From contig NEWT02000019.1 in NCBI GenBank assembly GCA_002869925.2, positions 1 to 64,000 of the forward strand: 64,000 nucleotides of DNA, in the 5' to 3' direction. Position 1 is the first letter of the stretch; each line of letters begins with the position of its first letter. A program made the translations under genes and the position numbers. Positions 1 through 64,000 of the stretch are shown in pieces. The stretch is from Nitrospira sp. CG24A. GTDB lineage: Bacteria; Nitrospirota; Nitrospiria; Nitrospirales; Nitrospiraceae. The notes beneath the pieces were generated by a model that saw only the letters and a list, made by a program, of their open reading frames with translations, searched no databases and was not told where the DNA came from.

Positions 1-1606
1 AGCCGATCGCCTGTCCGACGTGAGCCGCGACGAGTCGATTGTCGCCGGTCACGATCTTCAAGGTGACACCCAGGCCTTTGAGGCGGCCAATCACATCTAG
101 AACACCGCCCTTGATGGGATCTTCGAACAGGAGGAATCCCAAGAACGTCATGTCCGCCTCATCGCCCTTAGTGATGCCCCCTCGCGTGCCCATCTCGCGA
201 GAGGCAAGCCCGAGCACTCGCCATCCCTGTCCGGACCACTGAGCCATCTGCGATTGGATGGCGTCCTGCACGACAGCCAACTCAACCACTGTGCCATCCG
301 CAGTCTCGGCGGTTGAACAGACCTCCAGTATATTCGCCAGGGCGCCCTTGGTGACCAAAAGATGGGCGGTCGGCGTCGCAACTAACACGGACAACCGTTT
401 ACGGACGAAGTCGTAGGGCTCTTCATCCAATTTCCGATAGGGAGAGAGATCGAACGAGCGAGCGGTACGGATAGCTTCGTCAATCGGGTTATGAAATCCG
501 GTTTCGAAACTCGCATTGAGCGTGCCGTGCAAGAGCACCCGTTCGCTCGGATTCCCTGCGATATCGCAGGCGGCCTTCAGCCGGACGAGCCCTTCGGTCA
601 ATGTCCCTGTCTTGTCCGAACAGAAGACGGTCATGCTCCCGAAGTTTTCGATCGAAGCCAACCGCTTCACAATTACTTTCTGCTGGGCCATGCGTTTGGC
701 CCCATGGGCCAAATTGATGCTAATGATGGCCGGCAGCAACTGCGGGGTGAGGCCGACCGCGAGAGCGAGAGAGAACAGAAAGGCTTCGAGCACGGGCCTG
801 GCCAGATACACGTTGACCGCAAAGATGGCGACGACCAACACGACGGTCACTTCCAGGAGCAGATAACCGAATTGCCTAATACCTCGCTCGAACTCCGTCT
901 CAGGCGGCCGAAGTTGCAATCGGCCAGAAACCTTCCCGAATTCTGTATCCGACCCGATGTGCACCACCACCGCCGTACTATTTCCACTGACGACATGGGT
1001 CCCGAGAAAAAGACTATTCGTCCGTCGAGCCAGGGGAATGTCGAAAGACAGAACGCCGCAGACCTTCTCGACCGGATAGGTTTCACCCGTGAGCGTCGCC
1101 TCGTCCACGAACAGGTCTTTCGATTCGAGCAGGAGACAATCGCCAGGAACCGTGTCACCCGCTCTGAGGAGGACGACGTCACCCGGCACGACCTCCTCAA
1201 CCGGCACAGCGGCAGGGCTTCCGTCCCGCCACACATCCGCTTTCACCTGCACGATCGCGAGCAGGCTAGCCACCGCTTGATTCGCGCCCCGTTCCTGCCA
1301 GAATCCGAGCAGGCCGCTGGCAAGCACGATCATGAGAATGATCGCCGTGTCGGTCGGGTCAGCCAGAAAGAAGGCCAACCCGGCGGCCGCCAGGAGGATG
1401 AGGATGATCGGACTGGTGAATTGCCGAAACAGCAGCTCGTAGGTGGACAAGCGGCTCTTCGGTTTCAAGAGGAGATGCGCATCGCGCAGATGACGCCGTC
1501 GCGCCTCATCGCTAGAGAGCCCTTTGGAGCTTGAGTCGAGTTGCTGAAGAGCCTCAGCAGATGGGCTGCTCCAAAAATGCCACCGGTTGGACGACTCCTG
1601 CCGCAT
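1..1606 (-). CDS. Magnesium-type (MgtA-like) P-type ATPase, 3' end cut by window
   Basis: Membrane cation pump of the P-type ATPase superfamily. The reading frame is open from an ATG at 1606 to the window edge, giving 535 residues of a family that usually has 850-900. Visible in order: a cation-ATPase N-terminal region, a first membrane pair (about residues 65-105), the actuator motif TLTGET, a second membrane pair, and the phosphorylation motif SDKTGTLTEG with the acceptor Asp near residue 331. The stretch LNASFETGFHNPIDEAI after it resembles the MgtA/MgtB nucleotide domain more than calcium pumps, so Mg2+ is the likelier substrate (inference). The sequence stops inside the hinge motif TGDN. 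A purine-rich stretch (GAGGCGGGGA) precedes the ATG. It lies downstream of the HAD-phosphoketolase-AckA group on the same strand. Confidence 0.88.
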   Translation of the reverse strand, partial: MRQESSNRWHFWSSPSAEALQQLDSSSKGLSSDEARRRHLRDAHLLLKPKSRLSTYELLFRQFTSPIILILLAAAGLAFFLADPTDTAIILMIVLASGLLGFWQERGANQAVASLLAIVQVKADVWRDGSPAAVPVEEVVPGDVVLLRAGDTVPGDCLLLESKDLFVDEATLTGETYPVEKVCGVLSFDIPLARRTNSLFLGTHVVSGNSTAVVVHIGSDTEFGKVSGRLQLRPPETEFERGIRQFGYLLLEVTVVLVVAIFAVNVYLARPVLEAFLFSLALAVGLTPQLLPAIISINLAHGAKRMAQQKVIVKRLASIENFGSMTVFCSDKTGTLTEGLVRLKAACDIAGNPSERVLLHGTLNASFETGFHNPIDEAIRTARSFDLSPYRKLDEEPYDFVRKRLSVLVATPTAHLLVTKGALANILEVCSTAETADGTVVELAVVQDAIQSQMAQWSGQGWRVLGLASREMGTRGGITKGDEADMTFLGFLLFEDPIKGGVLDVIGRLKGLGVTLKIVTGDNRLVAAHVGQAIG

Positions 1607-1736
1607 CACAACATGTCCCCGCCTCTTTACAGACTCCGGATACTCACCAGCTATTCAGCCGGCGTTCCGAGCGTGCGTGGATCATTCTCTGCATTGTATG
1701 AAGGGGCCGTCCGCTCGCTCCTGCCCTGCAAGACCG

Positions 1737-2423
1737 TTATGACTTACGAGCCGATGCGGCGACAAGCTGAGGAAGATCGTACTGGAGCACGTCGCCGATG
1801 CGCTCGATCGTCACATCCGCCGGCGGGTAATCCTTGAGCAGGTGAGGATCGTGCGCATAGTGCCCCTGCCGTGGAAACACGGTGGTCACCCGCGCGCCCC
1901 AGATCTTCTTGACCGCCGTGAGAATTCTGAGCTTGTCGTCGACCAGCACATAGTGATCGCCTGGATATCGCCGCTCGACATCGTCGAGTTCCTGTTCTTT
2001 GTGGATGTAGATCAGCACATGACCATCCACAGCCTCGAAAAGACCGGACCGCTCGATTTTCCTCGGTTGGAACACCACGTCCCCATCCGACAAGATGACT
2101 GCCTTTCCCCACTGCCTGACGTGCTCCACCGCATCGAGCGCGTTCGGAAATAATCGATTCGCAAATGGATAGTTCACCAGAAAATGAGAGACCGTCAATA
2201 CTTGCGGATCGCGTGGATGTTCGACCCGAAAACGCTGGAGTGCCCCCAAGTAGTCGGCGTAGCCGAGTTCCGTTCGCAACCGTTCGAAGATCGCCCAGTA
2301 GTTTTCCTGACGTTCCTGCCCCACCGTTTTTTCTAGATGGCGTTTGAGATCGGCCGTCACCCGATCGTTGTCGAGGAGAGTGTTGTCGACGTCGAAGAGA
2401 AATACGACGTTCGGTGTTGTCAT
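1737..2423 (-). CDS. HAD-superfamily hydrolase
   Basis: Cytoplasmic 228-residue haloacid dehalogenase-fold hydrolase, probably a phosphatase. Motif I is FLFDVDNTLLDND at residues 9-21 (nucleophile and acid/base Asp). Motif II is VILSDGD, followed by a conserved Lys, and the acidic motif is HYVLVDDK near residue 165. A helical cap lies between motifs I and II. AGAGGT sits about 7 nt before the ATG. It follows phosphoketolase by 43 nt on the same strand and may be co-transcribed with it. The substrate cannot be read from sequence; a role in sugar-phosphate clean-up next to phosphoketolase is only a guess. Confidence 0.85.
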   Translation of the reverse strand: MTTPNVVFLFDVDNTLLDNDRVTADLKRHLEKTVGQERQENYWAIFERLRTELGYADYLGALQRFRVEHPRDPQVLTVSHFLVNYPFANRLFPNALDAVEHVRQWGKAVILSDGDVVFQPRKIERSGLFEAVDGHVLIYIHKEQELDDVERRYPGDHYVLVDDKLRILTAVKKIWGARVTTVFPRQGHYAHDPHLLKDYPPADVTIERIGDVLQYDLPQLVAASARKS

Positions 2424-2466
2424 GGACGCACCTCTTATCTATATAGAATTCGTGGATCTGAAGGCC

Positions 2467-4830
2467 TCAGACTGTCCCACTCCATCGCCAGTTACGAATC
2501 TCCGGCATGTCTTCGCCATATTTGGCGATGTATTGTTTGTGCTCAAAGCGCTTATCGCGCAGGGCCTGTTTGGCATAATCCGCGCGTGAGCCATGCAGAG
2601 GGATCCGGTCGATGACGTCAGCGACCAGATGAAAGCGATCGAGATCGTTCATCACCACCATATCGAACGGGGTCGAGGTCGTCCCTTCTTCCTTGTACCC
2701 GCGCACGTGCAGGTTCTTGTGGTTGGTTCTTCGGTACGTCAACCGATGAATCAACCAGGGGTAGCCGTGGAACGCGAAGATGATCGGCTTATCTGTGGTG
2801 AAGAGCGCATCGAACTCCTTGTCGCTCAGTCCGTTGGGGTGTTCCCTGGTCGGTTGCAGCTTCATGAGATCCACGACGTTGACCACGCGTACTTTGACAG
2901 TCGGCAGATAGACCCGCAGCAACGACACGGCCGCCAGCGTTTCCAGCGTGGGCACATCGCCGCAGCAAGCCATCACGACATCCGGTTCGCTGTTCTTGTC
3001 GTTGCTCGCCCATTCCCAGATGCCGATGCCGGCAGCACAATGTTTGAGCGCATCGTCCATATTAAGCCACTGCGGTGCCGATTGCTTGCCTGCGACGATC
3101 ACGTTCACATGGTTGCGGCTGCGCAAACAATGGTCGGTGACGGACAAGAGGGTATTGGCATCGGGCGGAAGATAGACCCGGATCACCTCGGCCTTTTTAT
3201 TCACCACATGGTCGATGAAGCCTGGATCTTGATGGCTGAATCCATTATGGTCCTGCCGCCAGACGTGAGAGGACAAGAGATAATTCAGCGAGGCGATCGG
3301 TCTCCGCCAGGGGATGTGGCCGCAGACCTTCAGCCACTTGGCATGCTGGTTGAACATCGAGTCGATGATGTGAATGAACGCCTCGTAGCAGGAAAAGAAC
3401 CCGTGACGTCCGGTCAAGAGATACCCTTCCAGCCAACCCTGGCACTGGTGCTCGCTGAGCATCTCCATGACCCGTCCGTCCGGCGCGAGGTGGTCGTCGT
3501 AGGGATAGCGATCCGCCATCCAGGCGCGGTTGGTCACCTCCAACACATCCTGCCAGCGGTTTGAATTGTTCTCGTCGGGACTGAAGAGGCGGAAATTCCG
3601 GCTTTCCATATTCAGCGTCATCGTATCCCGCAGGAATGTCCCCATAAGGCGAGTGGACTCGACATCAATGGCACCTGGTTTCATGACCTTGACGGCATAG
3701 TCGCGAAAATCAGGCAGACGCAGATCCCTGAGAAGCAACCCTCCGTTCGCGTGGGGATTCGCACTCATGCGACGCGCTCCCTCGGGCGCCAGTTCGGCCA
3801 ATGCAGGCTTGAATCCTCCCGTCTTGGTAAACAGCTCCTCGGGCTTGTAACTCTTCATCCATTGTTCGAGGATTTTGATGTGCCCTGGTTTGTCCATGTC
3901 GCCCATAGGTACTTGATGTGAGCGCCAGTAATCCTCGGTCCGCTTGCCATCGACCTGCTTCGGACCGGTCCAGCCTTTGGGTGTCCGGAGCACGATCATG
4001 GGCCAGAGCGGCCGTTTCTTGACGCCGTCCCGTCGCGCAGCCGCTTTGATACGCTGGATATCCCGCATAACAGTATCGAGCGTCGAGGCCATGAGCCGAT
4101 GCATCTTCAGGGGATCGTGGCCTTCAACGAAATAGGGGATGTAACCGTAGCCGCGGAAAAGATGATCCAGCTCCTCGTGACTAATACGGGCCAGGACCGT
4201 GGGACTCGCGATCTTGTAACCGTTCAGATGGAGAATAGGCAGGACGACGCCGTCGGTGACCGGGTTGAGGAATTTATTGGAATGCCAGCTCGTCGCGAGC
4301 GGGCCGGTTTCCGCTTCACCGTCGCCGACCACGCAGGCCGCGATCAGGTCGGGATTGTCAAATACGGCCCCGTATGCATGCGAGAGTGAATATCCTAATT
4401 CGCCACCTTCGTGAATCGAGCCCGGAGTTTCCGGAGCCACGTGACTGGGAATGCCGCCCGGGAAGGAAAATTGTTTGAACAGCCGTTTCATGCCCCGTTC
4501 GTCCTGCGAGACGGTCGGATAGACTTCGGTGTAGGTGCCTTCGAGATAGGTGTTCGCCACAATCCCAGGTCCGCCATGGCCGGGCCCGGCAATATAGATC
4601 ATGTTGAGATCCTGTTCTTTGATGACGCGGTTGAGATGCACGTAGATGAAATTCAATCCCGGCGTCGTCCCCCAGTGACCGAGCAACCGCGGCTTGATAT
4701 GGGCGCGTTTCAGCGGTTTCTTCAGCAAGGGATTGTCGTAGAGATAAATTTGACCGACGGACAGGTAATTGGCTGCGCGCCAATAGGCATCAATCAACGC
4801 GAGTTCCTTCTTTCCTAATGCAGACTTCAT
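2467..4830 (-). CDS. xfp: Phosphoketolase (xylulose 5-phosphate/fructose 6-phosphate)
   Basis: Thiamine-diphosphate enzyme that cleaves xylulose 5-phosphate or fructose 6-phosphate with phosphate to acetyl phosphate plus glyceraldehyde 3-phosphate or erythrose 4-phosphate. At 787 residues it is full length for the family. Visible family features are the N-terminal [26 protein letters not shown], the TPP/Mg motif [15 protein letters not shown] near residue 175, and the C-terminal [22 protein letters not shown] lies 7 nt before the ATG. Acetate kinase lies directly upstream on the same strand, so acetyl phosphate can be turned into acetate and ATP. The two genes are separated by a short-word hairpin (4857-4948) that may reduce read-through. 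Function is secure; substrate preference is not. Confidence 0.97.
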
Positions 4831-4856
4831 GGCTGATGCTCCTCCTGGTAGAATCG

Positions 4857-4948
4857 TAAAAAGTAAGACGTGAAAGGTGAAACGTAGGACTTCCGAGGGC
4901 TCTCCTTCCGAAACGTTTCACGTTTCACCTTTTACCTTTCACTTTTCA
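4857..4948. repeat. Short-word inverted repeat (GTGAAAGGTGAAA / TTTCACCTTTCAC)
   Basis: Words of the type GTGAAAGGTGAAACG at about 4867-4885 are repeated in inverse as CGTTTCACGTTTCACC and ACCTTTCACTTTTCAC at about 4914-4948, giving a hairpin between ackA and xfp. The same words occur inside the P-type ATPase gene (7761-7826) and before queE (53393-53427). The last three codons and stop of ackA lie inside this repeat. Confidence 0.7.
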
Positions 4949-6204
4949 CGAATTATTGGACGGCCTTCCCATACACATTCGAACGTGGCGCGAGCGATCT
5001 CGAGCTCTTCATCGCCTCCCGCCACGTAGCAGGTCATTGGTGCGCCTTCCTCGCTGATCTTTATTGCCTCGCCGGGAGCGATCTCCCTCGCCGCCTCATT
5101 GCGCAGGGGATCGAGACGAAGCCCGCACCAGTCCATTCCATCACAGATCCGCGCACGGATGACCGCAGATCGCTCACCGATGCCGCCGCCGAACACAATC
5201 GCATCGGCGCCTCCCAGCACGGCCAGGTATGCGCCGATGTACTTACGCACGCGATAACAAAACATGTCCAACGCCAGCGCAGCGCGTGAGTCCGGCTTAC
5301 CTTCGGCTGCGTTCAGAAGTTTGCGCATGTCGCGCGAGATACCCGACACCCCCAGAAGACCCGAACGCTCATTCAAGAAACGCTCGACCTCATCGACCGT
5401 CAGCCCTTCCCTCCGAACAAGATGCCCGATGACTGCCGGATCCAGGTCGCCAGATCTGGTCCCCATCACCAGACCTTCGAGCGGCGTGAATCCCATCGAT
5501 GTATCCACCGAGCGTCCCCCATCGATCGCCGTCGCAGAGCAGCCATTGCCGAGTTGCAGCGTGATCAGTCGGAGTTGGGTGAGCGGGCGCTTGACTGCTG
5601 CGGCACAGATACCGGCCAACGACGCATGGGCAATGCCATGAAATCCGTAGCGATGGATGCCGTGCTTGCGGGCCAGATCGAGATCGATGGCATAGGTGGC
5701 TGCCCGGGGCGGGATCGAGCGGTGAAAGGCCGTGTCGAACACGGCGACCATCGGGATGTGCGATCCCAGTACAGCACGCGCGCCGTCAATCGCAGCAATC
5801 GATCCAGGATTGTGGAGCGGCGCAAATTCAGCCAAACGGTCGATTGCAACGACCACGTCGTCATCGATCACGACCGGCTCTTGAAATTGTTCCCCTCCAT
5901 GCACCACTCGGTGCCCAACCGCGTCAATGCGGAGATCTCTTCCATCAAGCCGGCTCGATTCCTCCAACATCTGCAGCATGCACCGGACCGCCTCAACATG
6001 GGTCGAGACAATGCCAGTCGTATGGACGACCGCTTTTCCAGCGGGACGGAGCACCATTTTCGCCGCTGGCCCGATGTCTTCTATGGATCCTTCATACCGA
6101 CTGCTCGCGGTGAAGCGGGCGGCTGTCTTCGGAGATTCGTCGAACTCGATGACCTTGAACTTCAAGGACGAACTTCCACTATTGATCGCTAACACATTCT
6201 TCAT
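4939..6204 (-). CDS. ackA: Acetate kinase
   Basis: Transfers phosphate between acetyl phosphate and ADP (acetate + ATP), cytoplasmic. The product has 421 residues, close to the usual 400. The N-terminal signature VLAINSGSSSLKFKV starts at residue 4. Other family motifs are GHRVVHGGE, AFDTAFHRSIPP, GFHGIAHASLAG, LGNGCSATAI and GIGERSAVIRARIC. The start at 6204 was chosen because it places the signature at the N-terminus and overlaps the stop of the upstream ATPase as ATGA; a longer in-frame extension to 6372 runs back into the ATPase gene and is rejected. The last residues (REK) and stop codon fall in the short-word repeat at 4857-4948. Downstream is phosphoketolase, so the pair forms an acetyl-phosphate branch. 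Confidence 0.97.
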   Translation of the reverse strand: MKNVLAINSGSSSLKFKVIEFDESPKTAARFTASSRYEGSIEDIGPAAKMVLRPAGKAVVHTTGIVSTHVEAVRCMLQMLEESSRLDGRDLRIDAVGHRVVHGGEQFQEPVVIDDDVVVAIDRLAEFAPLHNPGSIAAIDGARAVLGSHIPMVAVFDTAFHRSIPPRAATYAIDLDLARKHGIHRYGFHGIAHASLAGICAAAVKRPLTQLRLITLQLGNGCSATAIDGGRSVDTSMGFTPLEGLVMGTRSGDLDPAVIGHLVRREGLTVDEVERFLNERSGLLGVSGISRDMRKLLNAAEGKPDSRAALALDMFCYRVRKYIGAYLAVLGGADAIVFGGGIGERSAVIRARICDGMDWCGLRLDPLRNEAAREIAPGEAIKISEEGAPMTCYVAGGDEELEIARATFECVWEGRPIIREK

Positions 6205-8996
6205 CGTCGTCGCAGAGCCTTCACCAGTTCCATAAGGAGGAATGGCAGCAGGCCCGTGGCTCCCATCAATACCCAATCTTCGATCGGTAACGGGGCAATC
6301 TTGAAGATCGGCGCGGCCGCTGGAATTGTGAGGACCGCCACCTGCACAACCAGCGAGAGGAGGAAGGCCCACACCAGCGGACGGTTCGTCCAGACGCCCA
6401 ACTGGAAGAGCGACAACCGTTCGCTCCGGCAGTTGAAGACATGCACCAGTTGCGCCACCACCAACACCGTAAAGGCCACCGTTCTGGCCTGATCGAGCTC
6501 TTGATGCAGACCATAGAGGCTATAGCTGAACGCTCCTAACGCAATCAACCCCAGCATCAACCCCTCTCCGCCGATCGCCAGTAATCGTCCGCCGTCCAGC
6601 AGGCGAGCCTCCGGCCGGCGAGGCGGACGCGTCATCAGATCGGGCGCCTTGGGATCGACCGCCAGCGCCAAGGCCGGGATGCCGTCCGTCACGAGATTCA
6701 TCCAGAGAATCTGAATCGGCAGGAGTGGAAGGGGCAGCCCCAGCAGCGCCGCAAACAGCATGACCAGCACTTCGCTCAGGTTGCACGACAGGAGGAAATG
6801 GACGGTCTTCCGGATGTTGTCGAAGACCCCACGGCCTTCTTCCACCGCCGCCGCGATTGAGGCAAAGTTGTCATCCGTCACCACCATGTCGGCGGCTTCT
6901 TTCGTGACATCGGTTCCGGTGATCCCCATCGCGATGCCGATATCCGCTGCCTTGATCGCCGGCGCATCGTTCACGCCGTCTCCCGTCATCGCCACAATCC
7001 CGCCTCGCCGTTTCCAGGCCTGAATGATACGCAACTTGTGCTCCGCTGAGACGCGCGCGTAGACCGTCACCTGCTCCACAGTCTTGACCAATTCATCGTC
7101 GGACAGGCGATCGAGTTCCATCCCGGACAAGGCCTCCACATGGCTGTCCGTCCCGTAGAGCTCTCCCGCAATCGCCGCCGCGGTGTCCTTATGGTCCCCC
7201 GTGATCATCACCGTGCGTATGCCAGCGCCACGGCATGCCTGAACGGCTGCCTTTGCTTCCAGCCGCAGCGGGTCCTTCATGGCTGCGAGCCCAAGAAACA
7301 CCAGCCGGTTTTCCAACTCATCCGCGCGATAGGCGTCAGGCTCACGTTCCAATCGCCGATGGGCCATCGCCAGCACGCGCAAGGCTTGATGGGCAAACGA
7401 GGCATTCGCTTCAAGGGTGGCGGCACGAATGGATTCCGTCAGAGCTTCGACCGTGCCGTCCGCCGCCAGCCGGTGCGTACAGCGCCGCAATAAGACATCC
7501 GGCGCGCCTTTGACATACGCGACTGGCCCATCCAGCGTCCGCCGCACGATCGTCATCATCTTGCGCTCCGGATCGAACGGCACCTCCCCGAGAAAGTCAT
7601 CGGCTTTTGCGAGAGTCTCGATCGTGAGAGATGCCTTCGCCGCAGCGACCAACAACGCACCTTCCGTCGGATCGCCGATCACCTGCCACGTTCCCTTCTC
7701 TTCTCGCAACGTCGCACCGTTGCACAGCACAGCAGCAGTCAGCAGTTCGCGCAAGCCAGAGGGAAGAGGTGAAAGGTGAGAAGTGAAAGGTGAGAGATTT
7801 TCCAAGGGCTGTGACGTTTCACGAATTTCGCCGACAGGCTGATACCCCTCTCCCGTGACCTCGAACGCCTGGTCTCCGGCGAACAACCTCGTGACGGTCA
7901 TCTCGTTCTTTGTCAACGTGCCGGTCTTGTCCGTACAGATGACCGTTGCCGATCCGAGGGTTTCAACTGCAGGCAATTTGCGAATCAGCGCATGCCGCTT
8001 CACCATGCGAGTGACCCCCAGCGCCAATGTAATCGTCACCACGGTGGGGAGACCTTCCGGCACGGCCGCCACAGCCAGACTCACCGAGGTCATGAACATG
8101 GTCACCAACGGCTCACCACGCAGATAGCCCAGGGCGAACACGACGGCGACCACAGCCAGCGCCAGCCACAAGAGGGTGTAGCCGAATTGTTCGAGCCGGC
8201 GTTGCAGCGGGGTTTCTGCCCGTTCAGCCTCCGATTCCTTATGAATCATCGAGGCGATCCGGCCCAGCTCCGTGTTGAGCGCTGTCGCAACGACCAGTGC
8301 GCGAGCCTTGCCTGAGACTGCAATGGTGCCCATGAATGCCATATTGGTCCGGTCGGCCAGGGACACATCCGCCTTATCGAGGTCGGTTGCCGCCTTCTGA
8401 ACCGGCGTGGATTCGCCGGTCAGCGACGCTTCTTGAATCTGGAAGTTCGTGGCATAGATGAGCCGAGCATCCGCCGGGATACGGTCGCCGGCTTCCAGGA
8501 GAATGACATCTCCGGACACCAATTCGCGCGCGGGGATGGACCGGAGGACACCGTCACGGATTACTCGCGCCGTCGCCACCGACATCTTTCGAAGCGCGGC
8601 CAAGGACCGCTCGGCACGGAACTCTTGCACGAACCCGAGCAGACCGTTGAGCAGCACGATAGCCAGGATGGCCGCCGCATCGAGCCAGTCTTCCAACAGA
8701 CCGGATATGATCGCCGCTCCAATCAGCACCCAGACAATGACGCTCGTGAACTGGGAGAGAAACAGCTTCAGAAGTGACGGTGGCGGGGTTTCGGGCAGTT
8801 CATTGGGGCCGAATTCAGCCTGACGCCGCTCGACTTCCTGGCCGGCGAGTCCGCGCTCAGAGTCAGTCTTAAGAAAAATTGCGAGCTTGTCTGGCGTAAA
8901 CAGCCAGGTCTTGGGCGTCTCGTTCTTTAGTAACTGAGGCATGGCGGATATCTTTTCATTGAAACAACAAACGGAATCCTCGCCCACATGATTCAT
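6201..8996 (-). CDS. Calcium-type cation-transporting P-type ATPase
   Basis: Type II P-type ATPase (PacL/SERCA-like) of 931 residues that pumps a cation across the inner membrane. The N-terminal cation-ATPase domain is followed by a first membrane pair, TLTGEST (actuator), PEGLP in the fourth helix (the calcium-pump ion-site motif), SDKTGTLT-type motif [11 protein letters not shown] with Asp near residue 356, the hinge [18 protein letters not shown], and a C-terminal bundle with [16 protein letters not shown] at 8942 (residue 19, MPQLLKN) is an alternative start; neither has a strong ribosome site. Oddity: about residues 391-412 are encoded by a short-word repeat also seen in intergenic DNA, inserted in frame in the nucleotide-binding domain. 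It overlaps ackA by 4 nt, implying one transcript. Confidence 0.94.
7761..7826 (-). repeat. Short-word repeat inside the ATPase gene
   Basis: On the coding strand this reads CGTGAAACGTCAC, then TCTCACCTTTCACTTCTCAC and TTTCACCTCTTCC, the same word family as at 4857-4948 and 53393-53427. It stays in frame and encodes roughly residues 391-412, a Ser/Pro-rich loop ([13 protein letters not shown]). Confidence 0.65.
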
Positions 8997-9145
8997 GACA
9001 GTTCGTCACTAGAGCGAGGCAACTGACTAGGGCATGGGCGGAAGGCTCACGGCCAGAGAAACGAGTGATGTGTTCGGCTGGACATCTGCGCCTCGAGCCT
9101 CTGGCCCAACTATTATCTGCTGATTCTGATGGCTGCCCGGTTCGC

Positions 9146-9529
9146 TCAAGGCTTGTGCTGCTGTTTACGGTCCCGCTTCTGCTCGCTCTTCATGTCTTTC
9201 TCCGGCTTCTCTTCCTCCACGTCGATCACGGCTCCCGACTCCGCATCGATGTGAACTTCCATCACCTTGTTCTCCGCCGTGACGACCTCGACTTCCCACA
9301 CGAGTGTGTTGTGCTTCTTTTCCAGTTCGGCCTCGACGACCTTGCCCGCCACTTTCTCCGAAGCCGTCTTGATGGCCTCGTCGATTGTTACTTTGGCCTT
9401 GGCGGCCATTTCAACTGTCTCTTTCGATTCATCTTTCTTCCCCTTGCCCTTCTGATCGCTCCATGCAGGACCATTCAGCACCAACACGACACCGATCGCC
9501 AAGGCCATCATTCCCACTAGCTGCTTCAT
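9146..9529 (-). CDS. Secreted PepSY-domain protein
   Basis: 127-residue exported protein. A signal peptide (MKQLVGMMALAIGVVLVL, probable cleavage after AWS near residue 24) precedes a very lysine/glutamate-rich mature protein. The stretch from KVTIDEAIKTASEKVAG to VHIDAESGAVIDVEEE matches the PepSY pattern (an ATP-independent inhibitory or binding fold), with the typical WEVEVVTAENKVMEVHID core. AGGAGGTTCCT directly precedes the ATG. The tail KPEKDMKSEQKRDRKQQHK is highly charged. It sits alone between the ATPase and the orphan kinase-domain gene, with 149 nt and 178 nt gaps. Binding partner unknown. Confidence 0.85.
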   Translation of the reverse strand: MKQLVGMMALAIGVVLVLNGPAWSDQKGKGKKDESKETVEMAAKAKVTIDEAIKTASEKVAGKVVEAELEKKHNTLVWEVEVVTAENKVMEVHIDAESGAVIDVEEEKPEKDMKSEQKRDRKQQHKP

Positions 9530-9707
9530 AGGAACCTCCTAGTATAAGTAGTTGTGCGCGATGCTCGCTCGTGACGACCACGAACTCGCGCGCGTTATGT
9601 AATCTTGAGTTCCGCAAGAAGTGGACCGCTTCAAATCTTCCGATGAACCCTCCTTGAAGACCCGCCTGCCCCGTTAGGCAACAGATCAGCCGGACACCAT
9701 TGGGGAG

Positions 9708-10061
9708 TTATGCCTCAGGTAACCCTCTCTCGATCAAGACCGGGGGACCGGGATCGGCGACATTGAGGTTGATGCGCGCCTCATTTAATTGTTGTTGACG
9801 CAATATCACGAGTTGTTGCGCTTGCGAGAAGATGGCTTTGAGACTGCGTGTCGTCTCCCTGTCCGTCCCTCGCTCCAGAAGATATTCCATGCGCCCAATG
9901 ACGACATTGAGTGGTCCTCCCATTTCCTGAGCAAGGTGCAGCAAGCGTGTCATTCGATCATTGTCCGCTGTGGCTATCGTGACCGGCTTCTCTCCGCTCG
10001 GCGCTGGCCTGGCCTGCCCTACGTTCCCCTTCACCTGTCCATTTAACAACCCGGCCTTCAT
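9708..10061 (-). CDS. Orphan histidine-kinase dimerisation-like domain, no phosphoacceptor His
   Basis: 117-residue cytoplasmic protein. Residues 35-95 look like a HisKA dimerisation hairpin: LAQEMGGPLNVVIGRMEYLL lines up with MAHEIGTPMNVILGRAEYLL of the intact kinase at 27956-29818. The phosphorylated His is Gln here (Q45), and there is no ATPase domain, so it cannot be a normal kinase. GGGAGGTGAACG immediately before the ATG is an excellent ribosome site, which argues for a real, translated gene. A His at residue 42 is three positions off. Possible roles (inference): a dimerisation partner or phosphotransfer inhibitor of a full kinase. It could also be the leftover of a truncated kinase gene. 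Confidence 0.7.
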   Translation of the reverse strand: MKAGLLNGQVKGNVGQARPAPSGEKPVTIATADNDRMTRLLHLAQEMGGPLNVVIGRMEYLLERGTDRETTRSLKAIFSQAQQLVILRQQQLNEARINLNVADPGPPVLIERGLPEA

Positions 10062-10448
10062 CGTTCACCTCCCTCGTGAGAACCTGTTGTCGAATCTTCA
10101 GTTTTTGACGTTTCCTCCCTCCCTGTCGAGCGTAACTCACAAATCTGTCACCCGTGTGCACCGCATGAATCGACGCCGCGAGCCACATAGACAGACTGTT
10201 TCTGGACAAACCTCACCGCCCCGTTTGGAATTCGTCTGCACGGTGCAGCCGATCGCCTTGCGATCCGGCACTTCCCGCCGAAGCATCCGTGCCACGTCAA
10301 GCCAGCTCATCTCCGAGTAGTGAATCGATTTGACATAGCACAGTCGCATTTTCGCCAAACAGAAACTGGTCAATAGTGAACAGCTCCCAATTGAACCTGT
10401 ACGCCAAAAAATCAGTTGTGAAATTTACATGCGATGCATGGCTGAATT
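10062..10448. other. Region without a confident gene
   Basis: About 390 bases. A 78-codon minus-strand frame (10137-10373, TTG start, Cys-rich) is present but resembles no family I recognise and lacks a clear ribosome site. Nothing else is supported. Confidence 0.4.
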
Positions 10449-10805
10449 CGACCTGACCCTCTACCTAGAATTGAGCATTGAACTTTCCTGGGAAACACGC
10501 GATACGTCCTTCGACGGGCTCAGGGCATCCCGAGCCTGTCGAGCCTTCGACCCTGCTCAGGCTCAACCCCGAGCGAGGTCGAGTAGTCAAGGGACGCCTC
10601 ACGAGGAACGCAGGCGCAGCAATTTCGCGACGAACCGTCATAAATCATGCGTACTAGGGCATACGCACCTGCCCCAATCGATAGGCATTGTGGAGATACT
10701 GCGCGACCATGCGCTGCGCATTGAAAAGCGCTCCGTTGACGGCAATCGTATGCCGCATGATCTTGATAACCCGGTCGCATTCTTTGCGGAAGCAATGCAC
10801 CCGTT
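10449..10805. repeat. Segmental duplication, copy 1 (phosphorylase 3' end plus flank)
   Basis: This stretch is nearly the same as 14683-14960: both begin GACCCTCTACCT, run through a CTTCGACGGGCTCAGGGCATCC hairpin motif, an ACGAGGAACGCAGGCGCAGC stretch, and end in the last about 45 codons of an alpha-glucan phosphorylase. Copy 1 carries an extra piece of about 45 nt (10542-10588) in the hairpin part. Because flanking non-coding DNA is shared too, a duplication of DNA is more likely than two old paralogues. Confidence 0.8.
10654..10800 (-). pseudogene. Remnant of alpha-glucan phosphorylase C-terminus
   Basis: The minus strand encodes [19 protein letters not shown] and [14 protein letters not shown] followed by TAG, almost identical to the C-terminus of the intact phosphorylase at 14837-16561. 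Only about 45 codons align in one frame; just upstream, SVELEGN in another frame resembles the KLEEKVLP segment, so the remnant continues with a frameshift. No start or catalytic part is present. It marks a lost second copy or a partial duplication. Confidence 0.75.
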
Positions 10806-11057
10806 CGGCTCGAGCATGGCGTGTTCCCTTCCAACTCGACGCTCATCGTATTCAGTTCCAGACCGCGAGCACCGAACCATCAGCATTAGGTTAACAAGCT
10901 GGTGACGATCCCCACAGCGTAGTGCTCGACCGTCGTCCAGCGGGGGTGCTCCGAGGCGAACCGCCTCGTGATTGACCGATCATAGATCACCTCTCCATTT
11001 GTGCAGGGCCATGCTCCGCCCCGCCGCCGTTCTCAACATGACAGGCTATTCCAGAGA

Positions 11058-11516
11058 TTACCCGACCGGCACGTCGAGCAAGTACAATTCCCCTTGCACC
11101 TCCGGGTGCAGGTCGCAGCGGAACGTTATCTTTCCCTGTCGATCAGGCGTTAGGCGGATCGCCAACGTCTTGCCGGGATCGAGGTGGAACCCTTCGATGC
11201 CCGTTCCGAAGGCCTTGATGCCTTCTCCTTCCCCCTCAACGGAACGGCCCAAGAAAAGGGGCGAGATGAATCCATGCCGGACAGCGTCCTCGTTGTGGAC
11301 CACGAACACCATCGGCGTTCCCGCGCGAATCGACTCCATCTTGGTGCGCACGTACTTGAAGTCGCGGATGGTGATCTCGATGCGTGGTTCCTGCGCAGGC
11401 ACGACGTCCAGAGCGACGATCGGCGTCGCACCGATCACCGGCCACCCCACCAGCCCCAGGATGGCGAGGGCACCCCAGCGTACCTTTCGTGATCTCAACA
11501 TTCTGTGTTTTTCCAT
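11058..11516 (-). CDS. Exported cupredoxin-like copper protein
   Basis: 152-residue protein with an N-terminal membrane/signal segment (WGALAILGLVGWPVIGA) and a single cupredoxin-like beta-sandwich. Likely copper ligands are visible: His in NEDAVRHGF, then Cys and His in FRCDLHPEV near the C-terminus, the usual type-1 pattern; the fourth ligand is unclear (VQGELYLL has no Met). The start at 11516 has AGGAGGTCGGAC directly upstream; a longer frame to 11564 has no such site. It is probably periplasmic and could carry electrons or copper. It is preceded by a possible tiny membrane peptide frame (11569-11661). Family assignment is good, function inferred. Confidence 0.82.
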   Translation of the reverse strand: MEKHRMLRSRKVRWGALAILGLVGWPVIGATPIVALDVVPAQEPRIEITIRDFKYVRTKMESIRAGTPMVFVVHNEDAVRHGFISPLFLGRSVEGEGEGIKAFGTGIEGFHLDPGKTLAIRLTPDRQGKITFRCDLHPEVQGELYLLDVPVG

Positions 11517-11568
11517 GTCCGACCTCCTATGTCTGAATACAACAGAGTCACCTATCCGGCCCACCGGT

Positions 11569-11661
11569 TCAACGGACGTTCTTTCTCCTGCCTTTCAGCA
11601 GCACAATCACGCCCACGGTGCCGATGACCGGGGCGAGCCCGCCGAGTACTTGCCAAGAGTT
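11569..11661 (-). other. Possible small membrane peptide or gene tail without a start codon
   Basis: A 30-codon frame encodes QVLGGLAPVIGTVGVIVLL followed by the basic tail KGRRKNVR and a stop, a convincing single membrane helix. The frame is closed upstream by TAG and has no ATG, GTG or TTG before the helix, so it is either a remnant or uses an odd start. It lies 53 nt upstream of the cupredoxin gene on the same strand. Confidence 0.3.
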
Positions 11662-11704
11662 CTATGGTCTTCTTCTTTATCCTAAAGATACGCGGCGGAG
11701 ACGG

Positions 11705-12775
11705 TCATCCGTGAAAACTGATCAAGGGCTTGATGATGCCGTCTTCCTTGGTCTCCATCAGACGAAATGCCTGATCAACCTGGTCGAATGCAAACCGGTG
11801 CGTAGTCATGGGCCTCGGGTCCACGCGACCGACTTCGAGCAAGCGGATCAGGCGGGCCATCCGTTCTCTCCCCCCTGGACAAAGCCCCGTGCGGATCGTC
11901 TTATCGCCAAGGCCCACGCCCCATGCCAATCGCGGAATCTTTACGTAGTCGCCATCTCCGAAATAGCCTGCCACAGAAATCGTGCCGCCAGGACGCGTGG
12001 CCTTCACGCACGCTTCAAAGGTCACCTGCGCACCAAGACACTCAATGGCTGAATCCACTCCCTGACTTCCCGTCAACCGTAGAATCTCCCCGACCGGATC
12101 AACCTTGGTAAAATCCACCACCACGTCCGCGCCGAACTGCTTGGCCAGTTGCTGCCGTCCGGGCATACTTTCCACGGCAATAATCAACCCGGCGCCCAGT
12201 AGCCGTGCGCCGACCGTCGCCATCAATCCAACCGGTCCTTGTGCAAACACGGCTACGATTCCGCCTAGTGGAATGTTTGCCCGCTCGGCCCCCATAAACC
12301 CGGTGGACATCATGTCGCACGTATAGACCGCGCTATCGTCAGACACGGAATCGGGGATGCGGACTAGATTCCCGCCGGCGGCATTCACGTGAAAGTACTC
12401 GGCAAAGCTCCCATCCTTGATGTTGGCAAACTTCCAGCCTCCGAGGAGTTGCCCACATTGAGAAGAGTACCCCCGCAAGCAGTTGTCGCAGGTGTAGCAA
12501 GGCGTGATCGCATTGACCGCCACGCGATCCCCTTCGCGAAAGTCTTTAACCTGACTGCCAAGCTTGTACACCACTCCCACGGCCTCATGCCCTAGCGTCA
12601 GGTTCTTCCGGTTCCCGATAGCACCCTTCACGGTGTGAACATCCGACGTGCACACGAGCGCCCGGGTCGTCTTGATAATGGCGTCGTTGGGTCCGACCTC
12701 GTTCGGAATGGGCTTCTCCATGAAGCCGACCTTGCCGATGCCTTCCATCACGAACGCGTTCATTGTTGTTCCCAT
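11705..12775 (-). CDS. Zinc-dependent secondary alcohol dehydrogenase
   Basis: Medium-chain NAD(P)-dependent alcohol dehydrogenase, 356 residues (family about 350). The N-terminus closely resembles the Clostridium/Thermoanaerobacter secondary alcohol dehydrogenases: CTSDVHTVKGAIG, LGHEAVGVV and GGWKFANIKDGSFAEYFHVN. Catalytic zinc ligands Cys (CTSD), His and Glu (GHE) are present. Unlike the thermophile enzyme, the structural zinc site CYTCDNCLRGYSSQC is intact. The Rossmann motif is AQGPVGLMATVGA and the C-terminal GLCPGGRERM is family-typical. GAGGGGG lies about 8 nt before the ATG; a second ATG four codons later is possible. It would interconvert small alcohols and ketones or aldehydes in the cytoplasm. 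No operon partner. Confidence 0.92.
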   Translation of the reverse strand: MGTTMNAFVMEGIGKVGFMEKPIPNEVGPNDAIIKTTRALVCTSDVHTVKGAIGNRKNLTLGHEAVGVVYKLGSQVKDFREGDRVAVNAITPCYTCDNCLRGYSSQCGQLLGGWKFANIKDGSFAEYFHVNAAGGNLVRIPDSVSDDSAVYTCDMMSTGFMGAERANIPLGGIVAVFAQGPVGLMATVGARLLGAGLIIAVESMPGRQQLAKQFGADVVVDFTKVDPVGEILRLTGSQGVDSAIECLGAQVTFEACVKATRPGGTISVAGYFGDGDYVKIPRLAWGVGLGDKTIRTGLCPGGRERMARLIRLLEVGRVDPRPMTTHRFAFDQVDQAFRLMETKEDGIIKPLISFHG

Positions 12776-12825
12776 CGCGTACCCCCTCGTTCAATCTGCG
12801 CCAATCCGCAGGCAGCAAGCGGATT

Positions 12826-13072
12826 TCATCCATTCGCCGGCGCGTCGAATCCGGAGATGACGTTGAGGAGGTCTCGTCAATGCCACCCTGGCGCAATGAT
12901 GCAATATCCCGTTGAGGTTCTCCAGGCGTTCGTCGATATGCTTCTCGGCGCGCTACCTGCCGTCAAGCGGCTCGTGCTCTCGATTGCCAGAGATTCAGCG
13001 CACGCACTGAGAAGCGAAACGAAGAAATACTCGCGGATGAACGCGCGCAATTTCTTGCTGTTGCCGCCTTGG
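12826..13072 (-). pseudogene. Decayed F1-type ATP synthase gamma subunit C-terminus
   Basis: Three different minus-strand frames in consecutive pieces spell the C-terminal half of an F1 gamma subunit: LRAFIREYFFVSLLSACAES and LAIESTSRL, then AEKHIDERLENLN, then LRQGGIDE, then DLLNVISGFDAP before a stop. In living gamma subunits these run together (LFRAxAESLASENASRL, AAxxNIDExLEEL, RQxxITEELLDVxxGFEAL). Frame changes between each piece and the missing N-terminus show a dead gene. The pattern fits the alternative (N-type) ATPase gamma chain, but this is a guess from a short stretch. Confidence 0.65.
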
Positions 13073-13115
13073 TGATGGTGTCTCCAGCCTTGCTAACTTT
13101 ATCCAACTGGACAAT

Positions 13116-13349
13116 CTAGATCTGTTCAATTCTGCTCATATGGGAAGCTTCGCGCCTCGCTTCCATCACAATCGCTTCCGCGTCGAACCAGTCTTCGAGA
13201 TCATGGCCTTCTCGGCAGCCGCATTGTTCCCACAGTTCATTAGCTTTCTTCGCGATCCGTGCCCACAGGCCTTTCGGCAATTCATAAGGTTTCTCCACCG
13301 TGTCTCCGTCGAGGGTTGCACGGGTCTGTGAAGCGCCACGCGTCTTCAC
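13116..13349 (-). CDS. DUF2934 family small protein
   Basis: 77-residue cytoplasmic protein starting with GTG. Residues 28-62 (LWARIAKKANELWEQCGC then GHDLEDWFDAEA) match the DUF2934 pattern (IxxRAYELYExRGxxxGHDLEDWLxAE), a short helical domain of unknown function common in Proteobacteria and Nitrospirota. AGAGAAAG precedes the GTG closely, a moderate ribosome site. There is no gene partner; it lies between the dead gamma subunit and a transposase remnant. Confidence 0.75.
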   Translation of the reverse strand: MKTRGASQTRATLDGDTVEKPYELPKGLWARIAKKANELWEQCGCREGHDLEDWFDAEAIVMEARREASHMSRIEQI

Positions 13350-13499
13350 CTTTCTCTAGCAATTCATTGGCCCATTGGTTGCCTTCGTCTTCACCATCAT
13401 GTCTTCACCTCCTGAAGCCAGGGTCGCGTAACACCGCCAGCAACCATCTGTTGTGGAAGGCGTCACACCCTCGCGCGACTGACAGTTCCCGTTGGTGTT

Positions 13500-13640
13500 A
13501 CCCCTACCACTCGCCCTTCTGCTGCAGAAATACAAGCGCCGCACACTGCCTTGCACCAGCCATAGATCGCGCTCCGGTGAAAGCCGCAGCCGGCGATCAC
13601 CTCGCTCGAGCGCTCACCCGCCACGTGCGGATGGGCTCCA
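13500..13640 (-). pseudogene. Remnant of an IS630-type transposase N-terminus
   Basis: The minus strand encodes AGERSSEVIAGCGFHRSAIYG, which looks like the helix-turn-helix of IS630 transposases (AGESPxxVxxxxGFHRSxIYxW). In the next frame SRRASGRG follows, like the SRRAxGRP linker of those proteins. No catalytic DDE region or terminal repeats were found. Similarity is short, so confidence is moderate. Confidence 0.45.
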
Positions 13641-13847
13641 AAGTCCCATGATCCCGTATCCGTCCGTCTCGCGTCATGGCGGAACGGAGTATCGCGCAAT
13701 CATCATGTGCTATCTAACGTGCTGACCTAAGAGTTAATTTCGACGTACCCGCTCGTCTCGTTCCTCGCCTAGCAAGGTGCGGAAAAACTCGGTTTATACA
13801 TAAACGACCATGAAATCTTCTTGGTGGCGGCGATGTCAAAATAGTCT

Positions 13848-13984
13848 CAGGATGCTCAAAAAGGTAGTCTAGCAAGGCCGCAGCGAGGAAAGAGGCGAGG
13901 AAAGAGGCGAGGCATACGCTTCGGTACGTTGAGTCTCTGAGCGCTGCGAGAACGTTGCCGGCGGACTTTTTCAGCATCCTGCTA
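13848..13984 (+). repeat. Hairpin element family, copy A
   Basis: Starts CAGGATGCTCAAAAAGG, contains AGCAAGGCCGCAGCGAGG, a central TACGCTTCGGTACGTTGAG and ends GGACTTTTTCAGCATCCTGC. The two ends are inverted repeats. An internal 12-bp word (AGGAAAGAGGCG) is doubled at about 13887-13910. Related copies are at 17728, 31541, 52333, 55642 and 57577. Confidence 0.85.
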
Positions 13985-14248
13985 GAGACTCGTCGCCAGA
14001 GAACTAGGAAATTCCTAGGATCTGGTCAATATCGCTCAGCTATCAAGACTCCAAAGAGCTTACAGTGACATGTAGAGGAGGTGCCTATTCCGAACGGTAG
14101 CCGATAGTCCGAGAGACCACTGACTCCACTCTCGAATCAGCACGAGGGCTCACTGGGGTGAAGGCGCGTGCGTGTCTAAGTGGGAATCGAGGAAGTCAGG
14201 AACACGAGTGAATGATCCAACTACATCCAATACATAAAGGAGTACGTG

Positions 14249-14614
14249 ATGCACACAGGAAAAACACAAGGGAAGGTACTGGCCGGATTCGTCATTGCAG
14301 GAGCATTGGTTTTGGCGCTGCCACTGCTGAGCCAGGCGCAAGAGAAGTCTTTTGCCGGTAAGCCGATATCCAGCCTTGATCCCCATTACTTAGATAACAA
14401 GGCCGACTTGCGACTGAAATTAGATGTCAAGAGGGAGATATCATTAAGTCCTTACGTCGACGGCGATTTCATTCACGTCACAGTTAGGGATGGAGTCGTG
14501 ACGCTCAGAGGGTCCGTCGAGGATCAAAGTGCCGTCAATGCCGCAATTGAAAACGCGAAGGAAGCCGGTGCCAAGAAAGTCGTCAGCCATCTGACAACTG
14601 AAGATAAGAAGTGA
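14249..14614 (+). CDS. Periplasmic BON-domain protein
   Basis: 121-residue exported protein. A signal peptide (VLAGFVIAGALVLALPLL, cleavage near SQA-QE) is followed by a short linker and one BON domain, roughly residues 50-117: KLDVKREISLSPYVDGDFI, VTVRDGVVTLRGSVEDQ with the typical conserved Gly, and AKEAGAKKVVSHLTTED. BON domains bind membranes or other macromolecules in the envelope. AAGGAG at 14237-14242 favours ATG 14249 over the GTG three bases earlier. The gene is isolated, on the opposite strand from its neighbours. Confidence 0.88.
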   Translation: MHTGKTQGKVLAGFVIAGALVLALPLLSQAQEKSFAGKPISSLDPHYLDNKADLRLKLDVKREISLSPYVDGDFIHVTVRDGVVTLRGSVEDQSAVNAAIENAKEAGAKKVVSHLTTEDKK

Positions 14615-14682
14615 AGACGTGAGACACCCCTGATGGCGAGGGGCAGCGGTTGTGCGCATGAATGTGCCGAACGCACAGCCGA

Positions 14683-14960
14683 CCCTGACCCTCTACCTGG
14701 AATTGAGCATTGAACTTTCCTTGGAAACACGGATACGTCCTTCGACGGGCTCAGGGCATCCCAAGCCTGTCGAGGGACGCTTCACGAGGAACGCAGGCGC
14801 AGCAATCTCGCAACGAACTGTCATAAATCATACGTACTAGGGCATACGCGCTTGTCCCAATCGATAGGCATTATGGAGGTACTGCGCGACCATGCGCTGC
14901 GTATTGAAAAACGCTCCGTTCACGGCAATCGTATGCCGCATCATCTCGACAAAACGCTCA
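14683..14960. repeat. Segmental duplication, copy 2
   Basis: Matches 10449-10805 in the same orientation (see there). It covers the last about 45 codons of the intact phosphorylase gene and its 3' flank, including the CTTCGACGGGCTCAGGG hairpin motif at about 14732-14777. The two copies enclose about 3.9 kb of small and dead genes. Confidence 0.8.
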
Positions 14961-16561
14961 TGTTCCTTGTAAAAACAAGGCAAGACCTTCTCTTCCAGCT
15001 TTCGATAGAGATCTGCAGCGTGACGAGCATCCATATCATGTTGAGGCTCTGGTCGTGCTTCCTCTCGATCGCCGATCGACCATCCGGTCACGCCTTCGAG
15101 GTGGCCCTCGATCCACCAGCCGTCAAGCACACTCAGGCTGGGGACCCCGTTCAGCGCCGCCTTCATCCCACTCGTCCCTGACGCCTCCAGCGGCGGCAAC
15201 GGTGTATTGAGCCAGACATCAACACCGGCACAGAACATCTTGGCCACCTCCATGTCGTAGTTGGCCAGGTAGGCAACGTTGATGATGTCGTGCAGCGCAT
15301 CACGCATCTCATGGATACGCGCGATCAGGTCTTTGCCCGCGCGGTCATGCGGATGCGCCTTGCCGGCAAAAACGATCTGGATCGGCCCCACTGCCCGGAC
15401 AATCTGCTTAAGCCGTTCGAGATCCTGAAAGATCAGATCGGCCCGTTTGTAGGCCGCAAACCGGCGGGCAAATCCGATCGTCAACACATCGCGATCAAAC
15501 CCCGCGTTCGATTCCCGATTCACATGCTCGACCAACGTGCGCTTGGCCTCCACATGGGCCGCCCAGATATCCGAGGTGGGGATGCTCACGGCATAGCGAA
15601 GCGAGAGTTGATCCCGCCTCCAGTCCGGTAGATGGGTATCGAAGAGCTTCTGGAACGATGGAGCGGTCCACGTAACCGCATGCACTCCGTTGGTAATGGA
15701 ATGGATCGGGTAGCCGGGGAACATGCTGTGTGAGACCTCCCCATGCTTCATCGCAACCCCATTGACATACCGGGAGCCCCGCAGCGCCAGTTGCGTCAAA
15801 TTGAGCGTCTCCTCAACACCGCACGCTTTCAGTATGGTCCACCAACGATCGCCCAACACCTGACGCACGAGTGTTTCGGGAAATTTATCGTGCCCTGCCG
15901 GCACGGGGGTATGGGTTGTAAACACGCACTGTTCGCGAATGGTTTCAATTAGCTCATGTGAAATCGAATCCGACTGGTTCTGCGCGGTCAACTTCTCCTC
16001 GCCAAGTGCAAGGACAAGCAAAGCGGCGTGCCCCTCATTCATATGGAAGCGACGGATGTCTGTATAGCCGAGGGCCCGCAAGAATCGAAATCCCCCAACC
16101 CCCAGCACCATTTCCTGACACAAGCGATAATGGTCGTCGCCTCCATAGAGCACATCCGTCAGTGTCCGGTCCCAAGGCTGGTTCTCGCTCACATCGGTAT
16201 CGAGCAGATACACCGGAACGACATGCCCGGACTCACCCTTTACCCAATACCTCCAGGCCCTGACATGAACTGTACGTCCCTCGATATCGACCGTGGCTCG
16301 CTCGTCGATCAGCTCAGCGAAATCATCGATCGGCCACGCGACTGGCTCCTCGCTTTGATGACCCTGCGCATCCAGCCGCTGGAAAAAATATCCGCGCCGG
16401 TGGATCAACGACACCGCCACCATCGGCACGTCGAGATCCGCAGCCGAGCGAATCGTGTCGCCGGCGAGCACGCCAAGCCCTCCCGAATAGGTCGGCATCC
16501 CGGATTCAAGGCCGATCTCCATGGAAAAATAGGCAACGAGCGGAGAAACACGATCCGGCAT
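14837..16561 (-). CDS. glgP: Alpha-glucan (glycogen/maltodextrin) phosphorylase, short form
   Basis: GT35-family enzyme releasing glucose 1-phosphate from alpha-1,4-glucans. At 574 residues it belongs to the short alpha-glucan phosphorylase form, not the 800-residue classical one. N-terminus [20 protein letters not shown] and [15 protein letters not shown] are diagnostic. [23 protein letters not shown] and [10 protein letters not shown] follow. [20 protein letters not shown] near residue 480 carries the pyridoxal-phosphate Lys. AAGGATATCGCC precedes the ATG. The 3' end is duplicated at 10654-10800. A debranching gene remnant (21303-21919) nearby shows that a fuller glycogen-degradation set once existed in this region. 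Confidence 0.94.
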
Positions 16562-16666
16562 GGCGATATCCTTCCTCTACTGCCTTTGGTTCACGAGAAC
16601 CACGATCGAACGAGCACATACCTTATAGCTTAACGACCGAATCGGTACGGTACGAGAAGCCGCACA

Positions 16667-17188
16667 TCAGCGAAAGAGATGTGTCACTGCCCAGATGAGG
16701 AACAGGCCATAGACGGAACCGAAAAACCAGGGGAAACTGACGGAGCGATGGGCCCACCACTGCCGGTGCTGGCGGAACGCCCAGTTCGGCTTGAAGATGG
16801 GAGGATCGTTCCGTAGATCTTCGACCGATTGCCGCGTTTCATGAAGTCGATACAGACCGGTGACGAGTTTCTGTCCCGGCCACTCCTGAGTCAGTTCGAT
16901 TCCCCTCAGCTGCCATTCCCACAATCCATTCTGCCCTGACAAACGGCCGAGGACGATCGCCATCTGAAGACAGAGGAGAATGCCGAAAATGCACAGAAGA
17001 AGAATTAACACGGTAAGTGACAGAGTCGCCGACTCTCTGGACACGATCAGCCCGATGACCGCGACAAAAATGGAATTGGCAGTGAGGTAGTCAGAGAGCA
17101 TCGTATGATAGTCCCGAACCCCCGAGGTCCAGAGCGTGATGAGATGATCGTAGTCTATCTTAAGACCGGATTCTCGTGGCGTCGTCAT
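16667..17188 (-). CDS. Membrane protein of unknown function
   Basis: 173 residues with about four predicted membrane helices: LTANSIFVAVIGLIV (about 34-50), a long one or pair in LTVLILLLCIFGILLCLQMA (about 58-82), and FPWFFGSVYGLFLIWAVTHL at the C-terminus. Between them is a soluble stretch rich in Trp and Arg. The N-terminus (YDHLITLWTSGVRDYHTMLS) resembles small membrane proteins annotated only as hypothetical. No clear ribosome site was seen. It lies 37 nt downstream of the VIT-family gene on the same strand and may be co-transcribed with it. Confidence 0.7.
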   Translation of the reverse strand: MTTPRESGLKIDYDHLITLWTSGVRDYHTMLSDYLTANSIFVAVIGLIVSRESATLSLTVLILLLCIFGILLCLQMAIVLGRLSGQNGLWEWQLRGIELTQEWPGQKLVTGLYRLHETRQSVEDLRNDPPIFKPNWAFRQHRQWWAHRSVSFPWFFGSVYGLFLIWAVTHLFR

Positions 17189-17225
17189 AGTGTGAGTACT
17201 TGCCGCAACTCATCGGAGACGACCT

Positions 17226-17708
17226 TTACTCCGCCCCTACAAGGCCTTGAACCCAATCGCCCACTGCATAGGTCACGACGACAACGCACAGGGCAATAAG
17301 GAGATGTTCGCCGATGACCTTCCACGGGGGAATCGCTTGCGCCCGTGCGACAAAAAAACTGAGGACTGCCAGCAAGAGCAGCCCCCAGATCACGCTGATC
17401 ACAATCGCTTGATCGAGCGGACGGGTCACGACCGGGACCACGAACGTCATCGCGATTACAAACTTTGCAGCAAACGTCGCCACGGTCGCTTCCCAGATAT
17501 GGCTTGTAGGGCCGCTGTTCTTCGACTCTTCGGACACGTGAATGCCGAGGGCGTCGGACATGGCATCGGCAATCGCGATGGTCACAATGCCACCGATCAC
17601 GACGGTTCGTGAATGGGTGCCGGAGTGAAGCCCCACCATCAACCCTAATGTCGTAATCACACCGGACGTGAGACCAAAACTCAGACCGGTTTTGAATGAT
17701 GGCTTCAT
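17226..17708 (-). CDS. VIT1/CCC1-family membrane protein
   Basis: About 160-residue inner-membrane protein. The N-terminal FGLTSGVITTLGLMVGLHSG and IADAMSDALGIHVSEES match the VIT/CCC1 family of iron and manganese transporters. It has about five membrane helices and lacks the long cytoplasmic metal-binding domain of plant VIT1. The second helix carries the acidic DAMSDALG motif typical of the transport site. Several starts are possible (TTG 17714, ATG 17711, ATG 17708); GAAGG favours the last. Transport of Fe2+ or Mn2+ out of the cytoplasm is the likely job (family knowledge). A large hairpin element begins 20 nt upstream. Confidence 0.8.
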   Translation of the reverse strand: MKPSFKTGLSFGLTSGVITTLGLMVGLHSGTHSRTVVIGGIVTIAIADAMSDALGIHVSEESKNSGPTSHIWEATVATFAAKFVIAMTFVVPVVTRPLDQAIVISVIWGLLLLAVLSFFVARAQAIPPWKVIGEHLLIALCVVVVTYAVGDWVQGLVGAE

Positions 17709-17727
17709 CATCAACCTTCACTTCGCG

Positions 17728-18005
17728 CAGAATGCTCAAAATGGCTGCTCAGTGAGCTATCACGTTATAAGGGGGTGGGTGGGATGATCCCTACTGCGCG
17801 CAGTCTTCCCAATTCTTCGTTTTTATTTCAAGGGTAGCCTGGTCGATCCTCGAGTGCGCGCGTCGAACGAGCACATTCCTATCGTGCGCGTTCCGCGAGC
17901 AGGAGGACGACTAGGCTACCCTTCTCATCCTTCTGAGGCCGCGCGTTGCGCGAGCAAGGGGGATCGTCCCACCCACCCCTTCCCCTCTTTTTCAGCATCC
18001 TGCTA
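17728..18005. repeat. Hairpin element family, copy B, holding a 210-bp nested palindrome
   Basis: The ends (CAGAATGCTCAAAATGGC and TTTTTCAGCATCCTGCTA) match the hairpin family, but the inside is different: 20-bp arms at 17772-17791 and 17960-17979 (one mismatch) and 16-bp arms at 17830-17845 and 17908-17923 (one mismatch) form a nested palindrome. The right end includes the TAG stop of ftsH. Confidence 0.8.
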
Positions 18006-19811
18006 ATACTTGTCCATGATGGCTTTCAAATCACTACCGCTAATCACCTCTTGTTCGAGCAGCTTCTTCGCTCCTTCGAGGAGCGCGGCCTTTCGTTCCG
18101 CCAGCAGCCGCTTCACACGCTCATATTGTTCATCGATGATACGGCGCACTTCGCAGTCAATCTCGCGGGCGGTCTCCTCCGAGTAGTCGCCTTTCTCCTG
18201 AGGCGCCTGGATCTGCATCATGAGCGGCTGACGTTCACGATCGAGCGTGATCGTCCCCAGCTTGTCGCTCATCCCGTAGGACTTGATCATGCTCTTGGCG
18301 ATATCGGTGGCCTTGACCAGATCGTTCTGCGCCCCCGTGGAGGCCTCGCCGAATATCAGCTCTTCTGCGTTTCGACCTCCGAGTAACACGGCAATCTTGG
18401 TTTCCAATTCCGTCTTGGTCATCAGGAAACGATCCTCGGTCGGGAGCTGCAGGGTATAGCCCAACGCGGCAATCCCGCGAGGAATGATCGAAATCTTCTG
18501 GATCGGGTCAGTCCCAGGCAGTGACAGCGCTACCAAAGCGTGGCCTACCTCATGATAGGCGACTCGTTCCTTCTCCATCTTGTTGAGGACCCGGTTCCTC
18601 TTCTCCAACCCAGCCACGACCCGCTCCACCGCTTCCTGCAATTCCGAGAGCCCCACCTGCTCCTTATTCCGGCGCACGGTCAAGAGCGTCGCTTCATTGA
18701 TGATGTTGGCGAGATCGGCACCGGAGAAACCGGGGGTCATCGCAGCGATCACCTCAAGGTCGGCATCGGGACCCAGGGTCACCTGCTTCGCATGGACACG
18801 CAAGATGGCCAGGCGGCCGATCTTGTCCGCACGATCGACCAGTACCTGGCGATCGAACCGGCCGGCCCGCAACAATGCGGGATCCAGGATCTCAGGCCGA
18901 TTGGTCGCTGCCATCAGAATGACGCCGATGCGGGGATCGAAACCATCCATCTCGACCAGTAACTGGTTCAAGGTCTGCTCACGCTCCTCATGCGCCATGG
19001 GTCCTGCCCCGCGGGCTTTCCCGATCGCATCCAGTTCGTCGATGAAGATAATACAGGGCGCTTTGACCTTCGCCTGCTCGAAGAGATCCCGCACGCGCGC
19101 GGCCCCGACCCCCACAAACATTTCTACGAACTCGGATCCGCTGATGCTGAAAAACGTCACTCCGGCCTCTCCGGCTACGGCGCGTGCCAAGAGTGTCTTG
19201 CCGGTTCCAGGTGGGCCAACGAGTAAGATACCCTTGGGAATCTTTCCTCCGAGACGCGTAAATTTTTCCGGTGTCTTGAGAAAGTCGATCACCTCGCGCA
19301 GTTCTTCCTTCGCCTCGTCCACGCCGGCCACATCCGCGAACGTCACCTTCGTGTCCTTCTCGGCATAAATCTTCGCCTTCGACTGCCCCACGGTCATGAA
19401 CCCGCTTTGGCCCTGTCCGAACCGCTTCATGACAAAGAACCAAATGCCGACGAAGACCAGCGCAGGAACGATCCAGGAAAGGAGATCGCGCAGGAAGGTA
19501 CTTTCAATGGTGCCGCTAAATTTGCTGTTGCCCGCACTGAGGTCCTTGATGAGATCGGGGTCTTCAATACGAACGGTCGTAAACAATTTCTGCTCTTTGG
19601 CTATATCTTGAGGGTTCAGCATCCCGGTCACTCTCTGTTGAGTCACCGTGACTTCAGCCACTTTCCCGGCCGCCAGGAGGGTCTTGAATTCGCTGTACGG
19701 AATCTCTTCGAGTTTCTGCGTGGCCACGATGAAATCGTGCACGAGAACGACCGCAAAAATTGCGAGAAACACGTACCCGATCGAAAAAGATATTTTTTTA
19801 TTTACTGGCAT
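18003..19811 (-). CDS. ftsH: ATP-dependent zinc metalloprotease FtsH
   Basis: Membrane-anchored AAA+ protease that degrades unneeded or damaged membrane and soluble proteins. 602 residues, near the usual 600-650. Two membrane helices (about residues 8-26 and 110-128) flank the periplasmic FtsH-ext domain ([15 protein letters not shown]). Walker A is GPPGTGKT at 199-206, Walker [12 protein letters not shown], the second region of homology is present ([20 protein letters not shown]), and the zinc motif HEVGH starts at residue 420. The C-terminus is short and ends MDKY. The stop TAG is also the first three bases of the hairpin element at 17728-18005. No strong ribosome site. Confidence 0.97.
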
Positions 19812-19949
19812 AACGATGATTTCATCCCGCTGTCACGCGCCTGGAAGGCCTGATAGAAACCAATGCCGAGTCGCTCATCATCCGATTGAAAAACTCCCCG
19901 TACCGAGGCGTTACCTCACTGGTAAGTCGGTTTCAGAAAGAGTCAAGGC

Positions 19950-19980
19950 AGGGGCCATCGCACGTCCGATGATGGCCCCT
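19950..19980 (-). terminator. Hairpin downstream of the 306-residue protein gene
   Basis: Perfect 10-bp stem AGGGGCCATC (19950-19959) with GATGGCCCCT (19971-19980) and an 11-nt loop, about 30 nt after the stop of the minus-strand gene at 20010. No long T run follows, so rho-independent termination is plausible but not certain. Confidence 0.5.
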
Positions 19981-20009
19981 GTTACCTGCGAACGCAATTG
20001 TAAGACTTC

Positions 20010-20930
20010 TCATTGTGCCTTCCACAGATCGATGACCGTCCCTGCTTCGTTCAGCTCCACCACAATCTGCGACCCTTCCGCGATCGGTTTAGTCTTCACG
20101 TCCAGCCGCTCAAGCGGAAATGCTTTCTCTCCTTCTGGAGTGGAGAGCTTGATCTGATTCTTTGTCCTACCGGTATAGATCAATTTACCGAAAATCAGAC
20201 GGTGAGTTCCTTTCATATTTTTTTCTTTTCCGTGATGGTCGATGACCATATTCCCCTCATTGAGCCAGAGCGACACCTCATCACCAACCGCCGCATCGGC
20301 AGGGGCGGTTTTCGCGCTGATGGTGTAGAGCCCGGTCGGGGTCTTGACAGAGATCAAGCCGGACTGGATCTTCGTCACCGTGCCATTCACCTGAATCACA
20401 TAGCCAGGCGTGGTGCGCGGGTGTTCGTCAAAGTTCATCTCCACGGTGAAGCGATGGATGTCGATGACTTTCCCAGCTTCGTTCAACTCGATCGTCACGG
20501 GTGCCCCCTCCTCGAACGTCGACATCTTGGATCGCCCACTTTTCACGTCAAATGCCTTTTCCCCCTCCGGCGTCCACAGCTTGATCTCATTGCGATCTGC
20601 AGACGTATAGGTCAGGTCGCCCGACACGAACCGATGAAAATGTTTCTTCTTTCCCTTCCCAAGAACGTCGATCACCGCGTTGTTTGAATTGACCAGCATT
20701 TCCACTTCTTCACCAATTTCCAGGAGGTTGGGTGTAAACGTCGAAGCGAAGGTCATCGTGCCCCAGGAGGTCTTCACGGTGGTGAGACCTGATTGCACCT
20801 TCGAGACGACACCATTGACCTTCATCTGTGTTGACTTTGTTGCGGGCTTTTCGCCTTCGTCGGCAAACCCGTAAGGGCCCAGTCCCAACAGGCTCAGGAC
20901 CATCGACCCGAAAAACATCATCTTGCGCAT
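20010..20930 (-). CDS. Exported protein with two tandem repeats of about 125 residues
   Basis: 306 residues with a signal peptide (MRKMMFFGSMVLSLLGLG, cleavage near GFA-DE). The mature part is two copies of one beta-rich unit, about residues 38-160 and 181-306. Paired motifs are VNGVVSKVQSGLTTVKT with VNGTVTKIQSGLISVKT, WTPEGEKAFDV with STPEGEKAFPL, and VTIELNEAGKVIDIHR with IVVELNEAGTVIDLWKA. Each unit looks like two small barrels reading an attribute twice, but I know no named domain. AAGGAGAAAAAACTG precedes the ATG. It is probably periplasmic and stands alone with its own terminator hairpin. Function unknown. Confidence 0.8.
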   Translation of the reverse strand: MRKMMFFGSMVLSLLGLGPYGFADEGEKPATKSTQMKVNGVVSKVQSGLTTVKTSWGTMTFASTFTPNLLEIGEEVEMLVNSNNAVIDVLGKGKKKHFHRFVSGDLTYTSADRNEIKLWTPEGEKAFDVKSGRSKMSTFEEGAPVTIELNEAGKVIDIHRFTVEMNFDEHPRTTPGYVIQVNGTVTKIQSGLISVKTPTGLYTISAKTAPADAAVGDEVSLWLNEGNMVIDHHGKEKNMKGTHRLIFGKLIYTGRTKNQIKLSTPEGEKAFPLERLDVKTKPIAEGSQIVVELNEAGTVIDLWKAQ

Positions 20931-21302
20931 CAGTTTTTTCTCCTTATATTAATCACAGCTTCCTACCCCGTCGTATGACGCCTTCGATCAGTCCATTCGC
21001 CTGCATCATCCCTTAGGCAGCCGCTGGCCCTAGACGAACCGATCGAGCGGCAGAAAAGACCAAATGTGCTCTGACCCAACAGCCACATCTCTTTCGTCTG
21101 CCCGTGGTTGAGCACCCTACGGACTCATGATCCCGCATCCATACGGTCTCACCGAAAGACATCCTGACAGTCGAGCGTCACGCGACACCCGGATTGGCGC
21201 TGTTTTCATTCTGCTCCGAGCACGATCCGCAATCTGGTCACAATTGCTCAGTATGTTCAAACTACCAGGACGAATAGGTCCTTGCGGTTCTCGGCCTGAC
21301 AG
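20931..21302. other. Region without a gene
   Basis: About 370 bases between the two-repeat protein start and the glgX remnant. I see no supported gene, RNA or repeat. It must hold the promoter of the minus-strand gene at 20930. Confidence 0.4.
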
Positions 21303-21919
21303 AGCAACGACAGCTACAGCTTGAATTGCGGATGGGAAAGCGACGATGGGGTGCCGGACCATGTGATGGTCTTGCCAAAACAGCAGATCAAGACCTTCGG
21401 CTGTCTCCTGTTTCTTTTCAACGGCACGCCGATGTTCTGTACTGGCGACGAGTTCATGAATACCCAGGGCGGGAACAACAATCCCTACAACCAGGATAAC
21501 GAAACCACCTGGCTGAACTGGGATCTGCTTCAGAAGAATCAGGACATCGTCCGTTTCTTTACACTGAGGATCGCGTTTCGCAAAACCCACCTCTTTTTGG
21601 GGCGCAGCCGATTCTGGCGTGAATATATCCACTGGTATGGAGTAGGAACAGAAGTCGATCACTCACTCTGGTCGCATAGCCTGGCGTTCTGTCTTCAGGG
21701 ATCGTCCCAGCAGGACACCGACCTCTATGTCATGGTGAATGCCTAAACGGAAGATCTTCACTTTACCATCCAAGAAGGTTGTACGAGTGACTAGCTGCGG
21801 GTGGTGGATACGAGCCTGCGCGTTCCGGATGGCTTCGCCGAGCTGGGGCGGGGATCCGCCTGCGAACGCTCGACTATCCGGTGAAAGCGCGATCTATCGT
21901 TGTTCTGATCCGTCGGTAA
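21303..21919 (+). pseudogene. glgX: Broken glycogen debranching enzyme (GlgX/isoamylase) 3' remnant
   Basis: The frame from 21303 encodes SNDSYSLNCGWESDDG, LFLFNGTPMFCTGDEFMNTQ and GGNNNPYNQDNETTWLNWDL, unmistakable C-terminal catalytic-domain motifs of GlgX debranching enzymes. After VMVNA a TAA stop interrupts, yet EDLHFTIQEG continues in frame. A second stop (TAG where Trp is expected) comes before LRVVDTSLRVPDGFAEL. Then the frame shifts and RLRTLDYPVKARSIVVLIRR ends at 21919. The whole N-terminal two thirds is missing. At least two stops and one frameshift make it a pseudogene. It is probably linked in the past with the phosphorylase at 14837. Confidence 0.85.
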
Positions 21920-22077
21920 TTGGACCCAATAGATTGGTTTAAAAACCCGTAGGGATGAGATGGTATCGATCACGAAGGGAAGACCGATCACTAGACATCC
22001 CACTGATCGACTAGAGGGAGGAATGTCCCGACAGGAGGGGATAGGTTCACGATCACGGGAAGCACTAGTACGACAGG

Positions 22078-22554
22078 CTAGGGTCGCGCGAACGCGACCG
22101 CCGCAAGGAGGACTCCAAGAGCAAGGAATAGCGCGACGCGAGGCACCCAAGAGGAAGTACGAACGATGGTCTGCTCCCAGAAAGACCTGGCGCCCTCAGG
22201 GAGAGCACTGATCTTCCTCACTTGTGGCCCGAGCAGAAGATCGTGCGTAGCTGTGAGGAGAAGGAGTGCTCCGACCAATCCTAGCTTCACCCGCAAGACA
22301 TGTGGCCATTCGGTCGGATTGAGAAGAGAAAGACCTCTCTCCTGAAGAAGCACAGGGCCAGTGCTCAATAAGACGGCAATTGCACCCCAGACCACAAAGC
22401 GAAATCGGCGCGCAGCAGAACGAAAGAGCGCCATGAATTCTGGCGCGGCCTTACGGCTCCTGACCAAGGGGGCCAGGACCAGGGAAAGAAAAATCATTCC
22501 GCCGATCCAGCTGACGGCCGCAAGCACATGAAGCCAGACCAGGAAGACCGTCAT
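22078..22554 (-). CDS. CopD-like integral membrane protein
   Basis: 158 residues, four membrane helices. The N-terminus VWLHVLAAVSWIGGMIFLSL has the HxxxxxxWxGG pattern of the copper-resistance D family and related heme or copper membrane proteins. A second helix pair (VVWGAIAVLLSTGPVLL and LGLVGALLLLTATHDLLLGP) carries another His, and the C-terminal helix is VALFLALGVLLAAVAFA. The start at 22554 gives the natural N-terminus directly after GGGAGG; an upstream extension to 22665 is not membrane-protein-like. Role unknown; copper import or a membrane redox function are the family suggestions. Confidence 0.75.
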   Translation of the reverse strand: MTVFLVWLHVLAAVSWIGGMIFLSLVLAPLVRSRKAAPEFMALFRSAARRFRFVVWGAIAVLLSTGPVLLQERGLSLLNPTEWPHVLRVKLGLVGALLLLTATHDLLLGPQVRKISALPEGARSFWEQTIVRTSSWVPRVALFLALGVLLAAVAFARP

Positions 22555-22740
22555 CCTCCCTGCCGATCCATCGGTGCACACACACTCTTTATGCCGATTC
22601 GTCTCGAATACCCATGAGAACGGGTTGGGTACTGAGGCCCGTCTGGTTGAACAATCCCCACTCAATGACCTGGACCGGAAAGACTCGGTGAATGAACGTG
22701 ACAGACTCTTCGGATTGGCGACTGTACCAGAATCGGAGGG

Positions 22741-23988
22741 CTACGAGTGCACTCTCGGATCCTTGACAAGCGTATGTCCCACAAACCCGGCGAATGTCAG
22801 ACTGACGGACGCGATTGCCAAGTAGTGCTTGAACGTCCTGACCGCAAAATCCACATCTTTGACTTTGCTGTTCTGTTGTAGAAGTGTACGAATCTGCGGC
22901 TCAGCGTGACAGAAATTTGCAAACCATGCGTCGAGCGTTTTCGGATAGGACAGGTGCGGAAGCTTTTTCGGCTCGACAACATTAAAGTATCTCCTGAAGC
23001 ATCTCATGTTAGAAGAAAAGTTCGGACATGCTCCGTAGGGGAAAATGTATTTCAGGAACCATCGATCTGCCTTGTAGAACCATGACTCCGAATAAATCGA
23101 ATGCATCAATGCTTGGCCACCTGGATTCAGAGCCCCGGCTATTTTCTTATACAGGTCATCAAAATCGGTAATGTGCTCCAACATGCCGATGGAAATGATG
23201 TAGTCGTACTTCCCTCCCATATCATGGACATTTCTTAATTCCACCGAGACAAGATCCTGCAACTGTCGACGGGCAATCTCTCGTGTAATGTAACGATGCT
23301 GCGCGGTGGACAAGGTCAGTCCTTTGGCGCGAACTCCAAATCGCTCCGCCATGAAAAACAACACCCCTCCCCATCCACAGCCCAAATCGAGCAGCGTGTT
23401 CCCTCGACTGCGTTCATCGATACCCATTCGCTTGGCATACAATTCCAGCTTGTTCGTTTCAGACTCTTCAAGCGTCTTGGTCTCCAGGTCCCATTTTCCG
23501 CATGAATACATACGATGAACCCGGTCGAGCCAATAGTGGAAAAACGTGTTCGAGTCATCGTCGTTCTCAAACCAGTCGCTCAAAGAATAATGATTGTCGA
23601 TAGTCGCATTCTGCCGAGGCTTCGCAAAATACCCTCCTGCCCTGGCGCGGACGGCGGCAATCATATCGAAGATCGAAAGATGCCGGAGAATGCGTAGCGA
23701 CGTTGCGTAGACACAGATACACAAGAACTCTTTATAGTCTTCATCGTTGACCTCTATCTGGCCCTCAGAGTACCCTTCACCCAACCCCATATTTCCTTCC
23801 AAGAATATCCGCTGAAAGAGTCGCTCTGCGTTGTGAAACGACACATCCACCATTCTCGGACCATTGCCGATCACAGGCTGAGGAACACCGTCGAATGCAA
23901 ACCGGAAACATATATCCGGTCGTTCCTTCTTCACGTAGGCACGAGTCACTCTTAAGAATATGGCCTGCTCTCGGGTCAGTCCTCTCAT
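22741..23988 (-). CDS. cfa: Cyclopropane-fatty-acyl-phospholipid synthase family methyltransferase
   Basis: SAM-dependent enzyme that adds a methylene bridge to unsaturated phospholipid acyl chains, a membrane-stress adaptation. About 415 residues (family 380-430). After an N-terminal lipid-binding part, NHYSLSDWFENDD is the CFA signature (normally HYDxxNxF), DLGCGWGGVLFFMAERFGV is the SAM site, GLTLSTAQ follows, and SIGMLEHITDFDDLYKK matches the active-site loop. ATG 23988 was chosen (MRGLTRE); a TTG eight codons upstream is the alternative. A desaturase remnant follows upstream on the same strand, so a lipid-modification pair may have existed. Confidence 0.88.
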   Translation of the reverse strand: MRGLTREQAIFLRVTRAYVKKERPDICFRFAFDGVPQPVIGNGPRMVDVSFHNAERLFQRIFLEGNMGLGEGYSEGQIEVNDEDYKEFLCICVYATSLRILRHLSIFDMIAAVRARAGGYFAKPRQNATIDNHYSLSDWFENDDDSNTFFHYWLDRVHRMYSCGKWDLETKTLEESETNKLELYAKRMGIDERSRGNTLLDLGCGWGGVLFFMAERFGVRAKGLTLSTAQHRYITREIARRQLQDLVSVELRNVHDMGGKYDYIISIGMLEHITDFDDLYKKIAGALNPGGQALMHSIYSESWFYKADRWFLKYIFPYGACPNFSSNMRCFRRYFNVVEPKKLPHLSYPKTLDAWFANFCHAEPQIRTLLQQNSKVKDVDFAVRTFKHYLAIASVSLTFAGFVGHTLVKDPRVHS

Positions 23989-24037
23989 AAAGGTCCCCCC
24001 GCATTCACACAACTCGCACGATGCCTGTGGCTTTAAC

Positions 24038-24290
24038 TCACACTTTCATACCTGCAGCTGCGACGTGCTCCCCGACAAAGGAAACCCCACCGGTAATGCC
24101 GAGCCCGCTGATGAGATAGAGAATCCCCGAAGGCACAGTCCCGCTTCGTATAGCCATGTATGTAGCCAAAGAGCGGCGCCCCGATGAGACCCGACAACGT
24201 GACCAGAGTAAAGAACCCCGCCCTTCCGGGCGGGGCGTTCAAATGCGAGTTTTCGTAAATAGCCCGATAGTCGGGATATCCCACGCTCTT
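24038..24290 (-). pseudogene. Probable remnant of a fatty-acid desaturase N-terminus
   Basis: The minus strand encodes GFFTLVTLSGLIGAPLFGYI in one frame, typical of the first membrane helix of acyl-CoA desaturases, then after a frame change ILYLISGLGITGG, which resembles the segment just before the first His box (GLGITxGYHR). The His boxes are missing; instead VSFVGEHVAAAGMKV and a stop follow. A decayed or truncated gene beside cfa is the simplest reading. Alignment is short. Confidence 0.45.
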
Positions 24291-24920
24291 CGGCCATTCT
24301 CCGTGCTCTCGTTCAGTTGACGGCCCATCGCCGAAACCTCCCCAATCTTTTGGACGGAGCCTCACAGCTCAACTCCGATTGAGTCGTGAATTTCAGTAGC
24401 GGCACTGGTCAACCTCCGCAGATGTGGGCGCAACTTCACAAGGTCTTTGCGGAATGATCGTCGTCGGAACATACGGTGGATGTAAATATATTGGCACAAG
24501 ATAGGACACCGGTGTCCCTCACATCCAATCAGGATATTGAAGAGCAACGTTTTCCACTGACAAGACCGTTCACAGTTCGGCGCGTTCAGGAGGTTCGATA
24601 TAGAACTGCATTCCTGCATGTCCTCATTGACAGAAATGACGCCCCACCAGTCAAAATCCTAGCGCAAAGAATCCCCTTCCTGCAAGACCGGCTTGATTCT
24701 CCTTCGCCGAACACCCCGTAGCTTGCTATGGGGATGAAGGCAGGGAGAACCCTCCGTAACTTTAGCGAAGGACGGGTAGCTTCGGAGAATTTCGCAAGAT
24801 ACCCCGCAGCTTCCGGCCTTCGTAGCCGAAGCGACTGCTTCGGCGGAGTAGGCTGCTGCGGGGAGCTTCATTGACATATCCTTCCCTCGAAATCGACCCG
24901 GCGGCGGCACCCCTCACGAG
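24291..24920. repeat. Gene-free region with a patch of small hairpins (about 24690-24870)
   Basis: No gene is supported. Two short frames (plus 24476-24721, minus 24362-24619) match nothing I recognise. Between 24690 and 24870 are several close palindromes: CCCCGTAGC-TTGC-TATGGGG, CCGAAGCGACTGCTTCGG (24829-24846) and CCCCGCAGC with GCTGCGGGG. A minus-strand 83-codon frame here is a by-product of these repeats. REP-like or mobile-element-derived DNA is possible. Confidence 0.5.
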
Positions 24921-25556
24921 TTATTGAAACTTGTCCGGAAACTGTTTCGCCAATAGCGTCGTGAGCGTATCTGCAATGACATAGACGTGTTGGCGCATCA
25001 TCGGCCAGGTTTCTTCGAGCTTCGCGTACTCCTTTTTCTTGTACTGGTTGATTTGGAGCACATGGTGGGCTCCATGCGCTTCGATCAAACCCCGAACGAT
25101 ACCTTTCGGCAAGTGGTTGGGATTGACGCCGATGAAGAAGCCATCGATGTCGTCGGCATTGGACCCCAAGCGGACCAGGGCCGCATCCTGTTGGCGTATA
25201 TTCCCCGCGATGGTGGCCTCGGAGTATGCTTTGACTGCGGCATAATGACCGCTCAGCATGGTAAAGAGCTTCGCAGACCTCGCTTCGCCGTAGAACGGGA
25301 TAAACACGTTCGCAATCTGTTTGGCATTGGCGAGGACCTGTTTATCGGCGGCATCCCGCGCTGCCGGATCGTTCGAGGTATTGAACAACACGACATGCTG
25401 AATCATAAAGATATGCCCGAGCCAGAGATCGCGAAGAGTCTTCTGCATCTCTGCCACACGAATTGGATTCACCTCTCCAACTGCTGGAGATTCATATCCC
25501 ACCAGGCTGGCAAGTGCGAGGACCAACACCACCATCGCCGAATACATCTTACCCAT
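24921..25556 (-). CDS. Exported helical protein of unknown function
   Basis: 211 residues with a signal peptide (MVVLVLALASLVGYESPA, cleavage near VGE). The mature protein is all-helical. The pattern LRDLWLGHIFMIQHVVLFNT, ANVFIPFYGEARSAKLFTML, the His in SGHYAAVKA, NADDIDGFFIG and IEAHGAHHVLQINQYKKKEY resembles Bacillus-type proteins sometimes mislabelled acetylglutamate kinase, which are four-helix bundles with spaced His residues. Metal binding is conceivable from the conserved His positions but not shown. GGGAGAGTCTG precedes the ATG. The gene is isolated, with about 330 nt to the next gene on either long side. Confidence 0.75.
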   Translation of the reverse strand: MGKMYSAMVVLVLALASLVGYESPAVGEVNPIRVAEMQKTLRDLWLGHIFMIQHVVLFNTSNDPAARDAADKQVLANAKQIANVFIPFYGEARSAKLFTMLSGHYAAVKAYSEATIAGNIRQQDAALVRLGSNADDIDGFFIGVNPNHLPKGIVRGLIEAHGAHHVLQINQYKKKEYAKLEETWPMMRQHVYVIADTLTTLLAKQFPDKFQ

Positions 25557-25890
25557 CAGACTCTCCCTTCTGACGATCGCTCATCCTTCCCGAGGGAAAA
25601 ACCACTCGAAGACCAGGGCGCAATCCCCCAGGCCTTCCCCGTATTGCATATTCGCAACAGCCGTGCCCGCACTTGTACGCAACGCCTCCGCACACATTTC
25701 ATTCACAACGGCGGAGGTTAGCCCACGAAAGAGAATACTGTGTGAGATCAACATTCTGCCGCATTTCTCTACAGAATAAGACCGACCAAGGGCTCGCCAG
25801 GATCACTACATATAAACATAATGAGTTACGTTGTCTAATTTTCTGAACGATTGGATGAGAGACGTGGGGAAGAGAGGGGCATTCGGAGAG

Positions 25891-27270
25891 CTAGTCAATC
25901 TGATAGTCGCGGATTTTGTTGTACAGGCTCGCCCTGCTGATCTTGAGGAGCTTGGCAGCCTTCGCCCGATTTCCTCCAGTCTGCTGGAGCGCCTGAAGAA
26001 TCCTCACACGTTCTACCTGACGGGTGGCCCCGCGCGAAACAGTGCGGAGATCGTGCTCTGCTGGTTCAGATCCCATCGCCACAATGTCCTTGCAGCTGAG
26101 ATCAGGACCGGTGGTGGTGACGACGGCCCGTTCGAGGTAGTGTTGCAACTCCCGAACATTGCCGGGCCATGAGGCCTGGGTGAGCGCCTGTATCACATCC
26201 GGCGACACCTGCCGAATCGGCTGTCTGTGGCGCTTACAGGAGGCCGCGACGAAATGTTGCACCAGGAGCGGGATATCTTCCCTCCGGTCACGGAGCGGAG
26301 GAAGAGATAGCGGCAGCACCGCAAGCCGGTAGTACAGATCTTGCCGAAAAGCTTTGGCCTTCACAAGTTCGGTCAGGTCTTTATTCGTCGCCGAAATGAC
26401 CCGCGCGTCGATTTTGATCGGCTGATTTCCCCCAACCCTCTTGATCTCTCCCTCCTGAAGCACCCTCAGCAACTTGGATTGAAAGACCGGTGTCGTGTCG
26501 GCGATCTCGTCGAGAAAGATCGTCCCTCCGTCTGCCTCTTCGAACAGTCCTCGTTTGGTGATATGCGCTCCGGTGAAGGCTCCCTTCACATGGCCGAACA
26601 ACTCACTCTCCAACAGCGTTTCCGGCAGCGAACCGCAATCGACCACGATGAACGGTTTATCTCGCCGATAACTGGTCTGATGAATCGTTTTGGCCGCCAG
26701 TTCCTTGCCGGTGCCGCTCTCTCCCTGAATCAGCACAGTTGCAGAACTGTCCGCCACAAGCCGGATCATGTCGAGAACGTCTCGCATCGGCGCGCTCGAA
26801 CCGATCAACTCTCCCAGCGTCGATTCGGATTTCGCGTCCGGACGCTCACGGCTCGTCGGTTTCGTAGGCTTTGGCGGCGCCTTGAACAACACCAGCACCG
26901 TCTCGACCTCACCGTTGCTCGAAACGAGCGGAAATGCCTGATGCATCCCGCAGACTGTCCCATTCCCTCCGGAGGAACAGGCCACGGATTGGACCTCAGG
27001 AGATTCATACAGTTTTGTTGCCGGGCAGGTACCACAGGGATCGCTCCGATGAGCAAAGGCCTCGTAGCACTTCGCCGGGTGGCCAGACCCACGGGGTAGG
27101 TCTTCAGACCATGCGGATTCATTGGCATAGATCACGTTGAAACCGCGATCCATGACTGCCACTCGCTCGGAGAGTCCACAGGCTAACTGCTTGATGGCTT
27201 CCAGTCGAGCTGCGAGGATGGGGTCAGCACAGGAAAGAACGGTATTAGCCTGCTTGTGAGATCCGGCCAT
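25891..27270 (-). CDS. Sigma-54 activator with cysteine-rich PAS sensor
   Basis: 459-residue enhancer-binding protein. N-terminal PAS domain (about residues 22-130) holds cysteines at about 68, 79, 82, 98 and 107 ([23 protein letters not shown]), suggesting an Fe-S, heme or redox sensor. The AAA+ domain has Walker A GESGTGKE (183-190), intact GAFTGA (230-235) and Walker [12 protein letters not shown]. The C-terminal Fis-type helix-turn-helix ends [20 protein letters not shown]. There is no receiver domain, so it is controlled by its own PAS domain. AGAGG precedes the ATG. It follows the single-domain receiver by 43 nt; a candidate sigma-54 promoter with two operator palindromes lies upstream of that receiver, suggesting autoregulation. 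Confidence 0.93.
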
Positions 27271-27313
27271 CTCATACCTCTCACGCGTTTAGTGTCAATA
27301 CCATAACAAGATC

Positions 27314-27709
27314 TCAGTCTATTTCTCCATCCAATGCCGGACCTAACAGACGCCGCACGGCTTCTTTCAGTTCGCTGATTCGGACAGGCTTGTCGAAGTA
27401 GGCTTCGACGCCGAGCGCCAAGGCATTGGCTTTCGTCTGCTGGTCTCCGAATGAAGTGATCAGCACCAGCGGCACGCCCGGAGCGAACGTCCGGAGCCTG
27501 GCAATATAATCCAACCCACCTGCCGGCATACGGAGATCCGTGAGAATCAGAGCGGGGCGGGTATCGAGCACCGATCGAAGCGCTTCATCCCCATCTGCCG
27601 CTTCCCGGATAGATACCCCCAGATCATAGAGTTCATCGCGAAGGAGGCTTCGCATCTCCCGATCATCTTCGGCGATGAGCACCACAGCAGATTTCCTATC
27701 CTGTGTCAT
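27314..27709 (-). CDS. Single-domain response regulator
   Basis: 131-residue stand-alone receiver. Acidic pocket EDD at 14-16, phosphoacceptor Asp58 in LILTDLRMP, Thr/Ser switch in LVLITSFGD and the conserved Lys in AYFDKPV. There is no output domain, so it acts by protein contact, as phosphate sink or relay. GGGAG lies 6 nt before the ATG. It is the first gene after the candidate sigma-54 promoter and probably partners the three-PAS kinase just upstream (27956-29818). Confidence 0.93.
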   Translation of the reverse strand: MTQDRKSAVVLIAEDDREMRSLLRDELYDLGVSIREAADGDEALRSVLDTRPALILTDLRMPAGGLDYIARLRTFAPGVPLVLITSFGDQQTKANALALGVEAYFDKPVRISELKEAVRRLLGPALDGEID

Positions 27710-27756
27710 TGATTACTCCCTGGGCCAAGCCCCCTTCACTCTCTGCTGAGACATCA

Positions 27757-27772
27757 TGCACAACCCGTGCAA
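27757..27772 (-). promoter_or_regulatory. Candidate sigma-54 promoter
   Basis: On the minus strand TTGCACGGGTTGTGCA matches the -24/-12 pattern TGGCACG-N4-TTGCA with two mismatches (the first G of the -24 GG pair and one T before the -12 GC). It lies about 48 nt upstream of the receiver gene start at 27709. Confidence 0.5.
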
Positions 27773-27877
27773 ATCAACCCCCTCGCTGGCGGGAAGTGCT
27801 GGACTCCAGAACTAAGGAAATTTGCAGGAGATTTCCTTGGGAAAGATCAGAGCAGTGAGTGCTCCTACCCTAAAGTC

Positions 27878-27927
27878 TGATGAGAATTGCAACAGATGAC
27901 AACCTCCTCCTGTCGCAGATTGCGACA
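27878..27927. promoter_or_regulatory. Paired activator-binding palindromes
   Basis: A perfect palindrome TGTCGCA-GAT-TGCGACA (27911-27927) and a weaker copy TGATGAGAATTGCAACA (27878-27894) have centres 33 bp apart, about three helical turns. They sit about 105-155 bp upstream of the candidate sigma-54 promoter, the usual place for an enhancer-binding protein. Confidence 0.6.
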
Positions 27928-27955
27928 GAAGACAACCAGCCTGCGGTCGAACTTC

Positions 27956-29818
27956 TCAGGGAGAGGGGGTTGGCGTTATGGAAGAAGTACCTACGCTCTC
28001 GGTCCTGTCAAGGGGAAGTCGAATCCAAAATGTTGTGCCCCTGTCGACAACACTCTCCACAGCAATGGTCCCGCCATGTTCCTCGATGATGCCCTTCACG
28101 ACCGTGAGGCCGAGACCGGTTCCCTTCCCGAAATCTTTTGTCGTGAAAAATGGTTCGAATATCTTCGAGCGGACTTCTTCAGACATCCCATGACCGGTAT
28201 CGGACAGGCCCAGGAGCACATGACTATTCTCACGATCGAGGCTCAGCCTGAGCCGCCCCCCCTCCGGCATGGCATGGAGGCTGTTCGTCACCAGATTGAT
28301 GAGCACCTGAACAAGCTGGTCTCGGTCTGCATGGATCAACGGCACATTCGCCTCGATCGCCTTTTCCACCGTGATGCGGTTGTGAGTCATCCGCTCCTGG
28401 AACATCTCCAGGCTATCCTCCACGATCTCACCGAGATCGACAACCTGTCGATCCGGCTGCTTCCGCCTGGCAAAGACGAGGAGCTGGTTCATCACCTTGG
28501 TGATCCTCTCGATCTGCGTGACGATCGTGGCAAGCCCCTTCTTCATCCCTTCATCGGCTGTGCGTTGGAGCAGATATTCTGCGCGTCCGAGGATCACATT
28601 CATCGGCGTACCGATCTCATGTGCCATGCCGGAGGCGAGCGTGCCAAGCTCCGCAATCCGTTCCGTCTTGCGGAGCTGCGCCTCGACGTGTTTGAAATCA
28701 GTGATGTCGAGGCCGGCAGCCACGACATATTCGACCGTACCGTCAGAACCCGTCAGCACCGTATTCGACCAGGAAATTCGTTTCAGGACCCCGTCCTTTC
28801 CTTTCCAGTAATTTTCATAATCGTTGCGAAGCTCACCGCCCCTGAGCCGTTCGAACACCGCCTTCACTCCTTCGACTTCACCGGGAATGATGAACAGGTC
28901 CCAGACATAGTGGCCCATCACTTCTTCAGAGGAGTAGCCGGTCGTCCGCTCGCACGCGCGATTGAATCGTAGAATCCGCCCCTCCCGATCCAGCACAACC
29001 ACGAGCGCCCCGGCGGTCTCCAGCACCGCGTCGATGAAATCCCGCTCCTTCTGGAGCGCCCGTTCTGCCCGTTTTCGCGCACTGATGTCCACAACCGACG
29101 CCAAGACTTTCACCTCATCCGGCGTCCGGATCGGATTGAGGCCGATCTCCAATGGAAACTCCTGTCCATCTTTTCTTACACCATAGAGATCGCGCCCTTT
29201 TCCCATGGCGCGTGACTCGGAGTGAGCGAAGAATTTCGCCCGTTCTCCGGCATGATGTGGCCGCATACGTTGCGGCACAAGCATTTCCACAGACTGCCCG
29301 ATCAATTCCGCCCGTTCATAGCCAAACAGCTGCTCAATCTGTCGATTCACCAGAAGGATAGTACCGCCCTTATCTATCATCAGCATCCCGTTCGGGGACG
29401 ATTCGACCACGAGGCGAAATTGCTCCTCGGCCCGCTTCCGCTCGGTGAGATTGCGTACAATCGCCGCCAGGCCGGTCGGCTTCCCATCATCCCCCTTCAC
29501 CGCAAACAGAGTGATGGACACGGGAACCTGGGAGCCATTCTTCCGGAGGTAGTCGATTTCATATTCGACCGGCTTGCCGGTCTGGAGAACTTGAGCCACA
29601 ACGCGATCTCGCTGCTCTTTGTGCTGTTCGGGGATCAAGTCCCGCGCATTCATCCTGAGCAGCTCTTCTTTTGAGAAACCGGTTAGTTCGGAAAACGCTC
29701 GATTGACGAGGAGGATGGCCTCATCGGAGGCGACATAGCCGATCGCGTCCACTGAGGCTTCGAAAATATCTTCAAAGTGTTTCTGCACTGATGAGTCCTT
29801 CCTGCACAGGCCCGTCAT
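27956..29818 (-). CDS. Soluble sensor histidine kinase with three PAS domains
   Basis: 620 residues, no membrane helix. PAS domains at about 12-130, 131-253 and 258-380 (each ends in a LTERKRAEE/DISARKRAE-type linker), then a HisKA hairpin with the phosphoacceptor His400 in GMAHEIGTPMNVILGRAEYL, and a HATPase domain: N box LVTNSLHAMPEGG, G1 DTGHGM, F box FEPFFTTK, G2 GKGTGLGL. It should autophosphorylate in response to a cytoplasmic signal and pass phosphate to the adjacent regulators (30142-31521 and/or 27314-27709). ATG 29818 and GTG 29788 both have fair ribosome sites. The 5' end overlaps the small membrane-protein frame at 29772-30074. Confidence 0.94.
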   Translation of the reverse strand: MTGLCRKDSSVQKHFEDIFEASVDAIGYVASDEAILLVNRAFSELTGFSKEELLRMNARDLIPEQHKEQRDRVVAQVLQTGKPVEYEIDYLRKNGSQVPVSITLFAVKGDDGKPTGLAAIVRNLTERKRAEEQFRLVVESSPNGMLMIDKGGTILLVNRQIEQLFGYERAELIGQSVEMLVPQRMRPHHAGERAKFFAHSESRAMGKGRDLYGVRKDGQEFPLEIGLNPIRTPDEVKVLASVVDISARKRAERALQKERDFIDAVLETAGALVVVLDREGRILRFNRACERTTGYSSEEVMGHYVWDLFIIPGEVEGVKAVFERLRGGELRNDYENYWKGKDGVLKRISWSNTVLTGSDGTVEYVVAAGLDITDFKHVEAQLRKTERIAELGTLASGMAHEIGTPMNVILGRAEYLLQRTADEGMKKGLATIVTQIERITKVMNQLLVFARRKQPDRQVVDLGEIVEDSLEMFQERMTHNRITVEKAIEANVPLIHADRDQLVQVLINLVTNSLHAMPEGGRLRLSLDRENSHVLLGLSDTGHGMSEEVRSKIFEPFFTTKDFGKGTGLGLTVVKGIIEEHGGTIAVESVVDRGTTFWIRLPLDRTESVGTSSITPTPSP

Positions 29819-30074
29819 GGACCGACCTCAGCACGACGCCCCACAGGACAAGCCTGCCCAGCGTGCGATCGGATAAGCTGTACGGGGTCGGAATACACGA
29901 CAGTATGATGAACAAGTCGACCCGGACCAGCGTTGCCGCAATGGTCTCAACGATGGAGAAGTACATGAGGTCACGTGTGCGTGGAGAGAAACACTTCAGC
30001 AGCAAGAGAACCATAGAGAAGGCCGGAATCGCCCAGAATGCAGCGCATACAGCGAGACTGCCGACAACCTTCAT
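29772..30074 (-). CDS. Possible small membrane protein in the signalling cluster
   Basis: 100-residue frame between the sigma-54 regulator and the three-PAS kinase, overlapping the kinase start by 47 nt. Three hydrophobic stretches are visible: SLAVCAAFWAIPAFSMVLLL, FSIVETIAATLVRVDLFIIL and LGRLVLWGVVL. Position and strand suit an operon, but there is only a weak ribosome site and I recognise no family. An equally long frame lies on the opposite strand. I keep it at modest confidence because of the hydrophobic pattern. Confidence 0.45.
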   Translation of the reverse strand: MKVVGSLAVCAAFWAIPAFSMVLLLLKCFSPRTRDLMYFSIVETIAATLVRVDLFIILSCIPTPYSLSDRTLGRLVLWGVVLRSVHDGPVQEGLISAETL

Positions 30075-30141
30075 GCGATCGATCCCGGCCTGAAGTGGGA
30101 TTGCCTGTCCATCATCCCGATTCGACGATCAGAAAGAGGGA

Positions 30142-31521
30142 TCATTCCTCTGGATGAGGCTTACCTTCTATTTCAGCGAGCTTACGATACAGCGTTTTAC
30201 GGTCAATACCAAGGGCATGGGCGGCCTGGTATTTGTTTCCGCCGGTCTTCTCGAGGATCTTGAGGATATACTCTTTCTCGACTTCATCCAGCGGGAGGGT
30301 CCGTTCAGCTGCATCGTCGAGCACGCGCCGATCGCCACGGGCCCCTTGAATCGTCGCCGGGAGATCGTCGGGAACGATCTTTTCACTTCGGCTGAGTGTG
30401 ACGGCCCGCTCGATCACATTTTCCAATTCCCGTACGTTACCAGGCCACATATAGTCCACCAGCATCGCCAGCGCGGATTCGCTCACTCCCTGTATTTGTT
30501 TTCCACGAGAGGCTGCACACTTCTTCATGAAGGCCTCCACGAGCAATGGGATATCTTCGCGCCGCTCGCGCAAGGGAGGCAGGCGCAATTCGATCACATT
30601 GAGCCGGTAGTACAAATCCTCTCGGAAACGCTTGGCCTTGACCTCTTCCGTCAAGTTGAGATTCGTCGCCGCTATAATCCGCACGTCGACGGCGACCGGC
30701 TTGTTGGCCCCCACGCGGCGGATCTCTTTCTCCTGGATCGCGCGCAAGATCTTGGCCTGGAGCATCAGGGGCAACTCGCTGATCTCGTCGAGGAACAGCG
30801 TGCCCTTTTGTGCCTCCTCAAAGAGACCCCGCTTGTCCACCTTGGCATCAGTGAAAGCGCCCCGCATATGACCGAACAACTCACTTTCAAGGAGCTGTTC
30901 CGGAATGGCGGCACAATTGACAGGAATAAACGGCGCATCTCGCCGGTCGCTATTATAATGGATCGCCTTGGCCACCAACTCCTTGCCGGTTCCGCTCTCG
31001 CCGGTGATCAAGAGATTCGTCGGACTGTCGGCGACACGCCGGATCAGGTCGAAGATCTCCTGCATCGGTTTGCTCTTGCCGATGATCTGATGAAAGCTGT
31101 ACTCCTTGTGGACTTCGCGCCGGAGCCTGTTCACCTCACGTCGTAACGCCGCTTCGCGGATCACACGCTCGACCACACGAACTAACTCCTCGTTTTTTAC
31201 CGGCTTGGTTAAGTAGTCGCTGGCGCCCCGCTTCATGGCCTCAACCGCGTTGTCCACCGACCCAAAGGCGGTCATGAGGATGACGCCGATGTCCGGATAG
31301 AGGCGATGGATCTCCGTCAGCAACTCCGTCCCCTGCATCTCTTTCATCCGCAAATCCGTCACTACGACGGCGCAGTCTTGCTCAGCCAACAGCTTCAAGG
31401 CCTCTTCCCCACCTCCTGCCGTCGAGACCTGATGTCCGCGATCCTTCAACACATCGTGAACAAGCTCCCGCATTTCTGCATCGTCATCGACGACAAGAAT
31501 CGCGCCCCAGTCCTCGGTCAT
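30142..31521 (-). CDS. NtrC-family sigma-54 response regulator with GAFTDA loop
   Basis: 459 residues from ATG 31521 (AAGGAGTGCAGC directly upstream; a start seven codons earlier lacks this). Receiver domain with phosphoacceptor Asp56 (VVVTDLRMKE) and Lys in DYLTKPVKN, then an AAA+ domain with Walker A GESGTGKE, Walker B GTLFLDEISE and R-finger region, and a C-terminal Fis-type helix-turn-helix (KYQAAHALGIDRKTLYRKL). The sigma-54 contact loop reads GAFTDA instead of GAFTGA. It is probably phosphorylated by the kinase downstream (27956-29818). A hairpin element (31541-31667) sits only 20 nt before the start codon, so the promoter must lie within or beyond it. Confidence 0.94.
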   Translation of the reverse strand: MTEDWGAILVVDDDAEMRELVHDVLKDRGHQVSTAGGGEEALKLLAEQDCAVVVTDLRMKEMQGTELLTEIHRLYPDIGVILMTAFGSVDNAVEAMKRGASDYLTKPVKNEELVRVVERVIREAALRREVNRLRREVHKEYSFHQIIGKSKPMQEIFDLIRRVADSPTNLLITGESGTGKELVAKAIHYNSDRRDAPFIPVNCAAIPEQLLESELFGHMRGAFTDAKVDKRGLFEEAQKGTLFLDEISELPLMLQAKILRAIQEKEIRRVGANKPVAVDVRIIAATNLNLTEEVKAKRFREDLYYRLNVIELRLPPLRERREDIPLLVEAFMKKCAASRGKQIQGVSESALAMLVDYMWPGNVRELENVIERAVTLSRSEKIVPDDLPATIQGARGDRRVLDDAAERTLPLDEVEKEYILKILEKTGGNKYQAAHALGIDRKTLYRKLAEIEGKPHPEE

Positions 31522-31540
31522 GCTGCACTCCTTCTTACGC

Positions 31541-31667
31541 ATGATGCTGAAAAAGCCCGCCAGCGTCGTTCTCGCATCGTTCAGATCCTCAACGTACCGC
31601 AGAGGGTACGCCTCGAATCTTCACTCGCTGCGGCCTTGCTGGACGAACTTTTTGAGCATCCTATTAA
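31541..31667 (-). repeat. Hairpin element family, copy C
   Basis: Inverse orientation: GATGCTGAAAAAGCCCGCC ... CAACGTACCGCAGAGGGTACG ... CTGCGGCCTTGCTGGACGAAC ... TTTTTGAGCATCC. It immediately precedes the sigma-54 regulator gene, unlike most copies that follow a stop codon. Confidence 0.85.
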
Positions 31668-31995
31668 GTTTGTGCCCTATTGCCTCACATACACAAACCG
31701 GCTGGATTTCCTGCAAGCCGACATTGTTGTTCACCAGCCTGCGGTAGCTGAACGCCAGAAACTAGCCCTTTGCCCTGTAGGGGTCAAGACGGTTCTGGCG
31801 CGAAAGGCTACAGATACATCAACCGCTTGGGGAAGAACGCCCCACTATTCGCTCTATTTTTGACGTTTCTGTCGGCTCAAGTGCAGGGATCTGCAAAGGT
31901 GAGACCACTTAATCTGGCAGGAATAGCCACAGCACAGGCTTGGGGGCCAGTCGCACAGTACAGCGGGCGGCGGGGATGGAATCGAAGGAGAACGC
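31668..31995. other. Region without a gene
   Basis: About 330 bases between the hairpin element and the 3' end of the next minus-strand gene. Short frames exist on the plus strand but match nothing. It probably carries the promoter of the sigma-54 regulator. Confidence 0.4.
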
Positions 31996-32667
31996 CTACC
32001 TAACCTTAGAGAAGTCGGCAGCAATTCTTGCCTCAGTTCCATCTTGAAGATTCACGGCGAAAACTGAGGCGGCCGTGGGATCGAATGTTTCATAGGCAAA
32101 GAGCGCGGTAAAGCGTGATCGATAGGTTGGTCCGGCTCCCTCATTCTTTCGGCCACGTTCGGATTTTCCAATATCGATGGGCTTGATCCTCTTGGAGCCT
32201 TGTTGTAATTCGATCACGGCGCCTTCTGCAAAATATTCATCGTCGCCACACAGCTGAACCTCGATCTCCATATTGGGCATGTCAACGACTTTCTTGATGA
32301 ACTCCTCGGGCATGCGCACATCCATTTTTCGCTTCTTAGACTCCGCCGCCTCTTGTCGGCCAAAGGCTTCAAGTCGATAGCGTTTGGTCCGGAGGATCGC
32401 ACTGGCTCCGCAGGGATCTTTCTCCGGATCGGCGCCCACGCGCGTGACCAGCGAGGCTTGCTGGAGGACCTTCCTGACGTCCTCCGGGGTGTTGGCCTTC
32501 TCCATCGGCGCCCGCCCGGATTCCAACGCCTTCTGCGCCTCTTCAGCTGAAAGCTTCACCTCGATCGCGGAGACCGGCTGGAGCGCCACAACTGTCAATA
32601 GCCCCAAGACCGCACAGATGGCAACAACACCGACTCGCGCCGAGGATGTCAGGTATCGCACGCTCAT
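31996..32667 (-). CDS. Exported protein of unknown function
   Basis: 223 residues from ATG 32667, which has GGAGGGAGTC directly upstream. Signal peptide: basic N-terminus, VGVVAICAVLGLLTVVAL, cleavage near VSA-IE. The mature protein has a helical, Lys/Glu-rich first half (EEAQKALESGRAPMEKAN, FGRQEAAESKKRKMDVRMP) and a beta-rich second half (MEIEVQLCGDDEYF, FTALFAYETFDPTAAS). Two cysteines (KDPCGAS and QLCGDDE) might pair in the periplasm. No family recognised. It lies 68 nt downstream of maf on the same strand and may share its transcript. Confidence 0.75.
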   Translation of the reverse strand: MSVRYLTSSARVGVVAICAVLGLLTVVALQPVSAIEVKLSAEEAQKALESGRAPMEKANTPEDVRKVLQQASLVTRVGADPEKDPCGASAILRTKRYRLEAFGRQEAAESKKRKMDVRMPEEFIKKVVDMPNMEIEVQLCGDDEYFAEGAVIELQQGSKRIKPIDIGKSERGRKNEGAGPTYRSRFTALFAYETFDPTAASVFAVNLQDGTEARIAADFSKVR

Positions 32668-32735
32668 GACTCCCTCCGTGTACAAGCAGAGACTGATGAG
32701 GCGGCATTGTACGGAAGCTCCCTACCCCTTTGCAA

Positions 32736-33368
32736 TTACACTGAGAAGCGTGCCCAGTTGGCGTAGGGCTTCATGGCATAGAGTTCGTCGAGATTGATCG
32801 GCACGTTCACGCCAACTTGCAGAAGTAGCTGAGCAACGAGGCGGAGCGGCAAGCCGACCACAGTGGTGAAATCTCCGTCAATGGAATCGATCAGGTTCCC
32901 GCCCACTCCTTGAATCGAATAGGCACCGGCCTTGCCGAGACTTTCCCCTGTCTTGAGATACCGTTCATGCGCTAGTTCATCAAACGGCTTCATTCGAACA
33001 ACGGTCGTAGATAATGCGACCGTATCGATTACGCGAGCTGAGCAGACGACTGCGACCGCCGTATGCACATGATGGTCGCGGCCAGCCAAGCGCCGGAGCA
33101 TCGCACGAGCATCCGCCAGATCGACCGGCTTCCCGATCATGTCATGATCCACCTCAATCACCGTGTCGCTCCCCAACACGATCGCCTCAGGTTCTTGACT
33201 CGCGACCGACTGAGCCTTGCCCCGCGCAAAGAACCGGACCTGCTCGACCGCCAAACGATCGGCCACCAGCCGCTCTTCGAAGATTGGGCTTTTGACGTCG
33301 AAGGGAACACCCAGCAGGGCAAGTAACTCGCGCCGGCGCGGAGAGGTAGAAGCCAGAATGATCGTCAT
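32736..33368 (-). CDS. maf: Maf-like nucleotide pyrophosphatase
   Basis: House-cleaning NTP pyrophosphatase that removes non-canonical or methylated nucleotides (dTTP/UTP or m7GTP type). 210 residues. Signature ILASTSPRRRELLALLGVPF at the N-terminus, then VLGSDTVIEVD, GKPVDLADARAMLRRLAGRDH and AYSIQGVGGNLIDSIDGDFT, VVGLPL. The AYSIQG-type motif and the glutamine suit the YhdE (dTTP/UTP) subgroup. The start codon is directly adjacent to the dus stop codon, the third gene of an MNIO-dus-maf operon. Confidence 0.94.
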   Translation of the reverse strand: MTIILASTSPRRRELLALLGVPFDVKSPIFEERLVADRLAVEQVRFFARGKAQSVASQEPEAIVLGSDTVIEVDHDMIGKPVDLADARAMLRRLAGRDHHVHTAVAVVCSARVIDTVALSTTVVRMKPFDELAHERYLKTGESLGKAGAYSIQGVGGNLIDSIDGDFTTVVGLPLRLVAQLLLQVGVNVPINLDELYAMKPYANWARFSV

Positions 33369-34532
33369 CTACAACGCCGGAGAAGGTTCAACAGAGAGCA
33401 GCATTCGATCGGAGGCCTCGGTGAAACTTGCACAGTGCACATGAAAATCAGCGAGTACCTGTTCCAGGTCAGCGACAGAAGAGACTCGGAACATATTGGC
33501 TCGCAGCGAGGCGGCATGAGGAAACCCTTTGCAGTACCACCCCAGATGTTTGCGCATCCGCCGAAATTGACCCTGTCCACAGGCCGCTTCGAACCGTCTG
33601 GCATGATCGAGCAACATCTCGAAGCGGACGTCGAGCGGCGGCACCCACGGTTCAGGCCCTTCTTCAGACTGATGTTGTGGCAACACTCTTCGCGCGTCCT
33701 CTTTCTGCCGAAAGAACCAGGGCGCTCCAAGCGCGGCTCGCCCAACCAGCACGCCATGGACTCCGGTATCCCTCACGCGACGGATGACATCGTCATAGCT
33801 GTGCACGTCCCCGTTACCGAACAATAGCGTCTCGCTTCCCTTCACAATCTCCGCCGCCCGAGCGATGGCGCTCCAATCTGCTTCCCCTCGATACATTTGC
33901 TGCAAGGTGCGTCCATGGAGAGAAATGACCGCGGGCTGCTCCCTGAGGAGATGTTCGATCCATTCGTCGACGACCACTACGTCGTAGCCGAGGCGTGTCT
34001 TCACAGACAGGGGGATCGTGCGCCGAATGAGCGGGCTGGCATCCTGCCGCTGCTCATTCATCCTCCGAAGCGCCACCACTCTGCCAGGCTTGAGACCTGC
34101 GCCCTCAAGCGTCTGACCAGCCGCCCAATCGGCGATCCCTTGTCGAGCGGCCCGCATAATGGCTTGCGCCACATCCGGTGTTCGGATCAGCCCTGCGCCC
34201 GATCCGGAAGACGCCACACTCCGCGAAGGACAGCCCATATTGATATCTAATCCGTCAAACCCCAACTCACACACGGCGTGAGCGGCCTGATAGAAGAGGT
34301 CCGGCTCTTTTCCATAAAGCTGCGCGACAATCGGCCGCTCAGCTTCGTGATAGATAAGGGAGTCCAACAGGAACTCCGGTCCCCGGCAGACGTCATGCAC
34401 GTGTGTGAATTCCGTGAAGGACACATCCGGTTTCCCGTGCATGGCCACGGTATGGCGAAAGGTGGCATCGGTAACTCCATCCATCGGCGCCATCCCGATG
34501 ACCGGTCTGGGAAGTGATTGCCAGAAACTCAT
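33369..34532 (-). CDS. dus: tRNA-dihydrouridine synthase
   Basis: FMN enzyme reducing specific uridines of tRNA to dihydrouridine. 387 residues. APMDGVTDATFR binds FMN, GFDGLDINMGCPSRSVASSG carries the catalytic Cys, and SVKTRLGYD and SLHGRTLQQMYRGEADW, FGNGDVHSYDD are family motifs. Compared with standard DusB-type proteins there is an extra loop around residues 140-175 (AAGQTLEGAGLKPGRV). The start overlaps the stop of the MNIO gene as ATGA (34529-34532), so the two are translated together. Which uridine it modifies cannot be said. Confidence 0.94.
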   Translation of the reverse strand: MSFWQSLPRPVIGMAPMDGVTDATFRHTVAMHGKPDVSFTEFTHVHDVCRGPEFLLDSLIYHEAERPIVAQLYGKEPDLFYQAAHAVCELGFDGLDINMGCPSRSVASSGSGAGLIRTPDVAQAIMRAARQGIADWAAGQTLEGAGLKPGRVVALRRMNEQRQDASPLIRRTIPLSVKTRLGYDVVVVDEWIEHLLREQPAVISLHGRTLQQMYRGEADWSAIARAAEIVKGSETLLFGNGDVHSYDDVIRRVRDTGVHGVLVGRAALGAPWFFRQKEDARRVLPQHQSEEGPEPWVPPLDVRFEMLLDHARRFEAACGQGQFRRMRKHLGWYCKGFPHAASLRANMFRVSSVADLEQVLADFHVHCASFTEASDRMLLSVEPSPAL

Positions 34533-36034
34533 TGTATCCGTTCCATTTCCACCACCGGTTCCACCACTTCATTCGCCTCAGCATAGGCCTGGCGCAAGAT
34601 ATCACATTCCTGTTGTGCGCAGCCCTGTAGGTCCAATGCACGTTCCGTCACAAATTCGCAAAATCGTTCGATCTTCAGGAGGAAGAAATCATACGAGTGC
34701 GTAAGCGGTCGTGGGGACCGAAACCAGAAGGCGACAAACTCTGTCAGACAGACACCCCGTTCCGCTAAAGCCCGGCAGGTCTGTGGAAACATCTCGGCAA
34801 GGTCTCCTCCCCAATGGAGAATCTCATAGGGGAGATAGACCATGCGGTAACGAGTTATACCGATCGCTTCGGCGGCTGCGTCCTGCCATTCCGGCCCTGT
34901 CGCGGGAGCATGCCCTGAGATAATTTGCGCATAGCGCGTATAATCGTCATGTAGCTGCTGTCGGTCTGACTGGCACACCGGCACCTGGACAGAAATCGGA
35001 TGGGGCGCCGGCTCCATTGAGTGTTCTAGAGAAGTTCCTCTCGCCATCGTCTGCTGAACGACGGGGGAAAAACGCCGAACAGCCTCTGCATACTCCCCCA
35101 CGATCATCTCAATCGGCTTGGTGTCCACTTCAAGCGCCACCGCCCGGAGACTCACGAGGTTCGAATGGGCCAGAACCTGTTCGAGCATGGTGAGGAGGAT
35201 CGACGGAATCGGAGCCGCATGCGCGTCGATCCATTCAGGAAGCTCCTCTCCCGAGGTTGACTGACCAATCGACTCGTGACAGGCTAACCCTGCGATGTGG
35301 ATTTCGACGACTCGATCCAGAGGAAACTCATCGAGGAACTCCCCGACGAATCGTTCAAGCGACATCCGTCGGCAGGCAGTGGTATAGCGATAGACCGTCC
35401 AGAGATGCCCGATGTCCAGCACGAGGCCACAGGGTACCGACCCTGCGACAAGCCCAAAAAAATAGGGGATCGATATCGTGCCCGCGAAAAAATATGTGAG
35501 CGGCGGCATCTCCAAGAGGAAGAGCGGCACCGCCCCATCTGCTCGGCGGTTCTGCCGATCCATCATCTGCAGAACCGCCGCGATGTTGGCAGCCACCACC
35601 TCAGCACTCAACCGCGTATAGAGTGGTGGGACATACGTACCGAACGAATAACCCGCCATCTGCTTCATCGCACATTCATGATTCAGCCAGAGGCTCTGTA
35701 TACTGTTGAGTTGCAGAACCATCTCGTCCACGTCCTGCTGAAAGAACGGAGAGGCTTGAACGTCCGGCTGAGTGATCCACAACCCCTCCCCATGGTATGC
35801 CAACGATATATCCGGCATCGCCTGTCGAACCGTTGACAGTGCAGCCGCCGTTGCCTTAAAGACTTCAAGATAGCCTGGCTGGAGTCCTCGTTCTTTGAGT
35901 GTGTTCACCAGCTCGAACAGGTTGGGAGAATAGACGTCGACTGACAGCCCCATTCCCAGCGAAGGAATGTTCCTGAGGCGGCGCTGAAAGTCCTGTTGAA
36001 CAAAACCGGAATCAGGCATAGGATCAACTCTCAT
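34529..36034 (-). CDS. DUF692/MNIO-type iron oxidase fused to a C-terminal partner-like domain
   Basis: 501 residues. Residues about 25-310 follow the DUF692 (multinuclear non-heme iron-dependent oxidative enzyme, MNIO) TIM barrel, with all expected metal-binding positions: His81 (LAYHGEGL), His119 (WLNHECA), Glu175 (LLEMPPLTY), Asp207/His210 (LDIGHLW), Glu244/His246 (EIHIAGL), Asp270/His272 (IDAHAAPIP) and Glu302 (ALEVD). Known members (MbnB, TglH type) modify cysteines of peptides. Residues about 365-495 form a second domain (ITRYRMVYLPYEILHWGG, LAEMFPQTCRALAERG) that resembles the DUF2063-like partner proteins of MNIOs; this is an inference from pattern only. No precursor peptide gene was seen next to it. 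It overlaps dus by 4 nt. ATG 36019 is an alternative start. Confidence 0.8.
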   Translation of the reverse strand: MRVDPMPDSGFVQQDFQRRLRNIPSLGMGLSVDVYSPNLFELVNTLKERGLQPGYLEVFKATAAALSTVRQAMPDISLAYHGEGLWITQPDVQASPFFQQDVDEMVLQLNSIQSLWLNHECAMKQMAGYSFGTYVPPLYTRLSAEVVAANIAAVLQMMDRQNRRADGAVPLFLLEMPPLTYFFAGTISIPYFFGLVAGSVPCGLVLDIGHLWTVYRYTTACRRMSLERFVGEFLDEFPLDRVVEIHIAGLACHESIGQSTSGEELPEWIDAHAAPIPSILLTMLEQVLAHSNLVSLRAVALEVDTKPIEMIVGEYAEAVRRFSPVVQQTMARGTSLEHSMEPAPHPISVQVPVCQSDRQQLHDDYTRYAQIISGHAPATGPEWQDAAAEAIGITRYRMVYLPYEILHWGGDLAEMFPQTCRALAERGVCLTEFVAFWFRSPRPLTHSYDFFLLKIERFCEFVTERALDLQGCAQQECDILRQAYAEANEVVEPVVEMERIQ

Positions 36035-36195
36035 ACTGTACTGACAATTGGCCTAGTCTATTCGCCGAACTCCTTGTTTGACAAGGGAAGCCCGATTCAT
36101 AGGCAAGAGGAAGCCGTCTGCTATACTTGGCGTACATCGCCAGGGGCGGGCCCTCATGAATCGGGCAGGCATCAATCGAGGGAGTGCTCGAGCCC

Positions 36196-36972
36196 ATGAT
36201 GAACGACGATGACAAGTCCGTGAAGACGACACCGCTTATACCCACGATGGTTGCCCATATGATGACACCAGGGGTTGTACAGATTCCAGGGGACGTCTCA
36301 GTCAGTGAGGCAGCCATGTTGCTTGAGCGAGAGCAGGCGCCCTGTCTGCTTATCAAGGATACCGACACACAGTTCGGCATTATGACGCCAACCGACATCG
36401 TCAAAAAAGTTGTCGCTCAGGGACTCGAACCGCACGAGATCGAAGTCCGGACGATCATGACACGGCCGGTACAATTCATCGAATACGATGAGGCCATAAC
36501 AGAGGCCTCGATACTCATGATGGCCACAGGCGCCTCCCTCTTAATTGTCACCAAACAGCACCAGCCGGTCGGGGTGCTCAGCGCACAAGACGTGCTGCTC
36601 AACCCACCCAGACGGAGCACGAGAATTCCCGTCGTGGTGAGTGTGGTTGGACAAGCCCCGGAACCGGGGCTCAACTATAACGCCATCATCACCCAACTGA
36701 GCCATGCTGGAGGGTTGATCGAATCGGCAACAAAGCTCACGCCAAAGGCAAACGTCGTACTGGCCTTTTCCATTTCCGGTCAAAATACGCCTCTGACCAT
36801 TCGAGGAAAGGTGTTGGCCAGTGAACCGCCTCACGCAAAACCCGATGACACATCAGGCGAGACCCGTATCTGGCGCGTCGATATTCAGTTCACTGACCTC
36901 TCATCGCCCGACCTTGCGCGGATCAGAGCCTGGGCGCTTCAGACAATGCCCCCCTCACCCCATCTCTCTTAA
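36196..36972 (+). CDS. CBS-pair protein with PilZ-like C-terminal domain
   Basis: 258 residues. Two CBS motifs (about 17-70 and 80-135; MVAHMMTPGVVQIPGDVSVS, VRTIMTRPVQFIEYDEAITE) form a nucleotide-binding Bateman module. It is followed by a PilZ-like domain beginning RRSTRIPVVVSV; the RxxxR part is present, but the second PilZ motif (D/NxSxxG) reads QLSHAGG, so cyclic-di-GMP binding is uncertain. Start: ATG 36196 or 36199 follows GAGGGAG at a usable distance; a GTG at 36184 is too close to it. It is divergent from the MNIO gene, sharing a 160-nt promoter region. Confidence 0.85.
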   Translation: MMNDDDKSVKTTPLIPTMVAHMMTPGVVQIPGDVSVSEAAMLLEREQAPCLLIKDTDTQFGIMTPTDIVKKVVAQGLEPHEIEVRTIMTRPVQFIEYDEAITEASILMMATGASLLIVTKQHQPVGVLSAQDVLLNPPRRSTRIPVVVSVVGQAPEPGLNYNAIITQLSHAGGLIESATKLTPKANVVLAFSISGQNTPLTIRGKVLASEPPHAKPDDTSGETRIWRVDIQFTDLSSPDLARIRAWALQTMPPSPHLS

Positions 36973-37054
36973 TCACACACCGATGTTCCATTCCTTTGAC
37001 CGATAGGCGATCAGCTGATAGAATTTTTCTCTCTAGGATGAAAGAGAACCCCCT

Positions 37055-38110
37055 ATGGATAACTACATGAAGACGTCCCAGTCCCGTTCTCGCTCTCTTC
37101 CCTCGAACGAGGAGCTGCTCAGTCAAATTCGCCTCCTGCTCGACAGTCCTGAAGACGACCTGCAGGCGGCGATCATGAAGGAGCTCCTGGCCGGGACGCT
37201 TCGACTCCACGATTCTCATCTAGACATTCTGGATCTCAAGATCGTCAATCGTGCCGTCAAAGAACTCCGTCATGCCTTCCGGGTCTTCCATGGCTATTGC
37301 GATCGACGCAAGATCAGTATTTTCGGTTCCGCTCGCACCGACTCGGACGATCCAAACTACCAGATGGCCTTCCAATTTTCCCGTCGGATCGTCGAGGAAG
37401 GGTTCATGGTCATTACCGGGGGTGCCGATGGGATCATGCGCGCATGCCAGGAGGGCGCCGGACGCGAGAACAGCTTCGGGGTGAATATTATGCTGCCCTT
37501 CGAACAGGGCCCGAATGCCACGATCGCCGATGACCCCAAGCTCGTCACGTTCAAATACTTCTTTACCCGCAAACTCATCTTTCAGAAAGAGGCCAACGCT
37601 ATTGCGTTGTTTCCCGGCGGCTTCGGGACACATGATGAAGGCTTTGAAATTCTCACCCTCGCCCAAACCGGCAAGAGCGATCCTCAGCCGATCGTGTGCC
37701 TCCAGGCTCCAGGCTGCGACTATTGGGACGACTGGTACACCTTCATCACACGCCAACTTTTGGCCCGCAGACTTATCAATCATGAAGATCTCAGCTTGTT
37801 CAAAATCACCACGTCCATAGACGAGGCGATCGATGAGATCAGAGGTTTCTATCGCCGGTTCCATTCCATCCGCTATGTGGGCCGGCTTTTGGTCATGCGG
37901 CTGAAAACGGGCATTTCGTCCGAGCAGGTGGCCGATCTTCATGACATGTTTGGCGATCTGTTATCCGAGGGTACCTTCGAATTGCGCGGGGCGCTCCCCG
38001 AAGAGCTTGACGAACCCGGTCTACGAGAACTGCCGCGGCTGACCTTTACCTCCAATCGACGGAGTGCGAGCCGCTTGCGTCAGCTGATCGACCGTCTCAA
38101 CGCGCTCTGA
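37055..38110 (+). CDS. LOG-family (lysine decarboxylase-like) nucleotide hydrolase
   Basis: 351 residues. The central Rossmann domain (about 85-270) has ISIFGSARTDSDDPNYQMA, VITGGADGIMRACQEGAG and the hallmark PGGFGTHDE (PGGxGTxxE) plus FKYFFTRKLIFQKEA. LOG proteins release free bases, such as active cytokinin, from nucleoside 5'-monophosphates; here the long N- and C-terminal extensions place it in the larger bacterial subgroup whose substrate is probably a nucleotide such as AMP (family knowledge). A weak AAAGAGAA precedes the start. A small hairpin follows at 38117. Confidence 0.9.
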   Translation: MDNYMKTSQSRSRSLPSNEELLSQIRLLLDSPEDDLQAAIMKELLAGTLRLHDSHLDILDLKIVNRAVKELRHAFRVFHGYCDRRKISIFGSARTDSDDPNYQMAFQFSRRIVEEGFMVITGGADGIMRACQEGAGRENSFGVNIMLPFEQGPNATIADDPKLVTFKYFFTRKLIFQKEANAIALFPGGFGTHDEGFEILTLAQTGKSDPQPIVCLQAPGCDYWDDWYTFITRQLLARRLINHEDLSLFKITTSIDEAIDEIRGFYRRFHSIRYVGRLLVMRLKTGISSEQVADLHDMFGDLLSEGTFELRGALPEELDEPGLRELPRLTFTSNRRSASRLRQLIDRLNAL

Positions 38111-38116
38111 TCAACT

Positions 38117-38129
38117 CCGCTCGAAGCGG
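38117..38129 (+). terminator. Short hairpin after the LOG gene
   Basis: CCGCT-CGA-AGCGG followed by CTTTAG, 6 nt after the stop. The stem has only five pairs and the T run is poor, so this is a weak candidate. Confidence 0.3.
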
Positions 38130-38155
38130 CTTTAGTCTCGACGCTTCATCATGGT

Positions 38156-39043
38156 ATGCTCCCTGCGATGATCGGTTCTCGCACACAACACCCATTCTCC
38201 GAATCTCCCACTGTCGTGCTCTATCACGCCGAATGCGCCGATGGGTTCGGCGCCGCTTGGGCGATCTGGAGTCGATTTCCAGCGGCTCGGTTTATACCCG
38301 TGAAGCACGGGAATCCTCCGCCCATAGGGCTACAGGACCAGCGAGTCGTCATCGTGGATTTCAGTTATGCCCGCGAGACACTGGAAACTATGGCGGCTCA
38401 GACGCAGGCGCTCCTTGTGCTCGATCATCATATCACCGCGGAGAAGGCCCTCGCCGGTCTTCCCTATGCATACTTCGACATGAAGAAATCCGGAGCGGTC
38501 CTAGCCTGGGAATGGGCTCACGATCAGCCGATTCCGTGGCTCCTTGACTATATCCAAGACAAAGATCTTTGGACCTGGACACTCCCTTCCAGTCGTGAAA
38601 TTAATGCGGCCGTCGCCTCCTATCCATTCGACTACCACCTCTGGAATCACTTCACACAGAAGGAATTGGAACAGGAAGGCCGTGCCATCCTCCGTTACGA
38701 AAGCGAGCTCGTGAGTAAACTTTCGGCCCAAGCGATGTTAATCGACTTTCAGGGAGCCGTCGTTCCATCGGTCCAAAGTGCAGTCCTGACGAGTCAGATC
38801 GGTGAACGCTTGTCTGCCGAACATTCGTTCTGCGTCATTTGGCATGATCGCGATGGGCGCCGCTATTACAGTATGCGTTCGCGAGAGGACGGAGCTGACG
38901 TAGGAACCATCGCTGCATCGTTCGGCGGTGGAGGCCATACACATGCTGCAGGGTTTTCCGTTCCCCTTGGGCCCGATGGCTCCTTGCCGGATAACCCGGC
39001 GCTTCCCCGATCGACCGTCGACCGTCGCAGGCCACCTGGTTGA
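38156..39043 (+). CDS. DHH-family phosphoesterase
   Basis: 295 residues. DHH domain motifs: YHAECADGFGAAWA (motif I), VIVDFSYAR (II), LVLDHHITAEKAL (III, the DHH motif) and the DHHA1-type end FGGGGHTHAAGFSVP. Such enzymes hydrolyse short oligonucleotides, pAp or cyclic dinucleotides using two Mn2+; the GGGHxxAAG end fits an oligoribonuclease or oligonucleotide phosphatase. ATG 38156 or 38168; neither has a clear ribosome site. The stop codon (39041-39043) lies in the first word of the CTGGTT repeat array, so the C-terminal tail may have been changed by that repeat. Confidence 0.87.
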   Translation: MLPAMIGSRTQHPFSESPTVVLYHAECADGFGAAWAIWSRFPAARFIPVKHGNPPPIGLQDQRVVIVDFSYARETLETMAAQTQALLVLDHHITAEKALAGLPYAYFDMKKSGAVLAWEWAHDQPIPWLLDYIQDKDLWTWTLPSSREINAAVASYPFDYHLWNHFTQKELEQEGRAILRYESELVSKLSAQAMLIDFQGAVVPSVQSAVLTSQIGERLSAEHSFCVIWHDRDGRRYYSMRSREDGADVGTIAASFGGGGHTHAAGFSVPLGPDGSLPDNPALPRSTVDRRRPPG

Positions 39044-39130
39044 TCTGGTCTCTCTGGTTCATCTGGTTTTTCTGGTTAGTCTGGTTCAACCAAAAACCAG
39101 ACAAACCAAACAAACGAGACAAACCAAATA
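39033..39130. repeat. Short-word inverted repeat (CTGGTT / AACCAG words)
   Basis: Left arm is a run of CTGGTTNNTCTGGTT words (about 39034-39089), right arm AAAACCAGACAAACCAAACA and GAGACAAACCAAATAA (about 39091-39130). Together they can fold into an imperfect hairpin between the DHH and rhomboid genes. A related pair follows the rhomboid gene at 39851-39930. Confidence 0.75.
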
Positions 39131-39148
39131 ACGGTCTTCATACTCGCT

Positions 39149-39841
39149 ATGATTCCTCTGCACGATGACAACCCCACTGAACGCCCGCCAATTATCACAA
39201 TTGCCTGGATCGTGGCCTGTGCCCTCGTCTTTCTCTACCAGGCCAGTCTTCCCGCCGGCCCAGGAGAGACATTTGTCTTTCAGTACGGGGCAATCCCTGC
39301 CCTCGTGTTTGGGGAGGCCGACCTTCCTGAGATGGGCGTCGCTATCCCAGCCTACGCGACGTTAATCACAAGCATGTTTCTCCATGGCGGCTGGATGCAT
39401 CTCATTGGGAATATGCTGTACCTCTGGGTCTTCGGAAACAACATCGAAGATGCCATGGGGCATGCAAAGTATATCGCGTTCTACCTCACATGCGGAATTC
39501 TCGCTGCCTTAAGCCACGCCCTAACCGATCCGTCATCATCGATCCCGATGGTGGGAGCGAGCGGCGCCATTTCGGGCATCTTAGGCGCCTATCTGTTGTT
39601 GTTCCCACGCGCCAAAGTGCTGGTGATGATGCCCGCCATGGGCGCCACACGGGTGCCGGCAGCAATCGTCCTCGGCATGTGGTTTGTGATGCAACTGCTG
39701 AGTGGAGGGATGAGCATCGGGAGCGAGGGTGGCGGCGTCGCATTCTTTGCCCATATCGGCGGGTTTCTCGCCGGGATGGCGTTGATCGGTCTGTTCAAAC
39801 GCCCTGACGTACCCTTCTTTGCACCAGGCCGCAGGGGATAA
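39149..39841 (+). CDS. Rhomboid-family intramembrane serine protease
   Basis: 230 residues with six or seven membrane helices. HGGWMHLIGNMLYLWVFGNN is the second-helix signature with the oxyanion Asn, GASGAISGILGAYL carries the catalytic Ser, and AHIGGFLAGM the catalytic His of the Ser-His dyad. It cleaves transmembrane helices in the inner membrane; substrate unknown. Loop 1 contains a WMHL-type segment as expected. No clear ribosome site. It is flanked on both sides by CTGGTT-word hairpins. Confidence 0.93.
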   Translation: MIPLHDDNPTERPPIITIAWIVACALVFLYQASLPAGPGETFVFQYGAIPALVFGEADLPEMGVAIPAYATLITSMFLHGGWMHLIGNMLYLWVFGNNIEDAMGHAKYIAFYLTCGILAALSHALTDPSSSIPMVGASGAISGILGAYLLLFPRAKVLVMMPAMGATRVPAAIVLGMWFVMQLLSGGMSIGSEGGGVAFFAHIGGFLAGMALIGLFKRPDVPFFAPGRRG

Positions 39842-39850
39842 CAGACAACT

Positions 39851-39930
39851 AACCCGGTTTCTCTGGTTTGTTTGGTTCGGTTTGTTTATTTGGTTGAACG
39901 GAATTAACCGGATAAACCAAATAAACCGTC
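39851..39930. repeat. Short-word inverted repeat after the rhomboid gene
   Basis: CCGGTTTCTCTGGTTTGTTTGG and TTTGTTTATTTGGTTGAAC face GGATAAACCAAATAAACCG. Same word class as 39033-39130; lies between the convergent rhomboid and hybrid-kinase genes and may act as a two-way terminator. Confidence 0.7.
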
Positions 39931-39936
39931 CGATTT

Positions 39937-41787
39937 TCACGTATCCAGCAACTCACGGACTTTTTCGACCAATCCAGCTTGTCGATAGGGGCGCCTCAAG
40001 AGATACCGAGGGTTGAGACGATGAGACACCATGGTCTCGTCGTCAAATCCGGAAATAAAGAGCGCTTTCATCGTTGGATATTGCTTCAACAACCGTCCGG
40101 CTAATTCACGTCCCCCGATCTCCGGCATCATGAGATCGCTCACGACCATATGAATCGCTCCCAGATGTTGCTGCGGAAGCAGCAAGGCTTCCACGGATGA
40201 GCTCGCCTCCAAGACCTGATAACGATGTCGCAACAATGTCGAGAGCGCGAGCTTGCGGTCGATTTCATTTGGCTCTACCAACAAAACCGTTTCCTGCCCT
40301 TTGGCTGCACCATGTGCTAGAGCTGACGGGGCAAGCGGCCGGCCCTGTCCTGCGAGAGGAAGCGTCACCCGCACAACGGTACCCTTGCCAGGCTGACTGA
40401 CCACATCGACCTGGCCTGCACTATGCTTCACCATGCCATAGACTGCGGTAAGCCCCAGTCCCATATTCATTTCTTTTGTAGAGAAAAATGGTTCAAACAT
40501 GTGCGACTGAGTCTCCGAACTCATTCCATTCCCGGTATCGCTCACTTCAATCAACACCGTGGAGCGATGCATTCCCTTTCCTTTCACAGACACACCCTCA
40601 TGCCCATGGGATAGCTGCTTCGCTTCAATGCGAAGCCGACCCCCTTGCGGCATGGCATCTCGAGCATTCACCGCCAAATGAAGGAGCGCTTGATCGAGGC
40701 CCTCACGATCGACCTCTACTTCCATCGGCGCATTGTGAATGACCATGCTGAGATCTACGGATGGCGGCAGCAATCCTCTCATCACCTCACGAATTTCCTC
40801 CAACACAGCCTTGACAGACAGGACCTGTCTCACATGGCCGGTATGAACACCCAACTCAGCCAGTTGAGCAGTCAACGCCGCAGCCTTTCCTCCACTTCGA
40901 AATATGTCATCGATTGGTCCATAGAGTGGATCGTTCGCCTTGAGATGGGAAAGAACCACACCCGTCTGCTTCCCAATCACCGACACAAGATGGTTGAGTT
41001 CTTCTGCAACCCCTCCCGCAATCCGACTGATCGCGTCCATCTTCTGTACTTCATGTAACTGCTGCTCGAGGCCTTCCCGTTCCTTCTTCTCCTGGCGTAC
41101 GTGCTCATTCGCCCGTACCAGGTCGCCCTTGAGCCCCTTGATACGAACCTCTAACTGGTCGCGCGACGATTTCAGGGCCTGCTCAGCCTCTCTCAACGCT
41201 TCGATACTCCCCAACAACTGTGCTTTTTGTTGCCGTTCATCCCCGATCGTTTGCAGCGCAAGTCCATAGAAGGTGGCCATCACCAGCAACACCGGGACTC
41301 CAAGCAAATGCCCGGGCGACAAAGAGCCGGTTTGTACAATCCCCTGATAGAGAATGACGCCATACCCGGCACAGAGCAACAACGATAATCCAATAACATG
41401 GGAGAGCCGCCGTACCGAGGCCGCGATGAGCATGAGCACGAAATACGACAGATAGAGTTCCGACCGAGCATTACCCGACAGATAAATAGTCGCGGTCACG
41501 AGCACCGTATCGATCCCGATCACAGTCCCGCTGAACCACGCAGCCTGCAGGATCGTGTTCGGCACATACCACAAGCAGAGGACCATCGCCACCAAGCCAA
41601 TGACAATCACCCCGATCGCAGGGCGACTTGCGATGAGTTCCGCTCCGGACAATAACTGATACGCCAACATGATACCGACCAACGACTGAAGCACCAGATA
41701 TCGAGAGCGTGAGATTGTACTGTCGTGACCCGAATCCGCCGAGGGCAAATCAACATGGTTTTCAGAGGATACGGCAAGACTGCTCAT
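39937..41787 (-). CDS. Membrane hybrid histidine kinase lacking the phosphoacceptor His
   Basis: 616 residues from ATG 41787 (CAGGAG upstream; a TTG eight codons earlier is the alternative). About six N-terminal membrane helices (residues 30-180), a coiled-coil linker (about 190-250), a HisKA-like hairpin, a HATPase domain (N box HLAVNARDAMP, G1 DTGNGM, F box MFEPFFSTK, G2 MGLGLTAVYGM) and a C-terminal receiver with phosphoacceptor Asp in MVVSDLMMPEIGG. The H-box reads AGGVAEELNH where relatives have AGGIAHDFNN, so His is replaced by Glu (E262). Autophosphorylation at the usual site is impossible; it may signal by ATP-driven shape or work with another kinase. The receiver is intact. Confidence 0.9.
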   Translation of the reverse strand: MSSLAVSSENHVDLPSADSGHDSTISRSRYLVLQSLVGIMLAYQLLSGAELIASRPAIGVIVIGLVAMVLCLWYVPNTILQAAWFSGTVIGIDTVLVTATIYLSGNARSELYLSYFVLMLIAASVRRLSHVIGLSLLLCAGYGVILYQGIVQTGSLSPGHLLGVPVLLVMATFYGLALQTIGDERQQKAQLLGSIEALREAEQALKSSRDQLEVRIKGLKGDLVRANEHVRQEKKEREGLEQQLHEVQKMDAISRIAGGVAEELNHLVSVIGKQTGVVLSHLKANDPLYGPIDDIFRSGGKAAALTAQLAELGVHTGHVRQVLSVKAVLEEIREVMRGLLPPSVDLSMVIHNAPMEVEVDREGLDQALLHLAVNARDAMPQGGRLRIEAKQLSHGHEGVSVKGKGMHRSTVLIEVSDTGNGMSSETQSHMFEPFFSTKEMNMGLGLTAVYGMVKHSAGQVDVVSQPGKGTVVRVTLPLAGQGRPLAPSALAHGAAKGQETVLLVEPNEIDRKLALSTLLRHRYQVLEASSSVEALLLPQQHLGAIHMVVSDLMMPEIGGRELAGRLLKQYPTMKALFISGFDDETMVSHRLNPRYLLRRPYRQAGLVEKVRELLDT

Positions 41788-42143
41788 CTGTATGGTCTCC
41801 TGTTCGTGCAACCGCGTCCTGCGTGAAGCGTCGCTCCCGTACTAATTCTGATGCTTCGAGAACGGTGAGGGTGGGTACATCCCGGATCGGGCTAGGAGTG
41901 GAGCAAGTCCTGTACCGATATTAAAACAGAGCCAACCCCGCGGTTTTTCCTTAGCCTTTGCCCTGAGGAACTGAACTATTTGGTTCATCTCTCCACAACA
42001 AGTCACAAAATAGAACGAGGCAGAATGACCAAAAAACGGCTCACAGATCGGATTTAATTAGGTATACGGCTTAAGGTTGGCCCTGCTGACAACATCCTGT
42101 CGGTTACTGCCGGGTGATGAACGATGCAGCCGAATGAAGAAGA
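41788..42143. other. Region without a gene
   Basis: About 355 bases between the hybrid kinase start and the purK stop. No supported gene, RNA or repeat. An AT-rich stretch at 42040-42065 may be promoter DNA for the kinase gene. Confidence 0.4.
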
Positions 42144-43322
42144 TCAGGCAGACTGGGTGGAGCCGCTTGCAAGGCCATCACGGAATTGCGTCGCATGATC
42201 GAGAGCGAGACCGAGCGTCTCTCCGAAGAACGTCACGTGTCCCATCTTTCTGCGGGGACGAATGACATGCTTGCCGTAGAGATGGAGTACCGCACCGGGA
42301 ATATCCAGCAGCGTACGACACCCTTCACCCTTCATGAGGGATACCGCATCGTCTCCGATAAGATTCAGCATGACAGCTGGACTCAGCAGACGCACTTCAC
42401 CAAGCGGCATCCCGCAGATCGCACGAACCTGTTGCTCAAACTGGGACACACTGCACACATCGAGTGTGTAATGGCCTGAGTTATGAGGCCGCGGAGCAAT
42501 CTCATTAATCAGAAGTTCCCCGCTGGGCAACTGAAACAATTCGAGACAAAATACTCCGACACCTTCCAGACGATCGACGGCCTGAATTGCAAGCGCTGCG
42601 GCTTGGCCGGCCACAGCCGACGATCCCGGCGCCGGCACCATAGTGGTTCGAAGAATGCCTTCTTCATGTTCATTCTCAACCATGGGATACGTACAACTCT
42701 GTCCGTTAGATCCGCGAACCACCAGGATTGAAAGCTCCCGTTGAAACGGCACCAACGACTCCACGATCCATCGCATGCCGGGGCGAGCAGATTCCAATAC
42801 GGCTTGTTCCACCTCCTGAACATCGGACGCGTGGAAAATTCTCCACTGCCCCTTGCCGTCATACCCAGCTGTCGCTGTTTTACAGAGCGCGGGAAACCCA
42901 ACTTGTCTGACCGTCGACAATAATTGATCGGGAGAAGCCAGGCCTGCGAAGGGGGGAACAGAAAATCCGTTGGTGGCCAAGAAGTTTTTTTGCGCGATGC
43001 GATCTTGAATCACACTCAGGATAGCACTCGATGGACGAACCGGCTTCCGCCGCTCTAGCGCGCGACAGAGTTCCACCGGGACATTTTCCCATTCGTAGGT
43101 CACGACACTGACCAGATCGGCAAACCGCGTCAGAACGTGTTGGTCGGTGAAGGGAACGGGGAAGCTGTGTGTGGCAACACGATGAGCAGGCGCGTCTGGA
43201 TCTGGATCCCAAACAGCGACGTGATACCCGAGGCGGCGTGCTGCGACGGTGAACATGGCGCCTAATTGTCCACCACCCAGGACGCCCAGGACAGATCCAG
43301 GTGCGATAACGCCCGCCGTCAC
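42144..43322 (-). CDS. purK: 5-(carboxyamino)imidazole ribonucleotide synthase
   Basis: ATP-grasp enzyme of de novo purine synthesis: AIR + bicarbonate + ATP to N5-CAIR. 392 residues, slightly longer than the usual 355-380. Motifs: [13 protein letters not shown] at the N-terminus, [42 protein letters not shown]-type metal site ([20 protein letters not shown]) and [20 protein letters not shown]. The GTG start overlaps the purE stop as GTGA, so purE and purK are translationally coupled. There are no other purine genes in the window. Confidence 0.96.
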
Positions 43323-43897
43323 GATTGTCGGCTCGGACGGCCCGGACCTTTCGTTCCAGTCACCAGTCCCTTTGCTTCAGGAGACCGGAGCACCGCGTCC
43401 GTCTGTGTCTGGCGGAATAATTTCACACGAGCGGCAATCGCTGGATACCGGCCTGCTAAGATTTGTGCGGCAAGCAATCCGGCATTTTCCGCCCCGCCGA
43501 TGGCCACCGTGGCGACTGGAATTCCTTTTGGCATTTGCACGATGGAGAGGAGCGAGTCCAGCCCGCGAAGATGCTCCGTCGGGATCGGAACTCCGATAAC
43601 CGGCAGATGCGTCTTCGCTGCCAGCATCCCGGGAAGATGTGCCGCCCCTCCCGCGCCGGCAATGATCACTTCGATCCCCCGGCCGGAAGCTTGTTCTGCA
43701 TACGAGAATAAGCGATCCGGGGTTCGATGCGCAGAGACAACCATCAATTCGTGTGGAACCCCGAGATCCGTCAGAATGGCAGTGGCTTTTTCTAAGATCG
43801 GGAAATCAGACTTGCTTCCGCCTAACACGCCAACCAAGGGATGCACACGATCCGTTCCGCGCCGCCGTGACTGTGGCTCCCTATGAAGACGAGACAT
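43319..43897 (-). CDS. purE: N5-carboxyaminoimidazole ribonucleotide mutase
   Basis: Class I PurE, converts N5-CAIR to CAIR, cytoplasmic octamer. 192 residues with an N-terminal extension of about 20 compared with the 165-residue core. [26 protein letters not shown] (catalytic His-Arg) and [19 protein letters not shown] are diagnostic; [20 protein letters not shown] follows. The ATG at 43897 has only a distant AAGGA; a GTG just before HPLVGVLGG is a possible internal start. It forms an operon with purK. Confidence 0.95.
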
Positions 43898-44083
43898 ATG
43901 TGCGCGGATCCTTCCCCTACAGTGCTCAGGCCTATGGCTCCAACGAATTCCTCACCTTAGCGATTCTCCGACCGATGGTCAAGCTCGCCTCTTCCCCATC
44001 TGCAATCCATGAACGGTGAATCGTGAATCCGAATCGTTGTGGAGGAACAGCCCGCGGCCATCCGGCGTTTCAGATCTTCGCTC

Positions 44084-44497
44084 TCACGATTCTTGGGCGC
44101 GAAGCGAATACGCCGCGTGTGGGCTAGGAGCCTGTAATTCAGCGTGGATGGTTTCGAGGAGGGTCTTCATCTCAAAAGGTTTTTGAAGCGTGCGGTGGGC
44201 GCCCAACATTGTCGCCACGTCGAGATAATTGAGGATGCCAATCATGTCGCTGCCGCCGGTAATCACAATGATTTTCACATCGGGAGACTCCTGTCGCAAT
44301 GCGACGGTTGTCTCCAGACCATCCTGATCGGGCATAAGAATGTCCATAATGACCAGGTCTGCCGGAGCCAACCGATACAGACGGAGAGCCTCCTTCCCAT
44401 CACGCGCTTCCGTGACGTGATAGCCGGCCTGCTCTAATGTTTGGCAAATCAACCGGCGGATTTGGTCTTCGTCGTCGACGACAAGAATGGATGACAT
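44084..44497 (-). CDS. Single-domain response regulator
   Basis: 137-residue receiver. Acidic pocket DDED at 8-11, phosphoacceptor Asp52 (LVIMDILMP), switch Thr in IIVITGGSD, conserved Lys in RTLQKPFEMK. A 15-residue tail follows, no output domain. GAGGTGCACA precedes the ATG. It is separated by about 270 nt from the LuxR-type regulator upstream and could be phosphorylated by the giant kinase or the hybrid kinase; partner not visible from sequence. Confidence 0.92.
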   Translation of the reverse strand: MSSILVVDDEDQIRRLICQTLEQAGYHVTEARDGKEALRLYRLAPADLVIMDILMPDQDGLETTVALRQESPDVKIIVITGGSDMIGILNYLDVATMLGAHRTLQKPFEMKTLLETIHAELQAPSPHAAYSLRAQES

Positions 44498-44769
44498 TGT
44501 GCACCTCGGCTTCGGTGGATGATTCCGGACCTCGGTTCCTCACACGGCGTGCCTTCCAGAAAATACTTCTGAACTGTATCATCTCCCACGTGAGCGGGCA
44601 AACAATTCGTCACTATCCATGTCGATAGAATATCGATAGCGACCACGCTTACATAGGAGCATATGGCTCTGACCAGATAGTCTCATGAGGGAAATGGGGC
44701 TGGTGAGAGAAAAAGATCTGAGGGTTACTGAGCGTCGAATCCTCAACGCTGGATCGCGCAGGTGCCTCA

Positions 44770-45420
44770 TCAGAGCTGACGTTTCACGAAATAGGCAGCG
44801 GCTTGGGCGCGTCGTGAGATATGCAATTTCTGAAACATGTTGGCGGCATAGTTCTTGACCGTTTTTTCACTGAGTTGCAGCGAGACGGCAATTTCCTTAT
44901 TCGTCAAACCTTCCGCCATCAGCGCCAGGACGCGCTCTTCCTGAGGAGCGAGGGATGGTTCCCGCTCCGGGTGGGCTTCACCCGACCCAACATTCTTACT
45001 CAACGCCCGCCGGGTAAGGGCCGGATCGAACATCGATAGCCCATTAGAAACGCCAAGAATCGATCGAATCAGCTGACCAGAGTCGATATTCTTGACGACA
45101 TACCCCTGTGCGCCTGCCAGCATGGCTGCCCGTGCGGAATTATCATTCATATAGGAAGTGAGAAAAATGATGCGTGTCGCGGGGCACCCGGCGAAGATGG
45201 CACGGGACGCTTCAACCCCTGAGCCATCCGGGAGTCGGACATCCATCAGGACGATGTCCGGTTTGAGCCGCATGACCGCCTGCACTGCGGCTGCCTTGGA
45301 CCCTGCCTCACCAACGACGGTAATGCCTTGGCGATTGTGCAAGACCGTTCGCAAGCCGACACGGACCACTTCGTGATCGTCGACTAAAAGTAGGCGAATC
45401 GGCTTCCTAGCGGGGGAAAT
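44770..45420 (-). CDS. LuxR/NarL-type response regulator, probable ATT start
   Basis: About 216 residues. Receiver: LLLVDDHEVVRVGLR, phosphoacceptor Asp60 (IVLMDVRLP), Thr in IIFLTSYM, Lys in GYVVKNI. The C-terminal LuxR helix-turn-helix is LAPQEERVLALMAEGLTNKE and VAVSLQ-type recognition helix (IAVSLQLSEKTVKNYAANMF). No ATG, GTG or TTG lies at the natural N-terminus; instead AAGGAGG (45427-45433) stands 6 nt before an ATT at 45420, giving M-SPARKPIRLLLVDDHE. The nearest in-frame ATG (45465) has its AAGGAG only 1 nt away. The gene overlaps the 3' end of the giant kinase by 14 nt, so the two form a NarX-NarL-like pair. Confidence 0.9.
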   Translation of the reverse strand: MSPARKPIRLLLVDDHEVVRVGLRTVLHNRQGITVVGEAGSKAAAVQAVMRLKPDIVLMDVRLPDGSGVEASRAIFAGCPATRIIFLTSYMNDNSARAAMLAGAQGYVVKNIDSGQLIRSILGVSNGLSMFDPALTRRALSKNVGSGEAHPEREPSLAPQEERVLALMAEGLTNKEIAVSLQLSEKTVKNYAANMFQKLHISRRAQAAAYFVKRQL

Positions 45421-48400
45421 GGGGGACCTCCTTCGGCAAATCGAGGATGATGCGTGTCCCCTCATTCTCCTTGGACAAGACGGTGAATCGCCCGCTGATC
45501 TTCTGCGCACGGGCGGCCATGTTATGCAACCCGTACCCACCCGCTTTGACGGTGTCCTGATTGAATCCACGGCCGTTGTCGCGAATGCTCAGACGGACGC
45601 CCTGCTTCAGCATTTTGAGGGACACCCGGGCCTCTTGTGCGCCACCGTGCCGGATGCAGTTACTCACCGCTTCTTGAATGACGCGGAATAAATGGAAGGA
45701 CTGTTCAGCCGATACCGCCCGCACGGCACGTTTCTCGATGGCCAGGCGAACACGGGTAGGTTGGTTCTCCGTCAATGATATCAGCATAGATTGCACCGCT
45801 GCCTGCAAGTCCTTTCCTTCGATAGGGTCCGGACCCAGCCCCGCGATAAAGTTCCGGATCTCGCGCATGACACGGTTCAATTGATCGATGGATTTATTGA
45901 GTGCCGCGCCGGACGTCTTGCGTATCCTTGGAGGCATCAACGATTTGGCCACCTCGAGGTTGAGCCCCACGGCAAAGAGCGACTGTAAGATCCCATCATG
46001 GAGGTCTTGGCTAATCTGCTCGCGTTCTTGAAGCGCAGCGCGTAACTCACGTTCTCGCGTGCGGAGAGCGTCTTCCATACGCTTGCGCTCGGTGATGTCA
46101 TGGATCAGATAAATCAAGCAGGGAGTGGACCCGAGTTGGATCGATTCGACGGAGACCATGAGAGAGCGAGTCTCTCCTGACTTGGTCCGGAGCCGTCCTT
46201 CCCGATTGTGCAGACGGCCCTTTTCCCGAATTTCCCGGAGCACAGTTTCGCGTTCCGCTGGGTCAGCCCACAGCCCCAATTCTAAGGTCGTACAGCCAAG
46301 TATTTCCTCTCGCCTGTACCCGGTCAACAAGATAAACCCTTCATTCACATCAACAAACCGACCTTCCGCCACGGTATTGATCCCGACGGCCGAGGGAGTC
46401 CAGTTGAAAAGAGATTGAAAGTGTTGTTGCGACCGGGTCAGATCCTCGATGAGCCGGCGCTGGTCTTTCTCCGCCTGCTTGCGCGCGGTGATGTCGCGCA
46501 CAAACGCACAGTGGTATTCCTTGCCTTCATGAAATAGATAGTTGACACTCACCTCAACGGGAATCAGCTGGCCATTCTTGGCCCAATGGACCGTCTCAAA
46601 CGCCATAGTCCCACACCGCTGAGTTTCTGCCCAAAACTCTGGCCACTTGTCCGCCTGAAAGTCAGGGTTTAGATCGTGGACGTTCATGGCGCACAACTCG
46701 TCTCTTGAATAGCCCAGCATACGGCTGGCTGCCTCGTTGACATCCAGGACCTTCGCCTGCGGATCGATCCAGTACACCGCATCAGAAGCCCCATCCACCG
46801 AGAACTTTGCAAGCCGCACAGCCGCTTCGGCCCGTTTGCGCTCGGTGATATCCAGTACCAACACTTGCATCACGAGCGTCCCGTCGAAAGAGGCGGGAAT
46901 CGCTGTGACGGCCACGTCGACCCTTGACCCATCGAGACGCACATATTGCTCATCCAATGACGGAACCGGCTGTCCCCTCTCCATTATTTCATGGACACGA
47001 TCCTTCACCACCTGATGAAATTCCGGGGCAATTCGATCCAGCACCGGCATGCCGAGCAGCTGCTCGGCTCTCGTCGCGTTGAGAATGCGTTGGAACTCTC
47101 GATTGGTATAGATAAACCGCCCCGCTTCGTTCACAAAAATGCCGATCGGGGCGTTATTGACCAAGGATCGGTAGCGTTCTTCGCTCTGGCGCAGAGATAC
47201 CTCTGCCCGCTTCCGCTCCGCCGCTTCCATTATGCGTACGATCGTTTGACCGACGGATGCAGCGAAGTCCTGTGTTTCGTGGGCCCACTCCCTGGGTGCC
47301 CCGATATGCTCACACCACAGCACGCCGACGAGCTTGCCTTGACGGCGAATCGGCACGTCCAACACAGAGGTAATCCCCAAAGAGGAAAAGTAATCCCCGG
47401 TAAACTCGCTCGTGCGCTGGTCGACTCGCGCATCGGACGCCGCAATCACCAGACTCTCCTTGATCACGTCAAAATAACGCGGATAGCTCGATGCCGCGAG
47501 TCGGCTGCCGGCGGAATGGGTAGCTTGACCTCGCAAGTACAGATTCTGGCAGACCAATTCGCCCTGGTTATCGGACAGCAGCCACAGGCTGACGCGTTCT
47601 ACCGCGAGTATATCCGCCACAATACGGGTCACATGTGTGAGGATCTCGGGAAACGTCAGCCGAGTATCGTCAAGATGTGCAAGTTCGAGGAGCCCGGCCT
47701 GCATTGCCGAGGCCTGCCGGATCCGCTCGCGTGACTCATCCTCAGCCCGTTTGTGCTCGGTGATGTCTTCGCATGTCACCAATACGATCGGCTCTTCGGC
47801 AGAAGACTGATCCACACGGGCTGTTTCTCTCACCCAAATGATATTTCCATCTTTCCCTACCTTCCGAAACTCCCAGTTTCTCGTGATCGCCGGTGTCGCA
47901 AGACACTCCGACAGACTCGCAGCAACGGCTTCCTTATCCTCATCGTGAAAAAGGCCCAGCACGGAGTGCCCGATTAATTCCTCCACCCGATATCCGAGCT
48001 GCTCTGCCCCGAAACGGTTGACGGAGAGCACCCTCCCATCCGTCGCAAGCGTGAAGTACATGGTCGGCGTGTCTTCGTACAGCGCCCGATACCGTTCTTC
48101 GCTTGCACGAAGGGCCACGTCCGCCCGCTTGCGCGGTTCGATATCCCGCATGATGGCACAGCCGTATTCGCTCCCCTCGTACCGCAGATAATTGACGGTG
48201 ACCTCTGTGTTCAGCACACGGCCGGTCCTCGACCAATATTTCGATTCGAATATCAAGAATCCTTTCTCCTTCAACTCTTCCCAACGAATCAGCCACACCT
48301 CCGGAAAAACATTCGGGTCAATGTCATATACGGTCATGGCCGTCAATTCCTCGCGGGTATATTCCAACATGCAGCAGGCTGCCTCGTTGACGTTTAAAAT

Positions 48401-51400
48401 CCTGGCATCAGGTCCGATCCAGAAGAAACCCTCGACGGCACAATCGACGGAAAACTTGGTCAGCTCAAGCACCTCCTGAGCGACCCTCAACAAGGTGATG
48501 TCTTCGTTCAGCACGACGGCGCCCATGATATTCCCCGCCTCGCCTAGAACCGGAACCGCCGAATTGCGAATGGTTTTCTTCGTCCCATCAAGGCATTCGA
48601 GTTCGAGGGTTTCGTTCAGAGAAGGTTCACCTGTCCTCAGCACATGGCTCAAAGCCCACCGATATGGATCTGTGGCTGGTTCAACGGTCTCCCACCCGCT
48701 CACCGCGTTATCCAGATTCTGCAGCCCGATCTGTTTGATGTTCGACAAAATCCGTTCCGCCATCGGGTTTGCCAGGAGCGGCCTGCCCAATCGATCCGTA
48801 AACCAGACGCCCACCGGGAGCGAGTCCAGCACTGTGCGGAGCTGGCGCTCGCTCTGGACAAGTGCATCTTGCACCTGCTTCCGCTCGCTGATATCCACCG
48901 TGGCACCGAAGAGCTGGGTCACCTGTCCCTCGGGATCGCGAACGGCATGGCCTCGCACGTTTGTCCAGATGACCGTGCCATCCTTCTTGAGCATACGCAG
49001 CTCATAGTTGGAATCGTCCATCTCTCCGTTGACGATTCGTTGCCAGTGGTCCATGGCAATAGATTGATCATCTGGATGCACGAGATTGAGCCACGCAAAG
49101 GGATCTGTCGAGAGCTCGTCGTCTGCGTAGCCGAACAACGCCTTCAGATTCGGGTCGCCATGATATGTGCCTGTGGCAACATCCAGTTCCCACACACCGA
49201 CCTTTCCGACTGCCGTGGCTCGCACGTAGCGCTCCTCACTCTTCCGCAGCGCCTCCTCGGTCTGCTTACGCTCGATCGCAATACACGCGATTTGGGCCGC
49301 CCGTTCGACGAGCCGAAGATCGGCGTGGGTCGGCTGTTGCGGTTCGCCGTAATACATGGCGAACGTGCCCAAGACTGCGCCGTCGGACGATATGACAGGC
49401 GTGGACCAGCAGGCCTTGAGGCCGTGGCAAAGGGCAAGATCGCGGTAATCAGTCCAGAGAGGATCCTCGGCAATGTTCGACACGATGACCTGGCGTCGCG
49501 TGAACGCCGCAGTCCCGCAGGAGCCGACGGCCGGTCCGATTGCCACGCCATCGATCGCATGAGCATACACCTCAGGGAGGCTGGGCGCGGCGCCATGGCG
49601 CAAGTGAAGTCCGTCACGATCGAGAAGCAGAATGGAACAGTGCACTCCGGATGAAAGCTCCTCGACCGCCTGACACATCAACGTCAGGATCTCTCGCAGG
49701 GGAGCATCTGTGGCGATCATCTCCAAGACGCGCTTCTGGGCAGCCAAGAGCTGTTCGTTGATCTTGCGCGTGGTAATATCCTGGATCATCGCGACAGAAT
49801 GCTCATAGTCGCCTTGCTCATCCAGAATGCTGGAGACCGTCGTCTGCGCCCACATGATGGAACCGTCTTTCTTGACGTACCGCTTCTCAATCGTCCCGTG
49901 GGTCAGGGCTCCCGAGACCAGCTGCTCCACAAACGCCTTGCTCGACGGAAAATCGTCAGGATAGGTGAGCCCCTTCATGCCGAGATGGCAGAGTTCCTCC
50001 AAGTTGTAGCCGGTCATAGACTGGAATGCAGGATTGGCTTCACTGATTCCGCTCCCCATCGTGTGGCTCCCGAAGGCAATCCCAATCGCGGTGTTCTCAA
50101 AAATAGCCCGGAAGTGCTCTTCGCTCTTCCGCAGGGCCTCCTCCGCCTGCTTGCGGTCGGTGATGTTGTGAGTGACCGCCAATTGTTCCGTTTGCCCCGT
50201 GACGGGATTCTGAAATGGCACAGCATGGCTCTCCATCCACCGGCGAGTTCCCTTGAGGCCCTGAATTTCGAACTGGAGCGTGCGCGATTGCCCCTCAATC
50301 ACACTCCGATGCATACTGATGAAGGCCTCACGATGCTCGGGGATAACGAGGTCGAACACCGAACGCCCAACCACCTCAGGCTCTCCGCACGCTTCGACCA
50401 ATTTCAGTCCAGTTGGATTCATATGTAGGAGCGAGCCATCGGCCGCGACGCGCTTGATGCAAGCGGGACCAGTATTCAACATCAGTGTAATGAGTACTTC
50501 CTGCTTCTGCCTCTCTTCTTCCATCCGCTTGCGCTCTGTGATGTCTTGACATGAGCCTGACATGCGACGAAGCTCTCCCTGCTCATCCCAGATCGCCTGC
50601 CCACGCCCTCGAATCCAGCGATAGTCTCCGTCATTTGCCCGCAGACGGTATTCGGCATCGTATGGAACTCTGTGTTCGATATGCGCTACCAGTTTGCTGA
50701 ACACACCATCTTTGTCATCGGGATGTAGTCTGACCACCCACTCCTCTAAGGTCTCGAACGATTCGGATTCTTGTAGCCCCAGCAGTTCCCTGACTCGTGA
50801 CGACCACCAGATTGGTGTCTGAGGGGCATACCATGGTTCGCCGGGAAGGGGATGGGCATCCCAAAGGGCATCGGTCGATCCATCCGCAGCCAGGGAGAAC
50901 CGTTCTTCACTCTCGCGCAAGGCCTCTTCCGCCCACTTCTTGCCTGACACGTCTCGTCCAATTCCGGTAATGCCGATGGGCTCGCCGTAAGCATCCTTGA
51001 GGAGGGCGCCGGTCCAGTGATAGGGAATGTAGCGACGGTCTTTGGTCAGCAAGTGGCCTTCAAGTTCGGCGTGGCCTTCTATGAAAACCTGCTCAATGGC
51101 AGCGGCGGTGCGGGTCTGTTCTTCCGGAGGCACGAAAGCCAAGGCAGGCTTATTCAACAATTCCTCACGGCTGTATCCTGTGGCGTCCTCGAGTCGGCGA
51201 TTCCATTTCACCAAGTTGCCTTGGGTATTGAGGGCAAATACGGTATCGGGGATCGTCTCTATGACATTGTGTAAGTCGGCCAAGGCCTGAGCACGTTCTT
51301 GTTCGGCTCGCTTCCGCTCAAACTCTGCAGCAATACGCGGAGCAAAGACTTCCAACAGTGAGTGCAGCGCGTCGGTGTGTTCCAGGGGCTTCGTATCCAT

Positions 51401-51883
51401 CACGACAAGCAGCCCAATGACGGCTCCGTCTTTCGTCCGGATCGGGACCGCGCAATAGCTCTCGGCTCCGAGGTCTACCAAACGCTGAAACTGAGGAAAC
51501 GTGGTCTGAACATTTCGGTCGAAACAGGCGAAGGTCTGTGTCAGTGCGGTGGCACAAGGCGTATCGGCAAGTTCATAGTCGAAGTTGTCGACGAGGACGC
51601 CGCCAGCTGAGACAGCCAGGGTGCGGATCTTCTTACTGTGGTCTCCCTGCACCTCCCCAATGAACGCGTACGTTATGTGTAGCACCGACGTCAGGCGTGT
51701 TACCAAGGCAGGGAAGAACTCGTCACCGGTCTCCGCTGCCGTGCCCTTGACAATCGCGTGGAGTCGGTCCGATTGCTCGCGCAAGTCCTGCGCCGAACGA
51801 TTACGCTCGGCCAGCTGGCTTGAGAGGTCGGCAACCTGGTTGCGCAGGGCATCGAGTTCAGACAGAAAGCCGGCGCTCCTCAT
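45407..51883 (-). CDS. Giant soluble NarX-type sensor kinase, about 11 PAS and 3 GAF domains
   Basis: 2158 residues, no membrane helix. Order: coiled coil (5-40), GAF, PAS x4, GAF (near LEMIATDAPLREILTLM), PAS x4, GAF (near FPEILTHVTRIVADIL), PAS x3, then HisKA_3 with phosphoacceptor His1962 in QDLHDGILQSLF and a HATPase (VIQEAVSNCIRHG, IRDNGRGF, GGYGLHNMAARA). Most PAS units end in an ITERKRAEE-type linker. Two PAS units sharing LTKFSVD/LAKFSVD and VTVNYLRYEGSEYGCA/VSVNYLFHEGKEYHCA are an internal duplication. AAGGAGTCACACG precedes the ATG. The LuxR-type regulator overlapping its 3' end is the obvious target. The stacked cytoplasmic sensors suggest integration of many redox or ligand signals. 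Confidence 0.94.
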   Translation of the reverse strand: MRSAGFLSELDALRNQVADLSSQLAERNRSAQDLREQSDRLHAIVKGTAAETGDEFFPALVTRLTSVLHITYAFIGEVQGDHSKKIRTLAVSAGGVLVDNFDYELADTPCATALTQTFACFDRNVQTTFPQFQRLVDLGAESYCAVPIRTKDGAVIGLLVVMDTKPLEHTDALHSLLEVFAPRIAAEFERKRAEQERAQALADLHNVIETIPDTVFALNTQGNLVKWNRRLEDATGYSREELLNKPALAFVPPEEQTRTAAAIEQVFIEGHAELEGHLLTKDRRYIPYHWTGALLKDAYGEPIGITGIGRDVSGKKWAEEALRESEERFSLAADGSTDALWDAHPLPGEPWYAPQTPIWWSSRVRELLGLQESESFETLEEWVVRLHPDDKDGVFSKLVAHIEHRVPYDAEYRLRANDGDYRWIRGRGQAIWDEQGELRRMSGSCQDITERKRMEEERQKQEVLITLMLNTGPACIKRVAADGSLLHMNPTGLKLVEACGEPEVVGRSVFDLVIPEHREAFISMHRSVIEGQSRTLQFEIQGLKGTRRWMESHAVPFQNPVTGQTEQLAVTHNITDRKQAEEALRKSEEHFRAIFENTAIGIAFGSHTMGSGISEANPAFQSMTGYNLEELCHLGMKGLTYPDDFPSSKAFVEQLVSGALTHGTIEKRYVKKDGSIMWAQTTVSSILDEQGDYEHSVAMIQDITTRKINEQLLAAQKRVLEMIATDAPLREILTLMCQAVEELSSGVHCSILLLDRDGLHLRHGAAPSLPEVYAHAIDGVAIGPAVGSCGTAAFTRRQVIVSNIAEDPLWTDYRDLALCHGLKACWSTPVISSDGAVLGTFAMYYGEPQQPTHADLRLVERAAQIACIAIERKQTEEALRKSEERYVRATAVGKVGVWELDVATGTYHGDPNLKALFGYADDELSTDPFAWLNLVHPDDQSIAMDHWQRIVNGEMDDSNYELRMLKKDGTVIWTNVRGHAVRDPEGQVTQLFGATVDISERKQVQDALVQSERQLRTVLDSLPVGVWFTDRLGRPLLANPMAERILSNIKQIGLQNLDNAVSGWETVEPATDPYRWALSHVLRTGEPSLNETLELECLDGTKKTIRNSAVPVLGEAGNIMGAVVLNEDITLLRVAQEVLELTKFSVDCAVEGFFWIGPDARILNVNEAACCMLEYTREELTAMTVYDIDPNVFPEVWLIRWEELKEKGFLIFESKYWSRTGRVLNTEVTVNYLRYEGSEYGCAIMRDIEPRKRADVALRASEERYRALYEDTPTMYFTLATDGRVLSVNRFGAEQLGYRVEELIGHSVLGLFHDEDKEAVAASLSECLATPAITRNWEFRKVGKDGNIIWVRETARVDQSSAEEPIVLVTCEDITEHKRAEDESRERIRQASAMQAGLLELAHLDDTRLTFPEILTHVTRIVADILAVERVSLWLLSDNQGELVCQNLYLRGQATHSAGSRLAASSYPRYFDVIKESLVIAASDARVDQRTSEFTGDYFSSLGITSVLDVPIRRQGKLVGVLWCEHIGAPREWAHETQDFAASVGQTIVRIMEAAERKRAEVSLRQSEERYRSLVNNAPIGIFVNEAGRFIYTNREFQRILNATRAEQLLGMPVLDRIAPEFHQVVKDRVHEIMERGQPVPSLDEQYVRLDGSRVDVAVTAIPASFDGTLVMQVLVLDITERKRAEAAVRLAKFSVDGASDAVYWIDPQAKVLDVNEAASRMLGYSRDELCAMNVHDLNPDFQADKWPEFWAETQRCGTMAFETVHWAKNGQLIPVEVSVNYLFHEGKEYHCAFVRDITARKQAEKDQRRLIEDLTRSQQHFQSLFNWTPSAVGINTVAEGRFVDVNEGFILLTGYRREEILGCTTLELGLWADPAERETVLREIREKGRLHNREGRLRTKSGETRSLMVSVESIQLGSTPCLIYLIHDITERKRMEDALRTRERELRAALQEREQISQDLHDGILQSLFAVGLNLEVAKSLMPPRIRKTSGAALNKSIDQLNRVMREIRNFIAGLGPDPIEGKDLQAAVQSMLISLTENQPTRVRLAIEKRAVRAVSAEQSFHLFRVIQEAVSNCIRHGGAQEARVSLKMLKQGVRLSIRDNGRGFNQDTVKAGGYGLHNMAARAQKISGRFTVLSKENEGTRIILDLPKEVPHFPR

Positions 51884-52244
51884 CGTGTGACTCCTTGGCG
51901 TGCAAGATGGCGATGTATTGCGAATAGGTCCAGATCATTCGTATTGAAGTGGTGAATCGGACCAGTGATGATCGTGCTTCTGCACCTAATTGCGTGGGAA
52001 GGTTCTGAAGATGCGTGAACGGGAAGAAATGGAAAACCGGAGATGCGCGACGAGCGGCTCTGTAACAAACCCAAGCCCTGTCCTGTTGGAGCCGATCAGG
52101 AAGAAAGAACCGCATTGCTGCCCATCCACGCCAGTGATTCTTGACGGACGGAATCAGGAGGGTACGGGAATGAACGAGCGATTCAGGTCTGCACTGCCCA
52201 CACAACCGAGGCCCAGGGCTCAGTGCATAAGCCCACGACTGAGA
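51884..52244. other. Region without a gene
   Basis: About 360 bases between the giant kinase start and tRNA-Leu. Apart from the kinase ribosome site (AAGGAG at about 51891) nothing is supported; short frames on both strands match no family. Confidence 0.45.
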
Positions 52245-52328
52245 TGGTGCCGAAGGCGGGACTTGAACCCGCACGGCTTGCGCCACACGCCCCTCAAACG
52301 TGCGTGTCTGCCATTTCACCACTTCGGC
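52245..52328 (-). tRNA. tRNA-Leu (anticodon GAG)
   Basis: 84 nt including encoded CCA. Acceptor stem GCCGAAG pairs with CTTCGGC; the anticodon stem CACGT/GCGTG closes the loop TTGAGGG with anticodon GAG (52293-52295); a class II long variable arm (TGGCGCAAGCCG) follows; T arm GCGGG-TTCAAGT-CCCGC. A hairpin element begins 4 nt upstream of its 5' end and a near-consensus promoter lies about 215 nt upstream. Confidence 0.97.
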
Positions 52329-52332
52329 ACTC

Positions 52333-52457
52333 TGCAGGAGCTTGAAAAACCCCCGCAACTGCGTTTTCGCATCACTCAAACCCTCAACGTACTCAGCAGT
52401 ACGCCTCGGGCTTTCGCTCGCTACGGCCTTGTTGCAGGGCTTTTGAAGCTCCTGCAA
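52333..52457 (-). repeat. Hairpin element family, copy D (diverged)
   Basis: Ends TGCAGGAGCTTGAAAAACCC and GGGCTTTTGAAGCTCCTGCA are inverted repeats; the interior (TTCGCATCACTCAAACCCTC, AACGTACTCAGCAGTACGCC) matches copy C. It lies between the tRNA-Leu promoter and the tRNA, in the transcribed leader. Confidence 0.8.
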
Positions 52458-52541
52458 CTCAGGATGCTCCGGACTGTTACCGTGTCTTGCGCCTGCACTT
52501 CACGCTTCACGAACGACGTGCGACTAACCAGAGGGAGCCGC

Positions 52542-52571
52542 ATTATAGAAGTGGGCCAAAATCCTTGTCAA
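52542..52571 (-). promoter_or_regulatory. Sigma-70-type promoter for tRNA-Leu
   Basis: Perfect TTGACA (52571-52566) and TATAAT (52547-52542) separated by 18 nt on the minus strand. Transcription would begin near 52535, run through hairpin copy D and reach the tRNA after about 207 nt. Confidence 0.65.
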
Positions 52572-52603
52572 TCAATAGAGGCTCCGGTAGAATCGGGCGG
52601 TCT

Positions 52604-53329
52604 ATGCTCACCGGCACTTCCAACACCGCACACAGTCTCACACCCACGCTCGATGAGGTGGGTGAACGGCGGACAGAGGGATCCATCGCCGCGTTGTTCG
52701 ATGTCGACAACACGCTCCTGCCGGGAGAGGCCAGCGAGGTGCGATTTTTTCGTTTTTTGTGGCGACACGGTCTGGTGGGATGGAGCGAGTTGAGACGGAG
52801 TGCGGCCTGGCTGGCCGGACACGTGCCTCCATTTTCGTTGCACTCGCTCCGAGAGCGAAAAATCTATTTGGCTGGCAAGCGCCCCGCAGACATAGAATCC
52901 TATGCACGGGAGTTCTGTCAGACCGAGATGATCGACAAGGTGTCTCCGCAAGGCCGCGCAAGCCTGGAGGCCCATCGACAGGCCGGCCACCAACTGATCC
53001 TTGTGACCGGCGCGCCGGATTTCTTGATTGAGCCTCTTGCGAGATTCTTGGATGTGCCTACGGTCTTCGCCGCAAAGCTGGAGCAACAGAATTCCACCTA
53101 TACCGGTGCACTGATTCCCCCCTTGCCCTATGGCCGTGGCAAGCGCGAGCTGATCCTTACCCACGCTCGAACAATGAATCTCGACCTCGCCGGATCCTAT
53201 GCGTACGGCGACAGCCCCGGCGATCACGACCTTCTAGAGCTGGTCGGACATCCTTTGGTGATCAACCCGATTCGGGGCATGGCCCGAACGGCGCAACGCC
53301 GCGGCTGGCCTGTCGCAACATGGGAATAA
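52604..53329 (+). CDS. HAD-IB family phosphatase (SerB-like)
   Basis: 241 residues from ATG 52604. Motif I ALFDVDNTLLPGEAS, an alpha-helical cap (FRFLWRHGLVGWSELRRSAA), motif II LILVTGAPDFLIEPLA, Lys in YGRGKRELI and motif III GSYAYGDSPGDHDLLELVGH. This is the HAD-IB type seen in phosphoserine phosphatases and in bacterial lysophosphatidic-acid phosphatase-like proteins; the substrate is unknown. A longer frame to 52487 runs into the tRNA promoter and is not used. No strong ribosome site. It lies divergently from tRNA-Leu. Confidence 0.85.
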   Translation: MLTGTSNTAHSLTPTLDEVGERRTEGSIAALFDVDNTLLPGEASEVRFFRFLWRHGLVGWSELRRSAAWLAGHVPPFSLHSLRERKIYLAGKRPADIESYAREFCQTEMIDKVSPQGRASLEAHRQAGHQLILVTGAPDFLIEPLARFLDVPTVFAAKLEQQNSTYTGALIPPLPYGRGKRELILTHARTMNLDLAGSYAYGDSPGDHDLLELVGHPLVINPIRGMARTAQRRGWPVATWE

Positions 53330-53392
53330 TGACGTGTATCGTTCAACGTTAACCGATTCTACGATCATACAGCTTACCCACGCTTCCGGTAC

Positions 53393-53427
53393 GCGTTTCA
53401 CATCTTACGTTTCACGTTTCACCTCTT
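53393..53427 (+). repeat. Short-word repeat (TTTCAC words)
   Basis: Three spaced words: GCGTTTCACATCTTAC, GTTTCACGTTTCACCTC. Same class as 4857-4948 and 7761-7826, but only one arm is present. It ends 6 nt before the queE start and takes the place of a normal ribosome site. Confidence 0.65.
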
Positions 53428-53432
53428 GAACC

Positions 53433-54068
53433 ATGCGCATCACCGAGATCTTCCACAGCATTCAAGGTGAGTCCAGCTTTGCCGGACAGCCCTGTGTGTT
53501 TGTACGACTGACCGGATGCCCACTCCGCTGCACGTGGTGCGACACCGACTACGCCTTTTTCGGAGGACGCGAGCATTCGATCGACGAAACTCTGGCGACG
53601 GTGAATACCTATGGGTGTCGCCTGGTGGAGGTCACAGGTGGGGAGCCGCTCGCCCAGCCTGAGTGTCTCCTGTTATTGTCCCGCCTCTGCGATGCCGGCT
53701 ATACGGTCCTCCTTGAAACCAGCGGGGCCATCGATATTGCACCGGTCGACCCACGGGTCCATGTCATCCTGGATGTGAAGTGCCCGGGGAGCGGGATGAC
53801 CGATCGAATGCATTGGCCGAACCTTTCGACATTGGCGGCCAAGGATGAGGCGAAGTTTGTCCTGGCGGACCGAGCCGATTACGACTGGGCTCATGAGGTC
53901 CTTACCCGGCATGATATCGCCAGCCGCTGTTCGGTGCTCTTCAGTCCGGTTTTCGGCTCGCTCGATCTGCGTCAGCTGGCCGAATGGATTCTGGCCGATC
54001 GCCTGCCAGTTCGTTTCCAATTGCAGATGCACAAGTATATTTGGGCGCCGGATATGCGAGGGGTGTAA
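53433..54068 (+). CDS. queE: 7-carboxy-7-deazaguanine synthase
   Basis: Radical-SAM enzyme making 7-carboxy-7-deazaguanine from 6-carboxytetrahydropterin in queuosine precursor synthesis. 211 residues, family usual 190-225. EIFHSIQGESSFAGQPCVFV, then the [4Fe-4S] motif CPLRCTWCD (CxxxCxxC: Cys in GCPLRCTWC), followed by VTGGEPLAQPECLLLL (SAM-binding GGE) and a short C-terminal barrel. No other que gene lies in the window. The ribosome site is replaced by the TTTCAC-word repeat, so translation initiation may be weak or leaderless. Confidence 0.93.
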   Translation: MRITEIFHSIQGESSFAGQPCVFVRLTGCPLRCTWCDTDYAFFGGREHSIDETLATVNTYGCRLVEVTGGEPLAQPECLLLLSRLCDAGYTVLLETSGAIDIAPVDPRVHVILDVKCPGSGMTDRMHWPNLSTLAAKDEAKFVLADRADYDWAHEVLTRHDIASRCSVLFSPVFGSLDLRQLAEWILADRLPVRFQLQMHKYIWAPDMRGV

Positions 54069-54132
54069 AGAGTAGCGATCAGCTCTCAGTGGCTGCATAC
54101 TGACGTCTGACAGCTTGGAAAAGGAGACTCGA

Positions 54133-55644
54133 ATGAAGATCATGCAGGTGACGGTAGAGGTTGCGCGGGTAGAGGCCGCATCCGCAGAGGTGTTGGTACT
54201 CCTGCACTGTGAGGGAGAGGCATTGGTCAAGCAGGATACAGCCCGGCTCGATACCGCCCTCGATGGAGCGTTGAGCACGCTGGTGCACTCGAAGGAGTTC
54301 GAAGGTAAAGCTAACGAGGTCTTGCTGTACCACACCCAAGGCAAGGTGCCTGCAAAACGGGTGGTGCTAGTTGGCTTGGGCAAGAAGAGCGAGGTGACCA
54401 CTGAGACCATCAGGCAAGCGATGGGTTCAGCCGCGAAGCGCGTCCGCCAGACGAAGGTTGAATCCTTTTCGGTGGCACTGCCGACCGTGAGACCTGAGGG
54501 AATGTCATCGCTCGACGTCGCCCAAGCGATGGTGGAAGGGGCGATCTTGGGCAGTTATCAGTTCACCGTCTATCGAAGCGAAGCCGCCTCAGGGCGCGAC
54601 GTCGCAGAGATGAGAATGCTCATCCCGATGAAAGCTCAGTCGCGACAGGTGACCGAAGGAATTCGGCGCGGTGTCGCCACGGCAGAAGCCACCGTCTTTG
54701 TCCGCGATCTCTGTAATCACCCGTCTAACGTCCTGACCCCCACGAGGGTCGCCGACGAAGCGAAGGCCATCGCCAAGGCTGAAGAGATTGCGATCACCAT
54801 TCTCGATCGTAAGGAGATGGAGCGCTTGGGAATGGGGGCGCTGCTCGGCGTGGCGCGCGGGAGTCAGGAGCCGCCCAAGTTCATCATCCTTGAATACAAC
54901 GGAGCCAAGAAAAAAGATGCGCGGCCGGTCGTGCTGGTCGGAAAAACGATTACCTTCGATACAGGGGGAATCTCTCTCAAGCCTGCAGAGAACATGGAAC
55001 ATATGAAGGCCGATATGACGGGAGGAGCCGAAGTCCTGGCTTCGATCAGAGCGGCGGCCAGACTCAAGCTCCCGTTGCGTCTGATCAGCATCCTGCCCGT
55101 GGCTGAAAACATGCCGGGCGGCCGAGCCATGAAGCCCGGCGATATCGTGACGACCTTGTCGGGGAAGACCGTCGAAGTACAGAACACGGATGCGGAAGGT
55201 CGGCTCATTCTGGCCGACGGCCTCGCCTACGCCATGCGCTATAACCCGGTAGCCTTGATCGACATTGCGACGCTCACGGGAGCTTGTGTCGTCGCCCTCG
55301 GCCAATTTGCGATCGGGATGTTCGGCACCGATGACACGCTGAAGGAGCGTGTCCGCAAGGCGGGACAGAAGGCCGGTGAGCGGGTGTGGGAGATGCCGCT
55401 GTGGGAGGAATATTTCGAACAACTCAAGAGCGACGTCGCCGATATGCGCAATATCGGTGGCCGTGGCGGCGGGATGATTACCGCCGCGCTTTTTCTGAGC
55501 AAGTTCGTAGGAGACTGCCCGTGGGTACACCTCGATATCGCCAGTACGGATTGGAGCGAACGAGAACGAGCCTACATTCCGAAGGGCCCCACCGCAATTG
55601 GAACCAGGTTATTGGTGCAATACCTCATTGATCGAAGCTTATAA
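54133..55644 (+). CDS. pepA: Leucyl (cytosol) aminopeptidase
   Basis: M17 metalloaminopeptidase removing N-terminal residues from peptides, cytoplasmic hexamer. 503 residues (family about 500). N-terminal macro-like domain, then the catalytic domain: VGKTITFDTGGISLKPAENM (metal Lys/Asp), MKADMTGGAEV, the signature NTDAEGRLILADGLAY, and IDIATLTGACVVALG. AAGGAG precedes ATG 54133; a TTG six codons earlier is possible. The stop TAA (55642-55644) is also the first base triplet of hairpin element E. Confidence 0.96.
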   Translation: MKIMQVTVEVARVEAASAEVLVLLHCEGEALVKQDTARLDTALDGALSTLVHSKEFEGKANEVLLYHTQGKVPAKRVVLVGLGKKSEVTTETIRQAMGSAAKRVRQTKVESFSVALPTVRPEGMSSLDVAQAMVEGAILGSYQFTVYRSEAASGRDVAEMRMLIPMKAQSRQVTEGIRRGVATAEATVFVRDLCNHPSNVLTPTRVADEAKAIAKAEEIAITILDRKEMERLGMGALLGVARGSQEPPKFIILEYNGAKKKDARPVVLVGKTITFDTGGISLKPAENMEHMKADMTGGAEVLASIRAAARLKLPLRLISILPVAENMPGGRAMKPGDIVTTLSGKTVEVQNTDAEGRLILADGLAYAMRYNPVALIDIATLTGACVVALGQFAIGMFGTDDTLKERVRKAGQKAGERVWEMPLWEEYFEQLKSDVADMRNIGGRGGGMITAALFLSKFVGDCPWVHLDIASTDWSERERAYIPKGPTAIGTRLLVQYLIDRSL

Positions 55645-55772
55645 GCAGGATGATCAAAAAGGCTGTCCAGCAAGGCCGCAGCGAGTGAAGACCGGAGGCG
55701 TACCCTCTAGGGTACGTTGAGGATCTGAACGATGCGAGAACGCCGCTGGCGGCCTTTTTCAGCATCTTGCAG
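55642..55772 (+). repeat. Hairpin element family, copy E
   Basis: GCAGGATGATCAAAAAGGCTG ... AGCAAGGCCGCAGCGAGTGA ... GCGTACCCTCTAGGGTACGT ... GGCGGCCTTTTTCAGCATCT. It starts at the pepA stop codon and ends just before the nagZ ribosome site (AGAAGG). Confidence 0.85.
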
Positions 55773-55781
55773 AAGGATTTC

Positions 55782-56870
55782 ATGACTTCGCGTGAAAAGA
55801 TTGGGCAGCTCTTCATGGTCGGATTTCTCGGCACATCGGTCACACCCGATCTGGCGTCGTTCATTAAAAAGTACAAGCCGGGCGGGGTCATTCTCTTCTC
55901 GCGAAATCTCGAGTCCGTCGAACAGATGGTCGATCTCACCAACGGCCTACAAGCCTGCAGTCCCCATTCGCCGCTCTTGATCTCGATCGATCAGGAAGGC
56001 GGTCGGGTCTCCCGCCTTCCAAAAGGCTTCACCATATTCCCGCCCTGCGACCTGTTGGGACGCTGCAACTCCACCGAATTGGCCTACGCGGCTGCGGCCA
56101 CGATTGCCAAAGAGCTGAGGGCGGTGGGCGTGAACATGAATATGGCGCCGGTGCTCGACGTGAACAGCAATCCGGATAATCCGGTCATCGGCGACCGGGC
56201 ATTCGGTGCGACGCCGGGCATTGTCTGTGAACTGGGGATGGCAACGGCGGCAGGGCTGCAAGATAATAAGGTGGTGGCCTGCGGAAAACACTTTCCTGGT
56301 CACGGCGATACCAGCGTCGATTCCCACAAGGAACTTCCAGTCGTCGAGGCGCCGCGCGAACGATTGGAGGCCGTCGAGTTCCCCCCCTTCCGCCGTGCCG
56401 TTGCGCAACATGTCGTGTCGATGATGACCGCGCACGTCTTGTATCGCGCGCTCGATCCCGAATTGCCGGCCACGCTCTCGCCGACCATCATCACGAACTT
56501 CTTGCGCAAGGAACTGCAATACGACGGTGTCGTGTTGACGGATGATTTAGAAATGCACGCCATTATCGACCATTACGGCGTGGAAGATGCTGCGGTTCGT
56601 GCTGTGCTGGCGGGCTGCGATGTCCTGTTGATTTGCAAAGATCGGGATCGGGAAGTCGCCGCCTTCGAAGCTGTGGTCCAGGCGGTAGACACAGGAACCA
56701 TTTCTCCTGAACGGTTGGACCAATCGGTGGCCCGAATCGCCCGCCTCAAACACAGATTTGTGGCGCCCTACAAGTCCGTGACAATCTCAGACGCGATGCT
56801 CGTCGCAGGATGCCGAACCCATCAGGCGTTACTGCACTCGATCGAACAGGTTCGGGCGCGTTTCCCGTGA
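55782..56870 (+). CDS. nagZ: Beta-N-acetylhexosaminidase
   Basis: Family GH3 enzyme that removes N-acetylglucosamine from peptidoglycan turnover products (NagZ type), here without an obvious signal peptide, so cytoplasmic. 362 residues (family 330-400). Motifs: GGVILFSRNLESVEQM, LISIDQEGGRVSRLP, ACGKHFPGHGDTSVDSHKEL (catalytic His-containing KHFPGHGDT loop) and VVLTDDLEMHAI with the nucleophile Asp. ATG 55782 has AAGGA 6 nt upstream; the frame extends to a TTG at 55767 inside the hairpin element and is rejected. It sits directly after element E, downstream of pepA. Confidence 0.95.
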   Translation: MTSREKIGQLFMVGFLGTSVTPDLASFIKKYKPGGVILFSRNLESVEQMVDLTNGLQACSPHSPLLISIDQEGGRVSRLPKGFTIFPPCDLLGRCNSTELAYAAAATIAKELRAVGVNMNMAPVLDVNSNPDNPVIGDRAFGATPGIVCELGMATAAGLQDNKVVACGKHFPGHGDTSVDSHKELPVVEAPRERLEAVEFPPFRRAVAQHVVSMMTAHVLYRALDPELPATLSPTIITNFLRKELQYDGVVLTDDLEMHAIIDHYGVEDAAVRAVLAGCDVLLICKDRDREVAAFEAVVQAVDTGTISPERLDQSVARIARLKHRFVAPYKSVTISDAMLVAGCRTHQALLHSIEQVRARFP

Positions 56871-56886
56871 AGCGTCGTTCGTGAAG

Positions 56887-56988
56887 CGCGAGCGAGACAA
56901 GCAAGACGTGCGCGACAGGCGTGACTCGCGAAGATAACCCTTCCGACCAGTCCCGCTTTTCTCGCCTGTCTCGCTAGTCTCGCTCAGT
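56887..56988. repeat. Short-word inverted repeat (GCGAGAC / GTCTCGC words)
   Basis: Left arm GCGCGAGCGAGACAAGCAAG and ACGTGCGCGACAGGCGTGAC (56887-56925), right arm CTCGCCTGTCTCGCTAGTCT and CGCT (about 56961-56985). It folds into an imperfect hairpin after nagZ. Same layout as the CTGGTT and TTTCAC word arrays, but with different words. Confidence 0.7.
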
Positions 56989-57039
56989 GGCCCACTTCCC
57001 CCTTGCAGATTGTCGGACGATTCCCCTACAGTGCGCGGC

Positions 57040-57579
57040 ATGATCCGCACATTTCAAGGCGTCAAACCGACCATTCCCATCTCCTGCTTTATCGAAGAGA
57101 CCGGCATTGTCATCGGCGATGTGGTCCTGGGCGAGGACTGCAGCGTGTGGTTCCATGCCGTCGTTCGCGGGGACGTGCACCATATTAGGATTGGAAATCG
57201 AACCAACGTGCAGGATCTCTGCATGCTCCATGTCACCCACGACACCCATCCATTGATCATCGGCAATGAGGTCACCATCGGTCACGGGGTGATCCTCCAT
57301 GGCTGTACGATTAAGGATCGCGTCCTGATCGGCATGGGCGCCATCATTATGGATGGCGCTGTGATTGGCGAAGATTCCGTTGTGGGGGCTGGGGCCCTGA
57401 TCACGGAACAGACCATCGTTCCACCCAACAGCCTGATACTGGGCTCACCCGCAAAGGTCAAACGATCGGTCACGGCTGAAGAACGTGCGTGGATTAAGGA
57501 GTCCGCGGAGAACTACGTCAAATATGCGGGTCAGTATTTAGACAACACCTCAAAAGCTAAGCCAGGCTTTAGAGTTTAG
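57040..57579 (+). CDS. Gamma-class carbonic anhydrase family protein
   Basis: 179 residues from ATG 57040. Left-handed beta-helix of hexapeptide repeats (VIGDVVLGEDCSVWFHAVVR, RIGNRTNVQDLCML, IIMDGAVIGEDSVVGAG) with the metal His positions in RGDVHHIRIG, HVTHDTHPL and IGHGVILHGC. It is close to the YrdA/CamH-like group that may hydrate CO2 or may be enzymatically inactive. The C-terminal helix is short. Starts upstream (TTG 57010, GTG 57031) exist. The stop TAG (57577-57579) begins hairpin element F. Confidence 0.92.
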   Translation: MIRTFQGVKPTIPISCFIEETGIVIGDVVLGEDCSVWFHAVVRGDVHHIRIGNRTNVQDLCMLHVTHDTHPLIIGNEVTIGHGVILHGCTIKDRVLIGMGAIIMDGAVIGEDSVVGAGALITEQTIVPPNSLILGSPAKVKRSVTAEERAWIKESAENYVKYAGQYLDNTSKAKPGFRV

Positions 57580-57709
57580 CAGACTGCTCAAAAAGGCCGT
57601 CCAGCAAGGCCGCAGCGAGCGAAGGCCCGAGGCGTACCCTCTGGGGTACGTTGAGGGTCTAAGCGATGCGAGAACGATGCTGGCGGACTTTTTCAGCAGC
57701 CTGCTGATA
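57577..57709 (+). repeat. Hairpin element family, copy F
   Basis: TAGCAGACTGCTCAAAAAGG ... AGCAAGGCCGCAGCGAGCGA ... GCGTACCCTCTGGGGTACGT ... GGACTTTTTCAGCAGCCTGC. Its left end is the stop codon of the carbonic anhydrase gene; its right part encodes the last about 15 residues and stop of the convergent gene at 57659-58411. Confidence 0.87.
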
Positions 57710-58411
57710 GTTTTTTCCGATTTGAATGAAACAGATCGGATCTCCCACTAATGCCGTCGGATAGTAGCGTGTCCCAACCCGATAGGTCACTCGATGCCGA
57801 TGGCACCACTCCGCAATCCACAGAACTTCTTCTGTGGTGGTTGTGACGAGGCCGGGCTTCACCAGCTTGCCCATACAACGTGCAACCAGCGCGCGCACGA
57901 TGCGACGCTCTCGATCGAACTTCGCGGGATCGAGAGTGAGCGGATTACTTCGTCCATAGGACAGCGGCGAGAGATGCGGGAACCGCTCAGGGTCATTGAG
58001 CACGCTGACCATCCACAGATGATCGAAGAGACCCTTGGCCCCCCCTGCATCGACTGCACGGAAGATAAGGGGAACAGAACGGCAGGCACGGTTGAGGGTG
58101 ACGACTTCGCTTCTCCGAAGATTGTAGGGTTCTACTGCCCGATCCCGCTCCGTCATTTCCATAATCAAAGCAGGAAGCTCCGCCACCCCGGCGCCGACGT
58201 AAAGGCTACGGCCATGCCGAGGTAATTTCTTCCTCAACAACACCGCCACACGATTTCCGAGACGCTGACACAGACCTCGCTTCACGCGCCAGAACTCATC
58301 CCCACCCTCATAGCAATAGACCGGCGCCAGGGCGCCATAGTCGAGACGTCCGTAGACCTCGGCCACCAACCGGCTGGTCGCAGGAGTTAACTGTGCGGGA
58401 TTCGTCTTCAT
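57659..58411 (-). CDS. Protein of unknown function with Rossmann-like motif
   Basis: 250 residues, soluble. GRSLYVGAGVAELPALIMEM (about 67-86) looks like the glycine motif of a class I methyltransferase-type fold, followed by EPYNLRRSEVVTLN; later segments (FDHLWMVSVLNDPERFPHLS, FDRERRIVRALVARCMGKLV) look like the end of such a fold. I recognise no named family. ATG overlaps the M28 peptidase stop (58408-58411), so it is the last gene of the argB-M28 group. Oddity: the final residues (QQAAEKVRQHRSRIA) and the stop are encoded by hairpin element F, so the original C-terminus has been replaced or extended. Confidence 0.78.
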   Translation of the reverse strand: MKTNPAQLTPATSRLVAEVYGRLDYGALAPVYCYEGGDEFWRVKRGLCQRLGNRVAVLLRKKLPRHGRSLYVGAGVAELPALIMEMTERDRAVEPYNLRRSEVVTLNRACRSVPLIFRAVDAGGAKGLFDHLWMVSVLNDPERFPHLSPLSYGRSNPLTLDPAKFDRERRIVRALVARCMGKLVKPGLVTTTTEEVLWIAEWCHRHRVTYRVGTRYYPTALVGDPICFIQIGKNYQQAAEKVRQHRSRIA

Positions 58412-59283
58412 GACCGTACTCCTGCGATCTGCACGGCGGTTGCGGTCACCGTCTTGGCCACGCTGGAAAGAAATTCAAGATTCAACGTGTCCACGATATC
58501 CGTCTCACGATGATAATGCGGATTCCGGAAGTTCGCCGTATCGGTCAACACCACCGCTGGATAACCTGCGTCCCAAAACGAGGCATGGTCGCTGCGGCGG
58601 GTGTGAGGCATGGCCTCCCCTCGGCCCGGCACCACCAATGACAGGGTCTTGAGCGGGGCCGCCTGCCGTTGCGCCTCCTGTTCAAGTTGGTGCACCAAGG
58701 ACCGGGACGCCTCGTTACCCACGATGGCGAGAAAATCTCCTTGCGGTGGCACTGCGATGGGCACCGCTGGCGGAGCCTGCTGTGTGCCGGGCTCGCTCTT
58801 CGCGAACCCGACGCACTCCAAAATAATCGCGCCAGCCAACTCACGGCGCTCAGCTCTCAAGCGGGAGACAAACGCCTGGCTTCCCAGCCGATCCTGCTCT
58901 TCAAGGCAAAACGCCACGAGCCAGACTGGTCGCACGAGCGGTTGTGTGCTGAGGTGCAATGCCACTTCGAGAAGCACGACAAGTCCACTCGCGTTGTCAT
59001 CTGCGCCAGGTGACCCGGACACCGTATCGTAGTGCGCCCCGATCAAGAGTGGAGGCCACTCCCCTCCTTGGCTTGGCCGGTCCGGATATTTGGTCGCCAC
59101 TACATTGCGGTAGGTCTTCCCCCATGCACGCACAAGCTGGTCGCTTGTGCTCCAGCCTGACTTGGTAAACTGCGTCGCCAGATAGTGCGCCGTCTTCCGA
59201 AGGGGGCCGGGGCTTGTCTCGGGATGACGTTCGCCAACGAGAGCCTGAAGATGACGGTTGATTCGAAGACGCTGGGTTAGCAC
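58408..59283 (-). CDS. M28-family zinc metallopeptidase
   Basis: About 291 residues. Co-catalytic zinc ligands of the M28 aminopeptidase fold are visible: LLIGAHYDTVSGSPGADDNA (His and bridging Asp), then LEEQDRLGSQAF (catalytic and metal Glu), an Asp region in FVSRLRAERREL and the C-terminal His in NPHYHRETDIVDTLN. There is no signal peptide in this form, so location is unclear. The start is uncertain: GTG 59283 gives the natural length, while frames reach ATG 59364 and 59418 inside argB. The gene overlaps the next gene by 4 nt and follows argB. Confidence 0.83.
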   Translation of the reverse strand: MLTQRLRINRHLQALVGERHPETSPGPLRKTAHYLATQFTKSGWSTSDQLVRAWGKTYRNVVATKYPDRPSQGGEWPPLLIGAHYDTVSGSPGADDNASGLVVLLEVALHLSTQPLVRPVWLVAFCLEEQDRLGSQAFVSRLRAERRELAGAIILECVGFAKSEPGTQQAPPAVPIAVPPQGDFLAIVGNEASRSLVHQLEQEAQRQAAPLKTLSLVVPGRGEAMPHTRRSDHASFWDAGYPAVVLTDTANFRNPHYHRETDIVDTLNLEFLSSVAKTVTATAVQIAGVRS

Positions 59284-59305
59284 AACATGTGTGTGGATGA
59301 ACCGG

Positions 59306-60202
59306 TTACGCGGTGATTTCGGTCCCAATACCTTTACGCGTGAACACTTCAAGAAGAATGGCATGTGAAATTCGACCGTCAATGATATGGGCTTTGCTGA
59401 CACCGCCTCCGAGCGCATCCAAGCAGGCGTGGACCTTAGGTAGCATCCCTTCTCCGATTGTCCCCCTCTTCACCATCCGCTGCACATCTTTGCGTGAAAC
59501 CGTGGAGAGATGGCGCCCCTTCGCATCGCGAATACCCTTCACATCGGTCATCATCACCAGCTTTTCCGCACCGAGCGCAGCGGCCATCGCCCCAGCCACA
59601 AGATCAGCATTGATGTTATAGGTATTCCCCTCCCGATTCGTACCGATCGGCGCGATGACAGGGATGTAATGATCCTGCTGAAGTTTTTGCACCAACGCGG
59701 GATCAATAGACTGAACCTCTCCGACCAAGCCGAAATCCTCATCCTCCTCACCGTCATCGAGATCCTTTTCCAGGCTGGCCGCCCACGCTTTAGCCGTAAG
59801 CGGTCGAGACAGCATGAGCCCACCGTCTTTTCCGCTCAAGCCGACCGCAAGGCCGCCATGGCGATTCAAGAGATCGACGATTTCCATATTGATCTTGCCG
59901 GCCAACACCATCTCCACGATTTCCATCGTGGCTTCATCCGTGACCCGCACCCCATGGCGAAACTTGGCTTCAATACCCAAACGCTGAAGCATCTTATCGA
60001 TCTGGGGCCCCCCACCGTGCACAATGACGGGGTTCAGGCCCACGTATTTCAGAAGTACGACATCCTGGGCGAACCGTTCTTTCAACGGCGCATCGGTCAT
60101 CGCATGACCGCCATATTTGATGACAATCGTCTTGCCTTTGAACGTACGGATATAGGGCAAGGCTTCGATCAGGACGTTGGCTTTCTTGATCAGTCTATTC
60201 AT
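59306..60202 (-). CDS. argB: Acetylglutamate kinase
   Basis: Second step of arginine synthesis: phosphorylates N-acetylglutamate. 298 residues (family 280-300). [20 protein letters not shown] at the N-terminus, [54 protein letters not shown] and [20 protein letters not shown] are diagnostic. An acidic insertion ([14 protein letters not shown]) lies near residue 175. ATG 60202 was chosen (GGAG 7 nt upstream); the frame extends to 60286 without support. It sits between xerC and the M28 peptidase, an unusual neighbourhood for an arginine gene. Confidence 0.95.
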
Positions 60203-60292
60203 ATCCAGGCTCCCATGGCGGAACCAGCACGGTACCCGAAAAACGCGAGCCGAGCAAGCTCGCCGGAGATGAAAGATCGCCGGCAACCATCA

Positions 60293-61252
60293 TCACGGTT
60301 TTTCGTCCTTCACAACACGCGCGCCGGCCGAACGACCGGCCCGAGGGTGAGTCTTATCGTAGACGGCCAGGAGTTGGTCCGTAGCCAGGTGCGTATATTT
60401 TTGTGTCGTGCTCAATGAGGCATGCCCAAGCATTTCTTGAATCGACCGCAGATCGGCCCCTTCATCGAGGAGATGGGTGGCAAAGGAGTGGCGCAGCGTA
60501 TGAGGGCTCACGGAACCACCGGCCAACCGGTTCGAATAGCGGGTCACAATGCGAGCGACGCTCCGGGTTGTGAGCCTCCCCCCTCGGCTGTTTCGAAAAA
60601 TCGGCGACGCGACACGCGTTGTCTTCGCCGTCGGATATCGAGTCTTCGTGAGGCGCTGTTCATCCAAGTAGGCTTGAATAGCCTGTAGCGCCACATCGCC
60701 AATCGGCACAATGCGCTCCTTCCGCCCTTTTCCTCGCAGATGGACCAATCCCTCGGATGCACGGAGATCGTCAAGATCGATCCCTACGAGTTCACTCACA
60801 CGAGCCCCTGTCGAATAGAGCGTCTCCAGCAAGGCGCGGTCTCGAAGCGAGCCGCCTGCCGCCTGATCGGCAGGAAACCCCATCAACGCCGCCGCGTCGT
60901 CCTTGCTCAACACTCGCGGCAGGTGTTTCGGCTGTTTCGGCATCCTAATGGCGTCGGCAGGATTGAGACCAACCATGCCTTCTCGTTGCAGATAGCGATA
61001 GAAACTGCGCAGAGAAGAAAGTTTCCTGGCCATCGAGGTACTCTTCTCATGCTTGCGATTCAGCCAGTGAAGGTAACCCCGAATGGATTCTGTGTGCACG
61101 GTGGCGGGATCGCGTATAGACATGCCGGGACGTTCTACCTGCATGAACGCCTGAAACTGCCGGAGATCCGAGCCATAGTTGCGCACAGTCTCATGCGACG
61201 CATGACGTTCCAGCTCAAGGAACGTCATGAAAGCTCGAATTGCCTCATCCAT
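60293..61252 (-). CDS. xerC: Tyrosine recombinase XerC/XerD family
   Basis: Site-specific recombinase resolving chromosome dimers at dif. 319 residues (family about 300). N-terminal SAM-like core-binding domain (FLELERHASHETVRNYGSDL), catalytic domain with Arg in YSTGARVSELVGIDL, Lys in RGKGRKERIV, HTLRHSFATHLLDEGADLRS (HxxR), His in LGHASLSTTQKYTH and the nucleophile Tyr in the same motif. GAGG lies about 10 nt before the ATG. It overlaps trmFO by 28 nt. XerC rather than XerD is suggested by its position next to trmFO, a common arrangement, but this is an inference. Confidence 0.93.
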   Translation of the reverse strand: MDEAIRAFMTFLELERHASHETVRNYGSDLRQFQAFMQVERPGMSIRDPATVHTESIRGYLHWLNRKHEKSTSMARKLSSLRSFYRYLQREGMVGLNPADAIRMPKQPKHLPRVLSKDDAAALMGFPADQAAGGSLRDRALLETLYSTGARVSELVGIDLDDLRASEGLVHLRGKGRKERIVPIGDVALQAIQAYLDEQRLTKTRYPTAKTTRVASPIFRNSRGGRLTTRSVARIVTRYSNRLAGGSVSPHTLRHSFATHLLDEGADLRSIQEMLGHASLSTTQKYTHLATDQLLAVYDKTHPRAGRSAGARVVKDEKP

Positions 61253-62541
61253 GTCGCCAGGTCCTCAAGCGCCCGTTCTCCCGTCAGCCGTCGTTTACGC
61301 TCCTTGTCTCTCGTCGGTGTCGCAAGTGGAGGAAAGAGCCCAAAATTTGTATTCATCGGTTGAAAGTGACGAGGGTCCGTCGTTGTAATATACGACACGA
61401 GACAGCCATGCGCCGTGGTGGGGGGCGGCGTGACCAAGGGCAATCCTGCAAGACCGCGAGCTGCGTTGATTCCTGCCAGCCCTCCCATCGCGGCGGAATC
61501 CGTGTAGCCCTCGACGCCGACGAGTTGTCCTGCAAAGAAGAGGGTGCCACGCGCCTTGAACTGAAGCGTATCGCGCAACAGTTGAGGAGAGTTAATAAAG
61601 GTGTTGCGATGGAGACTGCCGTAGCGCAAAAACTCGGCCTGTTCTAAGCCAGGAATCATGCGAAACACCCGTTTCTGTTCCCCATACGTGAGTTTGGTCT
61701 GAAACCCCACAAGGTTATAACAGGAGCGATGGGCGTTTTCCGTCCTGAGCTGCACGACCGCATAGGCTCGCGCACCAGTCTTGGGATTCTCAAGGCCCAC
61801 GGGCTTCAACGGGCCGAACTGCATGGTCTGGCGGCCCCGTTCGGCCATCACCTCGATGGGAATACAGCCTTCGAAGTAGGCGGTCTTTTCGAATTCTTTG
61901 GGTTGGACTTTCTCCGCCGCGAGCAACGCGTCATAGAAGGCATTGTAGGTCGGCTCGTCCATGGGACAGTTGAGATAGTCATCCCCACCCTTACCGTAAC
62001 GGGACGCGAGAAAGGCGACATCCATATTGATGGAATCGGCATCGACAATCGGAGAGATCGCATCGTAAAAATACAAATGTGTACTATGAGTCAGTTGCGC
62101 AATTGCCTGAGACAGTTTGTTGGATGTCAGCGGGCCCGTTGCCACAATGCAGAGACAGTCGGTCGGGATCTCGGTGATTTCCTCATGCAGAATGCGAATA
62201 TTCTGGTGACCTTCCAGCGCCTGGGTAATCTTGAGTGAAAACTGCTCGCGATCGACGGCCAAGGCCGACCCCGCCGGCACCCGCACCTCATCCGCCACTC
62301 GAATAATGAGCGAGTTGAGGCGGCGCATTTCTTCTTTCAAGATACCGGGCGCATTCAGGAGGTCCGCGGAGCCGAGTGAATTCGAGCAGACCAGCTCGGC
62401 CAGACCACCAGTTTTATGCGCTTGCGTCATCTCTTTCGGGCGCATTTCATAGAGCGTCACTTTCGCTCCACGATTGGCTGCCTGCCATGCCGCCTCAGAT
62501 CCGGCCAGACCGCCTCCAACAATGATAATGTCCTCACGCAT
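61225..62541 (-). CDS. trmFO: Methylenetetrahydrofolate-tRNA-(uracil-5-)-methyltransferase
   Basis: FAD enzyme that makes 5-methyluridine at tRNA position 54 using methylene-THF. 438 residues (family about 440). FAD motif IIVGGGLAGSEAAWQAANRG, then MRPKEMTQAHKTGGLAELVC and SNSLGSADLLNAPGILKEEM are diagnostic, as are YFEGCIPIEVMAERGRQTM and GQLVGVEGYTDSAAMGGLAG. ATG 62541 was chosen because it starts the FAD fold; an extension to 62628 is not supported. It is the first gene of the trmFO-xerC-argB-M28 run. Confidence 0.96.
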   Translation of the reverse strand: MREDIIIVGGGLAGSEAAWQAANRGAKVTLYEMRPKEMTQAHKTGGLAELVCSNSLGSADLLNAPGILKEEMRRLNSLIIRVADEVRVPAGSALAVDREQFSLKITQALEGHQNIRILHEEITEIPTDCLCIVATGPLTSNKLSQAIAQLTHSTHLYFYDAISPIVDADSINMDVAFLASRYGKGGDDYLNCPMDEPTYNAFYDALLAAEKVQPKEFEKTAYFEGCIPIEVMAERGRQTMQFGPLKPVGLENPKTGARAYAVVQLRTENAHRSCYNLVGFQTKLTYGEQKRVFRMIPGLEQAEFLRYGSLHRNTFINSPQLLRDTLQFKARGTLFFAGQLVGVEGYTDSAAMGGLAGINAARGLAGLPLVTPPPTTAHGCLVSYITTTDPRHFQPMNTNFGLFPPLATPTRDKERKRRLTGERALEDLATWMRQFELS

Positions 62542-62644
62542 TCGAGCGAAACTCCCCCGGGAAAGACCGCGAGCGGTGGCATTGTAGGAAGCGCATTTTG
62601 GGGATGTCAAGGCGACGTCGCTCTGCATGGCGCCGGCGGCACGG

Positions 62645-62674
62645 TTGATCCAATTTACAACCCCATGCTAGACT
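62645..62674 (+). promoter_or_regulatory. Promoter for tRNA-Val
   Basis: TTGATC (62645-62650) and TAGACT (62669-62674) with an 18-nt spacer, ending 11 nt before the tRNA. One to two mismatches to the -35 and two to the -10 consensus. Confidence 0.5.
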
Positions 62675-62685
62675 TTGCATCGCGT

Positions 62686-62760
62686 AGGCGATTAGCTCAG
62701 GGGTAGAGCGCTTCCTTCACACGGAAGAGGCCACTGGTTCAAAGCCAGTATCGCCTACCA
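62686..62760 (+). tRNA. tRNA-Val (anticodon CAC)
   Basis: 75 nt with encoded CCA. Acceptor AGGCGAT/ATCGCCT, D arm GCTC-AGGGGTA-GAGC, anticodon stem CTTCC/GGAAG with loop TTCACAC and anticodon CAC (62718-62720), T arm ACTGG-TTCAAAG-CCAGT. Confidence 0.97.
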
Positions 62761-62911
62761 GATCTTCACGTTCCCCCTCCCCATCCATAAGGCAGTATTC
62801 ACGCGATTGCCTGAATCGCGCCTATTCTGGACAGAATCCTGAAGGTCGGCTACACTTCATTCTATCGAGAGACCGTCGACTTTGAACCGTACAAGACAAG
62901 TGAGGTCATCT

Positions 62912-63253
62912 ATGAGGACTACAGCTCTTGCAGTGGGAATGCTCCTGCTCGCCACCGCCGCCGGTTGTGCCGGAAACCACCAACAGCAAACTTCGGCCGA
63001 TGCAGATGGAAGCTATACCCCCCCGGCCAGCATCTACAGTGTGATGGACCCCACATCCTTGATCTACACCGATGTGGCAGCCGGAGCATCCCCTAGCGAT
63101 AACCCCTGGCGCTGGAGCGGTTTTCTCCTGCACCCTCTTGGAGTCGCTATGGATTACGGTCTGAACCGGCCGATCTATACACTTACCAGCAAGATGCCGT
63201 ACCTTTTCGGGTACACATCTGAGGATTCTATGCTGGACAGCCAACGGCGGTAA
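62912..63253 (+). CDS. Small lipoprotein of unknown function
   Basis: 113 residues from ATG 62912 (GAGG 7 nt upstream; a longer frame begins at 62882). Lipoprotein signal LALAVGM-type hydrophobic stretch (TTALAVGMLLLATAAGC) with lipid-acceptor Cys near residue 19 (AAGC). The mature protein is short, with aromatic-rich segments (WRWSGFLLHPLGVAMDYGLN and YTLTSKMPYLFGYTSED) that could contact the outer membrane. No family recognised. A strong terminator follows at 63281. Confidence 0.82.
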   Translation: MRTTALAVGMLLLATAAGCAGNHQQQTSADADGSYTPPASIYSVMDPTSLIYTDVAAGASPSDNPWRWSGFLLHPLGVAMDYGLNRPIYTLTSKMPYLFGYTSEDSMLDSQRR

Positions 63254-63280
63254 TTCTTAGTACCTGCTGCTTTTAGTCCG

Positions 63281-63311
63281 AACGCCCGCTTTCCTCACGA
63301 GAGCGGGCGTT
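63281..63311 (+). terminator. Rho-independent-type terminator
   Basis: Ten-pair stem AACGCCCGCT (63281-63290) with AGCGGGCGTT (63302-63311) and an 11-nt loop; T run is short (TGCC follows). 28 nt after the lipoprotein stop. Confidence 0.65.
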
Positions 63312-63362
63312 GCCGTATCATCCCGTTCGCAAAATCTTTTGCATTTCGTGTATGCTCATTTT

Positions 63363-64000
63363 GTGAATCAGAGTTCACATGATACCCCTACGTGTCGCGC
63401 CCTGCTCCTTCGACTATGGATGGTCTGTGGGCTAGGGCTCGGGGTCTTGCTGAATGGCTGCGAAACTCCGGCCAAAAAACCGATCCTCCCGCCCTCTGAA
63501 AGCGATCTGGTCCTCCTGAATTCCACAACCCTTTGTACCTCGAAGTCCGCCTTCCTCAAGACTCATCCTCCCTCTAGCCTCACCCCACAAGAGTGGGGTA
63601 CCGGACAAGAGTTCATTCTCCCCGCCGACCAAAGCCCCTCACATGGCGACGAGTCCTACTTTTTCGATGAAGACGGCATGCTGGTCGGAACCGTCTTTAC
63701 CTTTCCGTCCGGACTCGACTTAAATCCCTACCCAGTCCTCCGCCGCACCTTAACGCAGCTGAAGCCCACGTTGGAATTCTATCTCAACGTGGCAAATTTG
63801 CCCTCAAAGACGAGCATGGACTCCAGCGCCCTGTACGAAACCGGCGACGAGAAAACGACCACACAGTACTTGGTCCTTGGCCCACGCGAGCAGCCAATCT
63901 TGCTCCAGGCTTCTATCACGATCGACCCCTATGTGCGGCTGTTCTCACCCTATCGGCGAGAATTCCTGGAACGACTGCGCTACCCACGAGGCCAAAAACC
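63363..64000 (+). CDS. Lipoprotein, 3' end cut by window
   Basis: Open frame from GTG 63363 to the window edge, 212 residues so far. A hydrophobic segment (LWMVCGLGLGVLLNGC) ends in a lipobox (LLNGC), so it is a predicted lipoprotein. The mature part has FFDEDGMLVGTVFTFPSGLD and LRRTLTQLKPTLEFYLNVAN, with no family I recognise. An internal ATG at 63420 would shorten the signal peptide too much. No good ribosome site. The frame has consistent coding character and no stop for 638 nt. Confidence 0.78.
   Translation, partial: MNQSSHDTPTCRALLLRLWMVCGLGLGVLLNGCETPAKKPILPPSESDLVLLNSTTLCTSKSAFLKTHPPSSLTPQEWGTGQEFILPADQSPSHGDESYFFDEDGMLVGTVFTFPSGLDLNPYPVLRRTLTQLKPTLEFYLNVANLPSKTSMDSSALYETGDEKTTTQYLVLGPREQPILLQASITIDPYVRLFSPYRREFLERLRYPRGQK

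Follow-up and report, generated by a model that had tools for sequence, protein, structure and literature searches.

The question raised by this locus is whether an MNIO (DUF692) enzyme of Nitrospira carries within its own chain the kind of helper that other MNIOs possess as a separate protein, and, if so, what it might modify. The gene lies at positions 34529 to 36034 on the minus strand of the window, by which we mean the whole stretch of 64,000 nucleotides from Nitrospira sp. CG24A that was analysed, and encodes 501 amino acids comprising an MNIO with a fused C-terminal helical domain. The limits of the reading frame are exactly those given in a preliminary description of this DNA; the likelier start codon is Met6 (36019), where the alignments of homologues begin. 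We found no paper in the open-access literature that joins MNIO or DUF692 with Nitrospira, Nitrospirota or Leptospirillum, and Nitrospira is absent from the main text of a 2025 survey of the MNIO family (PMC12452194).

The window protein is an MNIO. Its only credible match in Pfam is PF05114 (MbnB_TglH_ChrH), which covers residues 60-311 with 41.7 bits (E 1.1e-10) against a curated cut-off of 25 bits, and the barrel, when compared by hhalign with bufferin-type (BufB-type) MNIOs from related genomes, gives an E-value of 1.3e-15. AlphaFold2, using 33 homologues, models the full chain with a pLDDT of 88 and a pTM of 0.89 as an alpha/beta barrel to which an all-helical domain (residues 355-488) is appended. 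In the Foldseek ranking TglH stands first (E 3e-10) and MbnB occupies the next six places, followed by endonuclease IV, with D-psicose epimerase folds also placed after the MNIOs; the top seven matches comprise 8hi7_B, 7dz9, 7fc0, 7tcr and 7tcw. Recognition of a DUF692-like half in the preliminary description is thereby borne out, and its TIM barrel, defined by PF05114, hhalign, Foldseek and ligand conservation, can be placed at residues 20-315 (35090 to 35977, minus strand). The protein nonetheless falls far short of the NCBIfam equivalog cut-offs for ApyH (40.2 of 400 bits), BufB (34.6 of 310), ChrH (17.1 of 600) and HvfB (15.1 of 360), which sets it outside the described subfamilies. A profile search of the whole genome returned this one MNIO and no other.

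Ten residues had been listed as metal positions, and nine of these coincide with ligand positions and are conserved. The count covers 54 homologues drawn from five families, among which H81, E175, D207, H210, H246, D270, H272 and E302 are invariant, while H119 is present in 52 of the 54; the tenth residue, E244, is not at a ligand position and is replaced by Gln in nine homologues. By alignment, H210, D270 and H272 occupy the places of N175, D242 and H244 in HvfB, which form its third iron site, so that site 3 would here be composed of His/Asp/His and not Asn/Asp/His. We also note Cys121 (codon 35672-35674, minus strand), which adjoins the ligand H119 and is invariant in all 54 homologues; it is not a known MNIO ligand.

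Beyond the barrel, the end of a long helix leads into a variable and partly disordered linker (residues 316-354; 34973 to 35089, minus strand). That this linker is real, as previously supposed, is indicated both by a pLDDT of about 55 in the block 341-350 and by the dN/dS of the stretch 331-355, which exceeded that of both flanking domains in six of six comparisons. The domain that follows is all-helical and extends over residues 355-490 (34565 to 34972, minus strand), about 135 residues and thus close to the size first proposed; its limits rest on the model, conservation, co-occurrence and dN/dS. Four of its residues, G410, D449, K454 and E476, are invariant, and its dN/dS (0.13-0.36) is low, indicating purifying selection here as well as in the barrel (approximately 0.15-0.28).

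The C-terminal domain does not belong to either family in which the preliminary description had sought it. None of the 33 members examined had a Pfam match beyond chance in this region, NCBIfam contained no family matched by it, and hhalign comparison with DUF2063 gave a probability of 0.3-0.4%, which leaves no case for a DUF2063 domain. Nor is it an RRE, since the predicted structure contains no beta strand in residues 355-490, whether the full chain or the domain alone is modelled. Sequence searches of the PDB with C-terminal profiles gave only chance-level matches, and Foldseek against the PDB gave none of significance; TglI (8hi7_A) had the highest TM-score (0.41) among the 49 chains listed, albeit with an E-value of 6.1, so the modelled likeness to TglI is suggestive only. 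When modelled alone the domain reaches a pLDDT of 81, and within the full chain it scores higher, as one would anticipate for a domain packed against the barrel.

The two halves belong together. Among 296 Nitrospirota genomes, a search with the whole protein found matches in 107 and the C-terminal profile in 106, one per genome; a marginal match in one genome (G210, E 0.009) aside, every C-terminal match lies either within the reading frame of an MNIO or, in a single case, directly behind it, and the domain was never found without the enzyme. The single case is a draft genome (G306, locus L151) in which an MNIO of 314 amino acids and a C-terminal domain of 156 amino acids each have their own gene, with 28 bases shared between the two, the break falling within the linker and a GGAG preceding the second start. 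This split may have arisen by frameshift, but, as the genes are arranged, it has the appearance of an enzyme-partner pair. The fused protein occurs in nearly all bacteria of the Nitrospira family and in a distant second class of the same phylum. Phylogenetically, the fused sequences form a group of their own, distinct from the bufferin-type MNIOs of that phylum (support 100/99) and, less firmly (90/91), from a distantly related plasmid MNIO; a search of plasmids yielded only canonical MNIOs of about 25% identity, covering the barrel portion. Several Nitrospirota possess a separate bufferin cluster in addition, which means that the fused MNIO is not their bufferin enzyme. Such clusters, with a DUF2063 protein, were seen in 10 of 148 sampled Nitrospirota genomes (L166-L175), and in most of them a bufferin-like precursor and a DoxX-like gene accompany a separate MNIO.

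The surroundings of the gene were said to show translational coupling to dus and maf, and the linkage is real. The start of a tRNA-dihydrouridine synthase gene (dus; 33369 to 34532, minus strand) overlaps the MNIO stop by four bases, a Maf-like nucleotide pyrophosphatase gene (32736 to 33368, minus strand) begins directly after the dus stop, and the block closes with a conserved secreted protein lacking any Pfam match (31996 to 32685, minus strand). Across 80 loci from named genomes of Nitrospira type this order is nearly invariant, the gaps lying mostly at contig ends. Elsewhere, judging from translated N-termini, the fused MNIO keeps other company: in other families of the order it follows gltB-gltD-like genes (L118-L120 and L161) or stands beside a putative pseudouridine synthase (L116), and in the second class (family f21, 21 genomes), which we take to be probably Leptospirillum and its relatives, it lies by putative type II secretion genes (e.g., L152) and TPR genes. 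At L164 (6576-7073, minus strand; genome G321) the MNIO has decayed to 166 amino acids while dus is intact and the gene for the secreted protein is retained.

Several incidental features of these neighbourhoods may be recorded. The decayed gene at L164 stands in front of dus, in a genome from the same family as the window's, and the four loci with gltB-gltD-like genes, which belong to one family of the order, have a coiled-coil lipoprotein downstream on the opposite strand. The match of the Dus protein to its family is broken into two stretches, which points to an insertion at approximately residues 133-172, and its score lies under the DusB equivalog cut-off. The divergent neighbour at 36184-36972 (plus strand), conserved in the block, combines CBS domains and then a PilZ domain in one protein. 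The secreted protein shows 66-99% identity across Nitrospira-type loci, above the conservation of the MNIO, and has two conserved Cys, in DPCG and QLCGDDEYF; it occurs across the order, with a weak second paralogue at G000:C3:7857-8432.

What, then, could be the substrate? It was originally thought not to be encoded next door, and we agree, there being no conserved small ORF near the fused MNIO among the 80 Nitrospira-type loci. The secreted protein downstream of maf was considered and rejected; it is present in genomes of the order that have no MNIO, and outside the family, where both occur, they are unlinked. Bufferin machinery was likewise discounted for the window genome, which has no DUF2282, no DUF2063 and a single MNIO. 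Proteins with the ChrH-type ending CPxCGxG number zero in this genome and gave scattered matches in 4 of 41 relatives, fewer than a reversed control pattern yields. In family f21, by contrast with the Nitrospira-type loci, two leads emerge. One is a secreted peptide of about 100 amino acids with a strongly conserved core, CNHH[TS][KR]YY[KR]RHHRCYP, in a His-rich tail; this core was found in 19 of the 21 f21 genomes and was absent from the remaining 275, and in 17 of those 19 the peptide is encoded on the contig of the MNIO and in the same orientation, 0.4 to 7.5 kb upstream of it (L152:6810-7223, L165:5700-6113, L156:4474-4782, L157:136-486, L159:449-877 and L160:388-690 on the plus strand; L153:10625-10924 and L155:9674-9985 on the minus strand). 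It is a possible RiPP or metal-binding peptide. The other is a lipoprotein with TTMCPxxG and SF(L/M)xC motifs, directly after the MNIO in 6 of the 10 f21 loci read (L154:8416-9258, L157:7803-8201, L158:4319-4825, L159:8101-8610 and L160:7922-8440, plus strand; L153:6592-7488, minus strand); its homologues number zero in 41 relatives, a set that contains no positive control. MNIO substrates often carry Sec or lipoprotein signals together with key Cys residues (PMC12452194, PMC12636315), features that both proteins fit, and we regard them as candidate substrates, while recognising that shared ancestry inside the family could also account for the synteny.

Our essential contention, which we consider probable, if by no means secure, is that this is an active MNIO with its helper subunit built into the chain. 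In the mechanism that we infer, the barrel would hold a two- or three-iron centre, at sites 1 and 2 and at a site 3 formed by H210, D270 and H272. Packed on this barrel, the helical domain at the C-terminus would serve it as TglI, HvfC or MelHc serve separate MNIOs, both by holding the substrate and by helping the cluster to become reactive. The enzyme would use O2 to oxidise residues, Cys being the likeliest, in a peptide or protein whose gene lies in another part of the genome. A built-in partner had been proposed at the outset, with DUF2063 and RRE as the domains to look for; the module is neither of these, it shows no sequence link to any partner family, and its likeness to a partner depends on the weak TglI match. 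What stands is a dedicated module, always found with the enzyme and once as a gene of its own, and a built-in partner is plausible. The same failure of the domain to match DUF2063, RRE, Pfam or NCBIfam families, and the weakness of the TglI match, would suit an active MNIO whose C-terminal domain is no partner at all, but a clade-specific module for dimerisation, stability or targeting. We consider this unlikely, if deserving of serious attention, given the strict co-occurrence of domain and enzyme, the separate overlapping gene at L151, and a domain that is strongly conserved and models better together with the barrel.

There are two further explanations. Endonuclease IV has a ligand set similar to that of MNIOs, and its fold and that of D-psicose epimerase do come after the MNIOs in the Foldseek ranking, so the protein might be a relative of endonuclease IV or of sugar isomerases in which MNIO-like ligands support another reaction; we give this very little credence, as PF05114 alone is credible in Pfam, bufferin-type MNIOs are matched so strongly by profile, and MNIOs come first by fold. 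The coupling to dus and maf had been read as a hint of a housekeeping role, namely that the enzyme acts on tRNA or nucleotides jointly with Dus and Maf, and the retention of the operon in essentially all Nitrospiraceae loci, with neighbours in the window spaced by four bases or fewer, speaks for it. However, the linkage is confined to one family and replaced by other settings outside it, while at L164 the MNIO has decayed and its neighbours persist; moreover, the characterised members of PF05114 have so far acted on peptides (PMC12452194). The hint does not survive this comparison and a joint housekeeping role is highly improbable; the arrangement looks like a convenient operon and not a functional clue, with Dus probably an operon neighbour that is functionally unrelated to the MNIO. 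Returning to the enzyme with a built-in helper, a family-wide MNIO that has no neighbouring precursor raises the question of whether ordinary cell proteins are modified by MNIOs. It is conceivable, if rather doubtful, that the Nitrospirota have inherited vertically, from ancient times, a protein-modifying oxidase with a conserved cellular protein, and not a dedicated RiPP precursor, as its target, to which the Leptospirillum-like class would have added lineage-specific secreted Cys/His peptides.

The structural features of this protein have analogues among described systems, the closest published of which is the group of ChrH/DybH and MelH-MelHc. Members of the ChrH subfamily have a C-terminal helical bundle, which in Cyanobacteriota is encoded as a protein of its own, MelHc; this binds MelH and is required for its activity (PMC12636315). 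Both there and here a TIM-barrel MNIO is joined by an all-helical C-terminal domain, fused and separate forms exist, and no DUF2063 partner is found nearby; the likeness of the bundles is one of architecture (all-helical, fused or split). Yet the NCBIfam model of ChrH matches no more than a portion of the barrel, far under its cut-off, and the genome of the window has neither a protein ending in CPxCGxG nor an adjacent precursor. With TglHI and MbnBC the Nitrospira enzyme shares its barrel fold and ligand layout, and its C-terminal domain has a weak structural likeness to TglI, but it is one chain instead of two and is unaccompanied by an RRE or an adjacent precursor. The barrel is homologous to those of BufBC and HvfBC, keeping the Asp and His of site 3 but with His210 where HvfB carries Asn175; the fusion lacks DUF2063, and genomes that encode it may also carry a separate bufferin cluster. 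An extra fused domain is likewise found in MovX and in MNIO-nitroreductase fusions (PMC12452194), where the addition is either an RRE of winged-helix type or a nitroreductase, while here it is a helical bundle without a match in Pfam or NCBIfam.

A further comparison is with an artificial system. Because an MNIO and its partner bind each other weakly, such pairs are difficult to work with, and an HvfB-HvfC fusion was built by hand to overcome this; the man-made fusion is highly active, and the mixed-valent iron state depends on the HvfC partner (PMC13419390). The Nitrospira enzyme would be a natural one-chain version of such a pair, nearly universal in Nitrospiraceae, and a convenient model in which to study what the partner does.
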